Part shown: piece after piece, positions 1 to 54,887 of the stretch | How positions within the stretch are numbered: the stretch's first letter is position 1 | Layout of the letters: every line of letters starts with the position of its first letter | NCBI GenBank assembly: GCA_007130695.1 | Contig: SLRZ01000173.1 | Coordinates: 1-54,887, forward strand | Length of the DNA stretch: 54,887 bases | Origin: Nitriliruptoraceae bacterium | Lineage (GTDB): Bacteria > Actinomycetota > Nitriliruptoria > Nitriliruptorales > Nitriliruptoraceae | Direction of reading: 5' to 3' | The notes under the pieces: model-generated | What the model saw: only the letters and a program-made list of their open reading frames with translations | The model's database searches: none | Told to the model about the DNA's origin: nothing | Made by a program: the position numbers and the translations under genes

Positions 1-1
1 G

Positions 2-769
2 CGCCGGTCCGCCGGGCTGCTGCACCTGCCCGTCCCGCCCGCCGAGCTGGTGCTCGACGCGCTGTGCGAGGTGGTGCGGGCCAACCTCGCCGTCGTGCCC
101 GACCCTCCCGGCGCGCTGTACCTGCGTCCCGTCCTGATGGGCACCGACGCCAATATCGGCGCGGCCGCAGCCCCCTCCGAGGAAGCGTTGCTGTACATCC
201 TGGCCAGCCCCGTCGGCGACTACTTCCGGGGCGACGGTCACGCGCTGCGCCTGGCGGTCGAGACCGACCTGCCCCGCACGACGCCGCAGTTCGGTCAGGT
301 GAAGTCCGGCGCGAACTACGCGATGGCGCTCGGGGTGATCCGGCGGGCCCGCGCCGAGCACGACGCCGACCAGGTGCTGTTCGCCCCGGGCGGCGACGTC
401 CAGGAGACCGGCGCGGCCAACTTCCTGCTGCTCGACGACGACCGGGTCATCACCAAGGGCATCGACGGCTCCTTCCTCCACGGTGTGACCCGCGACGCCC
501 TGTTGACGATGGCCGGCGACCTCGGGTACTCGGTCGAGGAGCGCGACATCGACATCGCCGAGGTGCTCGATTTCTGCGCCCACGGTGAGGCGGCCCTGGC
601 GGGGACCGCCGCCGTGCTGGCCGGCGTGGGCTGCCTGGTCCACGAGGGGCGGGAGGTCCGGGTCGGGGACGGGGCCAGCGGCCCCAACACCGCCCGGCTC
701 CGTGCGGCCCTTTTGGCCGTCCAGCGTGGCGAGGCCGAGGACGGCCACGGCTGGACGCTGCCCGTCTGA
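2..769 (+). CDS. ilvE: Branched-chain amino acid aminotransferase, 5' truncated by window edge
   Basis: PLP-dependent fold-type IV transaminase that interconverts branched-chain amino acids and 2-oxo acids in the cytoplasm. The reading frame is open from base 2, so the first third of the protein lies outside the window; 255 residues are visible, against roughly 340-370 for the family. Family marks are the PLP lysine in VKSGANYA (Lys codon 302-304), the QETGAANF cofactor-binding segment and the IDGSFLHGVTRD segment. An internal GTG at 50 is only a methionine substitute within the frame, because upstream codons (RRSAGLLHLP) still read like the family. It is followed by a 75-nt gap before the transporter gene. 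Confidence 0.9.
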   Translation, partial: RRSAGLLHLPVPPAELVLDALCEVVRANLAVVPDPPGALYLRPVLMGTDANIGAAAAPSEEALLYILASPVGDYFRGDGHALRLAVETDLPRTTPQFGQVKSGANYAMALGVIRRARAEHDADQVLFAPGGDVQETGAANFLLLDDDRVITKGIDGSFLHGVTRDALLTMAGDLGYSVEERDIDIAEVLDFCAHGEAALAGTAAVLAGVGCLVHEGREVRVGDGASGPNTARLRAALLAVQRGEAEDGHGWTLPV

Positions 770-844
770 GTGCCACCGCCGGGAATGACCCGCCGGTCGG
801 CAGGATCGCGTGCAGCGACGTGGGCACGGCATAACCTCCCGCCG

Positions 845-3028
845 ATGACGACCAGGACACCACGGGCGAAGTCGAAGGGGTACGGGACCTTCGGTGGGGT
901 CTTCGTCCCGACGCTGCTGACCATTCTCGGCGTCATCATGTACCTGCGCCTGGGGTGGGTCGTCGGCAACGCCGGGATCGTGGGCGGCACCGTCATCATC
1001 CTCATCGCGATGGGCATCAGCGGTGCGACGGGCCTGTCGCTGTCCTCGGTCACCACCAACATCCGGATCGGTGCCGGCGGCGCCTACTCGATCATCTCGC
1101 GGTCCCTGGGCATCGAGGTGGCCGGCAGCATCGGAATCCCGCTCTTCCTCGCACAGGCATTCGCCGTCGCCATGTACGTGTTCGGCTTCCGTACCGGGTG
1201 GCAGATGCTCTTTCCCGCCCACCCCGATCTCGTCGTCGACTTCGCGATCTTCCTCGTGGTCGTCGGGATCGCCTCGATCTCGGCACGCTTCGCGTTCCGG
1301 GTGCAGTTCGTCATCCTGGCACTGTTCGTCGGCGCAATCGCGTCCGTCGCCGCGACCGTCTTCACGCTGCCACTGGATCAGCCCCCGCAACTCATCGGTG
1401 ACTTCCCCGGGGCACCCGAGACCGGCTTCGCGGGCATGGGGTTCTGGGCAGTGTTCGCGATCTTCTTCCCGGCCGCGACCGGGATCATGGCGGGCGCCAA
1501 CATGTCCGGTGAGCTCGCCGAACCCCGGCGGTCGATCCCGATCGGCACGATGGCGGCCATCGGGGTCGCCACGGCGGTCTATCTGTCCCTGGCGCTCTGG
1601 TTGTCCCGAGTCGCGACGCCCGATGAACTCGTCTCCAACTACGCGGTCATGATCGACCGGGCGGCGTGGGGCCCGGCGGTGCTGGCAGGGCTGCTCGGTT
1701 CGACGTGCTCCGCGGCCCTGTCCTCCCTTGTGGGGGCCTCGAGGATCCTGTCGGCCCTCGCCGCGCACAAGGCGCTGCCGGGTGCCGCGCCCCTGGCCCG
1801 GACCACCCGGAAGGGTGAGCCGCGCAATGCGGTGTTCGTGACCGCACTGGTGGCGGTCGCCGCGCTGCTGCTGCGTGACCTCAACGCCGTCGCTCCGCTC
1901 ATCACGATGTTCTTTCTCATCACCTACGCGATGGTGAACGTCGTGGTGCTCCTCGAGCAGGGACTGGGGCTGGTCAGCTTCCGCCCGCTGTTGCGGATTC
2001 CCCGTGGCGTCGCGATCGTCGGGGCCGTGGGGTGCATCTTCGCCATGTTCGTCATCAACCCCGTGTTCAGCCTGTTCGCGATCGCGGTGGTGGTGGCCTT
2101 CTACAGCTACCTGACCCGGCGACGGCTGGCGGCCCCGTACGGGGACATGCGCAGCAGCCTGTTCGTGGCCGTCGCGGAGTGGGCCGTGAAGAAGGCCTCG
2201 CGGGTGGGGGGCAGCCGGGAGCGGGCGTGGAAGCCGAACCTGCTCATCCCCGTCGAGAAGGTCGATGAGCTGCGGGGCACCTTCCGGCTCATCCACGACA
2301 TCGCCTCTCCGAAGGGCTCGCTGACCATCATGGGGCTCGCACCCCCCGCCGGGGTGGAACAGCTCGCCGGCCGACTCACCGAGGCGGCCGGGCAGTTCCG
2401 CGACGAGGAGGTCTTCGCGACCGAGACCGTCGTGGAGACCGACGGCTTCGCCGACGGGTTCCTGGCCGGCATGGGCGCCCTGCGGGGAGCGTTCTTCCGG
2501 CCCAACACCGTGTTCCTGCCGGTCCCGGAGCCGGGTGGCGAGGTCGAACAGCGCCGCACCGTCGTCGAGCGTGCCCGGGACTACGACCTGGCCGTGATCC
2601 TGTTCGCAGACCACCCGGTGGCCGGCGTGGGTCGTCGCCACACGATCAACGTGTGGGTACGCAACGCCTCCTGGGAGCGGGGGCACGAGGTCGCGGAGCT
2701 CGACCTGCTGTTGCTGATCGCCTACAAGCTGCAGCGCAACTGGAACGGCCGGGTACGGCTGCTCACCGTGGTCGAATCGATCGAGGAGAAGCCCGCGGCG
2801 ACGGCTGAACTGCACCGTCTCGTCGACCTCGCCCGGATGCAGCAGACCGAGGTGTACGCCCTGGCCGGCAGCTTCGAGGAGGCGGTCGACCGTGCCCCGC
2901 AGGCGGACGTCAGCATGTTCGGCCTGCCGGAGGAGCTCGACTTCGACCGGATGCGCCACCTGGTCACCCGGTCGAGCTCCGCGGCGCTCTTCGTCCGTGG
3001 CGCCGGGGACGAGAACGCCCTCGGGTGA
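845..3028 (+). CDS. SLC12-type cation-chloride cotransporter (APC superfamily)
   Basis: Integral membrane transporter of 727 residues. The N-terminal half holds about twelve hydrophobic helices, and its first segment (GVFVPTLLTILGVIMYLRLG) matches the SLC12 Na-K-Cl/K-Cl cotransporter signature. From about residue 450 a soluble C-terminal half follows, as in SLC12 proteins. The likely role is coupled cation/chloride movement for ionic or osmotic balance; the transported ions cannot be read from sequence. ATG 845 is chosen because the homologous N-terminus begins there; an upstream in-frame GTG at 770 would add 25 residues of non-family sequence. It converges with the P450 gene with a gap of only 13 nt and no visible terminator. 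Confidence 0.88.
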   Translation: MTTRTPRAKSKGYGTFGGVFVPTLLTILGVIMYLRLGWVVGNAGIVGGTVIILIAMGISGATGLSLSSVTTNIRIGAGGAYSIISRSLGIEVAGSIGIPLFLAQAFAVAMYVFGFRTGWQMLFPAHPDLVVDFAIFLVVVGIASISARFAFRVQFVILALFVGAIASVAATVFTLPLDQPPQLIGDFPGAPETGFAGMGFWAVFAIFFPAATGIMAGANMSGELAEPRRSIPIGTMAAIGVATAVYLSLALWLSRVATPDELVSNYAVMIDRAAWGPAVLAGLLGSTCSAALSSLVGASRILSALAAHKALPGAAPLARTTRKGEPRNAVFVTALVAVAALLLRDLNAVAPLITMFFLITYAMVNVVVLLEQGLGLVSFRPLLRIPRGVAIVGAVGCIFAMFVINPVFSLFAIAVVVAFYSYLTRRRLAAPYGDMRSSLFVAVAEWAVKKASRVGGSRERAWKPNLLIPVEKVDELRGTFRLIHDIASPKGSLTIMGLAPPAGVEQLAGRLTEAAGQFRDEEVFATETVVETDGFADGFLAGMGALRGAFFRPNTVFLPVPEPGGEVEQRRTVVERARDYDLAVILFADHPVAGVGRRHTINVWVRNASWERGHEVAELDLLLLIAYKLQRNWNGRVRLLTVVESIEEKPAATAELHRLVDLARMQQTEVYALAGSFEEAVDRAPQADVSMFGLPEELDFDRMRHLVTRSSSAALFVRGAGDENALG

Positions 3029-3041
3029 CACGCCATGACGC

Positions 3042-4271
3042 TCAGGCCGTGCCGGTCGGCGTGGCGTGCCCGAGCCGTAACGGCAGCGCGTGGAGGCCGT
3101 ACACCCCCGGGGCCGTGTCGTAGGCGACCTCGCCGGCGAGTTCGACCGTGGCGTAGCGCTCCACGAGCACGGCGATGGCCTCCTCGAGTTCGGCCCGTGC
3201 CAGGGCCATCCCCAGGCAGAAATGGGGCCCGGCACCGAAGCTCAGCGGCTTCGTGCCCCCACGGTCGGCCCGCACATCGAACACGTCCGGGTCGGTGTAG
3301 ACCGCCGGGTCGCGGTTCGCCGTCGTCGCGCAGGCGATCAGCAGGCTGTCGACCGGGAAGTGGACCCCGCGGTGGGTGAACGCCTCGGTGACGAGGCGGA
3401 CGGTGAACGGGGCGACGGGTTCGTAGCGCAGGATCTCGTCCACGGCGGCGGGCACCAGGGAGGGGTCCCCTCGCAGGGCGGCCCACTGCTCGGGGTGCTC
3501 GGCGAACAGTCGCATCCCGTGGGACAGCTGGGCCTGGGTGGTGTCCACGCCGCCGAGGAGCACCGACCCCACGAGCGAGATGCACTCGGCCGGGGTGAGT
3601 CGGCCCGCCTCGACGGCCGGACGCAGGTCGGCCACCAGTCCGGCCTGTGCGGACGAGCCCGGCTCGAGGAGTCGCTCGACGTAGTCGTGGAACTCGACCG
3701 CGGCCCGTTCGATCCTGGCTGGCTCGCCGGCGACCTTGGTCGGGTCGAACGTGCTCTGCAACCAGTAGGCCCACTCGCCGAGCGCTGGTGCGTCCTCGAC
3801 GGGAGCGCCGACGACCTCGGCGATCATCCGGGCCGGATAGGGCTTGGCGACCCGCCCGACGAACTCGACCGTGCCCTCCCCGACGTCGCGCAACAGTTCG
3901 GCCAGGTGTGCGCGCATCGCGGGCCGCAGCGTCTCGGCGGCCTGCGGCGTGAAGGTCGACTGCACCAGGCCGCGCAACCGCCGGTGGGGCTCGCCGTGCA
4001 GGTTGAGCAGGTTCCCCGACAGCTGTTCGTGGATCGGGCCCGAGGTCACCCCCTGCAGTTCGAGCAGTTCGATGGCCGGCATCCGGGCACTGCGGGAGCG
4101 CAGGACGTGGTCCACCGCCTCACGGTCGAGCACCACATGGCCGAGGAGGTTGCTGCGCGCCAGCCAGCTGCGCTCGAGCAGGTCGAACATCTGGCGGTGG
4201 AAGGCCTCCCCGCTCAGCGCCGCGTCCTGTTGGTCGAACACCGGCAGATCGAGTTCGTCGACCGTCGTCAT
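3042..4271 (-). CDS. Cytochrome P450
   Basis: Soluble bacterial-type cytochrome P450 of 409 residues. The heme-ligand loop FGAGPHFCLG is present (Cys352). The ExxR motif is in VDEILRYEP and the I-helix oxygen-binding motif is GGVDTT. Enzymes of this type hydroxylate or epoxidise small molecules using electrons from a ferredoxin and its reductase; no redox partner lies nearby, and the substrate is unknown. ATG 4271 is preceded by a GGGGAG Shine-Dalgarno-like run and by a TAGCGT hexamer on the minus strand (4306-4301). Neighbours upstream on the same strand are a PEBP protein and a methyltransferase; with gaps of about 50 and 135 nt they are probably separate units. Confidence 0.93.
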   Translation of the reverse strand: MTTVDELDLPVFDQQDAALSGEAFHRQMFDLLERSWLARSNLLGHVVLDREAVDHVLRSRSARMPAIELLELQGVTSGPIHEQLSGNLLNLHGEPHRRLRGLVQSTFTPQAAETLRPAMRAHLAELLRDVGEGTVEFVGRVAKPYPARMIAEVVGAPVEDAPALGEWAYWLQSTFDPTKVAGEPARIERAAVEFHDYVERLLEPGSSAQAGLVADLRPAVEAGRLTPAECISLVGSVLLGGVDTTQAQLSHGMRLFAEHPEQWAALRGDPSLVPAAVDEILRYEPVAPFTVRLVTEAFTHRGVHFPVDSLLIACATTANRDPAVYTDPDVFDVRADRGGTKPLSFGAGPHFCLGMALARAELEEAIAVLVERYATVELAGEVAYDTAPGVYGLHALPLRLGHATPTGTA

Positions 4272-4321
4272 GCGTCGGGCTCCCCACCTCGAGGAACCCG
4301 ACGCTAGTTGGTCTCGGTGTC

Positions 4322-4780
4322 TCAGCGCTCGTAGACGCCGACGACGCGGTTCTGCTCGACGATGTGGTCCCCGTAGGTCTCCAGGAACTCCTTGCGTGAC
4401 GGGGTGCCGGACACGGGGGTGTCGAGGGCGTAGACCCAGAAGTAGTAACGGTGAGGCCCGTGGCCGTCGGGCGGCTGCGGTCCGCCCCACCCGGTCGAGC
4501 CGAAGTCGTTGGGGCCGGTCTTGAACTGCTGGTCGGCGTCCCGGGGGACGTCGGTGGTGTCGGCCGGCAGGCCGTACAGGGTCCAGTGGGTGAACCCGAA
4601 CGGCAGCGGCGCGTCGGGGTCGTGGCAGACGATGGCCAACTCCACCGTCCCGTCGGGCACCCCCGTGATCTTGAGGCCCGGGACCTTGTTGTCGTGGTCG
4701 TTGGCGTGTGCGTCGTCCAGGCGGCCGCCGTCTTCGAAGTCGGGGCTGGAGATCTTCAGATCGAGGATGTTGAGACCCAC
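4322..4780 (-). CDS. YbhB/YbcL family Raf kinase inhibitor-like (PEBP) protein
   Basis: Protein of 152 residues of the bacterial phosphatidylethanolamine-binding-protein fold. It shows the ligand-pocket motif DPDAPLPFGFTHW (residues about 60-72) and the C-terminal GPHRYYFWVYALD strand typical of YbhB/YbcL. The cellular role of bacterial PEBP proteins is poorly defined; they bind anionic small ligands. GTG 4780 is preferred because GGAGG lies six bases upstream; a further upstream in-frame ATG would add an arginine-rich, non-family extension. A TACGTT hexamer at 4837-4832 on the minus strand is a possible -10. Confidence 0.88.
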   Translation of the reverse strand: MGLNILDLKISSPDFEDGGRLDDAHANDHDNKVPGLKITGVPDGTVELAIVCHDPDAPLPFGFTHWTLYGLPADTTDVPRDADQQFKTGPNDFGSTGWGGPQPPDGHGPHRYYFWVYALDTPVSGTPSRKEFLETYGDHIVEQNRVVGVYER

Positions 4781-4915
4781 GTGCTGCCTCCGTTGGCTCG
4801 GGTGATCGGCTCGTGTGCGCGTTGTGAGCGCAACGTAGCGAGCGACACGAGGGCGTCGTGGGGTCGGGCACACGTCCGAACGTCGAGGAACGTGCCGACC
4901 ACCCGGCCGGGCGTG

Positions 4916-5791
4916 TCAGTGCCAGGTCGCCACCGCGAGATGTTCGGCTGCCAGCGGGTTGCGCGGCGGATCCACCCCGAGCGTCGCGGCCCAGGCGGCG
5001 AAGTCGCTGAGCACGAGATCCTCGACACCGACGTCCCGGAGCAGCATGCGTACGTCGGCGGCCGTCATGAGCGTGCGCAGTGGTTCGCCGAGGAGGTCGA
5101 AGGCGGCCCGCGCGCCGGGGGAGAGGATCCGGCCGGGGCCGGAGTCGCCGAGCAGGGCGGGCACGGCGAAGGTCATCGCCAGCCGACTGCCCGCGGCCGA
5201 CCGTCCGGCGAGTGCCTCCAGCGTGGCCCGCACGGAGGGCTCGTCGAGATACATGGTCACGCCCTCCCAGAGCCAGATCGTCGGCTCGTGCGCCTGGTGT
5301 CCCGCGTCGGCGAGGACCCGATCGAGGTCGGCCGTGTGGAAATCGACGGGGACGAACCGGACCTCCTCCGCCCGTGCAGGGGTGCCGCCCAGGCGCAGTT
5401 GCTTGCCGGACTGGATCTCGGGCAGGTCCAGTTCGAGCACCCGGGTCGTCGCCAGCTCCGGCAGGCGCCAGGCCCGGGTGTCCAGCCCGGCCCCGAGCAC
5501 GACCACCTGGTCGGCGCCGTCGGCCACCGCGTCGCGCACGAGGTCGTCGATGACGGCCATCCGCAGGGTGGTGTGGGCGGCCAGGACGGCGGTGGTGGGG
5601 CGCAGGAATCGGCCCTGGCGGCCCGCACCGTCGACCCGGTAGCGCAGACGGCGTGCCAGCGCCGCGTCCCGCCAGGGCAGCAGCTGTTCCGCGAGGTCGT
5701 CACGGTGGCCGGCGTAGCCAACGGCCCGCCCGAGCGCGGCGGCGCGCGCGGTCCGGGAGGGTCGACTCGAGCCGGACGGTGGCGTCATCAT
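4916..5791 (-). CDS. Class I SAM-dependent methyltransferase, leucine carboxyl methyltransferase (TIGR00027-like) family
   Basis: Protein of 291 residues with the SAM-binding glycine motif VVVLGAGLDTRAWRL, followed by an acidic strand end (LELDLPEI) and the WLWEGVTMYL segment. These three segments are characteristic of the PPM1/LCM family that is expanded in actinobacteria. Members are O-methyltransferases; the acceptor is not predictable from sequence. The double start ATGATG lies at 5791; a TAGGGT hexamer on the minus strand at 5831-5826 is a possible -10, 34 nt upstream. It precedes the PEBP and P450 genes on the same strand, but the 135-nt gap does not force an operon. Confidence 0.88.
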   Translation of the reverse strand: MMTPPSGSSRPSRTARAAALGRAVGYAGHRDDLAEQLLPWRDAALARRLRYRVDGAGRQGRFLRPTTAVLAAHTTLRMAVIDDLVRDAVADGADQVVVLGAGLDTRAWRLPELATTRVLELDLPEIQSGKQLRLGGTPARAEEVRFVPVDFHTADLDRVLADAGHQAHEPTIWLWEGVTMYLDEPSVRATLEALAGRSAAGSRLAMTFAVPALLGDSGPGRILSPGARAAFDLLGEPLRTLMTAADVRMLLRDVGVEDLVLSDFAAWAATLGVDPPRNPLAAEHLAVATWH

Positions 5792-5893
5792 TCCGCGCCT
5801 GGTGTGGGTCGGGTGGGGGACGCGGACCCTACTGCGGTCCCGGCCCGTCCTCGGTGACCGACGTCGCGGCGGGGACCACCCGCCGGCTCTCGG

Positions 5894-6364
5894 TCACTCG
5901 CCCGGGAGGACGAAGGGACGGCGGATCACGTCGTCGAGGACCAGGAGGGTGAGGGTGCTGCGCAACTGCGTGACCCGTTGCAGGTCCTCGAGGAGGAAGC
6001 GACGCAGCTCGTCGAGGTCCGAGGCGCGCACGAGAAGCAGCACGTCCGCCTCCCCGGTCACCAGGGACGCCATCTCGACGTGGGGCAGCGCCTGTAGCTG
6101 CTCGCGCAACGGCTGATAGTCGAGGCGTCCGCCGGGGCCGCCGGAGAGCAGCACGAACGCGGCGACGCCGGTCCCCAGGCGGGTGGGGTCCACGGTGGGG
6201 GCGAACCCGGTCAGGACTCCCTGCTCCGCGAGCGTCGCCAGGCGCTGGTGGACCGCGGACCGGGACAGGTGCACCTGATCGGCCAGCCGTGTCACCGCGG
6301 CGCGCCCATCGGCACGCAGCAGGCGGAGCAGCTCGAGATCGACCTCATCGGGTTGAAACGACAT
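5894..6364 (-). CDS. Lrp/AsnC family transcriptional regulator
   Basis: Protein of 156 residues with an N-terminal helix-turn-helix (residues about 4-60, with LSRSAVHQRLATL as the recognition helix) and a C-terminal RAM/AsnC ligand domain (about 70-145). Such proteins form dimers to octamers and respond to amino acids or related metabolites. ATG 6364 is chosen because GGAGG lies 8 nt upstream; an in-frame ATG at 6418 lacks one. It is transcribed divergently from a PLP-dependent decarboxylase across a 176-nt intergenic region, so that gene is the natural target; the effector is then likely an amino acid, which is inference. Confidence 0.93.
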   Translation of the reverse strand: MSFQPDEVDLELLRLLRADGRAAVTRLADQVHLSRSAVHQRLATLAEQGVLTGFAPTVDPTRLGTGVAAFVLLSGGPGGRLDYQPLREQLQALPHVEMASLVTGEADVLLLVRASDLDELRRFLLEDLQRVTQLRSTLTLLVLDDVIRRPFVLPGE

Positions 6365-6415
6365 CCTGCGGTCCTCCGGAGTGGTGGGAACAGAAGTGTC
6401 GCACGAGAGCGAGTC

Positions 6416-6429
6416 CATACTTCAATATG
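6416..6429. promoter_or_regulatory. Candidate Lrp/AsnC operator (imperfect dyad)
   Basis: CATACTTCAATATG forms an imperfect dyad (CATA...TATG arms) in the AT-richer centre of the divergent region between the Lrp/AsnC gene and the decarboxylase gene. Lrp-family proteins bind AT-rich imperfect palindromes, so this is a plausible autoregulatory site. It is weak evidence on its own. Confidence 0.3.
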
Positions 6430-6540
6430 TCGTGGATTTCTCACTGTCACACGTCGGTCTGCGTCTATTGCCTAGTGTCGTGCCGACAGTTCCGGTGCCA
6501 CCCGGGATCTCGCCCACCGTATGAGGACGCAGGAGTGACC

Positions 6541-7974
6541 ATGGACGACGGTGCGTGCCGCCCCGCCACGGCGTCCGCCGGAGCGCCGTTGCCGTTCGAT
6601 CCGGACCCGCAACAGGCCGGTCGACTGATCGAGCAGGCGATGGGGCTGCTCGACGGCCACCTCACCGGCCTGGCCCACCGCCCGGCGGGTGGCCACGAGG
6701 ATCCCCGAGAGCTCGTGGACCAGCTGCGCGTCCAGCGGCCCGGGCCTGCCAGCAGCGCCGAGGAGGCGTTCGCCGTGCTCGCCGAGGTCGTCGCCGCCGG
6801 CCGCGAGTCCACCTCGGGTGGTGAACTCGCCTACATCCCGGGCAGCGGGCTGTTCAGCGCCGCCGTCGCGGAGCTCGTCGCCGCCGGGCTGAACCGCTAC
6901 ACGGGTCTGCCGGGCATCGCCCCGGCCGCGGTCGCACTCGAGGCCGGCGTGCTCGACTGGCTCTGTGAACTCTTCGAGCTGCCCGACACCGCCCAGGGGG
7001 TGCTGCTCAGCGGTGGGTCGATCGCGAACCTCTCGGCGCTGGTCGCCGCCCGGGAACGCCTCGACGCAAGCGGGGGTGCCGGCCGGGCCACGACCCACGG
7101 TCGGGTCTACGTCGGCGCCCAGGCGCACGCCTCGGTGCGCAAGGCGGCCCGCATCGCCGGCCTGGCGCCCGCCCAGGTCCGGGTGTGCCCGTCCAGCGAC
7201 GGGCTGCGCCTGGACGTCGAGGCCGTACGGCTGGCCATCAAGGAGGACCTCGCCCAAGGCTACGAGCCGATGGCGATCGTCGGCGCGGCGGGGACGACGA
7301 ACGCCGGTGCGATCGACCCCCTCGCCGACCTCGCCGACCTCGCGGTGGAGTTCGACACCTGGCTGCACGTCGACGCCGCCTACGGCGGCTTCTTCCAGCT
7401 CACCGACCGTGGACGGGCGCGCCTTGCCGGCATCGAGCGGGCCGACTCGATCACGCTGGACCCCCACAAGTCGCTGTTCCTGCCGTTCGGCACCGGAGCC
7501 CTTCTGGTCCGCGACCGCACGGACCTGCAACGCGCCTTCGCGGAGGACGCCGACTACCTGCGCGACCTCGGCGGGGACGACGAACTGCCGGACTTCGGAC
7601 AGCTCACCCCCGAGCTCACCCGCGCCTGGCGCGGCCTGCGCCTGTGGCTGCCGTTGCAGCTCCATGGTCTGGCGGCGTTCCGCGACGCCCTGGACCACAA
7701 GCTCGACCTGGCGGAGGCGGCCTGGCGACGCCTCGACGCGCACCCGCAGGTGACGACCTTCGGACGGCCGGACCTGAGCATCGTCGCCTTCCGCGTGGCC
7801 GGCGACGACGCCGCACAGGACGCCGTGCTCGACCGGGTGAACCGGCACGGGTCGGTCCGCCTGTCGAGCACGATGATCGACCGGGCCGTCGCGCTGCGCC
7901 TGGCCGTGCTGTCCCACCGCACCGACGAGACGCACGTGGCCTCCGCCCTCGATCTCGTCGTGGGCGCCGGTTAG
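6541..7974 (+). CDS. Pyridoxal-phosphate-dependent (group II) amino acid decarboxylase
   Basis: Protein of 477 residues of the aromatic-L-amino-acid/glutamate decarboxylase family. The PLP lysine is in DPHKSLFLPFG (Lys310), the PLP-pyridine aspartate is in HVDAAYGGFF, and the phosphate-binding region LSGGSIANLSAL is present. It likely decarboxylates an aromatic or other L-amino acid; the substrate is not assignable by eye. ATG 6541 has GGAG 5 nt upstream. The divergent Lrp/AsnC gene is probably its regulator. Its TAG stop overlaps by 4 nt the TAA stop of the convergent Nudix gene (7971-7974), leaving no room for a terminator between them. Confidence 0.93.
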   Translation: MDDGACRPATASAGAPLPFDPDPQQAGRLIEQAMGLLDGHLTGLAHRPAGGHEDPRELVDQLRVQRPGPASSAEEAFAVLAEVVAAGRESTSGGELAYIPGSGLFSAAVAELVAAGLNRYTGLPGIAPAAVALEAGVLDWLCELFELPDTAQGVLLSGGSIANLSALVAARERLDASGGAGRATTHGRVYVGAQAHASVRKAARIAGLAPAQVRVCPSSDGLRLDVEAVRLAIKEDLAQGYEPMAIVGAAGTTNAGAIDPLADLADLAVEFDTWLHVDAAYGGFFQLTDRGRARLAGIERADSITLDPHKSLFLPFGTGALLVRDRTDLQRAFAEDADYLRDLGGDDELPDFGQLTPELTRAWRGLRLWLPLQLHGLAAFRDALDHKLDLAEAAWRRLDAHPQVTTFGRPDLSIVAFRVAGDDAAQDAVLDRVNRHGSVRLSSTMIDRAVALRLAVLSHRTDETHVASALDLVVGAG

Positions 7975-8513
7975 GGAAGCCGGCCCACGTGGGCCAGCGC
8001 GAGCCGGAGCAGGCGGTCCTGGCCGCCGGTCATCTCCGCGACGACCTCGGAGGTGAGCGCCTCCTCGGGGGTGAGCCAGGCGAAGTCCAGGGCATCGCGC
8101 GAGGGCTGGCAGTCGCCCTCGACGGGCACGATGTAGCACAGCGAGATCGCGTGCTGGCGGGGATCGTGGAAGCCGGTGCGGTCGGACTCGGGGAAGTACT
8201 CGGCCACCGTGAACGGCGCGGGGGACGGCGGGAGCTGGGGCTCCGCGTCGGCGCCGAGGTCCTTGTTCAGGTGTCGCCACAGCGCGTCGCGGACGGACTC
8301 GCCGTACAGCACGCGGCCGGACACGACCGCCCGGGACAGGGTGCCGTCGGAGCGCCCCCGTAGGAGCGTGCCCACCCGTTCCACGCGGCCGAGGTGGTCG
8401 AGTCGGACCGGGACCGCGTCGACGTAGACGATGGGGACCCGCCCACGGGTCGCCTCGAGGGCGTCCTCGGAGAGCCAGCCCGCAGAGGTCTCGACGGTGT
8501 CCGGTGTCGTCAT
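7971..8513 (-). CDS. Nudix-fold hydrolase, DUF4916 type
   Basis: Protein of 180 residues resembling the actinobacterial DUF4916/Nudix group (VYVDAVPVRLDHLGRVERVGTLLRGR, then FAWLTPEEA near the C-terminus). The canonical Nudix box GX5EX7REUXEEXGU is not intact: the segment GRVLYGESVRDALWRHLNKDLG keeps the spacing but lacks the REXXEE glutamates. It may therefore lack classic Nudix pyrophosphatase activity or use altered metal ligands. ATG 8513 follows an AGGAG sequence by 7 nt. It lies downstream of the acidic lipoprotein gene on the same strand, separated by a strong hairpin. Confidence 0.8.
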   Translation of the reverse strand: MTTPDTVETSAGWLSEDALEATRGRVPIVYVDAVPVRLDHLGRVERVGTLLRGRSDGTLSRAVVSGRVLYGESVRDALWRHLNKDLGADAEPQLPPSPAPFTVAEYFPESDRTGFHDPRQHAISLCYIVPVEGDCQPSRDALDFAWLTPEEALTSEVVAEMTGGQDRLLRLALAHVGRLP

Positions 8514-8609
8514 GGTCGCTCCTGCCTCCTGGGCCGAGGGTCTCGCCTCCCGGTCGCAACCGGGCCGGGTCACGATACGTGCCGGACGGTGCACCCACAC
8601 ACATGACGA

Positions 8610-8631
8610 GGCCGGCCCCGCAGGGCCGGCC
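8610..8631. terminator. Candidate intrinsic terminator after the acidic lipoprotein gene
   Basis: Perfect 9-bp stem GGCCGGCCC / GGGCCGGCC with a CGCA loop, 22 nt beyond the stop of the minus-strand lipoprotein gene and upstream of the Nudix gene. There is no long U-run, as is common in GC-rich actinobacteria. Confidence 0.55.
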
Positions 8632-8652
8632 CCATCATGCGCGAGGAACGAC

Positions 8653-8868
8653 TTAGAGGTCGTCGTCCTCGTCCATGTCGTCGTCCATGTCGTCGTCGAG
8701 GCCGTCGTCGTCGAGGCCGTCGTCGTCGAGGCCGTCGTCGGTGTCCTCGACGCCGTTGTCGTCGAAGCCGTTGTCGTCCAGGCCGTTGCCGTTGTCGTCG
8801 TCACAGCCGACGAGGGCCAGGGCGAGCACGGAGAACGCGGCGGTTGCAGTACGGAGGTGCTTCTTCAC
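8653..8868 (-). CDS. Small acidic Asp-rich lipoprotein
   Basis: Predicted 71-residue protein. It has a basic start (MKKHLRTA), a hydrophobic stretch and the lipobox LVGC (lipidated Cys at residue 22), so it should be exported and lipid-anchored. The remaining 49 residues are almost entirely Asp, Gly, Asn and Leu, including tandem GLDDD units and ending in DEDDDL. This is a very acidic surface tail that could bind cations or simply be halophile-like. GTG 8868 is supported by AAGGAG 7 nt upstream. No family is recognised. A second short acidic lipoprotein gene follows upstream at 8999-9241, probably a paralogous type. Confidence 0.8.
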   Translation of the reverse strand: MKKHLRTATAAFSVLALALVGCDDDNGNGLDDNGFDDNGVEDTDDGLDDDGLDDDGLDDDMDDDMDEDDDL

Positions 8869-8890
8869 GGGAGACTCCTTCTGGCAGGGA

Positions 8891-8907
8891 TCTACTATCG
8901 CAGTAGA
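8891..8907. promoter_or_regulatory. Inverted repeat upstream of the acidic lipoprotein gene
   Basis: TCTACT-ATCGC-AGTAGA is a perfect 6-bp dyad, 22 nt upstream of the GTG at 8868. It could be an operator or a 5' UTR hairpin; no regulator is identified. Confidence 0.35.
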
Positions 8908-8960
8908 AGGTCAGGCCGAATGATACGAGGTCTGGGTGGCTACCGGTTACCCGAATCCGT

Positions 8961-8985
8961 CCCGGCGGACACTGTCCGTACCGGG
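8961..8985. terminator. Candidate terminator hairpin after the second acidic lipoprotein gene
   Basis: A bulged stem, CCCGG + GGAC / GTCC + CCGGG, lies 14 nt beyond the minus-strand stop at 8999. Its inner part, CGGAC-ACT-GTCCG, is a perfect dyad and could alternatively be an operator for the gene starting at 8868. Confidence 0.4.
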
Positions 8986-8998
8986 GACCCGGCGGGTC

Positions 8999-9241
8999 TC
9001 ACTCCTCGTCGTCCTCGTCTTCCGGTGACAGCCGGCCTTCACCGTCACCTTCGATCGCCGGCTCGCCGGTGCCGCCTTCGGCATCCTCGAGACCGTCGTC
9101 CTCCCCGCTGCCTTCGGGGTCGTCGGCAGGGGCTTCGAGCCCGTCGGGGTCCGGGGAGATCTCCTGGTCGGATTCGCATCCAGCCAGCAGCAACCCGGTC
9201 GCCGCGACGGCGACGCTGAGTGCGCGTCCTGGGTGGTGCAC
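8999..9241 (-). CDS. Small acidic Glu/Asp-rich lipoprotein
   Basis: Predicted 80-residue protein. A short basic N-terminus (MHHPGRA) is followed by a hydrophobic segment and the lipobox LLAGC (Cys22), then about 58 residues dominated by Glu, Asp, Gly and Pro, ending in DEDDEE. It is predicted to be a lipid-anchored surface protein with an acidic disordered tail. GTG 9241 has AGGAG 6 nt upstream. The architecture matches the neighbouring 71-residue protein, but the tail composition differs (Glu/Pro against Asp/Asn), so an old duplication or convergent architecture is possible. The function is unknown. Confidence 0.75.
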   Translation of the reverse strand: MHHPGRALSVAVAATGLLLAGCESDQEISPDPDGLEAPADDPEGSGEDDGLEDAEGGTGEPAIEGDGEGRLSPEDEDDEE

Positions 9242-9268
9242 GATCTGCTCCTGGGGGGACGCCGGCCG

Positions 9269-9296
9269 GTCGGTGCCGGTGCTTGATGGCACCGAC
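9269..9296. promoter_or_regulatory. Long inverted repeat upstream of the Glu-rich lipoprotein gene
   Basis: GTCGGTGCC and GGCACCGAC form perfect 9-bp arms around a 10-nt spacer, 27 nt upstream of the GTG at 9241. This is either an operator for a dimeric regulator or a hairpin in the leader mRNA. Confidence 0.4.
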
Positions 9297-9405
9297 GCCG
9301 TCACCGGCGATCGGGAGCTGCCCATGGTAGGAACGCACCGGCGCCCGGAGCCTTCAGGGGCCGTCCGTGCGGACACCTTCCTGCCCGTGCTCCCCACGGC
9401 CTCGT

Positions 9406-10143
9406 TCAACGTGTGCGGGTCCAGTTCTCCAACGGCCACTCGAGCCGCTCCAGCAGGGTCTCGAGGTGCCTGGCCGTGCGCAGGGCCGTTGCCCGGCGCT
9501 GCGGACTGGGAACCAGGGTCGAACGCAGCATCGTCGTGCTCGAGCCCCGCAGGCGGAGCCAGTCGCCCTGCAGGGGCAGGCGGTCCAGTGCTCTGCGGGC
9601 CCGGCGGTGCGCCCCCACCACCTCGACCGCGACGACCGGGCGTCGGCGGTCGTCGCGCTCCGCCCGGATGCTCAGCTGGGCGGTCAGATCCGGGGAGAGC
9701 TTCGAGGCCACGCGGTTGAGACGCGAGCCCGGCGCGCGGCTTGTGGCCCCCAACGGACGGACCAGGGCCTCGTCGCCGCCCGCGAGGTGCCTCGCCACGA
9801 GATCCCGGGACAGCACCGACTGCACCGGCGGCTCCGGTGCGTCCCAGTCCACGGCCGTCTCGTCGACCGGGGTGGTGTCGACGTACTGGTCGCCGCGCCA
9901 CTGGGCACCGGACCGCGACGGGCGACCGCGGACGACGCGGTCGGGCGCCGGCACCGGGCTGTCCGACTCGAGCAGGGCCTCCACCGCCAGGCGGAGCCGG
10001 TGGAAGGTCGCTGGATCGCCGCCCACGTCGGGGTGGTGGCGGCGGGCGAGCTGACGGTAGGCACGCTTGATCGCCGGCTGCTGGGCCGACGGGGGGAGGT
10101 CGAGCAGCTGCAGGGCCTCCTCGCGACTCGGCACGTCTGCCAC
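9406..10143 (-). CDS. J-domain (DnaJ-like) co-chaperone protein
   Basis: Protein of 245 residues with an N-terminal J domain (about 6-65) containing the HPD tripeptide (His37-Pro38-Asp39) needed to stimulate a DnaK-type ATPase. There is no Gly/Phe-rich region and no zinc-finger, so it is not a canonical DnaJ; the C-terminal 170 residues are Arg/Asp-rich and not recognised. It probably recruits DnaK to a specialised client. GTG 10143 is chosen because GAGG lies 7 nt upstream and the J domain begins right after it. A TATCCT hexamer at 10198-10193 (minus) is a possible -10. It diverges from the SCO6745-family gene. Confidence 0.82.
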   Translation of the reverse strand: MADVPSREEALQLLDLPPSAQQPAIKRAYRQLARRHHPDVGGDPATFHRLRLAVEALLESDSPVPAPDRVVRGRPSRSGAQWRGDQYVDTTPVDETAVDWDAPEPPVQSVLSRDLVARHLAGGDEALVRPLGATSRAPGSRLNRVASKLSPDLTAQLSIRAERDDRRRPVVAVEVVGAHRRARRALDRLPLQGDWLRLRGSSTTMLRSTLVPSPQRRATALRTARHLETLLERLEWPLENWTRTR

Positions 10144-10266
10144 CGGTTCGCCTCGCCTCTGTGCTCGGTGCGGTCTGCTCTCGTCCGGCGAGAGGATAGG
10201 GCGTCGCGGACGCCGGCCGCGCCCCGTGCCGCCTACGGTGGGCCATCGTCGACGAAGGGAACGCCG

Positions 10267-11193
10267 GTGCAGGCGCAACTGTTGGACACCACGGCCGAAG
10301 AACGTGAACTCGCCCGGCGGGCCTGGAGCCACCTCGAGGTCGTCCATGCGGTGGGCATCTTCGGACCCGACGTCATGGAGGCCCACGGCGAGGCAGGTAT
10401 CGAGGACCCCATCTCCGGCTACGTGGCCGCCCGCGTCGCCCCGGTCGGCGCCGTGGGCCCGGAGGTCGCGGCCGCCCTCTTCCACAGCTTCGCGCCGGCA
10501 GCGATGCGCCGGGCCCTGCCCGCCACCTGGGAGCTGATGTCCCCCGCGCAACTGATCGAGGTGACCCGACGCGCGGCGGGCGACGTCCTGGGCCGTCTCG
10601 GCGAGGGCCTCGAGGACGAGGTCGCGCGTGCCGCGGAGCTCGCCCGGGAGGCGAGCCTGTTCCACCCGGTCGAGGGCCGGGCCCTGGCCGCGGGGCGTTC
10701 GGCGCTGTCCTGGCCCGGCGAGGAGCACCAGCTGTTGTGGGAGGCCGCGACGCGGATCCGTGAGTCGCGTGGCGACGGGCACGTCGCCTGCCTGGTGGCC
10801 GCCGGCCTGGACGGCGTGGAGGCCCACCTGACGGTCGCCGGCGACACCGACGAGGCCCGGGCGTTCCTCAAGGGCCTGCAGGGTTGGAGCGACCCGGAGT
10901 GGGAGGCGGCGGTGGACCGGCTGCGGGCCCGCGGCCTGCTCGACGGCGACGGGGCGCTGACCGAGGCGGGCCGTCAGCTGCGTGACGGCCTCGAGGCCCA
11001 CACCGACGCTCTGGCCGCGCCACCCTGGCGTCGGCTCGGCCCGGAATCGACCGAGCAGCTGATCGAGGCCCTGCAGCCGATCGTGTACCGGATCCTGGAC
11101 GCGGAGATCCTGCCCATGCCGATCTTCGCGGGCAAGACGATCGATCCGAGGGGCCCCGGTTCGCCCGAGGCGCACGGCACGCCGGACCCGTAG
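10267..11193 (+). CDS. SCO6745-family protein (helix-rich, MarR-like C-terminus)
   Basis: Protein of 308 residues matching the actinobacterial SCO6745 family: N-terminal AWSHLEVVHAVGIFGPDV and GYVAARVAPVGAVGPEV segments, and a C-terminal part (WEAAVDRLRARGLLDGDGALTEAGRQ) that reads like a winged-helix module. The biochemical role of the family is unknown. GTG 10267 is weakly supported by GAAGGGA upstream and by a TACGGT hexamer at 10234-10239. Its TAG stop (11191-11193) forms the first half of the TAGACT hexamer that I propose as -10 of the metal-transport operon. Confidence 0.75.
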   Translation: MQAQLLDTTAEERELARRAWSHLEVVHAVGIFGPDVMEAHGEAGIEDPISGYVAARVAPVGAVGPEVAAALFHSFAPAAMRRALPATWELMSPAQLIEVTRRAAGDVLGRLGEGLEDEVARAAELAREASLFHPVEGRALAAGRSALSWPGEEHQLLWEAATRIRESRGDGHVACLVAAGLDGVEAHLTVAGDTDEARAFLKGLQGWSDPEWEAAVDRLRARGLLDGDGALTEAGRQLRDGLEAHTDALAAPPWRRLGPESTEQLIEALQPIVYRILDAEILPMPIFAGKTIDPRGPGSPEAHGTPDP

Positions 11194-11216
11194 ACTGACT
11201 GCGAACTCTTCGCAGC
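11191..11216 (+). promoter_or_regulatory. Promoter -10 and operator of the znuCB-type operon
   Basis: TAGACT (11191-11196) is followed after 3 nt by a perfect 7-3-7 dyad, CTGCGAA-CTC-TTCGCAG (11199-11215), 16 nt before the ATG at 11232. The same hexamer-plus-dyad arrangement recurs before the binding-protein gene (12952-12977). The position just downstream of -10 fits repression by a metal sensor. No -35 is recognisable. Confidence 0.6.
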
Positions 11217-11231
11217 AGTCCGGAGCTCTCG

Positions 11232-12044
11232 ATGTCGCGCACGGCCGCACTCCACCTCGCCGGCGCGACCGTGGGCTACGGCGCGCGGCCGGTGCTGGTC
11301 GACCTCGACCTCGAGGTCGAGCGGGGTGAGCTGGTGGGTGTGGTGGGCCCCAGCGGGTCGGGCAAGACGACCCTGCTGCGCCTGATCACGGGCCAGGCGC
11401 CCCGCCACCACGGTCGGGTCGAGGTGCTCGGGTCGGCCCTGCCGCGTCAGGGCGCGCCGCGGGGCGTGGGGTACGTCCCGCAGCTCGAGGGCATCGACTG
11501 GGACTTCCCGTTGACGGTCACCCAGGTCGTGCTCCTCGGTAGCGCCGCCGACAGCCGGCGCCTGCCGTGGTTCAGCCGCGCGGAGCGGCGGCACGCGGCC
11601 CTGCTGCTGGAACGGCTCGGGATGGAGGGCCTCGAGGACCGCCACATCCGCGAGCTCTCGGGCGGGCAGCAGCAGCGGATGTTCCTGGCGCGGGCACTCG
11701 CCCGGCGCTGTGAGCTGCTGGTGCTCGACGAGCCGACCAACGGGGTCGACCTCGCGACCCGCCGGGACATCCTGGGCCTCCTCGGCGAACTCGTCGACGA
11801 CGGCCTGACGATCCTGCTCACCACCCACGACCTCAACTTCGTCGCCGCGCACCTGCCGCGGATCGTGTGCCTCAACGGAGGCGTCACGGCGGACGGCGAC
11901 CCCAGGTCCGTCCTCGACCCGGCCGTCCTCGAGGCGACCTACGGCACGCCGATGCGGGTGGTCCACGACCGGGGGATGGTGGTGGTCGTCGACGCCGAGC
12001 CGGTGATGGGCGCGGAGCGGGCGCTGACGGCCGAGGACGCCTAG
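11232..12044 (+). CDS. znuC: Zn/Mn-type ABC transporter ATP-binding protein
   Basis: ATPase subunit of a metal ABC importer, 270 residues. It has Walker A GPSGSGKTT (about 39-47), signature LSGGQQQRMF, Walker B LLVLDEP and the switch His in TTHDLNF. Gene order ATPase-permease-binding protein and the His-rich partner at 12993 point to zinc (or manganese) uptake across the cytoplasmic membrane. ATG 11232 follows a CGGAG element. Its TAG stop directly abuts the ATG of the permease gene, so the two are translationally coupled. A dyad operator lies in its promoter. Zinc over manganese is inference from the His-rich loop of the binding protein. Confidence 0.9.
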   Translation: MSRTAALHLAGATVGYGARPVLVDLDLEVERGELVGVVGPSGSGKTTLLRLITGQAPRHHGRVEVLGSALPRQGAPRGVGYVPQLEGIDWDFPLTVTQVVLLGSAADSRRLPWFSRAERRHAALLLERLGMEGLEDRHIRELSGGQQQRMFLARALARRCELLVLDEPTNGVDLATRRDILGLLGELVDDGLTILLTTHDLNFVAAHLPRIVCLNGGVTADGDPRSVLDPAVLEATYGTPMRVVHDRGMVVVVDAEPVMGAERALTAEDA

Positions 12045-12959
12045 ATGGCCGCCTGGTTCAGCGACCCGTTCGCCTACACGTTCTTCACCCGGGCCATGAT
12101 CGCCGGTGTGCTGGTGGGCGCGCTGTGCGGATCGCTCAGCGTGTTCATCGTCCTGCGGCGGATGAGCTACATCGGTCACGGCCTCGCCCACGCGGTGCTC
12201 GGCGGGGTGGCGGTTGGCCTGGTGCTCGGCCAGGGGATGTACGTGGGGGCGGTGGTCGCCACCCTGCTCGCCGCGCTGCTGATCGACCGGGTCTCGCGCC
12301 GGCGTGGGCTGCACGCGGACGCGGCGATCGGCATCGTCACCACGGCCATCTTCGCGGTCGGGGTGGCGACCCTGTCGATGTCGCCTGCGCGGATCAACGT
12401 CGAGGCGGTGCTGTTCGGCAACATCCTGGGCGTCAGGACGTCGGACCTCTGGGTGGTCGGCGGGGTCGGCCTCGTACTGCTCGTGACCCTCGTGACCGCC
12501 TACAAGCGCCTGGTCTTCGCCACCTTCGACCCCGAGGTCGCGGCCGTCCACGGGGTCCGGGTCGGGGCGAGCGAGGTCGTGTTCAACCTGCTCACGGCCG
12601 CGGTGGTCGTGGCCAGCGTGCGGGTGCTCGGGGTGCTGCTGATCGCCGCGGCGGTCGTGATCCCCGGCGCCTTCGCGCGGCTGGTGAGCCGGTCGCTCGG
12701 CGCGATGCTCGCCATCGCCACGGCCGTGGGTGTCGGCAGCAGCATCGTCGGTCTCTACGCCAGCTACCACGCCGACGTCCCCAGCGGGCCGGCCATCGTG
12801 CTCACGGCGAGTGCCGTGTTCCTGGTGGGCTTCGTGGTGTCGGCCACCGTCCGCGGGGTGGGCACCGCACGTCTGCGTCGGCCCGGTCCCCGTCGGCGTG
12901 CGCCGCGTGACGACGACGCGGCACGGGACCGGGACGACGCGGAGCATCTGCTAGCCTAA
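12045..12959 (+). CDS. znuB: Metal ABC transporter permease (ABC-3 family)
   Basis: Integral membrane subunit of 304 residues with about eight hydrophobic helices. It has the ABC-3 marks VLRRMSYIGHGLAHAVLGG near the N-terminus and the GVLLIAAAVVIPGAFARL segment, which in this family contacts the ATPase. The C-terminus is a short Arg/Asp-rich cytosolic tail. The start is immediately after the ATPase stop with no gap. The TAA stop overlaps the promoter/operator of the following binding-protein gene, so that gene can also be transcribed separately. Confidence 0.9.
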   Translation: MAAWFSDPFAYTFFTRAMIAGVLVGALCGSLSVFIVLRRMSYIGHGLAHAVLGGVAVGLVLGQGMYVGAVVATLLAALLIDRVSRRRGLHADAAIGIVTTAIFAVGVATLSMSPARINVEAVLFGNILGVRTSDLWVVGGVGLVLLVTLVTAYKRLVFATFDPEVAAVHGVRVGASEVVFNLLTAAVVVASVRVLGVLLIAAAVVIPGAFARLVSRSLGAMLAIATAVGVGSSIVGLYASYHADVPSGPAIVLTASAVFLVGFVVSATVRGVGTARLRRPGPRRRAPRDDDAARDRDDAEHLLA

Positions 12960-12977
12960 TTGCGACCTGTTCGCAAT
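12952..12977 (+). promoter_or_regulatory. Second promoter -10 and operator, upstream of the metal-binding protein gene
   Basis: TAGCCT (12952-12957) is followed after 3 nt by TGCGA of the perfect 7-5-7 dyad ATTGCGACCTGTTCGCAAT (12959-12977). It shares TGCGA..CT.TTCGCA and the exact spacing with the site at 11191-11216. It overlaps the end of the permease gene. Confidence 0.6.
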
Positions 12978-12992
12978 AAAAGGCCGGTCATC

Positions 12993-14123
12993 GTGGTCTC
13001 CCTCCAGTCTCCGACACGTGGCGCCACCGGGGCCCGCATTCCCGCGCTGCTGGCGTGTCTCGTCCTGCTGCTCGTGGCCTGCGGGGGAGCGTCTGATCCC
13101 GACCCGGAATCGGACGCTGTGGAGCAGGACGACGCATCCGACGACGATGACGCGACGGATGAGCAGCCCGAGCCCGAGGTGCACCTGAGCGTGGTCGCGA
13201 AGCTCGCGCCGATCGCGGATCTGGTCGAGATGGTCGGCGGCCCACGGGTCGAGGTCGACGCCCTCGTGCCCCCGGGGGCGGACTCGCACACCTACGAGCC
13301 CCGACCGAGCGACCTGGCCCGGCTCGCCGACGCCGACGTGTTCATCGGCGTCGGACTCGACCTCAACGTCGGCTCCCTGTCGCTGGCCCGGGACCACCTG
13401 CCCGAGGACCGGGTGGTGCTGCTGGGGGAGCGCTACCTCCACGACGACGACCTCGTGTTCGACCACGTCCACGACAACGGTCACTCGCACGGGGACGATG
13501 GGCATTCGCACGGGGACGATGGGCACTCGCACGAGGACGACGACCACCGCCACGACGGCGACGGCGAGGCGGGCCCGAACCCCCACGTCTGGACCAGTCT
13601 CGACAACGCCGCGATCCTGGTCGAGGGCATCGGCGAGACCCTCGCCGACCTCGACGCCGGGCACGCGGAGGAGTACCGCGAGGCCGCCCGGGAGGCCAGG
13701 ACCCGCATCGAGGAGCTCGCGGACGAGGTCACGAGCGCGGCGGCCACGATCCCGGAGGAGAACCGCACCCTGGTCGTCTACCACGACGCCTGGACCTATT
13801 TCGCCCGGGACAACGGGCTGGAGATGGTGACGGCGGTCCAGCCCTCGGACTACGCGGAGCCGTCGGCCGGCGCCGTGCGCGACGTCATCGACCTGGTGCG
13901 GGAGCACGACGTGCCCGCGCTGTTCGGCAGCGAGGTCTTCCCGAGCGAGGTCATGGAGACCATCGGCGAGGAGGCCGGTGCCGAGTACGTCGGGGAGTTG
14001 GCCGACGACGTGCTCCCGGGGGAGCCCGGTGATCCCGAGCACAGCTATCTGGGGCTCATGCGCCGCAACGCGGTGCTGATCGTCGACCACCTCGGCGGTG
14101 ACGCCGACGGGCTGCGCGACTGA
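12993..14123 (+). CDS. znuA: Zinc-type metal ABC transporter substrate-binding lipoprotein
   Basis: Cluster A-I solute-binding protein of 376 residues. A signal peptide ends in the lipobox LVAC, followed by an acidic linker and the mature ZnuA/MntC-like fold (VVAKLAPIADLVEMVGG start, HTYEP metal-ligand segment, NPHVW segment). Between these a His-rich loop has three tandem GHSHxDD units (DNA repeat at 13479-13541), typical of zinc-specific members. GTG 12993 is chosen; a TTG at 12960 lies within the operator. A-rich AAAAGG lies upstream. It is probably expressed both from the operon promoter and from its own operator-controlled promoter. Confidence 0.9.
   Translation: MVSLQSPTRGATGARIPALLACLVLLLVACGGASDPDPESDAVEQDDASDDDDATDEQPEPEVHLSVVAKLAPIADLVEMVGGPRVEVDALVPPGADSHTYEPRPSDLARLADADVFIGVGLDLNVGSLSLARDHLPEDRVVLLGERYLHDDDLVFDHVHDNGHSHGDDGHSHGDDGHSHEDDDHRHDGDGEAGPNPHVWTSLDNAAILVEGIGETLADLDAGHAEEYREAAREARTRIEELADEVTSAAATIPEENRTLVVYHDAWTYFARDNGLEMVTAVQPSDYAEPSAGAVRDVIDLVREHDVPALFGSEVFPSEVMETIGEEAGAEYVGELADDVLPGEPGDPEHSYLGLMRRNAVLIVDHLGGDADGLRD
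13479..13541 (+). repeat. Three tandem 21-nt repeats in the His-rich loop of the metal-binding protein
   Basis: Three consecutive in-frame 21-nt units (13479-13499, 13500-13520, 13521-13541) encode GHSHGDD, GHSHGDD and GHSHEDD. The units differ at a few bases only, so the loop probably expanded recently by slippage or unequal crossover, adding metal-buffering histidines. Confidence 0.8.
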
Positions 14124-14138
14124 CGGGTGCGTGGCGGC

Positions 14139-14164
14139 GGGCCGGCGACGAACGCCACCGGCCC
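14139..14164. terminator. Candidate bidirectional terminator between convergent genes
   Basis: GGGCCGG and CCGGCCC form a 7-bp stem around a 12-nt loop within the 48-nt gap between the metal-binding protein gene and the convergent DUF3618-type gene. There is no U-run. Confidence 0.4.
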
Positions 14165-14171
14165 GGTGGGG

Positions 14172-14594
14172 TCAACCCCAGGCGTCCTCGCCGCTGCCGC
14201 CGGCGCCGGAGAACCGCGTCCAGATCGCCACGCCGAGGGCCGCGAGGGCGACGACGAGCCCGATACGGCCGTACGGGGAGCTGACCTCTTCGTTCCGCAC
14301 CCGCAGGGCGGCCTCGGGCAGGGCGCGGGCCAGCGCCTCGGCCTGGCGCTGCGCCTCCTTCTCCCGCGCCTTGGTGGCGGAGCGCCGCTGGAAGGCGATC
14401 GCGCCCGCGCCCAGCGTCGCCAGGCCTGCGGCCGCCGCGCCGCCGTAGGTCTTGGCCTGTGCCGTGAGCTTCTCGGACGGGGGCAGTCGGGCCTCGAGGG
14501 CCCGCAGGTCCTGGTCCATACGCCCGCGGATCGCGCGCGCCTGCTTGGCGGCCTCCTCGGGGTCGGCCGCGGGCACGGGGTCTGGTTGCTCCAT
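14172..14594 (-). CDS. DUF3618-like small membrane protein
   Basis: Protein of 140 residues. The N-terminal helical region (PEEAAKQARAIRGRMDQDLRALEARL) resembles DUF3618 repeats. It is followed by a Gly/Ala-rich hydrophobic segment (about 57-75), a charged helix and a C-terminal transmembrane helix (RIGLVVALAALGVAIW). The function is unknown. ATG 14594 is chosen because GAGGTGAG lies directly upstream and its position, two bases after the stop of the preceding holin-like gene, implies translational coupling. The DUF3618/phage-holin-family pairing is common in actinobacteria, where the pair is thought to act at the envelope. Confidence 0.72.
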   Translation of the reverse strand: MEQPDPVPAADPEEAAKQARAIRGRMDQDLRALEARLPPSEKLTAQAKTYGGAAAAGLATLGAGAIAFQRRSATKAREKEAQRQAEALARALPEAALRVRNEEVSSPYGRIGLVVALAALGVAIWTRFSGAGGSGEDAWG

Positions 14595-14596
14595 GC

Positions 14597-15034
14597 TCAC
14601 CTCTGCACCTGTCCCTTCAACCACTCGACGGTCCGTTCGAGCTCCGCCTTGGTCCGCTCCGGCGCGTTCGGCGGGTTGGTCGCCTTCTTCTTGGCCACGA
14701 CCAGGGCCACGACGGCGACCAGGGTGTAGAGGCCCGTGACGATGAGCCAGGCGGCCCAGGCGGGCAGCACCAGCTCGAGCGCCTTCGCGCCGGTCACGCC
14801 GGCGAAGGCGAGGATGAACAACCCGAAGACGGCCCCCACCACCACGGACGCCAGGGCGATCGCCCGGGCGACCACGATCTCGGTGAGCTCGAGCTTCGCC
14901 AGCTCGAGTTCCTTCTTGACGAGCAACTGGCTGTTCTCCGCCAGGGACCGCACGATGTCGACGGTGGAGCGGGGGTCGACGCTCTCGGGTCCCACCGCGG
15001 GCGGTGCCACGTCGGGGCGGCGTGGTTCGGCCAC
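14597..15034 (-). CDS. Phage-holin-family (actinobacterial holin superfamily III, DUF1469) membrane protein
   Basis: Protein of 145 residues. The N-terminal amphipathic helix (STVDIVRSLAENSQLLVKKELELAKLEL) is typical of the family, and two transmembrane helices follow (about 55-80 and 88-112) with a charged C-terminus. Despite the family name, these chromosomal proteins are housekeeping envelope proteins of unknown role; no prophage genes are near. GTG 15034 has AGGAGG 8 nt upstream, and TAGGGT on the minus strand at 15073-15068 is a possible -10. It heads a two-gene operon with the DUF3618-like gene. Confidence 0.82.
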   Translation of the reverse strand: MAEPRRPDVAPPAVGPESVDPRSTVDIVRSLAENSQLLVKKELELAKLELTEIVVARAIALASVVVGAVFGLFILAFAGVTGAKALELVLPAWAAWLIVTGLYTLVAVVALVVAKKKATNPPNAPERTKAELERTVEWLKGQVQR

Positions 15035-15342
15035 GAGTACTGCCTCCTGGAAAGGATGTCGCTACTCACCCTAGGGCACCGGTCGCGCGCGCCGGCCTGA
15101 CCGTCGGGACGGATCGGCGACCTCCGGCCCCGTTCGTCCGCCGCCCGGTCCCCGGCCCGGGAGGGTCCGCGCGGGGGAGGGGCCCGGGGGTTGGCAGCCG
15201 CAGCCGACGAGTGCCAGCCCGGTACCATCGGGCGCTGGACGCGCGACCCAGGCCCCCCGGCGGCCGCAGCGAGAAGCCGTCGCCGGATCCGGCGTGCGTC
15301 CACGCCAGGTCCGGTCCGAGCGTGCGCAGGAGGTGAGCTGCC
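15035..15342. other. Intergenic region, divergent promoters (308 nt)
   Basis: GC-rich intergenic region between the holin-like gene and hrcA. It holds the minus-strand TAGGGT (-10 candidate, 15073-15068), a plus-strand TACCAT (15223-15228) as a possible hrcA -10, and the hrcA ribosome-binding site AGGAGGTGAG (15328-15337). I see no CIRCE element (TTAGCACTC-N9-GAGTGCTAA), no tRNA and no further gene. Confidence 0.5.
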
Positions 15343-16446
15343 TTGAGTCCCGACGAGCAACCCGCACTGCGCCTGTCGGTGCAGGCGCCCGCCGGCGCCT
15401 TCGCCGCCGCCGTGTCGGAGGAGCCGATCGAACTCGACGAGCGCAAGCTCCTCGTCCTGCGCGCGATCGTGACCGAGTACATCGCCCACGGAGAGCCCGT
15501 CGGTTCCAAGCGCGTGGTGGAGACCGCCCGCCTCGACGTGTCCGCGGCCACCGTGCGCAACGAGATGGGCGTGCTCGAGGAGATGGGCCTCATCGCCCAG
15601 CCCCACACCTCCGCCGGCCGGGTCCCCACCGACCGTGGCTACCGCCGGTTCGTCGACGACCTCCGGGCCAACCCCGAGCTCGACGACCCCCGCCGCGAAC
15701 TCGTCGAGGAACTCCTCGGCTCCGCGCTCGACGTCGAGGACCTGCTGGCACGTACCTCGTCGGTGCTCAGCCAGCTCACGCGGCTGGTCTCGCTGGTCAT
15801 CGCACCGGCGATCGACGCGTCCCGACTGCGGTTGATCGAACTGGTGCCGCTGACCCCGGGCTCGGCGCTGCTGCTGCTGGTGGCCGACACGGGCCGCGTG
15901 GACAAGCGGATGGTCGAGCTGCCGGTCGGCACCACCGAGTCGGACCTCGAGCGCCTGCGCAACGTCCTGGGCGAACACGTCCGCGGGCGTCGCCTGGGTG
16001 AGATCCATCCGACCATGCGCAGCATCGTCGAGGACGCCCCCGGCGACCTGCGCGAACTGCTCGCGGCCGTGGCCGAGGCCACCACCGAACTGGCCGAGGA
16101 CACCCTCCACCACGTCTTCGTCGGCGGCCAGGCCTCGTTGGCCGGCGAGGAGACCTTCGAGCGCGACCAGCTCTCGCGTGTGCTGCAACTGCTCGAGGAG
16201 CGGGTCACGCTCGCACGCCTGCTGTCCGACGCGACCAGCGACGACGAGCCCACGGTGCGCATCGGCAACGAGAACCAGGTCGAGGACCTGCGCTCGACCT
16301 CGCTGGTGGCCCAGCGCTACCAGCTGGTCACCGCCGGGTCGCTCGGCGTGCTCGGGCCCACCCGGATGGACTATGCCAGCGTGCTGGCCACCGTCCGGGC
16401 CGTGGCCGACCAACTCCAGGAGACCCTGGCCGACCTCTCCGGTTGA
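15343..16446 (+). CDS. hrcA: Heat-inducible transcription repressor HrcA
   Basis: Repressor of class I heat-shock genes, 367 residues. The N-terminal winged helix contains VGSKRVVETARLDVSAATVRNEMGVLEEMGLI (written here as the segment around residues 45-80), followed by the invariant HTSAGRVPT motif and the HrcA dimerisation/GAF-like domains. A short acidic N-terminal extension precedes the usual start. The TTG start at 15343 is supported by a strong AGGAGGTGAG 5 nt upstream. HrcA normally binds CIRCE operators at groESL or dnaK; none is visible here, so its targets lie elsewhere. dnaJ follows after 52 nt. Confidence 0.96.
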   Translation: MSPDEQPALRLSVQAPAGAFAAAVSEEPIELDERKLLVLRAIVTEYIAHGEPVGSKRVVETARLDVSAATVRNEMGVLEEMGLIAQPHTSAGRVPTDRGYRRFVDDLRANPELDDPRRELVEELLGSALDVEDLLARTSSVLSQLTRLVSLVIAPAIDASRLRLIELVPLTPGSALLLLVADTGRVDKRMVELPVGTTESDLERLRNVLGEHVRGRRLGEIHPTMRSIVEDAPGDLRELLAAVAEATTELAEDTLHHVFVGGQASLAGEETFERDQLSRVLQLLEERVTLARLLSDATSDDEPTVRIGNENQVEDLRSTSLVAQRYQLVTAGSLGVLGPTRMDYASVLATVRAVADQLQETLADLSG

Positions 16447-16498
16447 GCCGAGGCTCCGCTTCCGCCCCCACCGACGCTCTCTACCCAGCGAGTCCACC

Positions 16499-17626
16499 GT
16501 GCCGGATCTCTACGACCTGCTCGACGTCGCCCCCGAGGCGACCGGCGACGAAATCAAGCGTGCCTACCGCCGCAAGGCCCGCGAGCACCACCCGGACGCC
16601 GGCGGTGACGAGGAGACCTTCAAGAAGGTCACCCACGCCTACCAGGTGCTCTCCGACCCGGAGAAGCGGGTCCGCTACGACCGGCTCGGTGACGACGGCA
16701 CGCCGGGGACCCGTGGGGGCGACCCCTTCGGCGGGTTCGGCGGTGGTGGTGGCTTCGGCGGTATCGGCGACGTGATCGACGCCTTCTTCGGCTCCTCGTT
16801 CGGGGGCGGCGGCGCCGGCGGCCCCCGGCGCACCCAGCCCGGACGGGACGTGTTGGTGCCCCTCGAGCTCGACCTCGAGGACGTGGCCACCGGAGTCCAG
16901 CGTCCCGTGGAGATCGAGGTCGCCGTCGGCTGCGACACCTGCGAGGGGGCCGGGTCGGCGTCCGGGGCCGCCGCCACGAGATGCGACACCTGCGGCGGCG
17001 CCGGACAGGTCCAACGGGTCGTGCGGACCGCCTTCGGGCAGATGGCCACCGCCAGCCCCTGCCCCCGCTGTGACGGGGGCGGGCGCACGGTCGACGACCC
17101 GTGCGACGACTGCGGCGGCGAGGGACGCCGCGTCGAGCGGCGCACCCTGACCGTCGACATCCCCCCGGGCGTCGACGACGGCGACCGCCTCCGCGTCACC
17201 GGGGCCGGGGAGGCCGGCCGGCGGGGCGCGCCCAGCGGCGACCTCTACGTCGAGCTGCGGATCGCGCCCCACGAGGTCTTCGAGCGTGTCGGCCACGATC
17301 TGGTCGCCGACGTGACGGTGCCGTTCACCCAGGCCGCGCTCGGCGGCTCGATCACCGTGCCGACGCTGGTCGACGACGAGGCCGAGGTCGCCGTCCCCGC
17401 GGGCAGCCAGCCCGGCGACGTCCTGACCGTGCGGCGGGCCGGGCTGCGCGACCGCAGCGGCCGGCCCCGCGGTGACCTGCGCCTGCGACTGTCGGTCGAG
17501 GTGCCCACGGGACTGGCCGGGGAGCAGCGCGAGCTGGTGGAACGCCTCGCCGAACTGCGCGGGGAGCATCTCGACGCCAGCGGGCGTGGGCTGTTCACCC
17601 GACTGCGTGGCGCGTTCCAGCGATGA
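16499..17626 (+). CDS. dnaJ: Chaperone protein DnaJ
   Basis: Co-chaperone of DnaK, 375 residues. It has a J domain with HPD at residues 31-33 and a Gly/Phe-rich linker (about 70-105). A cysteine-rich zinc-finger domain follows with all four CxxCxGxG repeats (CDTCEGAG, CDTCGGAG, CPRCDGGG, CDDCGGEG) and then the client-binding C-terminal beta domains. GTG 16499 begins the conserved MPDLYDLLDV. It lies directly downstream of hrcA, the common actinobacterial hrcA-dnaJ pair. Its end overlaps the start of rsmE by ATGA, so the two are translationally coupled. Confidence 0.97.
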   Translation: MPDLYDLLDVAPEATGDEIKRAYRRKAREHHPDAGGDEETFKKVTHAYQVLSDPEKRVRYDRLGDDGTPGTRGGDPFGGFGGGGGFGGIGDVIDAFFGSSFGGGGAGGPRRTQPGRDVLVPLELDLEDVATGVQRPVEIEVAVGCDTCEGAGSASGAAATRCDTCGGAGQVQRVVRTAFGQMATASPCPRCDGGGRTVDDPCDDCGGEGRRVERRTLTVDIPPGVDDGDRLRVTGAGEAGRRGAPSGDLYVELRIAPHEVFERVGHDLVADVTVPFTQAALGGSITVPTLVDDEAEVAVPAGSQPGDVLTVRRAGLRDRSGRPRGDLRLRLSVEVPTGLAGEQRELVERLAELRGEHLDASGRGLFTRLRGAFQR

Positions 17627-18357
17627 GCCTCACCCCGCTGGTCCACGTCGACCAGCCGCTCGCCGGTGCGGTCGCCGGGGACGTGGTCGCCCTCACCGAC
17701 CGGGAGCGCCACCACCTGCGGTCGGTGCTGCGCCTGCCGACCGGTGCCGAGGTGGAGGTCAGCGACGGTGACGGCGGCCTCGCGGCCGGCGAGCTCACCT
17801 CAGACGGGGTGCGGTTGCACGCCGACGCCGTCGACGTCGCGCGACCACGGCCGGCCCTACAGGTCGCCCAGGCACTGCCCAAGGGCCGCAAGCTCGACGA
17901 GGTCGTCCGGGTCGGAGCGGAGCTCGGCATGGACGCCCTGGTGCCGGTGGTGGCCGAACGCAGCGTCAAGCGACCCGAGGGCGCCCGGGCCGACAAGGCG
18001 CTGGCCCGCTGGGCGGCGGTCGCCAGGGCCGCGTGCGAGCAGGCCCGCCGCGCCCACCGGCCGACCCTGTCGCCCATCACCGCCGTGGCCGACCTGGCCG
18101 TCGACGACGGCTGGCTCGTCGCCCATCCGGGGGCGGAGCAGCCTCTGCCCGCGGTGCTGGAGGAACTCACCGGCCGGCGCGGTCCGGTCACGATCGCGGT
18201 CGGACCGGAAGGCGGGTGGAGCGACGCCGAGGTGGCCGCCCTGTGCGACGCGGGCGCCCGCATGGTCCATCTGGGACCGACGGTGCTGCGAACCGAGCAC
18301 GCCGCCGCGGCGGCGCTCGCGGTGATGGGGGCCGCGCTGGGACGGTGGCGCTACTAG
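17623..18357 (+). CDS. rsmE: 16S rRNA (uracil-1498-N3)-methyltransferase RsmE
   Basis: SPOUT-class methyltransferase of 244 residues that methylates U1498 of 16S rRNA in the assembled 30S subunit. It has an N-terminal PUA-like domain (RHHLRSVLRLPTGAEVEVSDG) and a C-terminal knotted SAM-binding domain with GPEGGWSDAEV and LGPTVLRTEHAAAAAL. It overlaps dnaJ by ATGA and continues the core cluster, as in many actinobacteria and firmicutes. Confidence 0.96.
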   Translation: MSLTPLVHVDQPLAGAVAGDVVALTDRERHHLRSVLRLPTGAEVEVSDGDGGLAAGELTSDGVRLHADAVDVARPRPALQVAQALPKGRKLDEVVRVGAELGMDALVPVVAERSVKRPEGARADKALARWAAVARAACEQARRAHRPTLSPITAVADLAVDDGWLVAHPGAEQPLPAVLEELTGRRGPVTIAVGPEGGWSDAEVAALCDAGARMVHLGPTVLRTEHAAAAALAVMGAALGRWRY

Positions 18358-18424
18358 TCGTATTGGCCCGCGGCTGCGGGGCCCCACGCGCTACCCTGCG
18401 GCGGACGGGTGAGTGGAGGCGGCG

Positions 18425-18916
18425 GTGTCGGTCACGGGGGATGAGGCACCGGCGGCCGCCGACGTGCGGCTCGGTGCGCAGCTGCGGCGTGTGCGTGCCC
18501 AGCAGGGGATGTCCCTCCACGACGTCGAGGCGGCCAGCGAGGGACACATCAAGGCCAGCGTCCTCGGGGCCTACGAACGGGGTGAACGCAGTCTGTCGCT
18601 CTCGCGCCTGCACCTGCTCGCCGACTTCTACCGGGTCCCCGCGGGAGAACTGCTCCCCCAGACGCCTGACGACGGCTCCGAGCCAGCCGCCGCCACGGGG
18701 GAGCGGCTGGTGATCGACCTCGTCGCCCTCGAGGAACGGCAGGACGAGCTCGCCGTGCTCGCCCGCTACGTCGAGGGGATCCGCAGCCTCCGTGGCGATC
18801 ACGGGGGGCGTGTCCTCACCGTGCGGACCCGCGACCTCGTCACGCTCGCGGCCGCCCACGGCACCAGCACCCAGGAGCTGCGCGACGAACTGGAGCAGGT
18901 GCGGGTCCGGTCCTGA
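18425..18916 (+). CDS. BldD-like XRE transcriptional regulator with c-di-GMP-binding signature
   Basis: Protein of 163 residues. An N-terminal XRE helix-turn-helix (about 17-75; LGAQLRRVRAQQGMSLHDVE, SYERG-like AYERGERSLSLSRL, ADFYRVPAGELLP) matches Streptomyces BldD. The C-terminal domain carries RGD-X8-RTRD, which fits the BldD c-di-GMP signature RXD-X8-RXXD exactly. BldD dimers bound to c-di-GMP repress developmental genes in Streptomyces; here the regulon is unknown. GTG 18425 is preferred over GTG 18413 because GGAGG lies 5 nt upstream. TACCCT (18392-18397) is a possible -10. It sits between rsmE and phoH. Confidence 0.85.
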   Translation: MSVTGDEAPAAADVRLGAQLRRVRAQQGMSLHDVEAASEGHIKASVLGAYERGERSLSLSRLHLLADFYRVPAGELLPQTPDDGSEPAAATGERLVIDLVALEERQDELAVLARYVEGIRSLRGDHGGRVLTVRTRDLVTLAAAHGTSTQELRDELEQVRVRS

Positions 18917-18968
18917 CCGCCCCGCCCGGTGGGCCATGACCCGCCGGCCCCACGCAGGTGCCGGCCGG

Positions 18969-18974
18969 TACACT
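18969..18974 (+). promoter_or_regulatory. Candidate -10 hexamer upstream of phoH
   Basis: TACACT lies 41 nt upstream of the proposed phoH start in an otherwise GC-rich 99-nt gap. No convincing -35 is visible. Confidence 0.3.
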
Positions 18975-19015
18975 GTCGACCCGTCTGTACCCGGTTCAGG
19001 AGCCACAGCCACCCC

Positions 19016-21124
19016 TTGGCGAGCACGTCCGCTTCCTCGACGCCCGCGTCGTCCGCCGAGGTCACCTCCGTCAAGGTGCTGGTCCCGGGCGAGCACGCGA
19101 TGGTCTCCCTGCTGGGGCCCGGCGACGAACTGCTCCGCCTGGTGGAGAACGCCTTCTCGGCCACCATTCACGTCCGGGGCAACGAGATCACCATCTCGGG
19201 GTCGCCGACGGAGTCGCAGCAGGTCGCCGGACTGTTCGGTGAACTGGTCACGCTGCTCGAGCGCGGCCAGCACCTCGACCGCGCGATGGTCAAGCAGACG
19301 ATCCGCATGACCCGCGCCCGGGAGGAGGAACGGCCCTCCGAGGTGCTCTCCGCGTCGCTGATCACCCACCGCGGGCGCACCATCCGGCCCAAGACCCTGG
19401 GGCAGAAGCGCTACCTCGACGCGCTGCGGGAGAACACGGTCACCTTCGGCATCGGCCCCGCCGGGACCGGCAAGACCTACCTGGCGATGGGCGCGGCCGT
19501 GCAGGCCCTGCGCGCCAAGCAGGTCAACCGCCTGATCCTGACCCGGCCGGCGGTGGAGGCGGGGGAGCGGCTCGGCTTCCTGCCCGGGACCCTGCACGAG
19601 AAGATCGACCCCTACCTCAAGCCGCTGTGGGACGCCCTGCACGACATGATGGAGGCCGAGGAACTCATCGCCCACGTCGACCACGGCACGATCGAGGTCG
19701 CCCCCCTGGCGTACATGCGGGGTCGGGCCCAGCCGGTCAGCGAACCCGTCCTCACACCGGACGGTTGGCGGCCCATCGGCGAGCTCCAGCCGGGTGACGA
19801 GGTGATCGGTTCCGACGGGACACCCACCGAGGTACTGGGGACGTTCCCGCAGGGCGTCAGGGACATCTATCGGGTCCGAAGTCAGGACGGGGCCTCGACA
19901 CGCGCGACCGCTGATCACCTGTGGACGGTCCTCACGAGCTCGGACCGTCGACGGAGCAAGCCGCCGCGGGTGCTCGAAACGCGCGAGATGGTCGGGCGAC
20001 TGCGAGCCGCGCATGCGCATCGCTACGAGCTGCCGCTCGTCACTGCCCCGGTCACCTTCCCCTCGCACGAGGTGCCGATGGACCCGTACGCGCTGGGCCT
20101 CCTGCTCGGCGACGGCTGCCTCACCGGCTCGACGACGCCGTCGTTCGCGACGGGGGATCCCGAGCTGGCTGAGGCCCTCGGCGATGTGCTGGACGGGGTG
20201 ACCGTGCGTCATCGGGCCGGACCCAACTACATCCTGAGCCGCACCGGTGGGGGACGGGGCGGTGTCATCGTCGAGAACCCGGTCACGGGCTGGCTGCGCG
20301 AACTCGGCCTGTGGGGGACCCCGTCGCACACGAAGTTCGTCCCGGAGCCCTACCTCCACAACGATGCGGACGTGCGCATCGCGGTGCTCCAGGGCCTCTT
20401 CGATGCCGACGGCGGGCCCGTGACCCAGCGGGGACGCACCTGCCGCATCCAGTACACGACCACGTCGGAGCAGCTCCGCGACGACGTGATCTACCTCATC
20501 CGTTCACTGGGCGGGGTCGCCTACACACGGGTCCGCAAGGCAGCCGGTCGGGCTCCCGGACGTGCCAACGGTCGTGACGTGAGCTATCGCCACGACGCCC
20601 ACGTCCTCGATGTGCGACTGCCGGCGGGACTCGCCCCGTTCCGGCTCGCCCGGAAGCGCGAGCGCTACGAGCAGCACGGAGGCGGGCGCCCGGCCCGGTT
20701 CATCACGGCGATCGAGCCGGACGGGGCCGAGGAGGCGGTCTGCATCCGCGTCGCGGCGGCGGACTCGCTCTATGTCACCGAGGACTTCGTCGTCACCCAC
20801 AACACGCTCAATGACGCGTTCATCGTGCTCGACGAGGCCCAGAACACCACCGCCGAGCAGATGAAGATGTTCCTGACACGGATCGGGTTCAACTCCAAGG
20901 CGGTGGTCACCGGCGACGTCAGCCAGGTCGACCTGCCCTCCGGCAAGCGCTCGGGGCTGAAGGTCGTGCGCGAGATCCTCGACGGCATCGAGGGGGTCGC
21001 CTTCGCCACGCTGGGCTCGGGCGACGTGGTCCGCCACCACATCGTCCAGCGCATCGTGGAGGCCTACGAGGCCTACGACGAGGCGGCCGAGGCCGAGGCC
21101 GACGCCGACGGGCCCGGCTCGTGA
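19016..21124 (+). CDS. phoH: PhoH-family ATPase interrupted by an intein
   Basis: PhoH-like P-loop ATPase, a cytoplasmic protein linked to RNA metabolism and usually next to ybeY, as here. The precursor is 702 residues; removing a 359-residue intein leaves 343, the normal family length. Walker A GPAGTGKTYLA lies before the insertion and Walker B FIVLDEAQN just after it; the rejoined junction reads YMRGR-TLNDAF, as in uninterrupted PhoH. TTG 19016 is the likely start: AGGAG lies 13 nt upstream, a rather long spacing, and the N-terminus then has a Ser/Thr-rich lead before the family begins. The last 4 nt overlap ybeY (GTGA). Confidence 0.93.
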   Translation: MASTSASSTPASSAEVTSVKVLVPGEHAMVSLLGPGDELLRLVENAFSATIHVRGNEITISGSPTESQQVAGLFGELVTLLERGQHLDRAMVKQTIRMTRAREEERPSEVLSASLITHRGRTIRPKTLGQKRYLDALRENTVTFGIGPAGTGKTYLAMGAAVQALRAKQVNRLILTRPAVEAGERLGFLPGTLHEKIDPYLKPLWDALHDMMEAEELIAHVDHGTIEVAPLAYMRGRAQPVSEPVLTPDGWRPIGELQPGDEVIGSDGTPTEVLGTFPQGVRDIYRVRSQDGASTRATADHLWTVLTSSDRRRSKPPRVLETREMVGRLRAAHAHRYELPLVTAPVTFPSHEVPMDPYALGLLLGDGCLTGSTTPSFATGDPELAEALGDVLDGVTVRHRAGPNYILSRTGGGRGGVIVENPVTGWLRELGLWGTPSHTKFVPEPYLHNDADVRIAVLQGLFDADGGPVTQRGRTCRIQYTTTSEQLRDDVIYLIRSLGGVAYTRVRKAAGRAPGRANGRDVSYRHDAHVLDVRLPAGLAPFRLARKRERYEQHGGGRPARFITAIEPDGAEEAVCIRVAAADSLYVTEDFVVTHNTLNDAFIVLDEAQNTTAEQMKMFLTRIGFNSKAVVTGDVSQVDLPSGKRSGLKVVREILDGIEGVAFATLGSGDVVRHHIVQRIVEAYEAYDEAAEAEADADGPGS
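19727..20803 (+). mobile_element. Class 3 intein with LAGLIDADG homing endonuclease, inserted in PhoH
   Basis: In-frame 359-residue insertion between Walker A and Walker B of PhoH. It begins with Ala (AQPVSEPVLTPDGW), not Cys or Ser, and ends VVTHN followed by Thr+1 of the host. Block B is TADHLW (Thr61, His64, Trp66), block F has Cys339 (VCIRV) and block G has Thr357-His358-Asn359. This Trp-Cys-Thr set defines class 3 inteins, in which the block F Cys makes the first branched ester. Two dodecapeptide motifs, ALGLLLGDG (about 122-130) and LQGLFDADG (221-229), keep their acidic residues, so the homing endonuclease looks intact. The insertion point in PhoH matches the conserved RGR/TLNDAF site near Walker B. 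Confidence 0.93.
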
Positions 21125-21600
21125 CCGACCGGCCGGTCTTCCTCACCGACGAACAGGATCTCGACGTCGACGTCGACGACCTGTGCTCGCTGGCCCGGCA
21201 CGTCCTCGACGACCGCGGCGTGCCGGCCACGATGGAGGTCACGCTCCTGCTGGTGGACGAGCCGACGATGACGGAGTTGAACAGCACGCACATGGGCGCC
21301 GAGGGTCCGACCGACGTGCTGGCCTTCCCGATCGACGACCCGGCCGAGGCCCCCGGCGATTCGGACGGCGACGACGAGGTCCCCCAGGCCATCCTCGGTG
21401 ACGTGGTGCTCTGTCCCGCGGTCGCGGTGGCCCAGGCGAGCGAGCTCGGACGCCAGGGGCGTGACGAACTGCGGCTGCTGACCGTCCACGGCCTGCTCCA
21501 CCTGCTCGGGATGGACCACGCCGAGCCGGGCGAGGAGCGGGAGATGTTCGCGCTGACCGACCGCCTGCTGGCCGCGCACGCCGCGACGGTGGGGCGATGA
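21121..21600 (+). CDS. ybeY: Endoribonuclease YbeY (rRNA maturation factor)
   Basis: Single-strand-specific zinc endoribonuclease of 159 residues involved in 16S rRNA 3' maturation and ribosome quality control. The catalytic metal motif HGLLHLLGMDH (HxxxHxxxxxH) is complete, and GPTDVLAFP precedes it as in the family. A Asp/Glu-rich insert (about 75-90) is a local acidic expansion. It overlaps phoH at its start (GTGA) and the next gene at its end (ATGA), so the phoH-ybeY-corC trio is translationally coupled. Confidence 0.96.
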   Translation: MTDRPVFLTDEQDLDVDVDDLCSLARHVLDDRGVPATMEVTLLLVDEPTMTELNSTHMGAEGPTDVLAFPIDDPAEAPGDSDGDDEVPQAILGDVVLCPAVAVAQASELGRQGRDELRLLTVHGLLHLLGMDHAEPGEEREMFALTDRLLAAHAATVGR

Positions 21601-22877
21601 GTCCCGTCGAGGCCGTCATGCTCGGTGCGGCGGTGCTGCTGCTGGTGGTCAGCGCCTACCTCGCGGCCCTGGAGACCGTGGTCACGCGTTGCAACGTGGT
21701 CCGCGCACTGCGGCTGTCCGAGGAGGATCGCCGGGGCTCGGCCGCCCTGCTCTGGCTCGCCGAGCACCGGGCGTCGTGTCTCAACGTCGTGCTGATCTGC
21801 ACCGTCTCCGCCCGGGTGGGGCTGGCGGCCCTGGGCACCGTGCTCGGCCTGGCGCTGGTGGGGGGCGGCGTGGGCGTGGCGGTCGCGGTGCTCGTCGTGG
21901 TCCTCGCGAGCCTGCTGCTCGGCGAGGTCACCCCACGGACCCTGGCACTGCGCCACCTCGAGGCGACCGGGCTCGCCCTGGCCGGCTCCGGGCGGCTGCT
22001 GGTGCGCGTCCTCGAGCCGATCGGTCGGGTGGTGGTGACCGTGGGGCGCGCCCCCGTCCCGGAGCGTCACGAGGTCTCGGGTCCCTACGCCTCTGACGAC
22101 GAACTGCGCGCCCTCGACACGGACGAGGAGGAGCAGGACGAGGAGCTCGAGCCCGAGGAACGGGCGATGATCCGCTCCATCTTCGAGCTCGCCGACACCA
22201 TCGTCCGTGAGGTCATGACGCCCCGACCGGACATGGTCACCGTCGCCGCCGACGCCGGACTCGACGTCGTGGTCGGGCTGGTGATCGAGCGCGGGATCTC
22301 CCGCATCCCGGTGCACGACCCCGATGACGCGGACCGCATCGTCGCCGTCGTCTACGCCAAGGACCTCCTCGCGCGGGTGGTCGACGGGGTGGAGGACCGT
22401 GGCTGGCGGGACCTCGCGCGCGAACCCACCTTCGTGCCCGAGACCAAGCGCTGCGACGAGCTGCTGCGTGAGCTGCAGGAGTCGGCGGTCCACCTCGCGA
22501 TCGTCGTCGACGAGTACGGCGAGATCGTCGGCCTGATCACGATCGAGGACCTGCTCGAGGAGATCGTCGGGGAGATCGTCGACGAGCACGACCGTGAGGA
22601 ACCGCTGATCGAGCTCCTCGACGGGGAGATCATGCGGATCGACGCGCGGCTCGGGGTGGACGACCTCAACGAGGTGCTCGGCGCCGAGCTGCCCGAGGAG
22701 GGCTGGGACACGGTCGGTGGGCTGGTCTTCGGCACGCTCGGCCGCGTCCCGGTGGAGGGCGAGACCGTCGAACTCAACGGGGTCGCCATCACCGTCGAAC
22801 GGGTCCAGGGTCGGCGGGTCGGCAAGGTGCTGATCACCCGGCGGGACGAGCCCGAACCCGTCGAGTCGACGTCGTAG
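21597..22877 (+). CDS. Hemolysin/CorC-type (CNNM-CBS) membrane protein
   Basis: Protein of 426 residues: an N-terminal CNNM/DUF21 membrane domain with about four hydrophobic segments (residues 5-130), an acidic linker, a pair of CBS domains (about 200-330, with [13 protein letters not shown] and [26 protein letters not shown] split across the pair) and a C-terminal CorC_HlyC transporter-associated domain. Family members are linked to Mg2+/Co2+ export or homeostasis. The start overlaps ybeY by ATGA. This phoH-ybeY-corC-cdd-era order is widely conserved. Confidence 0.93.
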
Positions 22878-22922
22878 GGCACGCGCACGGGAGCCGCCCC
22901 GCGGGCGATGGTCGGCACGGCG

Positions 22923-22944
22923 TAGGCTGTCACGGGGCCGTGAC
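22923..22944 (+). promoter_or_regulatory. Candidate promoter -10 with adjoining dyad upstream of cdd
   Basis: TAGGCT (22923-22928) is immediately followed by GTCACGG-GG-CCGTGAC (22929-22944), a 7-bp dyad with only 2 nt between arms. This suits an operator better than a hairpin. It lies 56 nt upstream of cdd. No regulator is identified. Confidence 0.4.
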
Positions 22945-23000
22945 CGGCCCGCCGCACCCGGAAACGTGCGCGGGCGAGCCACCGACAGCCAGAGGCGACG

Positions 23001-23444
23001 ATGAAGCCGGACACGCGACAACAGGGCGTGACCTACGACGAGGCGGACCTGCTGCGCCGCGCGCGGGCGGTCCGTGACCGCGCCTATGCGCCCTACTCGC
23101 ACTTCCGTGTCGGCGCCGTGGTGGTCACCGCCGACGGTGACGCCTTCGAGGGCGTCAACGTCGAGAACGCCTCCTTTCGCATGACCACCTGCGCAGAACA
23201 GGCCGCGGTGGCCACGATGGTGGCCTCGGGGGCACGGGGACCGATCGTGGCCGTGGCGGTGGTCGGCGACGGGCGCGAGCCCTGCACGCCGTGTGGCGCC
23301 TGCCGTCAGATCATCCACGAGTTCGGCCCTGAGGCGCTCGTCTACTCCTCGGGCGACGCGGGTCGGCCGCAGATCGACCGGCTGTCCGAACTGCTGCCCC
23401 ACGGCTTCGGTCCGCGTCGGCTCGCCAGCGGACAGGGCGCGTGA
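23001..23444 (+). CDS. cdd: Cytidine deaminase (tetrameric, zinc-dependent)
   Basis: Converts (deoxy)cytidine to (deoxy)uridine in pyrimidine salvage; 147 residues. Zinc ligands and the catalytic Glu are in TTCAEQAA (Cys-Ala-Glu, as in small tetrameric enzymes) and [10 protein letters not shown]. The [11 protein letters not shown] and NVENASF substrate segments are present. ATG 23001 has AGAGGCGA upstream. Its stop overlaps the era start region (GTGATG), so cdd and era are coupled. A dyad sits at its probable promoter. Confidence 0.95.
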
Positions 23445-24406
23445 TGGAGGGCCGCGACCTCGACATCGACGAGATCCTGGCCGGGATGAACGACCCCACC
23501 CCGCCGGGGCACCGGGCCGGCATGATCGCCCTGTGCGGCCGCCCGAACGTGGGCAAGTCGACCCTGCTCAACCGGGTGGTGGGGGAGAAGGTCGCCATCG
23601 TCACGCGGGTGCCGGGCACGACCCGCAACGCGATCCGCGGGGTGGTGACGCGCGAGGACGCCCAGCTGGTGTTCCTCGACACCCCCGGACTCGCCAAGCC
23701 ACGCACCCTGCTCACCCAGCGGCTGAACTCCCTGGTCCGCGAGACCTGGGCCGGGGTGGACCTGATCTGCTTCCTCGTGGACGTGGCGGACGGGGTCGGG
23801 CCGGGAGACGAGTTCCTGGCCGCCGAGCTCGCCTCCACCCGCACGCCGGTGGTCGCCGTGGCCAACAAGGACGACCTGGTCCGCGACAAGAACCGGCTGC
23901 TCCCACAGCTCGAGCGGTTGTCCGGCCTGCTGGGCGAGGGGCGGGAGTTCGTGGAGATCGTCCCGGTCTCCGCGGCGACCGGCGCCGGCGTCGACCGGCT
24001 GCTCGATCTGCTGGTCGAGCAGCTGCCGCAGGGGCCGCGACTGTTCCCCACGGGGCGGGTCTCGGACCAGCCGGAGGCGCAGCTGGCGGCGGAGATCCTG
24101 CGCGAGAAGCTGATCGGCCGGGTCGCCGACGAGCTGCCGCACTCGATCGCGGTCACGGTGGACGAGATCCGCCCCTCCGAGGAGCGCGACGACCTCGTCG
24201 AGGTCGATGCCGTGATCCACGTCGAACGTGACAGCCAGAAGGGCATCGTCATCGGCAAGGGCGGGGAACGGCTCAAACGCGCCGCCAGCGACGCCCGCCG
24301 GGAGCTCGAGGTGCTGCTGGGTGCGAAGGTCTACCTGACCACGCACGTGAAGGTCGCCAAGGAATGGCAGCGCGACCCGAAGCAACTGGGCCGGCTGGGG
24401 TACTGA
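23444..24406 (+). CDS. era: GTPase Era
   Basis: Ribosome-assembly GTPase binding the 16S rRNA 3' end; 320 residues. G1 GRPNVGKST, G2 TTRN, G3 DTPG, G4 NKDD are present in the N-terminal half, and the C-terminal KH domain shows the GKGGERLK loop. ATG 23444 overlaps the last base of the cdd stop; an in-frame GTG at 23441 is an equally possible start. In many actinobacteria era is followed by recO, uppS and glyS; here those genes are displaced by about 20 kb. Confidence 0.97.
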   Translation: MEGRDLDIDEILAGMNDPTPPGHRAGMIALCGRPNVGKSTLLNRVVGEKVAIVTRVPGTTRNAIRGVVTREDAQLVFLDTPGLAKPRTLLTQRLNSLVRETWAGVDLICFLVDVADGVGPGDEFLAAELASTRTPVVAVANKDDLVRDKNRLLPQLERLSGLLGEGREFVEIVPVSAATGAGVDRLLDLLVEQLPQGPRLFPTGRVSDQPEAQLAAEILREKLIGRVADELPHSIAVTVDEIRPSEERDDLVEVDAVIHVERDSQKGIVIGKGGERLKRAASDARRELEVLLGAKVYLTTHVKVAKEWQRDPKQLGRLGY

Positions 24407-24408
24407 CG

Positions 24409-24684
24409 GTGACCGACGCCGACCCGACCGTGCTGCAGACCGGTCCCGAGACGTTCGAGGTCTGGGCCGAGGGCACCCGGGTCTCGGCGACGCTGGCGCA
24501 CCACACCCGGCGCGCCCTGGCGCCGCCGGGCGTGCCGCCGCTGGAGGTCGTCACGGAGCTGGTGCGGTTCCTGGCCGAGCGCCAGGCGTGGCCGCCCACC
24601 GGGGTGTGCGGCGAGGTGGCACTGGGGCCGGCGGCCGGCCGGTATCCCGAATTCGCCGAGGAGTTGCGCGCACGGCTCGGATGA
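24409..24684 (+). CDS. Hypothetical protein downstream of era
   Basis: Predicted 91-residue soluble protein that I do not recognise. It begins with a short beta-like segment (TFEVWAEGTRVSATLAHHT) and then a helical stretch (LEVVTELVRFLAERQAW), ending in an Arg/Glu-rich helix. GTG 24409 lies 2 nt after the era stop, so it is probably co-translated with era. Codon bias (GC-rich third positions) matches neighbours, which supports it being real. The function is unknown. Confidence 0.6.
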   Translation: MTDADPTVLQTGPETFEVWAEGTRVSATLAHHTRRALAPPGVPPLEVVTELVRFLAERQAWPPTGVCGEVALGPAAGRYPEFAEELRARLG

Positions 24685-24784
24685 CGCGGTGCGGGAAGAA
24701 CGACGTGCGACCCGGCGTTGGCGTTTATCCGGACAATACGCCCGTCGGTGTGCCGCCCGATCCTCCCGCACCCGCGGGGGGCTC

Positions 24785-26638
24785 ATGCCTCCGACGGGAC
24801 GGGGCCCACGGCAGAAGGTGACGACCTTGGATGCGCTCACCACCGACATGGTGCTGGTGCTGCTGATCCTGGCCGGGACCATCACGCTGTTCGTCACCGA
24901 GGTCGTGCGCATCGACGTCGCGGCGATCCTGGTGATGGTGGTGGTCGGGCTGGCGGGCCTGGTGCCCGCCACGGACGTGTTCGCCGGGTTCTCCTCGAAC
25001 GCCGTGATCTCGATCATCGCCGTGATGATCCTGGGCGCGGGACTCGACCGGGTGGGGGTGATGCGCGACGTCGCGGCCTTCCTCCTGCGGGTGGGTGGCG
25101 CCACCGAGCGGCGGGTGCTGATCTCGATCTCCTCGACCGTCGGAGCGATCAGCGCCTTCATGCAGAACATCGGGGCGGCGGCGCTGTTCCTGCCGGTGGT
25201 CGAGCGTGTCGGCGAGCGCACCGGCCTCGCCGTCTCCCGCCTGCTGATGCCCATGGGCTTCGCCGCCATTCTCGGGGGGACCCTGACCCTGGTGGCCTCC
25301 GGCCCACTGATCCTGCTCAACGACCTGCTGGCCTCCTCCGCCGACAACCTCGACATCGAGATCGACGCGTACGGCCTGTTCGCGCCGACCCCGATCGGCA
25401 TCGCCCTCCTCGTCGCCGGCATCACGCTGTTCGCCGTCGCGGGCCGCTGGCTGCTGCCCCAGGTGCCCAGCCACCGCGAGCACGCCTCCGTGCTGCCCGA
25501 CGTCGCCGCGACCTACGGCCTCGATCGCGCGATGCGACCGGTGTGGGTCCCCGCGGACAGTCCGGTGACCGGCTACGACGTGGAGCGGCTCGAGGCCGAT
25601 ACCCCCGGGGTCCTCATCGCCGCGGTGAGCGGCCCCGACGGCGTCACGGTCGCACCGCCCCGCGAGGAGCGCCTGGCCGGCGGCACGACCGTCGGGATCG
25701 TGGGTGGCGACGACGAGGTCGAGCGGTTCATGACCGACCAGGGACTCACCGACGCACAGGAGGATCCCTTCGGTGCGCTGCGAGACGAGGCGAGAGCCGG
25801 CATGGCCGAGGTGGTGATCCGCCCGGGCAGTCCCGCCGCAGGCCAGCACGTGCGGGACCTCCGGCTGCGCAAGCGCTTCGGGGTCACCCTGCTCGCCGTC
25901 CATCACCGCGGCGAGGTGATCACCGAGGGGCTGCGCGAGCGGCGCCTGGTCGCCGGCGACGTGCTCGTGGTCTTCGCCCCGTGGGAACGCCTGTCGGCGC
26001 TGGACGAGGAGTTGTCGTTCGTCGTGCTCACCGACCACCCGCCCGAGCCGCCCCGCACCTCGAGGCGCTGGTGGGCGCTGGGCACCTTCGCCCTCGCCCT
26101 GTCACTGGTGATCTTCACCGACCTGCAACTCTCCCTCGCGCTGATGACGGGCGCGATCGGCGTGCTGCTGACGGGCGTGCTCACCCCTGACGAGGCCTAC
26201 CGGGCCGTGTCGTGGAAGACGGTGTTCCTCCTGGCTGCGCTGATCCCGCTCGGCCAGGCCGTCGAGGACACCGGGACCGCCGCCTGGATCGCGGAGGGCG
26301 TCATCGGCGCGACCGGTGACCTGCCGCCATGGGCCATCCAACTGGCCATCGCGGTGCTGGCCACCGTCTTCACCCTGGTGGTCTCCAACGTCGGCGCCAC
26401 GGTCCTGCTCGTGCCCCTGGCCGCCAACGTGGCGCTCGGCGTGGGTGCGGACCCGGCCCAGTTCGGGCTGATCGTCGCACTGGCCGCCTCCAACGCCTTC
26501 CTGCTGCCGACCCACCAGGTGAACGCGCTGCTGATGGGACCGGGCGGTTACCGCGTCGCCGACTACCTGCGTGCGGGACTGGCGATGAGCGCGCTGTTCC
26601 TCGTCGTGCTGATCCCGGCCGTGAACCTCTTCGCCTGA
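24785..26638 (+). CDS. SLC13/DASS-type permease with two RCK_C (TrkA-C) domains
   Basis: Membrane transporter of 617 residues. The N-terminal helices include FSSNAVISIIAVMILGAGL and FMQNIGAAALFLPV, and the C-terminal half has VSNVGATVLLVPLA and AASNAFLLPTHQVNALLMGPGGY; these twin SNxxA/T-like hairpins are typical of SLC13/ArsB-type carriers. Between the halves lie two TrkA_C domains (about 245-320 and 350-425). Such proteins move sulfate, dicarboxylates or other anions; the nearby sulfur genes make sulfate or a sulfur anion possible (inference). ATG 24785 has GGGG upstream; GTG 24818 is an alternative start nearer the first helix. Confidence 0.85.
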   Translation: MPPTGRGPRQKVTTLDALTTDMVLVLLILAGTITLFVTEVVRIDVAAILVMVVVGLAGLVPATDVFAGFSSNAVISIIAVMILGAGLDRVGVMRDVAAFLLRVGGATERRVLISISSTVGAISAFMQNIGAAALFLPVVERVGERTGLAVSRLLMPMGFAAILGGTLTLVASGPLILLNDLLASSADNLDIEIDAYGLFAPTPIGIALLVAGITLFAVAGRWLLPQVPSHREHASVLPDVAATYGLDRAMRPVWVPADSPVTGYDVERLEADTPGVLIAAVSGPDGVTVAPPREERLAGGTTVGIVGGDDEVERFMTDQGLTDAQEDPFGALRDEARAGMAEVVIRPGSPAAGQHVRDLRLRKRFGVTLLAVHHRGEVITEGLRERRLVAGDVLVVFAPWERLSALDEELSFVVLTDHPPEPPRTSRRWWALGTFALALSLVIFTDLQLSLALMTGAIGVLLTGVLTPDEAYRAVSWKTVFLLAALIPLGQAVEDTGTAAWIAEGVIGATGDLPPWAIQLAIAVLATVFTLVVSNVGATVLLVPLAANVALGVGADPAQFGLIVALAASNAFLLPTHQVNALLMGPGGYRVADYLRAGLAMSALFLVVLIPAVNLFA

Positions 26639-26769
26639 CGCCGTCGGCCGCCACCGGGCGTCGGCTCTGCGGCGCCGGCCGACCCGGCCCGAGACACGCC
26701 GGCCCCGCCCCACCACCCGCCACCGAGCAGGACCCCGCCGAGCACCCCGCCACCGATGAGGGAGTGACC

Positions 26770-27375
26770 ATGGACGCCCACGACTGGGACGAGCGCTACC
26801 GCGAACGCGACCTGGTGTGGTCGGCGGACCCCAACGCCTTCGTCGAGCAGGAGGTGGTGGACCTCTCGCCCGGTCGGGCGCTGGACCTCGCGGCGGGTGA
26901 GGGGCGCAACGCGATCTGGCTCGCGGAGCAGGGCTGGCGTGTCGAGGCCGTCGAGTTCTCCCCGGTGGCCATCGACAAGGGCCGCCGGCTGGCCGCCCAC
27001 GCCGGCGTCGAGGTCGACTGGACGCTGGCCGACCTGACCACGCACCCCGACCTCGACCCGGCCGACCTCGTCCTGCTGGTCTATCTGCACCTGCGCCAAC
27101 CGGACGCCGACGAGGTGCTGCGTCACGCCGCCGCGCTGGTGCGCCCGGGCGGGGTGCTGCTGGTGTTGGGCCACGCGCGGCGCAACCTCGCCGAGGGGTA
27201 CGGGGGGCCGCCCGACCCGGCCGTGCTGTCCGAGCCCGAGGAGGTCGCCGAGGTGCTGTCACGGGCCGGCCTCGAGATCGAGCGCGCGGAGGAGGTCCTG
27301 CGTACCGCGAAGACCGAGGACGGCCCCCGTGAGGCGATCGATCTGCTCGTCCGCGCCCGCAGCGTTCCGGGCTGA
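26770..27375 (+). CDS. Class I SAM-dependent methyltransferase (TehB/UbiE-like)
   Basis: Protein of 201 residues beginning WDERYRERDLVWSADPN, then motif I LDLAAGEGRNAIWLAEQGW, post-I acidic strand VEAVEFSP and motif III PGGVLLVLGH. This resembles the TehB/thiol-methyltransferase-like group often found in actinobacteria. The substrate is unknown; the downstream sulfur genes are 176 nt away, so a link is only suggestive. ATG 26770 has GGAG 5 nt upstream, and an in-frame extension further upstream lacks family similarity. Confidence 0.85.
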   Translation: MDAHDWDERYRERDLVWSADPNAFVEQEVVDLSPGRALDLAAGEGRNAIWLAEQGWRVEAVEFSPVAIDKGRRLAAHAGVEVDWTLADLTTHPDLDPADLVLLVYLHLRQPDADEVLRHAAALVRPGGVLLVLGHARRNLAEGYGGPPDPAVLSEPEEVAEVLSRAGLEIERAEEVLRTAKTEDGPREAIDLLVRARSVPG

Positions 27376-27443
27376 TCCCGGATCGTCACCGAGGTGGCCG
27401 GGACAGTCGCCTCGCGAGAGCCGATTTCGCCACCGGGGAATAA

Positions 27444-27454
27444 GTACGGACAAT
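27444..27454 (+). promoter_or_regulatory. Shared 11-nt element upstream of the rhodanese gene
   Basis: GTACGGACAAT, preceded by GGAATAA, lies 97 nt upstream of the rhodanese start in an AT-richer patch. A near-identical copy lies 100 nt upstream of the next gene (28239-28249). It could be a regulator half-site or part of an alternative-sigma promoter. Confidence 0.45.
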
Positions 27455-27551
27455 GGCGCGTTCTCTACGCCAGCATTCCGCCTTCACCGGCCCCCGAATG
27501 CCCCCCGATCCCATCACTTTCGACCCCGATCCACCTTTCAGGAGGTACCCC

Positions 27552-28124
27552 GTGTCACAGGCCACCCTCTGCGTCCGCCCTGAGGAGTTGCAGGACCGGC
27601 TCGAGGAGGCGGTCGTCGTCGACGTCCGCAGTCCCGGCGAGTTCGAGTCCGTCCACATCCCCCGGTCGCGCAACGTGCCCCTCGACGAGATCGACCAGCA
27701 CGTCGAACAGCTCCGCCGCGAGGCCGAGGCCGGCAAGGAGGTCGTGCTCGTCTGCCGCTCGGGCAATCGCGCCCATCAGGCCCAGGAGAAGCTCGAAGCC
27801 GCCGGACTGGGCGAGCTGCCGATCCTCGAGGGCGGCATGGTCGCCTGGGAGCACGAGGGTCGTGACGTCGTCCAGGACGTCATCCGCTGGGACCTCGAAC
27901 GCCAGGTGCGGTTCGCCGCCGGCGCGATCGTCCTGCTGTCGATCCTGGCCAGCATCGTGTTCCCGCCCGCCCGTTACCTCGCCGGGTTCGTCGGCGCCGG
28001 GCTGGTCTTCGCCGCGGTGACCAACACCTGCGGTCTGGCGATGGTGCTGTCCAAGCTGCCGTACAACCAGCCGCGCAAGCAGTCCGAGATCGACGGCGAG
28101 CAGGGCGTGCCCACGAGCGCATGA
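27552..28124 (+). CDS. Rhodanese with C-terminal DUF2892-type membrane domain
   Basis: Sulfurtransferase of 190 residues. An N-terminal rhodanese domain (about 5-105) carries the active-site loop CRSGNR (Cys68), and a C-terminal pair of hydrophobic helices (about 118-165) matches the YgaP/DUF2892 arrangement that anchors the enzyme to the inner membrane. It likely handles persulfide or thiosulfate sulfur at the membrane. GTG 27552 has a strong AGGAGGT 6 nt upstream. It precedes an MBL-rhodanese gene and shares an upstream element with it, indicating common sulfur-stress control. A hairpin follows the gene. Confidence 0.9.
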   Translation: MSQATLCVRPEELQDRLEEAVVVDVRSPGEFESVHIPRSRNVPLDEIDQHVEQLRREAEAGKEVVLVCRSGNRAHQAQEKLEAAGLGELPILEGGMVAWEHEGRDVVQDVIRWDLERQVRFAAGAIVLLSILASIVFPPARYLAGFVGAGLVFAAVTNTCGLAMVLSKLPYNQPRKQSEIDGEQGVPTSA

Positions 28125-28174
28125 TCCGGGCGGGAAACGGGTCGCTCGCCGTCGCGCCCCTGCAGCCCTCGTCA

Positions 28175-28213
28175 GGGGCGGGCCGCACTCCGTGCGCGGC
28201 GAGCGCCCGCCCC
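28175..28213. terminator. Candidate terminator / RNA structure after the rhodanese gene
   Basis: GGGGCGGG (28175-28182) pairs with CCCGCCCC (28206-28213); inside it CGCAC/GTGCG forms a second small stem. It lies 50 nt past the rhodanese stop and before the shared element of the next gene, which supports separate transcription of the two sulfur genes. Confidence 0.45.
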
Positions 28214-28238
28214 GGCTGCTGCACCGACCGGAAGAAAT

Positions 28239-28249
28239 GTACGGACTAT
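28239..28249 (+). promoter_or_regulatory. Shared 11-nt element upstream of the MBL-rhodanese gene
   Basis: GTACGGACTAT, preceded by GGAAGAAA, lies 100 nt upstream of the ATG at 28350 and differs at one base from the copy before the rhodanese gene. Confidence 0.45.
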
Positions 28250-28349
28250 CGGTGACGTTCCCACTCCCGGACGATCGAGACGACGAGGATCCGCTCGCCG
28301 CCGCGTTCCGCCCCCACGACGACCCAACGATCCGCAGGAGGCACCTCCC

Positions 28350-29759
28350 ATGACCATGGAGATCCTGACCCTGGAGACCCCTTCCCTGGGCGACCGCAGC
28401 TACGTGGTCACCGACGGCGAGTTCGCCGCGGTCATCGACCCCCAGCGCGACATCGACCGGGTCTTCGAGCTCACCGAACCGCGCGGTCTGAAGATCACCC
28501 ACGTGCTCGAGACCCACAACCACAACGACTACGTCTCCGGCGGACTCGAACTGGCCCGGCAGACCGGCGCGGCCTACGTGCTCAATGCTGCCGAGGAGAT
28601 GTTCTTCGACTTCGAGGGCGTGCGTGACGGGGACGAGTTCAAGGTCGGCCAGCTGACCTTGCGGGTCATGCACACCCCCGGCCACACCCCGACCCACATC
28701 TCCTACGTGGCCAGCGACGGCGCGAAGCAGGCCGTGTTCACCGGTGGCAGCATGCTCTACGGCTCCGTTGGCCGCACCGACCTCGTGGCGCGGTCCATGG
28801 CCGAGGAGCTCACCCGCAAGCAGTACGAGACCGCCAAGCGACTGGCCGAGGAGCTGGACGACGACACGACCGTCCTGCCAACCCACGGCTTCGGCAGCTT
28901 CTGCTCCTCGGCGGCCGCGGACGAGCAGACCGCGGACGTCGACCCCAAGTACGGCGTGGAGATCTCCACCATCGGCGAGCAGCGTCGGGCCAACCTCGCG
29001 CTGACCATCACCGACGAGGAGGAGTTCGTCTCCACGCTCCTCTCGGGCCTCGACGCCTACCCGCGTTACTACGCCCACATGGCGCCGCGCAACAAGGTCG
29101 GGCCCGAGGGCATCGACCTCAGCCCGCCCGTCGAGGCGGACCCCACGGAGCTGCATCGCCGCATCCATGTCGGTGAGTGGGTGGTGGACCTGCGTGAGCG
29201 CACCGCCTTCGCCTCCGACCACGTGGTCGGCACGGTCAACGTGGAGGTCGGCAACTCCTTCATCACCTACCTGGCCTGGATCCTGCCCTGGGGCACCCCG
29301 GTGACCCTGGTCGGTGACACCCCCGAGGAGGTCGCCGAGGCACAGCGTCAGCTGGTGCGCGTCGGCGTCGACCGTCCCGCGGCCGCGGCCACCGGCGGCG
29401 TCGAGAACTTCGGCGCCGGCCTGGACCACGGCAGCTACCCGGTCTCGGACATGGAGGGGCTGCTGAAGGCCCTCAACGCCGAGAAGGCCGAGCAGGTCCA
29501 CGTGCTGGACGTCCGTCGCAACGACGAGCGCGGACAGGGCGGCATCGCCGGCTCCCAGCACATCCCGATCCACGAGCTGCCGCGTCGCGTCGAGGAGGTC
29601 CCGACCGGGAAGCAGGTGTGGGTGCACTGTGCCTCGGGCTACCGCGCGGCGATCGCCTCGTCGATCCTGGCCCGCGCTGGCCGCACCCCGGTCCTCATCG
29701 ACGACTTCTCACACCGCATCGAGGAGCTCGGCTTCGACGTCGAGGCACCCGCGGCCTGA
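28350..29759 (+). CDS. MBL-fold metallohydrolase fused to two rhodanese domains (persulfide dioxygenase-like)
   Basis: Protein of 469 residues. The N-terminal beta-lactamase fold (about 1-245) has ETHNHNDYVSGG: the usual HxHxDH metal motif has Tyr in place of the last His, a variant seen in this MBL-rhodanese family. Further ligands are in HTPGHTP. A first rhodanese-like domain (about 265-345) lacks a catalytic Cys; a second (about 365-465) has CASGYR with Cys427. It probably oxidises glutathione- or other low-molecular-weight persulfides and passes sulfur on. ATG 28350 follows AGGAGG; an ATG two codons later is an alternative. It is paired with the membrane rhodanese gene. Confidence 0.9.
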   Translation: MTMEILTLETPSLGDRSYVVTDGEFAAVIDPQRDIDRVFELTEPRGLKITHVLETHNHNDYVSGGLELARQTGAAYVLNAAEEMFFDFEGVRDGDEFKVGQLTLRVMHTPGHTPTHISYVASDGAKQAVFTGGSMLYGSVGRTDLVARSMAEELTRKQYETAKRLAEELDDDTTVLPTHGFGSFCSSAAADEQTADVDPKYGVEISTIGEQRRANLALTITDEEEFVSTLLSGLDAYPRYYAHMAPRNKVGPEGIDLSPPVEADPTELHRRIHVGEWVVDLRERTAFASDHVVGTVNVEVGNSFITYLAWILPWGTPVTLVGDTPEEVAEAQRQLVRVGVDRPAAAATGGVENFGAGLDHGSYPVSDMEGLLKALNAEKAEQVHVLDVRRNDERGQGGIAGSQHIPIHELPRRVEEVPTGKQVWVHCASGYRAAIASSILARAGRTPVLIDDFSHRIEELGFDVEAPAA

Positions 29760-29931
29760 CACACGCAGCTCCCGCTCGACGGCGGTTCCCCCCGTGTCGC
29801 CGTCCGCGCCCCGGCCCGTTGCCTGCGGGTCGGGGCGCGACTTCGTCACCGTCCCACGGTGAACGACGCAGCGGCACCCGGTCGGCGGCCCCTCGCCGTG
29901 CCAGCGCCCGCGTGCGTCGAGTCGAACCGGC

Positions 29932-30795
29932 TCAGCGCGGGGCGGGCACGATCGTCACCGGCAGCTCGCTGTGCTGCGCGAGTGACGTCGCGACGCTGCC
30001 GAGCAGGAGCCGGCCCACCGGTCCGTGGCCACGCGAGCCGACCACCAGCAGGTCAGCGGACCGGTCGCGCGCGAGGTCCAGCAGTGCCGTCCGGGCGTCG
30101 CCCTCGACGAGGGCCACGTCGTAGTCCACGCCGGTGGTCCGGAGGTCGGCGCACCATTCCTCGACTCGCTCCCAACGCAGGTCGAGGTCGACCTGCGGGT
30201 CGACGGCCCGGGAATCGACGACGTCACCCGTCCCCGTCGCGTGGGCGACCACGAGCTCCGCCCCGGCCTTGGCGGCGATGTCGGCCGCATACCTCAGGCC
30301 ACGCGCCGCGTCCTGCGACCCATCGGTGCCGGCCACGACCGTCTCGAGCCGGACCGGTGGGACCGGCGCCATGTGCCGAACGATGGTGACCGGACCCGGC
30401 GCGTGCTCCGCGAGCTGCCGGCTGACCGACCCGAGCAGGAGACCCTTGAATCCGCCGAGGCCGCGGGACCCGACGACGATCATCGCCGGACGGCGCTCGG
30501 CGGCGCCGAGCAGCGCTTGAGCCGCCGGCCCCCGTGCCACCTCGAGCACGACGTCCGTCGCCTCGTCCCCGAGCACCTCCTCGACGAGATGGGCGAGCTG
30601 CGCCTCGACGAGTTCGTCCGAGCGGGCTGGGCTCGGCAGCTCGATCCTGCCCACCGTCAGCAGCGCGTCGGTGGGGTACTGCCACGCCCACAGCGCCCGC
30701 AACGGCAACCGCAGCGCATCCGCCACGACGGCGGCCCACCGCAGCGCGGTCCGCGAGTCCTCCGAACCGTCGACACCGATCAGCACGCTGGTCAT
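29932..30795 (-). CDS. Universal stress protein, tandem Usp domains
   Basis: Protein of 287 residues made of two UspA domains. Each ends in an ATP-binding signature, G-x2-G-x9-G(S): VGSRGLGGFKGLLLGS in the first and VGSRGHGPVGRLLLGS in the second, so both are likely nucleotide-binding. Tandem Usp proteins of this type act in stress and dormancy in actinobacteria. The start ATG 30795 (TSVLIGVDGSEDS) is the canonical domain beginning, with GAGGAGCAGCC upstream. It diverges from the ACP-FAAL-PlsC gene. Confidence 0.93.
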   Translation of the reverse strand: MTSVLIGVDGSEDSRTALRWAAVVADALRLPLRALWAWQYPTDALLTVGRIELPSPARSDELVEAQLAHLVEEVLGDEATDVVLEVARGPAAQALLGAAERRPAMIVVGSRGLGGFKGLLLGSVSRQLAEHAPGPVTIVRHMAPVPPVRLETVVAGTDGSQDAARGLRYAADIAAKAGAELVVAHATGTGDVVDSRAVDPQVDLDLRWERVEEWCADLRTTGVDYDVALVEGDARTALLDLARDRSADLLVVGSRGHGPVGRLLLGSVATSLAQHSELPVTIVPAPR

Positions 30796-30913
30796 GGCTG
30801 CTCCTCACCCCTGCGACGACCCGCATCGCTCGTGCGTCGTCGCTCCATCCTCGCCGACCAGGACCGCTGGTCCCAGGGGCCAAGTGCCCATGTCGGCCAC
30901 GGGCAACCGCCAC

Positions 30914-30919
30914 TAGCCT
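30914..30919 (+). promoter_or_regulatory. Candidate -10 hexamer for the ACP-FAAL-PlsC operon
   Basis: TAGCCT lies 24 nt upstream of the GTG at 30944, leaving a short leader that contains a GGGGGC ribosome-binding site. No clear -35 is visible. Confidence 0.35.
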
Positions 30920-30943
30920 GTGCAGAGGGCCTGGGGGCGCAGC

Positions 30944-33763
30944 GTGAGCGAGGAACGCGGACAGGAACCCGGTGTCGGGGAGGTGGAGACCCTCGCGACC
31001 CTGCTGCGGGCCGTGCGTGACGTCGTCACCGAGGCGCACCCCGCGACGACCCCGCCGACGGTGCGGGTCGACTCCCGCCTCGACACCGACCTCGGCCTCG
31101 ACAGCCTCGCGCTCGCCGAGCTGCTCGTCCGCGTCGAGCGGGCGTTCGGCGTCCGGCTGCCCGACGAGCTACTCGCCCGCGTCGAGACCCCCCGCGACCT
31201 GCTGGCCGAGCTCCCGGCGGCCCCTCCGGGCACCGGAGCCACCGCGCCTCGGCCCTCGGCACCGTCGCCGCCGGCGCCACCCGGTGGTGGCCCCGCGCCG
31301 GCCGAAGCGGGCACGCTCCTCGAGGTGCTCGAGTGGCACGCCACCGCACATCCCGACCGCGTGCACGTCCGGCTGCTCTCCGACGGCGGCCAGCAGGAGC
31401 TGACCTACGGCGCGCTGCGACGCGAGGCCACGGCGGTGGCCGCCGGGCTGCGCCAGCGGTCGGTGGCACCGGGCGCCACCGTGGCGATCATGCTGCCCAC
31501 CAGCCGCGAGTACTTCGTCGCGTTCTTCGGGGTACTGCTCGCCGGTGGGGTGCCCGCCCCGGTGTACCCGCCCGCCCGGCCCTCGGCGCTGGAGGAGCAC
31601 CTGCGACGCCACGTCGGAATCCTCGACAACGCCCGGGCGGAAGCGATGATCACCGTGGAGGAGGCCCGGCGGGTCGCGCGGCTGGTCGCTCCCCGGGTCC
31701 CGTCCCTTCGCCACCTCGTCACGGTGGAGGAGCTCGTGGCCGCCGGTGGCCGACCACCGCGGGTCACACCGTCGGCCTCGGCGACCGCGCTGCTGCAGTA
31801 CACCTCCGGCAGCACCGGCGACCCCAAGGGCGTGGTGCTGAGCCACGCGAACCTGCTCGCCAACATCCGGGCCACGGGGCAGGCCGGGGACATCACGACC
31901 GACGACGTCTTCGTCAGCTGGCTGCCGCTCTACCACGACATGGGACTGATCGGCTCGTGGCTGCTGAGCCTCTTCTTCGGCATCCCCTTCGTGGTGATGT
32001 CGCCGCTGGCGTTCCTCACCCGGCCCGCGACCTGGCTGCAGGCGATCCACGACCATGGCGGCACGATCTCGGGAGGGCCGAACTTCGGCTACGAGCTGTG
32101 CCTGCGCCGCATCGAGGACGCCGACCTCGACGGGGTGGACCTGAGCCGCTGCCGGATCGCGTTCAACGGGGCGGAGCCCGTCAGCCCCGACACGATCACG
32201 CGGTTCACCGAGCGGTTCGCGCCCTGGGGGCTGGACCCGGGAGCGATCACCCCCGTCTACGGCCTCGCGGAGGCGTCCGTGGCGCTCACCGTGCCGCCGA
32301 TCGGGCGCGGCGCCGTGATCGACCGGGTGGCCCGTGGGCCGCTGAGCCGGTCCGGGCGTGCGGTGCCGGCGGCCCCCGACGACCCGTCGGCGGCCCGCAT
32401 CGTCGCCTGCGGTCGGCCGCTGCCGGGGCATGAGGTCCGCATCGCCGACCCGGGCGGCGAGACCCTCGGCGAGCGACTCGAGGGGCGGGTGCAGTTCCGC
32501 GGCCCCTCGGCGACCTCCGGCTATTTCCGCAACCCGGCCGCCACCCGGCGTCTGTTCGTCGGCGACTGGCTCGACTCGGGTGACCTCGGCTACCTCGCCG
32601 ACGGGGAACTGCACCTCACCGGCCGCGTCAAGGACGTCATCATCCGTGCCGGCCGCAACCTCCACCCGAGCGAGCTGGAGGAGGCCGTCGCCGCCGTCCC
32701 CGGCGTACGCCGCGGCTGCGTGGCGGTGTTCCCCACCGCCGAGCCCGCGACCGGGACCGAGCGCCTGGTCGTACTCGCCGAGACCCGCGCCACCGTCGAG
32801 GCAGCGCTCGCCGAGATGCGCCGCGGGGTCAACGCCGCCGCGGCCGACGTCATCGGAACCCCGCCGGACGAGGTCGTGCTCGCTCCGCCGGGCGCCGTGC
32901 CGAAGACCTCCAGCGGCAAGGTCCGGCGAGCCGCCGCGCGCGAGCGCTACGAGCAGGGCCGACTCGGCGAGGCCCACCGTGCGGTGTGGTGGCAGGTCGC
33001 CCGTCTGGGCGTCGCCAGCGTGCTCCCGCGGGTGCGCCGCGCCGGGCCCCACCTCCTCCGGGTCGCGTACGGCACCTATGTGCGCGCGTTGTTCGCGGTG
33101 ATCGCCGCGGCCGTGTTCCCGCTCGTCGTGCTGGCCCCCGGGGTCGAGCGTCGCTGGAGGATCGTCCGCGGCGCCGGCCGCCTGCTCTTCCGCCTGGCGG
33201 GCGCCCGGCTGGTGGTCGAGGGCACCGAGCACCTGCCCGACGGGCCGCCGTACGTCGCGACCGCCAACCACTCGAGCTTCATCGACGCACTGGCGCTGGC
33301 CATCGTCCTCCCCGAGCCCGCCGTCTTCGCGGCCGTCGGCGAGTTGGCCGACCAGCCGGTCACGCGCGTCTTCCTGCGGCGCATGGAGGCGCACCTGATC
33401 GACCGCGGGGACCGGCCGGGTGGGCTGGCCGCCACCGAGGCGCTGACCGACGTCGTGAGGTCCGGGCGCGTGGTCGTCTTCTTCCCCGAGGGGCGGCGCT
33501 CGCCCGCGGTGGGGCTCGAGCCGTTCCACATGGGGGCGTTCCTCGTCGCCGCCGACGCACGCGCGCCGGTCGTGCCGATCGCCCTGCGGGGCACCCGCAG
33601 GATCCTGCCCGTCGGCCAGAGCCTGCCGCGGCGGGGGCCGATCCACGTGACGGTCGCGCCGCCGGTCACCGCCGGGGAGGCCGGATGGGCTGGCGCCGTC
33701 GACCTGCACCGGGCCGCCCGCGCGGCGATCCTGCGCCACTGCGGCGAGCCGGACCTCGCGTGA
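30944..33763 (+). CDS. Three-domain fusion: acyl carrier protein, fatty acyl-AMP ligase, PlsC acyltransferase
   Basis: Protein of 939 residues. An N-terminal ACP (about 13-88) has the phosphopantetheine site LGLDSL (Ser54). After a Pro/Ala-rich linker (about 92-122) comes an adenylating domain (about 125-670) with YTSGSTGDPKG, LPLYHDMGLIG, GGPNFGYELC, AFNGAEPV and KTSSGK; the last-but-one motifs are typical of fatty acyl-AMP ligases (FAAL). A hydrophobic stretch (about 715-735) leads into a PlsC domain with NHSSFID (HX4D, about 774-780) and FPEGRRS. It should load a fatty acid onto its own ACP and pass it to a (lyso)lipid acceptor. GTG 30944 follows GGGGGC. The MFS gene overlaps its end (GTGA). 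Confidence 0.92.
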   Translation: MSEERGQEPGVGEVETLATLLRAVRDVVTEAHPATTPPTVRVDSRLDTDLGLDSLALAELLVRVERAFGVRLPDELLARVETPRDLLAELPAAPPGTGATAPRPSAPSPPAPPGGGPAPAEAGTLLEVLEWHATAHPDRVHVRLLSDGGQQELTYGALRREATAVAAGLRQRSVAPGATVAIMLPTSREYFVAFFGVLLAGGVPAPVYPPARPSALEEHLRRHVGILDNARAEAMITVEEARRVARLVAPRVPSLRHLVTVEELVAAGGRPPRVTPSASATALLQYTSGSTGDPKGVVLSHANLLANIRATGQAGDITTDDVFVSWLPLYHDMGLIGSWLLSLFFGIPFVVMSPLAFLTRPATWLQAIHDHGGTISGGPNFGYELCLRRIEDADLDGVDLSRCRIAFNGAEPVSPDTITRFTERFAPWGLDPGAITPVYGLAEASVALTVPPIGRGAVIDRVARGPLSRSGRAVPAAPDDPSAARIVACGRPLPGHEVRIADPGGETLGERLEGRVQFRGPSATSGYFRNPAATRRLFVGDWLDSGDLGYLADGELHLTGRVKDVIIRAGRNLHPSELEEAVAAVPGVRRGCVAVFPTAEPATGTERLVVLAETRATVEAALAEMRRGVNAAAADVIGTPPDEVVLAPPGAVPKTSSGKVRRAAARERYEQGRLGEAHRAVWWQVARLGVASVLPRVRRAGPHLLRVAYGTYVRALFAVIAAAVFPLVVLAPGVERRWRIVRGAGRLLFRLAGARLVVEGTEHLPDGPPYVATANHSSFIDALALAIVLPEPAVFAAVGELADQPVTRVFLRRMEAHLIDRGDRPGGLAATEALTDVVRSGRVVVFFPEGRRSPAVGLEPFHMGAFLVAADARAPVVPIALRGTRRILPVGQSLPRRGPIHVTVAPPVTAGEAGWAGAVDLHRAARAAILRHCGEPDLA

Positions 33764-35022
33764 CGGACGCGGACGAACAGCGCCGGGCTCCGGCGTGGCG
33801 GACCGCACCGGTGCTCGCCGCGTCGCTGCTGGCGATGTCGTCGGGGATCGCGGCGTTCGGCGTGACGGCGGTGATCGGGGACGTGGCCGCGGCTTTCGGC
33901 GAGCCCGGCGCAGGCGACGAGGCCCTGACCGAGATCGGCCTGCCCGTGACGACGATCGGGATCGCACTCGGCATCGTGCGGCTGGCGTCCCTGGGCAGCC
34001 TCCCGCTGGCGGCCGCCGCCGACCGTGTGGGACGCCGGCGGCTGCTGCTCACGGTCGCGGCGCTCGGGCTCACGCTCACGAGCCTCGCCGCGACGGCCCC
34101 GGGCCTGTGGTGGTACGTGGCGCTGGTCGCGTTGGCCCGGCCGTCCCTGGCGACCGTCAACGCCGTCACCGGGGTGGTGGCCGCCGAGGAGTCACGGTCC
34201 ACGGACCGTGCCGGAGCCATCGCGATGATCACCGCGGCCTACGGCGTCGGGTCCGGCATCGTGTCGGTCGGCCGCGGCCTCCTGCCGGGCGAGCCGTCGT
34301 TCCGCGTGGTCTCCCTGTTCGCGCTGGTGCCGCTGCTGTTGCTCCCCGTGATCGCCCGACACCTGCGAGAGCCCGAGATCGCGACCGAGCGGGCCCGACC
34401 GGAGGGGCTGCCGGGTGTGGTCCCGCGCCGCCTTCGCGGCCGGGTCACCGTGCTGGCGCTGCTGGTCGGTGGGATCGCGGTCGCGACCGGTCCGGGGTTC
34501 ACCTACCTCTTCGTCTACGGCGAGCGGGTGCTCGGTGCCACGCCGTTGCAGGTGTCCACGCTCGTGCTGGCCGCCGGCCCCGTGGGGCTGGGTGGGCTCC
34601 TGCTCGGCCGCTGGGGCGCCGACCGGCTCGGACGCCGTCTGACCGGGGCGCTGACGATGGCGGGTACCGGCCTGGCGGTCGCGGTGGCCTACTCCGGCAC
34701 CTTCCCGGCCCTGGCCGGCGGCTACCTCGCCACCATCCTGCTCGCCAGCGCGTTCGCACCGGCCCAGGGAGCGCTCGCCGCGGAGCTGGTGCCCACCTCG
34801 GTCCGGGCCACGGTCGCCGGCTGGGCGGCGGTCAGCGGCGTGCTGGGCGCCGTGTTGGGCCTGACCACCTTCGGGGTGCTCGCGGACGCGACGGGTGGGT
34901 TCGCCTCCGCCGCACGGCTGCTCGGGGTGCTGGTGGCGGCGGCGGCGCTCGGCTTCCTCGGCCTGCCGGAGACGCACGGCGTCGAGCTGGAGGAGCTCGA
35001 GGAGCCCGCGCCTCCCGCGTGA
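33760..35022 (+). CDS. MFS transporter coupled to the ACP-FAAL-PlsC gene
   Basis: Major facilitator superfamily protein of 420 residues with about twelve hydrophobic helices. The cytoplasmic loop 2-3 motif is AAAADRVGRRRLLL and the mid-protein counterpart is GRWGADRLGRRLTG. The GTG start overlaps the stop of the acyltransferase fusion, so the two are translationally coupled and probably work together. By analogy with the E. coli pair LplT (MFS lysophospholipid flippase) and Aas (acyltransferase plus acyl-ACP synthetase), it may flip a lysolipid or the acylated product; this is inference and sequence similarity to LplT is not established here. Confidence 0.85.
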   Translation: MTDADEQRRAPAWRTAPVLAASLLAMSSGIAAFGVTAVIGDVAAAFGEPGAGDEALTEIGLPVTTIGIALGIVRLASLGSLPLAAAADRVGRRRLLLTVAALGLTLTSLAATAPGLWWYVALVALARPSLATVNAVTGVVAAEESRSTDRAGAIAMITAAYGVGSGIVSVGRGLLPGEPSFRVVSLFALVPLLLLPVIARHLREPEIATERARPEGLPGVVPRRLRGRVTVLALLVGGIAVATGPGFTYLFVYGERVLGATPLQVSTLVLAAGPVGLGGLLLGRWGADRLGRRLTGALTMAGTGLAVAVAYSGTFPALAGGYLATILLASAFAPAQGALAAELVPTSVRATVAGWAAVSGVLGAVLGLTTFGVLADATGGFASAARLLGVLVAAAALGFLGLPETHGVELEELEEPAPPA

Positions 35023-35033
35023 CCGGGGCCTGA

Positions 35034-35047
35034 CACGACTCGTCGTG
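35034..35047. promoter_or_regulatory. Short perfect dyad downstream of the MFS gene
   Basis: CACGAC-TC-GTCGTG, a 6-bp dyad, lies 12 nt past the MFS stop and 99 nt upstream of a small hypothetical gene. It could be an operator for that gene. Confidence 0.25.
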
Positions 35048-35146
35048 CACCATCGGACTGCCTGCGCACCCCGGGACCCGCCACACCACCACGCTGCAGG
35101 GTTCGGTCGGGTTCACTGCCCACCCTTCGACGAGAAGAGGTACCCC

Positions 35147-35425
35147 GTGAACGAGCCCGCCCAGGAAAATCGGGGCGTGGAGGTCGTCGAGGTCGTGCCC
35201 GGCGAGTACGACGTGACCGGGGCCGCCCTCGGCGGGACCGTGCGTGTGCTGGTCCCTCCCGGGGTGGGATCGCCCGGGGTCGCCGAGGACGAGCTGGTCG
35301 GGGCGGTCGTCGCCGAGCTCACCGCGCGTGGACGTGGCCCCCGCGGCACGGTCGACGTCGCCCAGCTCCTGCGTGACGAGCCCGATCTGCTGCCCGCCGC
35401 GGTCGCCCGCGTCGACGACGACTGA
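35147..35425 (+). CDS. Hypothetical small acidic protein
   Basis: Predicted 92-residue soluble protein, not recognised. The first part is beta-rich (VEVVEVVPGEYDVTG, GTVRVLVPPGVG) and the second is helical (DELVGAVVAELTARG, VDVAQLLRDEPDLLPAAVARV), ending in DDD. GTG 35147 is preceded by AGAGGTACCCC, nearly the same leader as at the rhodanese gene, which supports the start. It ends before a convergent GH3 gene with a candidate hairpin between. Confidence 0.6.
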   Translation: MNEPAQENRGVEVVEVVPGEYDVTGAALGGTVRVLVPPGVGSPGVAEDELVGAVVAELTARGRGPRGTVDVAQLLRDEPDLLPAAVARVDDD

Positions 35426-35447
35426 CCGGGGGCGTCCCACGGTGGCC

Positions 35448-35466
35448 GCCGGCTGCGCTCGCCGGC
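35448..35466. terminator. Candidate hairpin between convergent genes
   Basis: GCCGGC / GCCGGC arms of 6 bp with a 7-nt loop lie in the 62-nt gap between the small hypothetical gene and the GH3 gene. It may serve both directions. Confidence 0.35.
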
Positions 35467-35487
35467 CGTTCGCAGGTGGTCACCGGC

Positions 35488-38001
35488 TCACGCCCCGGGG
35501 ACCACCAGGCTGGTCCGGAGCCCGATGTCGTCCGCTGACCGGCCGATCACGACCTCGTAGTCGCCTGCCTCGATGGCCCACGCCTCTGCCCGGTCGTCGT
35601 AGTGCTCGAGCGCCCGGGCGGGAATGGCGACCACCACCTCGGTCGTGGCGCCGGTCGGTACCTGCACCGAGGTGGCACCCGCGAACCAGCGAACGGGCCG
35701 CTCGACGCTGCTGCCGGGCCGGGCCAGGTAGACCTGCACCACCTCGCGTCCCGTGCGGTCGCCGGTGTTGCGCAGCCGGATGCGGACCTCGGCGCCCCCA
35801 CCGAGAGCGTCCGGATGGGTCACGTGGGGCTGGTCGTAGTGCCAGGTGGTGTAGCCCAGGCCGTGGCCGAACCAGAAGGCGGGGGTGAGCCCGTCGCGCA
35901 GGAACCGCCGGTGGCCCACATGGATGCCCTCGGTGTACTCCAGCCGACCGTCGACGGGGGTGGGGTCGAGGACCTGGGGCGCGCCGTCCCCGGCGGGCCA
36001 GGTCATGGGCAGCCGCCCGCCGGGCTCCGCGTCGCCGGTGAGGACGTCGGCGAGCGCGTCCCCGAACTCCTGCCCGGGGAACCAGGTCACCAGCGTGGCC
36101 GGTACCTGCCCGACCCAGGGCAGCAGGACGGGAGCACCGGAGTTGACCACCACGACCGTCCGGGGGTTCGCGGCGAGGACCCGGCGGACGAGTTCGTCCT
36201 GCCGGCCGGGGAGCGCGAGCGTGGGTCGGTCGAAGCCTTCGCTCTCCACCTCGGCGTTGGTGCCCACCACGACCACCGCGACGTCGGCCTCGGCGGCCAG
36301 ACGCTCGGCCTCGGTGAGTTCCTCCTCGGGGTCGGTGACGGGTTGCGCCCCGACCCGCACGATGGCCCCGGTGCCGGTGACCTCGTGCCGGCAGCGCAGG
36401 TCCACCTCGGCCCCGGCGGTGAACGTGAGGTCGGTCGTGGCCTCGTGGGGTCGGACGAGGGCCTCGATCGCGTCGCCCTCCGGCACGGGCAGGTCGACGT
36501 CGACGACGCGGTCGCCGTCGACGTCGACCGCGTAGCGGCCCACGCCCGCGACGCCGACCCGCCACGGGCCGGCCTCGGGGATCCGGAGCAGAGCGTGCAC
36601 CTCGACGGCGCGCACCTCCGCGTCGTCGACACCGTCGACCTCGAAGCCGGTGTCGAACCAGGTCAGGTTGGCCCGTCCCCGGTGCTGCTCGCCGAGGACC
36701 GCGTCGTCGTCGCCGAGGAAGCGGACCCGGACGCCGGGATCGCCGGTCTCGGGGTCGCGGGCCAGGGCCGGGTCGAGGAAGCGCAGGGTCCGGCGGATGT
36801 GCGTGCCCACCGCGTGCCCGACGGCGACGTCGTCGCCGAGGCGCTCGCGCAGGGCGGCCAGCGGCGAGACCACGTGTGGGCTGCGCACGCCCACGCTGCC
36901 CCCGCCCTGGGGCCGGCCCCGCTCGGCGTTCGGGCCGATGACCGCGACCCGTCGCAGGTCGTCGGGCAGGGGCAGCAGGCCGTCGTTGGTCAGCAGGACG
37001 AAGCCGCGGTGCGCGGCCGCCCGCAGGGTGGCGCGGGTCCGGCGGTGGTCCGGTGCGGGCCCCGGCGACTGGTCGGGGCCGGGCGCGTGCACCTGCCCAC
37101 CCTCCCGGGCGGACCCGCCGAGCGCACCCACCCGGGCCGCGAGACGCAGCAACCGGACCACCTTGTCGTCGACGGTGGTGGCGGGCACCCGGCCGTCCTC
37201 CACGGCGGCGACGAGCCCATCGCGCCAGGGGCTGTCGGGGCCCGGCATCACGAGGTCGAGGCCGCTGCGGGCGGAGGCCTCGAGGCTCGTGACGGCGAAC
37301 CAGTCGGAGATCACCACCCCGTCGAAACCCCACTGCTCCTTGAGGACCTCCAGCAGCAGGGGGTTTTCGGTCAGGGTGCTGCCGCCGAGGGAGTTGTAGG
37401 CCGCCATCACGGACCACGCGCCGGCCTCACGCACCGCCGCCTCGAACGGGGCGAGATAGACCTCGTGCAGGGCGCGGGCGCTCATCCGCACGTCGACCGT
37501 GCGCCGGTCGGTCTCGCTGTCGTTGGCCACGAGGTGCTTGGGGGTCGCCGCGACCCCGCCGTCCTGGACGCCCTCGATGTAGGCGACCGCGAGGCGCGCC
37601 GTCAGCAACGGGTCCTCCGAGAAGCACTCGAAGTGGCGGCCGCCCACCGGGGTCCGCTGCAGGTTGATGGTCGGGCCGAGCAGGACGTGGGCACCCTTGC
37701 GTCGCGCCTCACCGGCCAGGAGGCCACCGAGGCGACGGACGTGGTCGGGGTCGAAGGTGGCGGCCAGCGCCGTGGGGGAGGGCAGGTTGGCCGAGGGGGC
37801 GGCCTCGTCCCAGCTCGAGCCGCGCACACCGGCCGGCCCGTCGGACAGCAGCATCGGTGCGAGGCCCGCGGCCGGCGCGCCGTGGGTGTGCCAGTTGTCC
37901 GCCCCGGTCAGGACCCGGACACGCGTCGGCAGGTCGAGGGCCGCCAGCCGTGCGCCGAGGTCGTCCTCGTCCGGGCCGGGGGTGTCGGGGTGCTCGGGCA
38001 T
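35488..38001 (-). CDS. Glycoside hydrolase family 3 beta-glucosidase-like enzyme with PA14 domain
   Basis: Protein of 837 residues. An N-terminal GH3 (alpha/beta)8 domain carries the nucleophile Asp233 in VISDWFAV and the substrate-binding KHLVANDSETDRR segment; the GH3 C-terminal alpha/beta sandwich is interrupted by a PA14-like beta domain (about 400-510), and a fibronectin type III-like domain (about 760-830) ends the protein. This matches the beta-glucosidase BglB/KmBglI type. No signal peptide is visible, so it probably acts on imported oligosaccharides or glycosides in the cytoplasm. ATG 38001 starts the protein; a TACGTT hexamer lies 40 nt upstream on the minus strand. Confidence 0.92.
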   Translation of the reverse strand: MPEHPDTPGPDEDDLGARLAALDLPTRVRVLTGADNWHTHGAPAAGLAPMLLSDGPAGVRGSSWDEAAPSANLPSPTALAATFDPDHVRRLGGLLAGEARRKGAHVLLGPTINLQRTPVGGRHFECFSEDPLLTARLAVAYIEGVQDGGVAATPKHLVANDSETDRRTVDVRMSARALHEVYLAPFEAAVREAGAWSVMAAYNSLGGSTLTENPLLLEVLKEQWGFDGVVISDWFAVTSLEASARSGLDLVMPGPDSPWRDGLVAAVEDGRVPATTVDDKVVRLLRLAARVGALGGSAREGGQVHAPGPDQSPGPAPDHRRTRATLRAAAHRGFVLLTNDGLLPLPDDLRRVAVIGPNAERGRPQGGGSVGVRSPHVVSPLAALRERLGDDVAVGHAVGTHIRRTLRFLDPALARDPETGDPGVRVRFLGDDDAVLGEQHRGRANLTWFDTGFEVDGVDDAEVRAVEVHALLRIPEAGPWRVGVAGVGRYAVDVDGDRVVDVDLPVPEGDAIEALVRPHEATTDLTFTAGAEVDLRCRHEVTGTGAIVRVGAQPVTDPEEELTEAERLAAEADVAVVVVGTNAEVESEGFDRPTLALPGRQDELVRRVLAANPRTVVVVNSGAPVLLPWVGQVPATLVTWFPGQEFGDALADVLTGDAEPGGRLPMTWPAGDGAPQVLDPTPVDGRLEYTEGIHVGHRRFLRDGLTPAFWFGHGLGYTTWHYDQPHVTHPDALGGGAEVRIRLRNTGDRTGREVVQVYLARPGSSVERPVRWFAGATSVQVPTGATTEVVVAIPARALEHYDDRAEAWAIEAGDYEVVIGRSADDIGLRTSLVVPGA

Positions 38002-38094
38002 GGGTACTCACTTCGGCCGGGGACGGCGGGTGCGCCGCCCCAACGTAGACGCCGGCCGTCCGCGGCCGTGGCGTGAACGCGACCCGGCCGGGGC

Positions 38095-38100
38095 TAGGGT
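38095..38100 (+). promoter_or_regulatory. Candidate -10 for a leaderless SRPBCC transcript
   Basis: TAGGGT ends 6 nt before the GTG at 38107, so transcription would begin at the start codon itself. Confidence 0.35.
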
Positions 38101-38106
38101 GCGGCC

Positions 38107-40108
<2,002 letters not shown>

Positions 40109-40109
40109 C

Positions 40110-41741
40110 TCACGCGGCCAGGACGAGGTCCCGCCGCCGGAACAGCAGCAGCCCGGCGGCGAGCAGGGTCACGGCCACGGCGCTGAGCAGCGCCAGCGGC
40201 AGCACCTCGAGCGGCTGCGCCGGGAACGCCGGCACGTGGGTGAACGGCGAGAGGTTCAGCACCGGCTGGGGGAGCTCGAGCAGCGCGCCCAGCTGCCCCA
40301 TGACCAGGCTCGCCGCCAGTGCTCCCCAGCCGACGGCGGGCGCCCACCGCGGGACCAGCGCGACGGCCAGCACCACGACCCCGCCCAGCGCCAGCGCCGC
40401 CGGCGCCTGCAGCAGCGCCCCGCCGAGCATGCCCTCCACCCCGGTCGACCAGTCACCGGTCATGGCCCCGTAGGCCAGCGCCCCCGCCCCGCCCATGACC
40501 GCCAGCACGGCCAGCGTGCCGCTGACGGCGATCGCCACGTGCCCACCCAGCCAACGACCGCGGGAGGTGCTGGTCGCGAGCACGACCTCGAGCCGCCCGC
40601 TGGCCTCCTCGGCCCGCATCCGGAGCAGCGCCTGGACGGTGTACGCGGCGGCGGCGATGCCGAGGAAGCCGACGACGAAGGCGAAGAAGAGCTCGATCAC
40701 GCCCCCCTCCGGGGCCATCGCGGCCATCGCCTGCTCGAACTGCTCGCTGATGTCCATCACCTCCTCGGCGCTCTCGCCGACGGCGCCGAAGGCCAGGCCG
40801 ACGATCGCCAGGCCGACGGTCCAGGCCACGAGCACCCCCCGCTGCAGGCGCCAGGCGAGGCCCACGGCGCTGCGCAGGCTGGCCGGCGCGTGTGCCGGCC
40901 CTCCGCGGGGAGCGACCAGCCCGGCCTCGAGGTCGCGGTGCTCGACCAGCCAGGCCGCCATCGCGAACAGGACGAGCGCGGTGACGCCGAACAGCGCGAG
41001 CACCTCCCAGTTGTCCTGGTGGAAGGGGCGCACCTGCTGGCCCCACCCGATCGGGGACAGCCACGAGGGCCAGGCGCTGACGACCTCGACGCCGCTCGGG
41101 GCGATCTCACCGAGCACGTCGCCGACGGCGCGCAGGAGGAACGCGACGCCGAGGACGGCACCGGCGGCGCCGTTGGCGCCACGGGAGCCCGAGAACGCCT
41201 GGGCCGTCACCGCCGCCACGCCCGCGAAGGTCGTACCCACGCCGGCGACCGCGAGCCCCGCGGCCAGGGACCCGGCCAGCGGCAGACCGACGGCGACGAG
41301 GGCGCCCGTCAGCAGGAGGGCGAGGACGCCGTTGGCGCCCACGGTCAAGCTCGCCGCGGCGAGCAGGCGCGCCCGACGCCCGACGACCGCGGATCCGACG
41401 AGCTCCGCTCGCCCCGTCTCCTCCTCCAGCCGCGTGTGTCGCACCAGGGCCTGCATGCTCATCAACGACGCCAGGACCACCAGCAGGAGGAAGGCCTCGC
41501 CCATCGCCACCGCCCCCAACCCGGTGCCGGACGCCGGGCCGTCGAAGACGCGGGCGACGGGGCTGGCGGCGGCGAACCGGACCGCCTCGATACGCTCCGC
41601 CTCCGAGGCGTAGAGGCCGTCGATGCTGGCGACCACCCCCGCCGCCAGCCCCGTGATCGCGGCCAACCAGACGGGCAGCAGGACGCGGTCCCGCCGCAAC
41701 GCCAGCCGGATCAGGCGCAGCGTCCCGGTCAGGGAGCTCAC
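40110..41741 (-). CDS. ABC-2 type exporter permease
   Basis: Integral membrane protein of 543 residues with about twelve hydrophobic helices in two similar halves. Each half has an [18 protein letters not shown]-type cytoplasmic motif ([33 protein letters not shown]), characteristic of the large actinobacterial ABC-2 permeases linked to antibiotic or polyketide export. The GTG start overlaps the stop of the ATPase gene by 4 nt, so they form an operon and one exporter. The exported substrate is unknown. It converges with proS with only one base between stops. Confidence 0.88.
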
Positions 41742-42658
41742 GTGTCGTTCCCGGCCTCGGCCTGCGGGGGCCCGAGCTCGTCGCCGTAGTGGCGCAGGAA
41801 GAGCTGCTCGAGCGTCGGGGGCGCGCTGGTGAGCGCCGTCACGCCGAAGGTGGTCAGATGGCGCAGGGCGCCGTCGAGGTGGGTGGGCTCGACCTCGAAG
41901 GCCGCGGTGGTCCCGTCCACCTCCGCGCCGTGGATTCCGGGCAGGTCGGCCAGGCCGGTGACGGCACGCTCCGTCTCCGCGCGGACGGTCGTGCGGGTCA
42001 GGTGCCGCAGCTCGGTCAGCGTTCCGGACTCGACGATGCGGCCGTCACGGATGATGCTGACCCGGTCGCACAGCGCCTCGACCTCAGCCAGCACGTGGCT
42101 GGAGAGCAGGACGGTGCGACCGGCGGCCCGCACCTCGCGGACGACGTCCTGGAACACCGTCACCATCAGCGGGTCGAGGCCGCTGGTCGGTTCGTCCAGC
42201 AGGTAGAGCTCCACGTCGGTGGTGAAGCCGGCGATGAGGGCGACCTTCTGCCGGTTGCCCTTCGAGTAGCTCGAACACCGCTTGGTGGGGTCGAGCCGGA
42301 AGCGTTCGACGAGTTCGTCGCGGCGTCGCCGGTCGACGCTGCCCCGCAGTTCGCCCAACAGGTCGATCGCCTCGCCGCCGGTGAGGTTCGGCCAGAGGTG
42401 GACGTCGCCGGGCACGTAGGCCAGTCGACGGTGCAGGGCGACCGCGTCGTCCCAGGGGTCACCGCCGAGCAGGTGGACCTGCCCGGCGTCCCGGCGCAGC
42501 AGCCCCAGCAGGATCCGGATGGTGGTGGACTTGCCGGCCCCGTTTGGGCCGAGGAACCCGTGGACGTCGCCGCGGTCGACCGCGAGGTCGACCCCGTCGA
42601 GGGCACGGGTCGCCCCGAAGTACTTGGTCAGCCCGTTCGTCTCGATCGCGTGCGACAT
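41738..42658 (-). CDS. ABC transporter ATP-binding protein (drug-export type)
   Basis: ATPase of 306 residues: Walker [11 protein letters not shown] (about 38-47), signature region [12 protein letters not shown] (variant of LSGGQ, common in ABC-2 drug exporters), Walker [13 protein letters not shown] and switch His LSSHVLAEV. The C-terminal 80 residues form the usual regulatory domain of the DrrA/CcmA-like group. It is the partner of the overlapping ABC-2 permease. ATG 42658 has GAGAGGACC upstream. A small Trp/Glu-rich protein gene precedes it on the same strand. Confidence 0.93.
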
Positions 42659-42691
42659 GCGGGTCCTCTCCCGGACTGCGGGGCGTTCTCT

Positions 42692-42877
42692 CTAGTCGTC
42701 GTCGCGACCGTCCCAGCGTTCGTCCTCGGCCTCCCAGGTCTCCTCCCGGCCCTCGTGGCGCTCGCGCCAGCGCAGGGCCGCCTCGCGGGTGTCGTACGGG
42801 CCCAGCCGGTTGTCGGCCCGGCAGGTGGCGCCCTCCTCGACCGTCTGGTGGGTGAGACAGAAGTAGAACGACGTCAT
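42692..42877 (-). CDS. Small charged protein with Cys pair
   Basis: Predicted 61-residue protein: MTSFYFCLTHQTVEEGATC at the start, then GPYDTREAALRW and a Trp/Glu/Arg/Asp-rich tail. The HQTVEEG...GPYDTREAA pattern resembles a conserved small actinobacterial protein family whose role is unknown; two Cys and one His could bind a metal. ATG 42877 has GGAGGG 5 nt upstream. It diverges from the phosphatase gene at 42981 and lies 33 nt before the ABC exporter operon. Confidence 0.72.
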   Translation of the reverse strand: MTSFYFCLTHQTVEEGATCRADNRLGPYDTREAALRWRERHEGREETWEAEDERWDGRDDD

Positions 42878-42980
42878 GCGGCCCTCCTCGCGGGTGACGC
42901 GCACTCTGCCATGCGGGGCGGGCGGGTGCGCGCCCCGGGTCCCGCTACCGTGCCGGCGTCGACGACTTCAAGGAGCGCCT

Positions 42981-43601
42981 GTGGCCACGGTGGTGCTGGT
43001 GCGGCACGCGACCACCGCGGCGACCGGCAAGCGGCTCGGCGGCTGGACACCCGGCGTCCACCTCGACGAGGCCGGGCGCGAGCAGGCGCGGGCCACGGCC
43101 GACCGGCTCGGCGGGCTGCGCCTGGCGGCGGTGTACGCCTCGCCACTCGAGCGCACCCAGGAGACCGCCCGGGCGGTCGCCAAGCCCCACGGCCTGCGGG
43201 TACGCACCCGCAGGGGGATCGGCGAGGTCGACTACGGCGACTGGACCGACCAGCCGCTGGGCACCCTGCGCCGGCGCAAGCTGTGGGCGACCATCCAGGC
43301 GACCCCGTCGCGGGTGACGTTCCCCGGCGGCGAGTCGATCCGGGGCGCGCAGGCGCGCGCCGTCGACACGATCGAGGACCTCGCGGCCGTGCACGAGGGT
43401 GAGGTCATCGCGGCGGTGAGCCACGCCGACATCATCAAGGCGGTGCTCGCGCACTTCCTGGGGATGGGCCTGGACACCTTTCAGCGACTGGTGGTCGAGC
43501 CCGCCTCGGTCAGCGTGGTGCACCTGCCGACAGGCGGCGCACCGATGGTGCTGGGCTGCAACACGACCACCTCGCTGCCGAACCTGCCGGGGACACGATG
43601 A
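42981..43601 (+). CDS. Histidine phosphatase (MSMEG_4193-type phosphomutase family)
   Basis: Protein of 206 residues of the histidine phosphatase superfamily. The catalytic His is in VLVRHATT (LVRH with AT instead of RHG), the second-half His is in AVSHADIIKAVLAHFLGM and SPLERTQETA provides phosphate contacts. It matches the MSMEG_4193 group always found with DUF3090 and SCO1664 in actinobacteria. The physiological substrate is unknown. GTG 42981 has AAGGAG 6 nt upstream and TACCGT (42946-42951) as a possible -10. Its stop overlaps the DUF3090 ATG (ATGA). Confidence 0.88.
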   Translation: MATVVLVRHATTAATGKRLGGWTPGVHLDEAGREQARATADRLGGLRLAAVYASPLERTQETARAVAKPHGLRVRTRRGIGEVDYGDWTDQPLGTLRRRKLWATIQATPSRVTFPGGESIRGAQARAVDTIEDLAAVHEGEVIAAVSHADIIKAVLAHFLGMGLDTFQRLVVEPASVSVVHLPTGGAPMVLGCNTTTSLPNLPGTR

Positions 43602-44119
43602 TCGAGTTCGAGTTCACCGACCCCCATCACGTGACCGCCGGCTGGGCGGGACAGCCGGGAGCACGCACCTTCTACGTGCAGGCCGCCGACGACGCCCAGC
43701 AGGTGACCCTGCTGCTCGAGAAGGAACAGGTCCGCGGGCTCGCCGAACTGCTCACGCAGCTGCTGACCCGTGTGGACGACGGCCCCGCGACCGACTGGGA
43801 CCGTGCGGCGATGCAGCTGCGCGACCCCCTCGAGCCGCAGTGGCGGGCTGGCGGGCTGTCCGTGGGGCTCGACCCGGAACGCGGGCGGTTCGTCATCGAG
43901 CTCGAGGAGCTGGCGGTCATCGACGACGTGGAGGCCGAGGTCGACCCGCGCGAGGTGCGTATCTGGGCGGACCAGGACCAGGCGCGACGGCTGGCCGCCC
44001 ACGCGGCCGAGCAGGTCGAACAGGGCCGGCCCACGTGCCAGCTGTGCGGCCGCCCGACCGAACCGGACGGCGACCACGTCTGCCCCTCGACCAACGGGCA
44101 CGGACGGCTGGCGCGCTGA
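43598..44119 (+). CDS. DUF3090 family protein
   Basis: Protein of 173 residues. The N-terminal FTDPHHVTAGWAGQPGARTFYVQA segment and C-terminal CQLCGRPTEPDGDHVCPSTNGH (a CxxC...HxC zinc-type ending, shown here in part) are diagnostic of DUF3090. The four potential ligands suggest a zinc-stabilised C-terminus. The function is unknown; conserved linkage to the phosphatase and the SCO1664 kinase-like protein suggests a common process. The start overlaps the phosphatase stop. Confidence 0.9.
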   Translation: MIEFEFTDPHHVTAGWAGQPGARTFYVQAADDAQQVTLLLEKEQVRGLAELLTQLLTRVDDGPATDWDRAAMQLRDPLEPQWRAGGLSVGLDPERGRFVIELEELAVIDDVEAEVDPREVRIWADQDQARRLAAHAAEQVEQGRPTCQLCGRPTEPDGDHVCPSTNGHGRLAR

Positions 44120-44121
44120 CG

Positions 44122-44928
44122 ATGTGCGAAGACGAGGTGGCACACCGGCTCGCGACCGCCGACCTCGAACTCGTGGGCCGGTTCGCCGACGCCTCCAATG
44201 CCACGCTGCTGGTCCGCCTGCTCGACCGGGACGCACGCAGCATCGAGGAACTTGCGGACAGTCTGGGCCGCGAACCCGAACTCGACGACCTCCCCGCGGA
44301 CGGGCTGGCGGTCTACAAGCCGCTGCGCGGGGAGACACCGCTGTGGGACTTCCCCGACCACACCCTGCACCTGCGGGAGGTCGCCGCCTACGAGCTCAGC
44401 CGGGCGCTGGGGTGGGACCTCGTGCCGGTCACGGTGCGTCGGGTGGACGCGCCCCTGGGGGTCGGCAGCCTGCAGCGCTTCGTGCCCCACGACCTCACCG
44501 AGCACTACTTCACGCTCCTCGAGCGGGCGGCCCCCGCCGTTGTGGAGCAGCTGGTCGAGATGGTCGTGTTCGACCTGGTCGCCAACAACGCCGACCGCAA
44601 GGGCGGTCACGTGCTGCTGGAGCACACCGGTGCCCCGGATGCGGACGACGGGCGCATCCGGCTGATCGACCACGGGGTGACCTTCCACGCCGAACCCAAG
44701 TTGCGGACCGTGGGCTGGCACTTCGCCGGACAGCCCCTACCCGAGCGGCTGCGGCCGGATCTCGCCCGGGTTGCGGGGGAGCTCCACACCGGGCTCGGCG
44801 AGGTGCTGGGCGCGCTGCTCTCGTCGCGGGAGCTCGACGCACTGCGGGAGCGGATCGAGGCGGCGGTCGAACTCGACCGTCTGCCCGACCCCGTCGGTCC
44901 GCGTCCCACGCCCTGGCCGCTGCTGTAG
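44122..44928 (+). CDS. SCO1664-family protein (PI3/4-kinase-like fold)
   Basis: Protein of 268 residues. VYKPLRGETPLWDFPDHTL, the LREVAAYELSRALGWDLVPVTV segment, FDLVANNADRKGGH (catalytic-loop-like DxxxxNxD) and RLIDHGVTFH (DHG in the DFG position) match the SCO1664 family, related to PI3/4-kinase-like and HipA-like folds. It could phosphorylate a small molecule or lipid; no activity is established. ATG 44122 lies 2 nt after the DUF3090 stop, completing a three-gene operon. Confidence 0.87.
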   Translation: MCEDEVAHRLATADLELVGRFADASNATLLVRLLDRDARSIEELADSLGREPELDDLPADGLAVYKPLRGETPLWDFPDHTLHLREVAAYELSRALGWDLVPVTVRRVDAPLGVGSLQRFVPHDLTEHYFTLLERAAPAVVEQLVEMVVFDLVANNADRKGGHVLLEHTGAPDADDGRIRLIDHGVTFHAEPKLRTVGWHFAGQPLPERLRPDLARVAGELHTGLGEVLGALLSSRELDALRERIEAAVELDRLPDPVGPRPTPWPLL

Positions 44929-45012
44929 CGCACGCACGGTGCGGTACAACGTCGTCATGGCCTCCGTCCCCGTCCCGCCGCTGCCCGGCACCCCCGTGCC
45001 CGGGGCGCGCTG

Positions 45013-45750
45013 ATGGGTACCTACCGCGAGCAGGGGATCGTGCTGCGCAGCTACAAGCTCGGGGAGACCGACCGCATCCTGCACCTGCTCACCCAGGGCC
45101 GGGGCAAGGTCCGGGCGGTGGCCAAGGGCGTCCGCCGGCCCGGCAGCCGGTTCGGGGGCCGGCTCGAGTCCTACAGCCACGTCGACCTGCAGCTGTACGA
45201 GGGACGCAACCTCGACGTGGTCAACCAGGCCGATCTGCTCGCACCCCACGCCGCGGTGCGTTCCGACTTCGCCCGGTCGGCGTGCGCGGCCACCATGGCC
45301 GAGGTCACCGACGTCGTCGCCCAGGAGGGCGAGCGGGACAACGCGCTGTTCCTGCTGCTGCAGTCGGGCCTGGCGGCCCTCGACGCCGAACCCCGGGAAC
45401 CCGAGGTCTTCGTCGACGCGTTCCTGCTGCGGCTGGCCTCCACGGTGGGCTTCCACGCCTGGACCGACGCCTGCGCAGTCTGCCGTCGGCCCGGTCCGCA
45501 CCTGTTCCTGAGCGTCAAGGCCGGTGGGACGTTATGTGGTGCCTGTGCCCCGCCGGGCACACGGGCGGTCGACCCGGGCACCGTGCGGGCTCTGGCGTTG
45601 CTGGCCGCGCCGGGGGAGTGGGTGGCCCTGCCGGCCATGGCGGACGCCGACGCCGACGCGCGGGCGACGGCCGCCTCCTACGTGCGCGCGTTCGTCGAGC
45701 ACCACCTCGACCGGCGGCTGCGCAGCTACGACCACGTCCCCCGGGCTTGA
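45013..45750 (+). CDS. recO: DNA repair protein RecO
   Basis: RecF-pathway mediator of 245 residues. It has an N-terminal OB fold (YREQGIVLRSYKLGETDRIL, GKVRAVAKGVRRPGSRFGG) and a C-terminal helical domain with a zinc-finger-like CAVCRRPG...CGAC. RecO helps RecA load at single-strand gaps. ATG 45013 shares its A with the TGA stop of an 18-codon upstream reading frame (44957-45013), which may couple translation. In many actinobacteria recO follows era directly; here it is 20 kb away. Confidence 0.95.
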   Translation: MGTYREQGIVLRSYKLGETDRILHLLTQGRGKVRAVAKGVRRPGSRFGGRLESYSHVDLQLYEGRNLDVVNQADLLAPHAAVRSDFARSACAATMAEVTDVVAQEGERDNALFLLLQSGLAALDAEPREPEVFVDAFLLRLASTVGFHAWTDACAVCRRPGPHLFLSVKAGGTLCGACAPPGTRAVDPGTVRALALLAAPGEWVALPAMADADADARATAASYVRAFVEHHLDRRLRSYDHVPRA

Positions 45751-45787
45751 TGGCGCCGGCCGTCACGACGGGGCCGCGGGGACCCGT

Positions 45788-46300
45788 TCAGGCCGGGTCG
45801 TCGAGCACCTCGATGCGGGCGTCGACGACCCGGCCGTCGGCCAGGTCGAGGACACCGAGCGTGCGGTGGGGCTGGGAACGGCGCTCGGTGGGCGAGCCCG
45901 GGTTGAACAGCAACTGGCCGTGCTCGCCGGGTGCGTTCCAGGGGATGTGGCTGTGGCCGAAGACGACCACGTCGGCGTCCGGGAAGGCGCGGTGCAGCCG
46001 CCGTTCGCGCCCCCGTGCCGGCCCGCTGTCGTGGATCATGCCGAACCGCACGCCGGCCAGGTCCAGCTCCAGGGTCTCGGGCAGGACCCCGGCGAGTTCC
46101 GGGTCGTTGTTGCCGAGCACCGCATGGACGGGTGCGTGACGTCGCAGGTCCTCGAGGTGCTCCGCCTGGGTGATGTCGCCGGCGTGGAGGATGACGTCGG
46201 CACCGGCCAGGATCCGCTCGGCCGCGGCGGGCAGGACGCGGTTCGGCCAGTCACGACGCAGGTGGGTGTCGGCGATGACGACGGCGTGGACGGTGCGCAT
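45788..46300 (-). CDS. YfcE/MJ0936-type metallophosphoesterase
   Basis: Protein of 170 residues with all calcineurin-like phosphoesterase motifs: IADTH, HAGDIT, LGNND, and GHSHIPW. Members of this small-size group hydrolyse phosphodiesters; the natural substrate is unknown. The minus-strand TACGGT hexamer (46314-46309) ends 8 nt before ATG 46300 with no ribosome-binding site, suggesting a leaderless transcript. It lies between recO and uppS, transcribed opposite to both, and so interrupts their usual co-directional order. Confidence 0.93.
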   Translation of the reverse strand: MRTVHAVVIADTHLRRDWPNRVLPAAAERILAGADVILHAGDITQAEHLEDLRRHAPVHAVLGNNDPELAGVLPETLELDLAGVRFGMIHDSGPARGRERRLHRAFPDADVVVFGHSHIPWNAPGEHGQLLFNPGSPTERRSQPHRTLGVLDLADGRVVDARIEVLDDPA

Positions 46301-46308
46301 GGGCGGGC

Positions 46309-46314
46309 ACCGTA
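46309..46314 (-). promoter_or_regulatory. Candidate -10 for a leaderless phosphoesterase transcript
   Basis: TACGGT on the minus strand ends 8 nt before the start codon at 46300; no Shine-Dalgarno sequence intervenes. Confidence 0.35.
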
Positions 46315-46384
46315 GTGGTGATCCGTGCGGCCGACGGGACGGGCACTACGATCGCCGTGGCCCCCGGCTCCCAGAAGAGCGTCC

Positions 46385-47134
46385 ATGTACACCAGCAACG
46401 TCGACCTCGACCGTGTCCCCGCGCACGTCGCGATCATCATGGACGGCAACGGTCGGTGGGCCAACGCCCGGGGGTTGAGTCGCAACGCCGGGCACGAGGC
46501 CGGCGAACAGGCGCTGTTCGACACCATCGAGGGGGCCCTGGAGCTCGGCGTCTCCGAGCTGACCGTCTACGCCTTCTCCACCGAGAACTGGCGCCGGCCC
46601 CAGGACGAGGTCCGCTTCCTGCTCGAGTTCAACGAGTCGTTGCTGCTGCGCCGCCTCGACGAACTCGACGAGCGTGATGTCCGGGTCACGTTCATCGGCC
46701 GGCGGGAGCGGCGGGTGCCGCGACGCCTGATCAGGCGCATGGACGAGAGCATGGCGAAGACCGCCCGCAACACGACCATGACGCTGCGGATCGCGTTCAA
46801 CTACGGCGGGCAGGCGGAGCTCGTCGACGCGGCCCGGCGGGTCGCGGAGGACCACGCCGCCGGACGTCTCAAGCGGATCGACGATCGCGCGATCGCGGCC
46901 CGGCTGTACGACCCGGACATGCCCCCGGTGGACCTGCTGATCCGCACGTCGGGCGAACAGCGGCTGTCCAACTACCTGCTGTGGCAGGCGGCGTACGCGG
47001 AGCTGGTGTTCACCGAGACCCTGTGGCCGGATTTCACCCGCATGGACCTCGCCCAGGCGGTCCACGAATACCAGGCCCGCGACCGGCGGTTCGGCAAGGC
47101 CGTCGACAAGGTCATCACGGTCCGCAGCCAGTAG
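46385..47134 (+). CDS. uppS: Isoprenyl transferase (undecaprenyl diphosphate synthase family)
   Basis: Cis-prenyltransferase of 249 residues that builds long-chain polyprenyl diphosphate, the lipid carrier for cell-wall synthesis, at the inner face of the membrane. IMDGNGRWA (catalytic Asp), YAFSTENWRRP, and RTSGEQRLSNYLLWQ with ELVFTETLWPDF are present. ATG 46385 is chosen; TACGAT (46348-46353) is a possible -10, and a weak GAAGAG lies upstream. uppS usually follows recO in actinobacteria; a phosphoesterase gene in the opposite direction intervenes. Confidence 0.95.
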   Translation: MYTSNVDLDRVPAHVAIIMDGNGRWANARGLSRNAGHEAGEQALFDTIEGALELGVSELTVYAFSTENWRRPQDEVRFLLEFNESLLLRRLDELDERDVRVTFIGRRERRVPRRLIRRMDESMAKTARNTTMTLRIAFNYGGQAELVDAARRVAEDHAAGRLKRIDDRAIAARLYDPDMPPVDLLIRTSGEQRLSNYLLWQAAYAELVFTETLWPDFTRMDLAQAVHEYQARDRRFGKAVDKVITVRSQ

Positions 47135-47162
47135 GCCGGCGTCGCGTCGTTGTCGTCGCGGC

Positions 47163-47741
47163 TCAGCGCGGCTCGGGCAGGTCGAGGTGGAGGGTCTCGA
47201 CGAACCGGGCCACGATGCGGTGGGTCAGGCCCCAGATGACCTGTTCGCCGTGCCGGATCCCGGGGAAGCCGACCATGCCGGACCAGTGGTGGCGTACGGC
47301 CGCGGCCGGGTCGAGGAGGTGGTGCAGTGGGATCCACAGGGCGTCCTGGACCTCGAGAGGATCGGGCGTCAGCGGTGGTTGCTCCTCGAGGCAGAACACG
47401 AAGGAGGCGACCTGCCGCCGTTTGCCCGGCCCGCCGACGTCCGCGAGCCGCCCGACCGGGTCCGGCAGGTCGAGGCCGACCTCCTCACGGGTCTCCCGCC
47501 GCGCCGTGGTCGCGAGGTCCGGGTCCCCGGGGTCCCGGCGGCCGCCGGGCAGGGCCATGTGCCCCGACCAGCGGTCGCCCGCGCGTTCGGCCCGGTGGAT
47601 GAAGCAGACCCCGGGCCCGTGGGGTCCATCACCGAGCACGAGGGCGGTGGCGGCCCACCCCGGGCCGTCGGTCGTCGGTTCGAGCCGGTCGGTCAGACGC
47701 GTGCGCAGGGTGGCGTGATCGAGGGCGTCGGGAGGTCGCAT
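47163..47741 (-). CDS. CoA pyrophosphatase-like Nudix hydrolase
   Basis: Protein of 192 residues. The Nudix box GGRRDPGDPDLATTARRETREEVGL (positions about 75-99; shown here by its ends GGRRDP and RETREEVGL) has Asp at the first acidic site, which is typical of the CoA-hydrolysing UPF0035 group (PGGR.D..D signature). It probably hydrolyses CoA or derivatives to phosphopantetheine and 3',5'-ADP. ATG 47741 begins the family-like part, but no good ribosome-binding site is seen, and an in-frame GTG a few codons upstream is possible. It converges with uppS across 28 nt. Confidence 0.85.
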   Translation of the reverse strand: MRPPDALDHATLRTRLTDRLEPTTDGPGWAATALVLGDGPHGPGVCFIHRAERAGDRWSGHMALPGGRRDPGDPDLATTARRETREEVGLDLPDPVGRLADVGGPGKRRQVASFVFCLEEQPPLTPDPLEVQDALWIPLHHLLDPAAAVRHHWSGMVGFPGIRHGEQVIWGLTHRIVARFVETLHLDLPEPR

Positions 47742-47891
47742 GGACGCCGTTGGTAGCACATCGCCGGCGGTGCGTCGTGGGCGGGTGGCCACCCGTCGGC
47801 CGGCGCGCGCCCCGGCCGTCGCCGCAGCCGGAGACGGGCGCCGGCCGCCCCGGGCGTTGACGCCGGAACCCACGGGCCCATGATGCACCAG

Positions 47892-47903
47892 GAGAGCGCT
47901 CTC
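47892..47903. promoter_or_regulatory. Candidate LacI-family operator (autoregulatory)
   Basis: GAGAGCGCTCTC is a perfect palindrome 37 nt upstream of the LacI-family gene. It has the central GCGC/CG step and purine-pyrimidine half-sites typical of LacI-family operators such as the actinobacterial CebR/BxlR-type boxes. Confidence 0.5.
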
Positions 47904-47940
47904 TCGATGGGGCCGCGCTCGGCGCGGAGGGCGGATCACG

Positions 47941-48954
47941 GTGGTCGACGGTGGGCCGAACGTCACGCTCGAGGAGGTCGCCCGGGTCGCGGGCGTCTCG
48001 CGTGCCACGGTGTCACGGGTCGTCAACGACCAGCCCCGGGTCGGGCCACAGGCACGTGCGTCCGTCCGGCGGGCGATCGAGGAGCTGGGCTATGAGCCGA
48101 ACCGGGCCGCCCGGAGCCTCGCGACCCGCCGTACCGGCGCGGTCGGGCTGGTGGTCGGGGAATCCGAGACCCGCGTGTTCGGTGAGCCCTTCTTCGGGGC
48201 ACTCGTGCGCGGGGTGTCCGAGGCCCTGGGCCCGTCGGGAACGCCGCTCCTGCTGTCCCTGGTCCGCCGGGACGAGGCCCCACGGGCGACGGTGCGCTAC
48301 CTCGGCGCCCACGTCGACGGGGTGCTGCTGGTGTCCGCCCACGAGCAGGACCCGGTGCTCTCGCACCTGCTGGCCGCCGAGGTGCCGACGGTGCTCGCCG
48401 GTCGGCCGGCGCGGGGTGCCGGCCTGGCCTACGTGGACGCCGACAACCTCGGCGGGGCGCGGCGGGCGGTCGAGCACCTGCTGGCCGCGGGGCGGCGGAC
48501 CGTCGCCACCGTGGCCGGCCCCCAGGATCTGTCCGCGGGCCGGGACCGGCTCGCCGGCTACCGCGAGGCACTCGCCGCGGCGGGCCACGCCGCCGACCCT
48601 GAACTCGAGGAGTACGGCGACTTCTCCGCGGCCTCGGCCGAGGCGGCGATGAACCGGCTGGTGGCACGCCGGCCGGACCTCGACGCCGTGTTCGCCGCGT
48701 CCGACGTCATGGCGCTCGCGGCCCTCGGGGTGCTGACACGGGCGGGACGCCGCGTGCCCGGGGACGTGGCCGTGGTGGGCTTCGACGACTCGCCGCTCGC
48801 GGCCTGCTCGAACCCCCCGCTGACGAGCGTGCACCAGCCGGCGGAGGAGATGGGCCGGGCGATGGTCGGGATCCTCCTGGACCTCCTGGCGGGCGGGGCG
48901 GGCCCGCGCTCGACGATCGTGTCCACGCAGCTGGTGGTACGCGGCAGCACCTAG
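47941..48954 (+). CDS. LacI family transcriptional regulator
   Basis: Protein of 337 residues. The N-terminal LacI helix-turn-helix and hinge (VTLEEVARVAGVSRATVSRVVN, residues about 8-28, then YEPNRAARSLATRRT) is followed by a periplasmic-binding-protein-like effector domain (VGLVVGE to about 330) with the terminal GFDDSPLA and TSVHQP segments of sugar-responsive members. The effector is probably a sugar; no sugar-use operon adjoins it, but a GH3 gene lies 10 kb upstream. GTG 47941 has GGAGGG upstream. A palindromic operator lies in its leader. Confidence 0.92.
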   Translation: MVDGGPNVTLEEVARVAGVSRATVSRVVNDQPRVGPQARASVRRAIEELGYEPNRAARSLATRRTGAVGLVVGESETRVFGEPFFGALVRGVSEALGPSGTPLLLSLVRRDEAPRATVRYLGAHVDGVLLVSAHEQDPVLSHLLAAEVPTVLAGRPARGAGLAYVDADNLGGARRAVEHLLAAGRRTVATVAGPQDLSAGRDRLAGYREALAAAGHAADPELEEYGDFSAASAEAAMNRLVARRPDLDAVFAASDVMALAALGVLTRAGRRVPGDVAVVGFDDSPLAACSNPPLTSVHQPAEEMGRAMVGILLDLLAGGAGPRSTIVSTQLVVRGST

Positions 48955-48988
48955 AGGCGGGACGGGCCCGGACGCCCCGACCGCCGGG

Positions 48989-50317
48989 TCATCCGCGACG
49001 CGTCCCGAGGCGCTGGTCGAGGACGGTCACGAGGTCGTCGGCGAGCCGGTCCGCGTCGGCGACGTCGAGCCCCGCGGTCGTGATGCGCACCGCCGGGGGC
49101 GACTCCAACCGGAATGGCTCACCCGCCTGCACCGCCCAGCCGGACGCCAGCAGGCCCTGGACGACGGGTACCTCCTCAGCGACGGGGACCCACACGTTGA
49201 GGCCGCTGGCACCGTGGGCATCGATGCCGCGCTCGGCGAGGGCCTCGAGCATCGCGGTCCGGCGCCGGGCGTAGACGGTGGTCGCGTGGGCGAGCGTGCC
49301 GTCCTCGAGGGCGGTGCGCCAGACGTCGGCGGCGAGCTTCTGCAGCAGGTGGCTGACCCATCCGGTGCCCAGGCGCTGGCGCCCGGTGACCTTGTCGACG
49401 GTGTCCCGGTCGCCGGCCAGCAGCGCCACGCGCAGGTCGGGGCCCAGCGCCTTGCCGAGTGAGCGCACCCGGGCGAAGTGTTCGCGGTCGTGGGTGAGCG
49501 TGTGCGGCGGCGTGCCCGCGACCACGCCCAGCGGCTCGTCCTCGAGCACCAGGACGTCGGGGTGGTCGGCCAACGCCCCGCGTAGCGCCGCCGCCCGTTG
49601 GGGGGAGAGGCTCGCCCCCGTGGGGTTCTGGGCCCGAGGGGTCGTCAGCAGGGCCCCGACGCCGTGCGCCAGGGCCCGCTCGAGGCCCTCCACCGTCGGC
49701 CCCTCGTCGTCGAGGGGGACGGGGACCGGCTGCAGCCCCATCGCGCGGCACAGGTCGAGGGAGCCCACGTAGCCCGGATCCTCCACGGCGATGGGGTCCC
49801 CGAGGCGGAGGTGGACCTCCAGGACGCGTTCGATTCCGTCGAGCCCGCCACCGACCACGGCGAGGTGGTCGGTCGGCACGCCCTCACCCTCGAAGGCCTC
49901 GCGGGCCTCGGTGAGCAGGTCGTCGTGGGCCGGGTGCTCGCCGTAGAGACGGTGCACCGGGCCGACCCGGTGGAGGGGCGGGCCGAGGTCGGGCAGGAGT
50001 GCGGGGTCCGGGTTGCCGGAGGCGAGGTCGATACTTCCCGGGGGCAGGTCGGGGGAGAGCCGGGACATGATCGGCGGGCGGTGCCCGACGTAGGTGCGGC
50101 TGCGGTCGCGCGAGACCAGGACCCCACGTTGGCGCAGATCGCGGTAGGCCGACGCGACCGTGGTGGGGCTCAGCCCGAGCTCCCGGGCCAGGGCCCTGAC
50201 CGACGGGACGGTGTCCCCCGGGCGGAGCGCGCCCGAGAGCACCCCCGATTCGACGGAGCGCACCACGGAGGCCGCATCCCGGCCCTTGATCCTATACTGT
50301 GCTGATGCAGACGACAT
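48989..50317 (-). CDS. MocR-type GntR regulator with aminotransferase-like domain
   Basis: Protein of 442 residues: an N-terminal GntR winged helix (about 10-75; PSVRALARELGLSPTTVASAYRDL) fused to a fold-type I aminotransferase-like domain with the PLP lysine in SLGKALGPD and the ALLTTPRAQNPTGASLS segment. MocR proteins sense PLP or amino-acid-derived ligands and usually control a divergent gene. The divergent partner here is an EamA exporter gene. ATG 50317 lies 6 nt after a minus-strand TACGGT hexamer (50329-50324) inside a dyad, suggesting a leaderless, autoregulated transcript. Confidence 0.92.
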   Translation of the reverse strand: MSSASAQYRIKGRDAASVVRSVESGVLSGALRPGDTVPSVRALARELGLSPTTVASAYRDLRQRGVLVSRDRSRTYVGHRPPIMSRLSPDLPPGSIDLASGNPDPALLPDLGPPLHRVGPVHRLYGEHPAHDDLLTEAREAFEGEGVPTDHLAVVGGGLDGIERVLEVHLRLGDPIAVEDPGYVGSLDLCRAMGLQPVPVPLDDEGPTVEGLERALAHGVGALLTTPRAQNPTGASLSPQRAAALRGALADHPDVLVLEDEPLGVVAGTPPHTLTHDREHFARVRSLGKALGPDLRVALLAGDRDTVDKVTGRQRLGTGWVSHLLQKLAADVWRTALEDGTLAHATTVYARRRTAMLEALAERGIDAHGASGLNVWVPVAEEVPVVQGLLASGWAVQAGEPFRLESPPAVRITTAGLDVADADRLADDLVTVLDQRLGTRRG

Positions 50318-50319
50318 AA

Positions 50320-50333
50320 CTGTACCGTAACAG
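50320..50333. promoter_or_regulatory. Candidate MocR operator overlapping its -10
   Basis: CTGTACCGTAACAG is an imperfect dyad (CTGT...ACAG) that contains the minus-strand TACGGT hexamer. A related ACTGT sequence recurs at 50296-50300. The region is AT-rich for this genome. It could let the MocR protein control itself and the EamA gene. Confidence 0.4.
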
Positions 50334-50471
50334 ATTTGCTACCGGTCGGCAGCGATCCGGCGACGCTCGTTCTCGGGCGCCGGGACCTTCTCGAGGTGTA
50401 CCCGGTACGTGCCGCCGTCGCGCTCTTCCCGACCATCCCCACCCGCCCGAGCACGACGAAGGCCCCGTCCC

Positions 50472-51707
50472 GTGACCAGAACCGCCACCGCGCTGCGTGC
50501 ACCGTTCCTCGTCCTGGCACGGCTGCCGTTGGCCGGCAAGATCGTGCTCGCACTGGCCACCGTCTACCTCGTGTGGGGCTCCACCCTGTTCGCGACCCAG
50601 GTCGCCCTGGAGACCATCCCGCCGTTCTCGCTGCAGGCGACCCGCTTCCTGCTCGCGGGCACGTTGCTCTACCTCGTCGCCTCACGAATCGGCGACCGTC
50701 ACGGCGACCGGCCCACGCTGTACCACTGGTGGCAGGCGCTGCTGACCGGCAACCTGCTGATGGTGGGCGGCACGGGCTTCCTCACCCTGGCCCAGACCCG
50801 GATCCCCTCGGGCACCGCCGGGCTGCTGCTGGCCACGGTGCCGATCTGGCTCGCGCTGCTCGCACGCGTCGTCTTCGCCGAACGGCTCTCGGCGCGTGCC
50901 TGGACCGGCCTCGTCGTCGGGCTCCTCGGCGTCGGGATGCTGCTGGACCCCTCGGGTGGCGGGCACCTCGGCGGCATGCTGCTCGCCATGCTCGGGGCGT
51001 TCGCCTGGGCCGCCGGCTCCCTGCGCTCACGGGTCAACGACGCACCGTCCCGGCCCCTGCTCGCCGCCGCGATGCAGATGATCTGCGGGGGAGCGGGCTT
51101 CCTGCTGCTCGCCCTGCTGCGCGGCGAGCCCACGCAGATCCGGTGGGAGGCGTTGGGCTGGTCCTCACTGGTGTCGTTCACCTACCTGCTCACCGCGGGA
51201 TCGCTGGTGGCGTTCACGGCCTACAGCTGGCTGCTGCGAAACGTCTCCACCACCCTCGTGGGCACCTACGCGTACGTGAACCCGGCGATCGCCGTCCTGT
51301 TGGGGTGGCTCTTCGCCGGCGAGCGCTACACGGCTGCGACCCTGGTGGCCGGTGGGGTCGTGCTGGCCGCCGTGATCCTGATCATCACCGGCCGGCCGGG
51401 CGTCCCCGTCCCCGCGCAGGCGACCTCCGGCGGCGACGTGTTCGCGGGTGAGCGGCGGTGGCACAAGGTCCGGCGTCAGCTCGACCGGCTTCCCTCGCCC
51501 CAGCGCCTGGCCGCCGGCGCGCGGCGGGTCGCCCCGACCCCCCTCGCCGCGGCCGCGACCCCCGCCGCCGGGCATGCGCACCAGTCGGTCAGACGTTCGG
51601 AGCGGCCCGGCCGCGCTCACCGAGCGCGTCGAGCAGGGCCGAGGCACCCAGCCGTAGTCGGCGAGGCACGAGCCAGTCGTCCCCGGCGAGCGCGCGTACG
51701 AGGCTGA
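50472..51707 (+). CDS. EamA/DMT family transporter with long basic C-terminal tail
   Basis: Drug/metabolite transporter superfamily protein, 411 residues. Ten hydrophobic helices in two EamA repeats span about 20-305 (VYLVWGSTLFATQVALETIP, then LRNVSTTLVGTYAYVNPAIA). Members export amino acids or related metabolites, which suits control by the divergent MocR regulator. After residue 305 comes an unusual 100-residue Arg/Ala-rich tail; its last 40 residues lie antisense to deoC (51589-51707). The expected length is near 300, so the tail may be real or the result of a lost stop. GTG 50472 is chosen near the first helix. Confidence 0.82.
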   Translation: MTRTATALRAPFLVLARLPLAGKIVLALATVYLVWGSTLFATQVALETIPPFSLQATRFLLAGTLLYLVASRIGDRHGDRPTLYHWWQALLTGNLLMVGGTGFLTLAQTRIPSGTAGLLLATVPIWLALLARVVFAERLSARAWTGLVVGLLGVGMLLDPSGGGHLGGMLLAMLGAFAWAAGSLRSRVNDAPSRPLLAAAMQMICGGAGFLLLALLRGEPTQIRWEALGWSSLVSFTYLLTAGSLVAFTAYSWLLRNVSTTLVGTYAYVNPAIAVLLGWLFAGERYTAATLVAGGVVLAAVILIITGRPGVPVPAQATSGGDVFAGERRWHKVRRQLDRLPSPQRLAAGARRVAPTPLAAAATPAAGHAHQSVRRSERPGRAHRARRAGPRHPAVVGEARASRPRRARVRG

Positions 51708-52476
51708 GCAGCCGGGTGGCATCGTCGGCCTCCCGGATCCCGCCGGAGGCCTTGACGCCGACGGGGCGGCCCGTGTGGCGCTCGAAGGTCAGGGCCTCCT
51801 CGACCAGGACGAGGACGGCGGCCGCCGACGCCCCGGGCCCGTCCTTGCCGGTCGAGGTCTTCAACAGGTCCGCGCCGGCGAGCATCGCGATCCAGGCCGC
51901 CCGCGCCACCGTGTCGCCGTCCGGCAGGGACCCGGTCTCGAGGATCACCTTGCACGTCGCACCGGCGCACGCCCCGATCAGGGTGACCAGCTGTCGGTGG
52001 GCCTCCCACTCACGGCCGTCGAGCAGCGCCCCCCGGTCGAGCACCAGGTCGATCTCGTCCGCGCCGGCGGCCACGGCGGCCTCCACCTCGGCCACCCGGA
52101 CCGCCAGCGGCGAGCGGGCGCTCGGGAACGCGCCCGCGACGGCGGCGGCCCGCACGTCGCTGCCGGAGAGCACCGCGGCGACCTCACCGACGAGGTCCGG
52201 CCACACGCACACGGCGGCCACCTCCCGCCCGTCGAGCCGTTCGTCCCGGGCGCGGGTGGCCAGGCGCCGCACCCGGCCGGGGGTGTCGGTGGCCTCCAGG
52301 CTGGTGAGGTCCACCAGCCCGTACGCACAGGCCACGAGGTCGTCGTCGGCCACCGCGCGTTCGAGGGCGCGCTCGAGATCCCGGGCGTCGTGGCGTGCGG
52401 GCAGCGCGTCGAGCAGGCCGGCCAGGGCCCGCGCGTCGGCCGGCGGCGTCCCGGTCGGGCCCGTTTCGGGGGACAC
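51589..52476 (-). CDS. deoC: Deoxyribose-phosphate aldolase
   Basis: Class I aldolase of 295 residues cleaving 2-deoxyribose-5-phosphate to glyceraldehyde-3-phosphate and acetaldehyde in deoxynucleoside catabolism. The Schiff-base Lys206 is in LLKTSTGK; CKVILETG and GVKASGGI supply the other active-site residues, with Asp in DEIDLVLD. It is of the longer bacterial type. Its 3' end overlaps the 3' end of the convergent EamA gene by 119 nt. The thioesterase gene lies 5 nt upstream on the same strand, so the two are probably cotranscribed. Confidence 0.93.
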   Translation of the reverse strand: MSPETGPTGTPPADARALAGLLDALPARHDARDLERALERAVADDDLVACAYGLVDLTSLEATDTPGRVRRLATRARDERLDGREVAAVCVWPDLVGEVAAVLSGSDVRAAAVAGAFPSARSPLAVRVAEVEAAVAAGADEIDLVLDRGALLDGREWEAHRQLVTLIGACAGATCKVILETGSLPDGDTVARAAWIAMLAGADLLKTSTGKDGPGASAAAVLVLVEEALTFERHTGRPVGVKASGGIREADDATRLLSLVRALAGDDWLVPRRLRLGASALLDALGERGRAAPNV

Positions 52477-52481
52477 GCCGC

Positions 52482-53318
52482 TCAGCGCCCGGGGCGTGCG
52501 GCCAGTGCGAGCTGGCGGGAGAGCACCACCAGGTCGCCGTCGGCGTCCCAGACCTCGCCGTCCTCCTCCAGGTAGCCGGCGCTGATGGAGTCGGTGGTGA
52601 ACATCGAGGCGAGCCAGCCCTGGGCCGGACGCTTGCGCACCTGCACGGTCAGCTCAAGCGTGGGGACCCAGCCGAGCTCCCCCTCGCCGCTGTTGAACAC
52701 CGCCGGGGGGTAGGCGTCGGCGACCGCCAGCAGGCCGAGGGTGTCCATCTCGCCGTCGGGCCACTTGATCCAGCCGCCCATCTGCCCACGCCCCACCGGC
52801 TTGCCCTGCGACCAGCCCATCATCCCGGGCGGGGTCCGCCGGTCGAAGCGGAGAGCGAACGACGGCGGGCTCTCACCGGCGGCCTCCGCGCGGCGCTGGG
52901 CCTCGTCGGTCCAGGCGTCGCACTCCTCCAGCGGTGGCAGCTCCAGGGCCTCGCGGTCCTGTCGGGTCGGGCCCTGGGCGGTGGAGAGATCCCCGAAGGC
53001 GCCCAGCAGCGTGACCATGGGCTTGCCGCCCTGGTGGAGCTGGCCCCGGATCGTGGAGTGCCGCCGGCCGGAGCGCACCACCTCGACGTCGATGTCGATC
53101 GGGCCGGGCTGCGGTGGGGCGAGGTAGTGCGCCGTGATCGTGATCGGGTCCGGATGCGGGGTCGGTTCGCGCATCGCCCGGGCGGCCATCGCCAGCAGAT
53201 AGCCGCCGTTGGGGACCGACCCGACGGGGGAGACCGACCAGCCCTCCACGATCTCACCCCGGTAGCGGCCCTCGTCGACCTGCTCGACGGCGGTGTCCTG
53301 CTCGAAACGACTCGTCAA
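52482..53318 (-). CDS. Acyl-CoA thioesterase family protein (double hotdog)
   Basis: Protein of 278 residues with two hotdog-like halves. The N-terminal half has WSVSPVGSVPNGGYLLAMAARA and TITAHYLAPPQPG; the C-terminal half has WVPTLELTVQVRKRPAQGWL and DGEVWDADGDLVVLSRQLALAA. This matches the TesB-like/thioesterase superfamily group of actinobacteria that hydrolyses acyl-CoA. TTG 53318 is the apparent start (the frame begins TSRFEQDT) with GGGAG upstream, and a minus-strand TAGGCT hexamer at 53364-53359 is a possible -10. deoC follows after 5 nt. Confidence 0.85.
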   Translation of the reverse strand: MTSRFEQDTAVEQVDEGRYRGEIVEGWSVSPVGSVPNGGYLLAMAARAMREPTPHPDPITITAHYLAPPQPGPIDIDVEVVRSGRRHSTIRGQLHQGGKPMVTLLGAFGDLSTAQGPTRQDREALELPPLEECDAWTDEAQRRAEAAGESPPSFALRFDRRTPPGMMGWSQGKPVGRGQMGGWIKWPDGEMDTLGLLAVADAYPPAVFNSGEGELGWVPTLELTVQVRKRPAQGWLASMFTTDSISAGYLEEDGEVWDADGDLVVLSRQLALAARPGR

Positions 53319-53487
53319 CCCCGGCTCCCCAGCTCGCGGACCATCTGCGGACCGCCGAGCCTAGTTGGCTCTGCGCCCCGTCCCGCGACCGGGGCCGCGC
53401 CGGCCGCACCCGCTGGGTGGCCGGGGTGGTGGGCGCTACCCTCGGCGCCTCCCACGACGCCTTCCGCCGCCAGCGGAGGGTCCCCGC

Positions 53488-54887
53488 ATGCGAAGTGAGC
53501 ACAGCCCCGTGAGCGAGCACACCGAGTCCGCCGCCGGCGAGCAGGCCCCCACCGTCGAGGCCGATCTGCCCACCATCGTCGAGCTCTGCAAGAAGCGCGG
53601 CATCATCTTCCCGTCCTCGGAGATCTACGGCGGCTTCCGTTCCCAGTGGGACTACGGGCCGCTCGGGGTCGAGCTCAAGGACAACGTCAAGCGGCAGTGG
53701 TGGCGTTCGATGGTGCAGCTGCGTCAGGACGTCGTCGGGCTGGACGCGGCCATCCTGATGCACCCCAAGGTGTGGGAGGCCTCGGGCCACCTCGAGAACT
53801 TCTCCGACCCGCTGGTCGAGTGCGTGGAGTGCCACAAGCGCTGGCGCGCCGACCACCTGATGGAGGATGCCGGCCAGACCACCCTCGAGGGCATCACCTG
53901 CCCGGGGTGCAGCGGCCGGCTGACCGACCCGAAGAACTTCAACCTGATGTTCAAGACGTTCTCCGGCCCGGTGGAGGACGCCAACAACGCGGTGTGGATG
54001 CGGCCCGAGACCGCCCAGGCGATGTTCGTCGACTTCCTCACGATCCAGCGGGCCAACCGTCTGAAGGTGCCCTTCGGCATCGCACAGGTCGGCAAGTCGT
54101 TCCGCAACGAGATCACCCCGGGCAACTTCATCTTCCGCACCCGCGAGTTCGAGCAGATGGAGATGGAGTTCTTCGTCGAGCCCGGCAGCGACGAGGACTG
54201 GCACCAGTACTGGATCGACGAGCGGCTGCGCTGGTACACCGACCTCGGGATCCGCCGGGAGAACCTCCAGATCCGGGAGCACGAGGAGGACGAACTCTCG
54301 CACTACGCCAAGCGCACCGTCGACGTGGAGTACTACTTCCCCGACGGGTCCCTCGGCTGGGCGGAGCTCGAGGGCGTCGCCAACCGCACCGACTTCGACC
54401 TGAAGGCCCACGAGGCCCTCTCCGGCCAGGACCTGCGCTACTACGACCAGCCCAACGACGCCCGCTACCACCCCTACGTGATCGAGCCGGCCGCCGGCGC
54501 GACCCGCGCCACGCTCGCGTTCCTCTACGACGCCTACCGCGTCGAGGAGGCGCCCGACGCCGACGGCAAGCTGCAGTCGCGGACGGTGCTGAAGCTCGAC
54601 CCGCGGCTGTCGCCGTACAAGGTGGCGGTCCTGCCGCTGTCCAAGAAGGACACGCTCACCCCCACGGCCCGTGAGGTCTTCGACCGCTGCAAGGTCCGGT
54701 GGATGACCGAGTACGACGAGACGCAGTCGATCGGCCGCCGGTACCGCCGGCAGGACGAGATCGGGACCCCCTACTGCGTCACCGTCGACTTCGAGACCCT
54801 CGAGGACCGGGCGGTCACGATCCGTGACCGGGACACCATGACCCAGGACCGGGTCTCGATCGACCGCCTCGAGGGCTACCTCGCCGA
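53488..54887 (+). CDS. glyS: Glycyl-tRNA synthetase (alpha2, eukaryotic-like type), 3' truncated by window edge
   Basis: Class II synthetase charging tRNA-Gly; 466 complete codons are visible and the frame is still open at the window end. The usual length is 450-500, so only the tail of the anticodon-binding domain is missing. Class II motif 1 region [13 protein letters not shown], the zinc-binding insertion CVECHKRW...CPGCSGRL, motif 2 FRNEITPGN and [10 protein letters not shown], and the motif 3 region [14 protein letters not shown] are all present. ATG 53488 has GGAGGG 7 nt upstream; TACCCT (53437-53442) is a possible -10. In many actinobacteria glyS lies next to recO and uppS; here several genes intervene. 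Confidence 0.96.

Follow-up and report, generated by a model that had tools for sequence, protein, structure and literature searches.

A predicted class 3 intein in a cellular phoH gene of Nitriliruptoraceae and its same-site relatives in bacteria and a viral contig

In a Nitriliruptoraceae bacterium a chromosomal PhoH is split between its Walker A and Walker B motifs by an in-frame insert of 359 residues, which raises the question of what kind of element this is, whether it would still splice and spread, and how it came to lie in this gene. The locus is part of a stretch of 54,887 nucleotides (contig SLRZ01000173.1, positions 1 to 54,887), the whole of which is called the window here. We consider it very likely (a probability of about 0.9) that the insert is a full-length class 3 intein belonging to a PhoH allele, placed between the Arg and Thr of the MRGR/TLND site, with predicted splicing through Cys339 and predicted homing.

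The interrupted gene and the class of its intein

The phoH reading frame has no stop across the insert (Table 1), and the Pfam PhoH profile matches in two stretches, at profile positions 2-117 before the intein and 116-205 after it. The coordinates of the two Walker motifs confirm the placement that the original prediction had given. Around it lie dnaJ, genes for an rsmE-type RNA methyltransferase and a BldD-like regulator, ybeY, a CNNM/CorC gene, and genes for a cytidine deaminase and an Era-like GTPase, and from these neighbours we infer that the interrupted gene is a cellular ybeZ-type phoH rather than a prophage gene. At E 0.01 the intein has a single match in the genome to which the window belongs (G000; 3.3 Mb, 288 contigs, 89.75% complete). 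A second PhoH of this genome, encoded on contig 95, differs in its N-terminal part and carries no intein; by our reading it is a PIN-type PhoH2.

Table 1. Coordinates of the phoH locus and its intein in the window
Feature	Position	Strand	Remarks
phoH precursor ORF	18929..21124	+	731 codons from mechanical GTG start; true start uncertain
N-extein PhoH domain	19382..19726	+	last residues YMRGR
Walker A	19454..19477	+	GPAGTGKT
Intein	19727..20803	+	359 aa, AQPV...VTHN; flanks YMRGR and TLND
His64	19916..19918	+	block B
Trp66	19922..19924	+	block B (W of WCT), two after His64
Endonuclease domain	20042..20668	+	residues about 106-314; boundaries set by analyst
LAGLIDADG motif 1	20090..20116	+	ALGLLLGDG, Asp129
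LAGLIDADG motif 2	20387..20413	+	LQGLFDADG, Asp228
Cys339	20741..20743	+	block F (C of WCT), proposed first nucleophile
Thr357-His358-Asn359	20795..20803	+	block G (T of WCT, penultimate His, terminal Asn)
C-extein PhoH domain	20804..21070	+	opens with Thr+1 (TLND)
Walker B	20819..20842	+	FIVLDEAQ

Class 3 inteins are defined, in passages of PMC3196547 and PMC5222942, by Trp at B:12, Cys at F:4 and Thr at G:5, together with the absence of a first nucleophile. The window intein begins with Ala1 and has the corresponding WCT set in Trp66, Cys339 and Thr357; the block B His (His64), the penultimate His (His358), the terminal Asn (Asn359) and the +1 nucleophile (Thr+1) are also present. These intein residues, with Asp129 and Asp228, occupy the codons named or implied in the original prediction, in an insert with the proposed ends. 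Among solved structures the closest to the splicing part by sequence is the class 3 intein MchDnaB1 (6rix, E 4.8e-8), followed by a gp41-1 variant engineered with WCT (E 1.3e-6) and the class 3 intein MsmDnaBi1 (6bs8, E 1.7e-6). The natural class 1 gp41-1 (6qaz) is weaker (E 8e-5), RecA splicing domains score 0.015 or worse, and the match to PI-SceI runs through the endonuclease region. By sequence the splicing part is thus nearer to class 3 than to class 1 among solved structures; this result and the full signature support the assignment to class 3, and the better alignment to class 1 that the original prediction had named as a counter-argument was not what we found. The best intein-bearing NCBIfam models, DnaB PRK07773 (6e-18) and RecA PRK09519 (9.5e-12), match mostly via the endonuclease region and therefore say little about class.

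An AlphaFold model of the intein (pLDDT 88.5, pTM 0.89) can be superposed on PI-SceI over its full length (Z 26.7, 322 residues). Its splicing part fits the class 3 MsmDnaBi1 at 1.5 A over 123 residues (Z 19.5), but the class 1 Prp8 splicing domain scores close behind (Z 18.3; class 3 AceL NrdHF, 15.2), and the fold therefore does not decide the class of the intein.

According to the published class 3 mechanism, Cys339 would attack the Arg/Ala1 bond after translation, the N-extein would then pass to Thr+1, and cyclisation of Asn359 would release a functional PhoH of the YbeZ type. At the DNA level the LAGLIDADG domain would cut uninterrupted phoH, and repair would copy the intein in.

The endonuclease and the history of the intein in the family

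The intein was found in 8 of 35 family genomes, the window's own included (match at E 1e-20 or better), and in all eight at the same PhoH junction. Comparison with uninterrupted PhoH of relatives, suggested in the original prediction as a check, gave the expected picture: the empty MRGR-TLND site was present in 25 of the 35 genomes and in none of the eight carriers. Two genomes (G020, G030) had neither intein nor uninterrupted site, and a reversed control pattern matched none of the 35.

The window intein matches Pfam LAGLIDADG_3 at 47.3 bits (cut-off 22.5) and has two LAGLIDADG motifs, each with its catalytic-type acid (Asp129, Asp228). Against the same-genus copy G001, dN/dS is 0.11 for the splicing part, 0.19 for the endonuclease and 0.09 for the extein core, and against G008, G006 and G013 the endonuclease gives 0.19-0.35. 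These low values indicate purifying selection on both parts of the intein in the past; pairwise dN/dS is uninformative on present-day activity. The endonuclease had been described as intact-looking, and the two retained Asp residues, the structural model and the low dN/dS support that description.

A whole-intein search showed that both endonuclease acids are kept in four of the eight family carriers (window, G001, G008 and G015). A catalytic-type Asp is lost in the other four: G006 has Asn129, G013 has Ala228, and G012 and G002, whose inteins are shortened to 296 and 303 aa, have lost one acid each. Loss in half of the family carriers fits the homing cycle, a model of spread, decay and loss that is set out, with its limits, in a passage of PMC1654191. 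In a quickly built tree of PhoH from 33 rows of the family (an extra G010 locus, L072, left out; 9 of 35 inner branches open), intein presence needs at least six changes of state, and in three genera a carrier has a sister with an empty site (G015/G003, G006/G018, G012/G033). Such repeated gain or loss, together with decayed endonucleases, would be the usual homing cycle.

Identity to the window intein falls from 84.1% in G001 and 76.6% in G008 to 70.9% in G006, 68.7% in G015 and 66.6% in G013, with extein cores at 88-93%; the two shortened inteins reach 60% (G012) and 58% (G002). Distant hosts give similar figures, 70.2% in Actinomadura (extein 72.2%) and 67.3% in Calidithermus, a member of another phylum (extein 63.9%). 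In the alignments this flat identity across family and distant hosts looks like a shared pool, but the same picture would arise if constraint kept inteins from falling below about 65%.

The alternative that fares best is vertical inheritance from the family ancestor, in which the empty sites are precise losses and the endonuclease is not homing now; we regard it as a serious possibility, at rather less than even odds. Placing the six full-length family inteins in one clade is compatible with the AU test (p 0.263), so that repeated loss alone could explain the patchiness, and separate gains by the family inteins were dropped as a proposal on the same result. The same-genus pair also diverges about as its exteins do at synonymous sites (dS between window and G001 of 0.63 and 0.59 for the intein parts, 0.43 for the extein core). 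Against vertical inheritance, the free tree places the six full-length family inteins in two starred groups, and those of G013, G015 and G006 are no closer to the window's than are the Actinomadura or Calidithermus copies, only G008 and G001 being nearer. Within the preferred reading of a homing class 3 intein, the recent homing that had been thought plausible did not gain support: the nearest copy found is 84% identical and lies in the same genus, and intein and extein have diverged to a similar extent at synonymous sites. Base composition was ruled out as evidence of recent acquisition: GC3 is 0.86 in the window intein against 0.98 in the extein, and the intein has the lower value in every one of the 96 carrier loci, identical copies counted.

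Same-site relatives in bacteria and phages

The rarity implied by the original prediction did not hold, since class 3 PhoH inteins of mycobacteria are published and the allele is widespread in Actinomycetota and found in Thermaceae. When the phylum was sampled evenly, 21 of 396 genomes matched, 17 of them in PhoH at the same junction (G077 is cut by a contig end) and four elsewhere (G157, G193, G232, G313). Three loci from other genomes of the phylum (L035, L046, L050) hold class 3 inteins 41-42% identical to the window's in non-PhoH genes, helicase-like by our reading.

A scan of genome_contigs gave 375 relatives in 489 candidate stretches. Eighty of the 375 were kept, and in all 80 the insertion is at the same PhoH junction, HN/T[LI][NS]D (74 read by script, six from the printout). 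Judged from record names, 77 of the 80 are Actinomycetota; the remaining three are Calidithermus (Thermaceae) and MAGs labelled Maritimibacter and Omnitrophota. The Maritimibacter locus (L099) was rejected as a cross-phylum carrier: its PhoH is Rhodococcus-like (83.6% in the intein and 87.8% in the extein core against R. triatomae), and the label is probably a binning error. In the family of Calidithermus 7 of 50 genomes matched, six of the seven at the PhoH site. Of the named relatives found, the nearest is a MAG of Nitriliruptoraceae (84% identity over the intein), and its intein is identical to that of G001. The host range described may be new to the literature; the kind of insert is already known.

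The intein has matches in 525 of 50,697 phage records; no match reaches 60% identity, and the best of those listed is at 40.2%. The viral_contigs scan gave 214 relatives, of which 80 loci were kept; the C-terminal junction was readable by script in 65 and not in 15. Among the readable junctions one locus, L160, has a PhoH intein at the same junction, 54% identical by tblastn, with all signature residues and both endonuclease acids, and Pfam PhoH matches in two stretches around it. An exact scan of viral_contigs for THN-TLN[D/N]AF found no contig besides that of L160. The viral nature of this contig is taken from IMG/VR and from the phage families present, which include a phosphoesterase, a UvsX-like recombinase and a helicase. 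Among the ORFs searched (sets of 8 and 10) none was recognisable as a capsid or terminase gene. A terminase probe with phrog_2, which we take to be a terminase family number, gave no match on the contig; the same search matched 11 of 14 bacterial controls, so that phrog_2 was probably a poor choice. The PhoH of L160 is short (L160:3563-5281; 572 aa with the intein, 239 without), and GC3 is 0.38 in its intein and 0.65 in its extein.

In the tree the PhoH inteins group in a single clade that excludes the other sampled viral inteins (99* SH-aLRT). A first quick tree had L160 outside all cellular PhoH inteins, and an ancestral phage copy was abandoned when Thermaceae copies moved L160 beside Calidithermus, with which it groups weakly (82/93); the AU test does not reject a position outside the cellular inteins (p 0.296). 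A same-site intein in a phage PhoH makes exchange between phage and cell possible. Of the phage-to-host route put forward in the original prediction, these sequences support a phage-cell link, without a direction.

Delivery from phage to cell, by which phage PhoH genes bearing the allele seed bacterial phoH, seems to us unlikely. In its favour is L160 itself, a same-junction relative lying among phage genes with its signature and both endonuclease acids. Yet its contig is the only one in viral_contigs with the exact junction pattern, its placement is as uncertain as described above, and identities of 54-59% argue against recent transfer to the window's lineage; moreover, the one named-phage record covering at least 80% of the PhoH-plus-intein query, among 25 of 2929 listed, is not PhoH. 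We are similarly doubtful of a broader scheme, in which a single homing allele travels between the phoH genes of phages and bacteria across Actinomycetota and Deinococcota, a phage reservoir keeping the endonuclease selected while cellular copies decay.

Other phages considered as carriers of PhoH inteins were set aside. GX15bay and Eggerthella phage LE2-3 bear the PhoH label but no PhoH domain (Pfam, PHROGs, E 0.001), and ScoobyDoobyDoo gp195, with at least 80% query cover (25 of 2929 records listed), has an intein, but Pfam finds no PhoH domain in it. In the source passages on Marshall, Maynard and Mic1 the intein is in the terminase and PhoH is a separate gene. The proteins QBQ74860.1 and QXJ36684.1 (L077:2029-4851, L078:2719-4338) are labelled PhoH and have no PhoH domain, being other proteins with a class 3 intein. 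The PhoH labels on these phage proteins were probably carried over by intein similarity.

Residue conservation was read from 98 carrier sequences which, less five exact duplicates, gave 93 distinct same-site inteins, the window and phage copies included. Left out of the 93 were the second copies L001, L003, L036, L037 and L080 (L003 by position, the others identical), truncated L017, L135 (same site, missed by the motif search) and five Thermaceae loci. His64, Trp66, Cys339, Thr357, His358 and Asn359 are unchanged in 93 of 93. Acids occupy both endonuclease positions in 86 of 93, a proportion biased upward because the search patterns of the scan lay in the endonuclease motifs. Residue 1 is Ala in 84, Ser in eight and Cys in one, so the proposed lack of a first-residue nucleophile is right for the window intein and too broad for the allele group. 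The whole WCT set is present in the Ser-first inteins (L016, L111, L116, L133, L139, L141, L146, L151) and in the Cys-first one (L148), and L135, outside the 93, is also Ser-first.

Position 61, the Thr of the block B TxxH (window 19907-19909), varies: of the 93 inteins 58 have Cys, 28 Ser and seven Thr, and the window intein has Thr. Speculatively, a Cys here could act as a redox switch by pairing with the catalytic one. A regulatory intein, kept for control of PhoH through conditional splicing (by redox state, for example), is improbable for the window copy. A passage of PMC6195587 describes splicing of the mycobacterial class 3 DnaBi1 as inhibited by a disulfide on the catalytic Cys, but the only cysteines of the window intein are Cys131, Cys239 and Cys339, with Thr at position 61, and the site is empty in 25 of 35 family genomes. 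A splicing-dead insert, or a class 1-like intein merely resembling class 3, is very improbable indeed: the class 3 relative Arth_1007, a pseudogene according to part of PMC3196547, is without Cys F:4 whereas the window intein has every signature residue, the host gene keeps an open frame and conserved sequence on either side, and the first-residue nucleophile for class 1 chemistry is absent.

Meaning of the locus and comparison with known inteins

As a discovery the intein matters little, class 3 PhoH inteins being already in print. Its value is that one family holding intact-looking, decayed and empty alleles, together with a same-site phage copy, makes a test case for the homing cycle, and one that bears on the proposed phage origin of class 3 inteins.

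The nearest known systems are the PhoH inteins of mycobacteria. Those of M. fortuitum (OBK00716) and M. xenopi (EID13626) are class 3 and are aligned in Figure 6a of PMC6195587, as seen in a passage of that paper, and a passage of PMC7360933 reports one intein in PhoH of M. smegmatis and does not give its class; in the open-licence literature we found no title on PhoH inteins beyond mycobacteria. The host protein is the same as in the window, as is the class 3 signature of the M. fortuitum and M. xenopi inteins. Mycobacterial loci from our scan share the MRGR/TLND site and are 62-67% identical to the window intein, but the host lineage of the window differs (Nitriliruptoraceae-like).

The class 3 DnaB inteins MchDnaB1 and MsmDnaBi1 have the Hint fold and the WCT set in common with the window intein but are mini-inteins of 139-145 residues in DnaB, without an endonuclease, and 27-31% identical in structural alignment. 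PI-SceI shares the architecture of Hint plus LAGLIDADG, but lies in yeast VMA1 and uses class 1 chemistry. Mycobacteriophage inteins, class 3 included, are treated in PMC5050341, which does not mention PhoH. Class 3 inteins of actinophages and other viruses lie in helicases, terminases and other proteins, and WCT is present in 29 of 29 aligned non-PhoH relatives (26 viral, three cellular). The 79 other viral loci kept are 30-45% identical to the window intein and have different insertion sites where the junction is readable, and the other viral inteins sampled fall outside the PhoH clade (99* SH-aLRT).

Follow-up and report, generated by a model that had tools for sequence, protein, structure and literature searches.

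A carrier-FAAL-PlsC protein overlapped by an MFS transporter gene in Nitriliruptoraceae, a candidate self-loading lysolipid acyltransferase

Introduction

The closest described system is Aas-LplT of E. coli (b2836-b2835; PRK08043, PRK11195), in which a PlsC-type acyltransferase and a fatty-acid ligase share one chain and an overlapping MFS gene lies directly downstream; to our knowledge, LplT-Aas has been described only from Gram-negatives. LplT binds Aas via the transferase domain (JBC 2024, PMC11416262). In the fused LplT-PlsC-Acs proteins (PRK06814, PRK08633) activation, transfer and MFS transport are genetically joined as well, as a single MFS-PlsC-ligase polypeptide with an Aas-type ligase and no carrier.

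Fatty acyl-AMP ligases (FAALs) are, as far as we know, found almost only in natural-product and mycobacterial lipid pathways. The main text of Patil et al. 2021 (PMC8460268) presents them as a class that loads carrier proteins, not CoA, and gives one sentence to FAAL-lysophospholipid-acyltransferase fusions, without members, function or a carrier or MFS description; these fusions very probably represent the same architecture class as the protein reported here. Literature searches found no functional study of this three-domain protein, whose homologs are annotated just as "AMP-binding protein" or "acyltransferase".

Results

The window analysed here is a stretch of 54,887 nucleotides from a Nitriliruptoraceae bacterium. 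A first-pass annotation had described in it a polypeptide with carrier, acyl-AMP ligase and PlsC domains whose stop codon is overlapped by an MFS gene, and the open reading frame, its motifs and the overlap were all confirmed. The protein (939 aa; 30944..33763, on the forward strand like all features below unless stated) begins with a GTG, and an alternative GTG upstream at 30920 would give 947 aa; domains were identified with Pfam and the AlphaFold model has a mean pLDDT of 86.7. The acyl carrier domain comprises residues 20-92 (31001..31219; PF00550 PP-binding match at residues 39-88, E 3e-10) with the phosphopantetheine site at Ser54 within LGLDSL (codon 31103-31105), and a phosphopantetheinyl transferase is encoded in the same genome. 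The ligase domain, delimited by profile and fold matches and by motifs, comprises residues 124-675 (31313..32968; AMP-binding match at residues 129-528, E 2e-70), with the catalytic Lys659 at codon 32918-32920. A segment defined by model secondary structure and sequence (33020..33199) lies between the ligase domain and the PlsC-type acyltransferase core (33209..33586; PF01553, residues 756-881, E 1e-24), which carries NHX4D at 776-781 (H776-D781) and FPEGRRS at 847-853 and has TmPlsC (5KYM, E 3e-16) as its nearest solved structure. The TGA stop at 33761-33763 is overlapped by the GTG start, at 33760, of an MFS transporter gene (420 aa, 33760..35022; PF07690), and this 4-nt GTGA overlap (33760..33763) points to translational coupling.

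The ligase had been suggested to be FAAL-like and not an acyl-ACP synthetase, and the predictions bear this out. It scored 410-419 bits with the FAAL models PRK07768/PRK09192 compared to 160-170 bits with Aas-type models, and the best 28 structural matches of the AlphaFold model were FAALs throughout. The ANL motifs A3, A5, A7, A8 and A10 are present, and the spacing from YGLAE to ACGRP is 50 residues compared to about 23 in E. coli Aas; the corresponding FAAL-specific insertion region, about residues 444-487 (32273..32404), was placed by this spacing and aligned without a gap to 3PBK. By motifs, insertion, model scores and predicted fold the domain is thus classed as a FAAL, which would load the protein's own holo-carrier in cis.

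The carrier-FAAL-PlsC architecture was found in 80/80 best database matches, from at least five phyla, and in 46 of 274 sampled Gammaproteobacteria (GTDB sense), about one in six species. All three active sites are invariant among 88 aligned, very diverse homologs: the carrier serine in 85/85 homologs with that column, Lys659 and NHX4D in 88/88, and FPEG or a close variant in nearly all, with the PlsC domain fused and intact throughout. Given this invariance and the retention of the gene overlap in all five loci linked to the MFS gene, the arrangement is not due to chance.

Outside the window, the 4-nt overlap was seen in the Nitriliruptoraceae genomes G004, G008 and G033 (ATGA) and, with the gene order reversed, in G017. 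The linked MFS genes (5/5) form one dedicated paralogue clade (support 100/99), and the overlap has persisted both through the reversal and through loss of the FAAL in G008 and G033, where carrier, PlsC and MFS are retained. A carrier-PlsC query against 397 Actinomycetota recovered the FAAL-less form in G008 only, the G033 form coming from a separate search. Self-loading is therefore unnecessary in those two genomes, and one sublineage does without the self-loading ligase of the module envisaged in the first-pass annotation.

The domain order thus proved widespread, while the MFS pairing did not: the window-type MFS adjoined none of the matches from outside Nitriliruptoraceae, so that the pairing is lineage-specific, a universal one is ruled out, and in most bacteria the protein stands alone. 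A second type of MFS gene (UMF1/ATG22-type), unrelated to that of the window, adjoined homologs in 8/80 loci, all proteobacterial, where about 0.13 would be expected.

Discussion

We consider it about 45% probable that the three-domain protein is a self-loading acyltransferase that esterifies free fatty acid to a lysolipid distinct from lysophosphatidic acid (LPA), with the MFS protein as transport partner. The FAAL domain would adenylate the free fatty acid and pass the acyl chain to the protein's own holo-carrier at Ser54, and the PlsC domain, held on the cytoplasmic membrane face by its two-helix anchor, would esterify it onto a hydroxyl of the acceptor, for which a lysophospholipid is the likeliest candidate. 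The co-translated MFS would supply the acceptor, or remove the product, across the membrane. The invariance of the active sites, the FAAL with its fused carrier and the Aas-type enzymes among the PlsC-domain profile matches all count for such a lysolipid acyltransferase. The MFS clade linkage, the UMF1/ATG22 association and the overlapping E. coli aas-lplT genes argue for the transport partner. Against the proposal count the lack of an MFS neighbour for most homologs, the loss of the FAAL, the paralogs and fold matches of the MFS (below), and the presence of true Aas in 5/20 genomes that carry the three-domain protein. This coexistence suggests that the protein is not simply a replacement for Aas, a role that found no support. 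Domain content, intact active sites, FAAL type, gene overlap and long-term linkage are evident from sequence, whereas we infer loading in cis, acceptor class, MFS cargo and salvage role.

The likeness to Aas-LplT proposed earlier appears to be one of logic, with separate descent. Both systems join a fatty-acid ligase and a PlsC-type acyltransferase in one chain followed by an overlapping MFS gene, and in both, motif III is of the FPEGR type and the LPA lysine is missing. The order, however, is reversed as first noted (PlsC-ligase in Aas, carrier-ligase-PlsC here), and the window system differs in its FAAL-type ligase, built-in carrier and non-LplT MFS. PRK08043 (equivalog at 886 bits or more) gave 53.9 bits with the PlsC part and was not among the best 25 models for the whole protein, which, with the reversed order and the different ligase family, rules out Aas itself. 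Similarly, the LplT model PRK11195 (cut-off 297 bits) gave no match to the window MFS at E 0.01, compared to 579 bits for E. coli LplT, which rules out an LplT relative, and the window system scored far below the PRK06814/PRK08633 cut-offs. The dedicated MFS clade, kept through reversal and FAAL loss, fits the binding of LplT to the transferase domain of Aas (PMC11416262).

The acceptor might also be a different lipid: the protein could O-acylate a glycolipid, a lyso-aminolipid or the precursor of a storage lipid, with the MFS exporting the product or importing a polar precursor, which would amount to lipid building and not repair. We consider this somewhat unlikely. The window MFS belongs to a family with class-wide paralogs near glucan/trehalose (treZ, glgX, treY or malQ in several genomes) and DNA-repair genes, and its best fold matches, in a search that was non-discriminating, were organic-anion and sugar carriers, which leaves room for cargo other than lipids. 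In addition, the lyso-ornithine-lipid acyltransferase model OlsA (NF052553) matched weakly (46.6 bits, cut-off 300), and the acceptor-site residues of Nitriliruptoraceae differ from those of other homologs, suggesting that acceptors may differ. However, no recurrent glycosyltransferase or head-group gene was found among the neighbours of the three-domain protein, and the gene mostly stands by itself, in keeping with a salvage enzyme acting on a common lipid.

It is less likely still that the MFS is an operon passenger that serves a different purpose, the three-domain protein acting alone. The absence of an MFS neighbour for the large majority of homologs, including those of Nitriliruptoraceae G014, G016 and G029, would agree with this, but the dedicated clade, the overlap in 5/5 loci including the reversed one, its persistence after FAAL loss and the independent UMF1 association speak against it.

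An ordinary LPA acyltransferase with built-in activation, converting exogenous fatty acid to phosphatidic acid, is improbable. The PF01553 core is TIGR00530-like, shares catalytic core, two-helix anchor, NHX4D and FPEG with TmPlsC, and keeps the motif III arginine in Nitriliruptoraceae; but the TIGR00530 score (83.1 bits) is below the cut-off (102.95), and the LPA-phosphate-binding residues, taken as K105 and R159 of TmPlsC (PMC6688108), had equivalents jointly in 0/87 homologs (V798 and R852 in the window protein), which favours the non-LPA acceptor. Unlike TmPlsC, the protein also has its own acyl donor system fused, and the genome encodes six further PF01553 proteins; one of these has EGTR, with a lysine close to where it would be expected. 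Finally, it is very improbable that the protein serves to load a polyketide or lipopeptide pathway, as most characterised FAALs do: FAAL-ACP didomains usually start such pathways (PMC8460268, PMC11837247), and share ligase fold, insertion and carrier partner with the window protein, as do FadD32/FadD28-type FAALs, but the putative product here would go to an always fused PlsC domain and not a ketosynthase, and neither the surroundings of the window gene nor the set of recurrent neighbours showed PKS or NRPS genes.

More tentatively than the lysolipid acyltransferase itself, we propose a second lysolipid-remodelling system across many phyla, unrelated to Aas-LplT. In it, MFS flippases of two or more unrelated families would have been recruited by the self-loading FAAL-type acyltransferase, and its range would take in Nitriliruptoraceae, a family of Actinomycetota from which LplT-Aas is not known. 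If the protein repairs lysolipids it would be a convergent counterpart of Aas-LplT, and a widespread FAAL working inside a membrane acyltransferase would bring FAALs into ordinary lipid metabolism. Natural comparisons for the role of each part are available in the sister form that lacks the FAAL and in the two families of MFS.

Outside the system, the divergent neighbour of the three-domain gene encodes a universal stress protein (USP; 29932..30795, reverse strand; PF00582, E 2e-52). USP genes lay near 7/120 loci, 3/5 plasmids and 2/10 class loci compared to 0/37 control regions, which was not significant; membership of the three-domain gene in a stress/low-oxygen island is suggestive. The plasmid homologs are surrounded by USP, Hsp20, FtsH and phosphoribosyltransferase genes.

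Identity and distribution of the three-domain protein

The gene at 30944-33763 encodes 939 residues comprising a carrier domain, an AMP-forming ligase and a PlsC-type acyltransferase, and the following MFS gene (33760-35022) starts inside its stop codon (GTGA), which confirms the domain content and gene overlap reported in the first-pass annotation. Judged from sequence and predicted structure, the ligase is a fatty acyl-AMP ligase (FAAL). The NCBIfam FAAL and PRK07768/PRK09192 models scored about 410-420 bits and Aas-type models 160-170, the best solved-structure matches were FAALs (olefin synthase FAAL, the E. coli and Legionella FAALs, FadD32 and FadD23), and a FAAL-typical insertion was present, with 50 residues between YGLAE and ACGRP compared with about 23 in E. 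coli Aas. In a structure search with an AlphaFold model (mean pLDDT 86.7, built on a 43-sequence alignment), 28 FAAL chains ranked ahead of any other protein.

Contigs were scanned using an alignment of eight class members as query, giving at least 80 loci, of which 80 were analysed. Contig-end cases apart, the three-domain layout was found in 80/80 matches listed (45-68% identity), and these came from Alpha-, Beta- and Gammaproteobacteria, Desulfobacterota, Acidobacteriota, Nitrospirota, Entotheonella, Mycobacterium, Rhodococcus, Glycomyces and Nitriliruptoraceae. The protein was also present in 46 of 274 evenly drawn Gammaproteobacteria (GTDB sense, E <= 1e-150). Among 88 aligned proteins, ligase Lys659 and acyltransferase H776, S778 and D781 were each invariant, as was carrier Ser54 in the 85 homologs having that column. 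The family is large and this protein type common; public databases label it generically, as 'AMP-binding protein' or '1-acyl-sn-glycerol-3-phosphate acyltransferase'. Bacterial FAAL fusions with lysophospholipid acyltransferases receive a one-sentence mention in a 2021 FAAL study (PMC8460268), a text search of a 2025 FAAL review (PMC11837247) for phospholipid or lysophospholipid gave no match, and our literature search found no functional work on the protein.

Linkage to MFS genes

The pair lies on contig G000:C202 (54.9 kb) of an incomplete 3.3 Mb genome. The two genes appear to form an operon of their own: they overlap, the upstream universal stress protein gene is divergent, and the downstream glycoside hydrolase 3 gene, separated from them by a short ORF that matched no Pfam family, faces the opposite direction. 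At 27453-29759, a rhodanese whose membrane segment resembles that of YgaP precedes a metallo-beta-lactamase-fold/rhodanese protein, and the two are probably a sulfide/persulfide oxidation pair.

The window-type MFS gene adjoined the three-domain gene in the window genome (G000) and two relatives (G004, G017), and a FAAL-less carrier-PlsC gene (about 375 aa; L024:8145-9266 and L025:4985-6124, each overlapping the MFS start by 4 nt) in G008 and G033; among the loci listed, this linkage was confined to Nitriliruptoraceae. The 4-nt overlap was found in all five linked loci, with the acyltransferase preceding the MFS gene in four and following it in G017, and the five MFS copies formed one clade (support 100/99). 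The FAAL-less proteins branch from within the three-domain clade of Nitriliruptoraceae (clade support 100/100; 93/75 and 91/82 at the inner forks), and FAAL would therefore most simply have been lost once, with carrier, PlsC and MFS retained. In the single-contig genome G008 nothing else resembled a FAAL at E <= 1e-30, and its carrier is for that reason probably charged some other way.

A paralogue of this MFS, located elsewhere in the genome, is near-universal in the class (55/66 genomes). In several genomes it adjoins trehalose/glucan genes (treZ, glgX, treY and malQ, named by eye) and elsewhere xthA and mfd (loci L141, L144, L146 and L137); this paralogue may transport a sugar or an organic anion.

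A second MFS type, UMF1/ATG22 (PF11700), was adjacent to or within 0.5 kb of the three-domain gene in 8 of 80 contig loci: L059 and L091 (Pseudomonas), L061 (Pseudomaricurvus), L064, L071 and L085 (Rhodocyclaceae and Sulfuritalea), L088 (Alphaproteobacteria) and L094 (Desulfobulbaceae). The arrangement varied (upstream, downstream, divergent or convergent), and the eight loci, though not independent, are spread over at least five lineages. Genomes having the three-domain protein carry about 0.75 such genes each, from which, with genome size, about 0.13 hits would be expected by chance in 80 ten-kilobase windows; none occurred in 37 control regions. Because no adjacent copy was found in an even gammaproteobacterial sample (n = 40), the association is a trait of only part of the family.

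Acyl acceptor and comparison with Aas-LplT

LPA acyltransferases have two residues positioned for binding the LPA phosphate, R159 (motif III) and K105 in TmPlsC (PMC6688108). Alignment to 5KYM placed R852 and V798 of the window protein at these positions, respectively, and none of 87 homologs had both residues: most combine K with F or L, and R is paired with V, A or F in Nitriliruptoraceae. Equivalents of both are absent from E. coli Aas. An acceptor other than LPA seems likely, because the two residues are not both kept, the TIGR00530 score falls under the cut-off and the genome encodes six other PF01553 proteins, of which one or more carry an EGTR motif. The acceptor may also differ between Nitriliruptoraceae and other phyla.

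Like E. coli Aas, the three-domain protein joins activation and PlsC transfer in one chain, Aas-type models are among the matches of its PlsC domain, and the overlap with an MFS gene recalls that of aas and lplT. It differs from Aas in domain order, ligase family and built-in carrier, and the MFS belongs to another family without an LplT match. The transferase domain of Aas is where LplT binds in E. coli (PMC11416262), and retention of the MFS with PlsC after the proposed FAAL loss fits such an interaction. The suggested Aas-LplT-like mechanism stays plausible, its coupling part better supported than before, although proteins of this type are common and the MFS component is lineage-specific; by analogy, the pair would at best work in an Aas-LplT-like manner and is not a member of that system. 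True Aas co-occurs with the three-domain protein in Aromatoleum, Methylocystis, Competibacter, Imhoffiella and a Burkholderiales genome, which points to a different role or substrate.

Other neighbourhoods of homologs

Plasmid homologs (L210, L211, L213 and L214) sit among genes for universal stress proteins, Hsp20, FtsH, phosphoribosyltransferase, MgtA-type ATPase, PolX and DUF302; these neighbourhoods resemble a low-oxygen or dormancy island, the enrichment over controls being suggestive only. The window gene likewise has a universal stress protein neighbour (29932-30795). On the Cupriavidus plasmid (L211:4191-14153) the three-domain gene and a second AMP-binding gene overlap; next in line come acsA and genes for pyruvate dehydrogenase subunits and a free acyl carrier protein. 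In two further Nitriliruptoraceae, G016 and G029 (L019:1959-3671; L020:6957-8144), the next gene is a PgsB/CapB-like Mur-ligase-type gene; genes for a membrane protein resembling PgsC and for a gamma-glutamyltransferase-like protein are close by, giving a poly-gamma-glutamate-type set.
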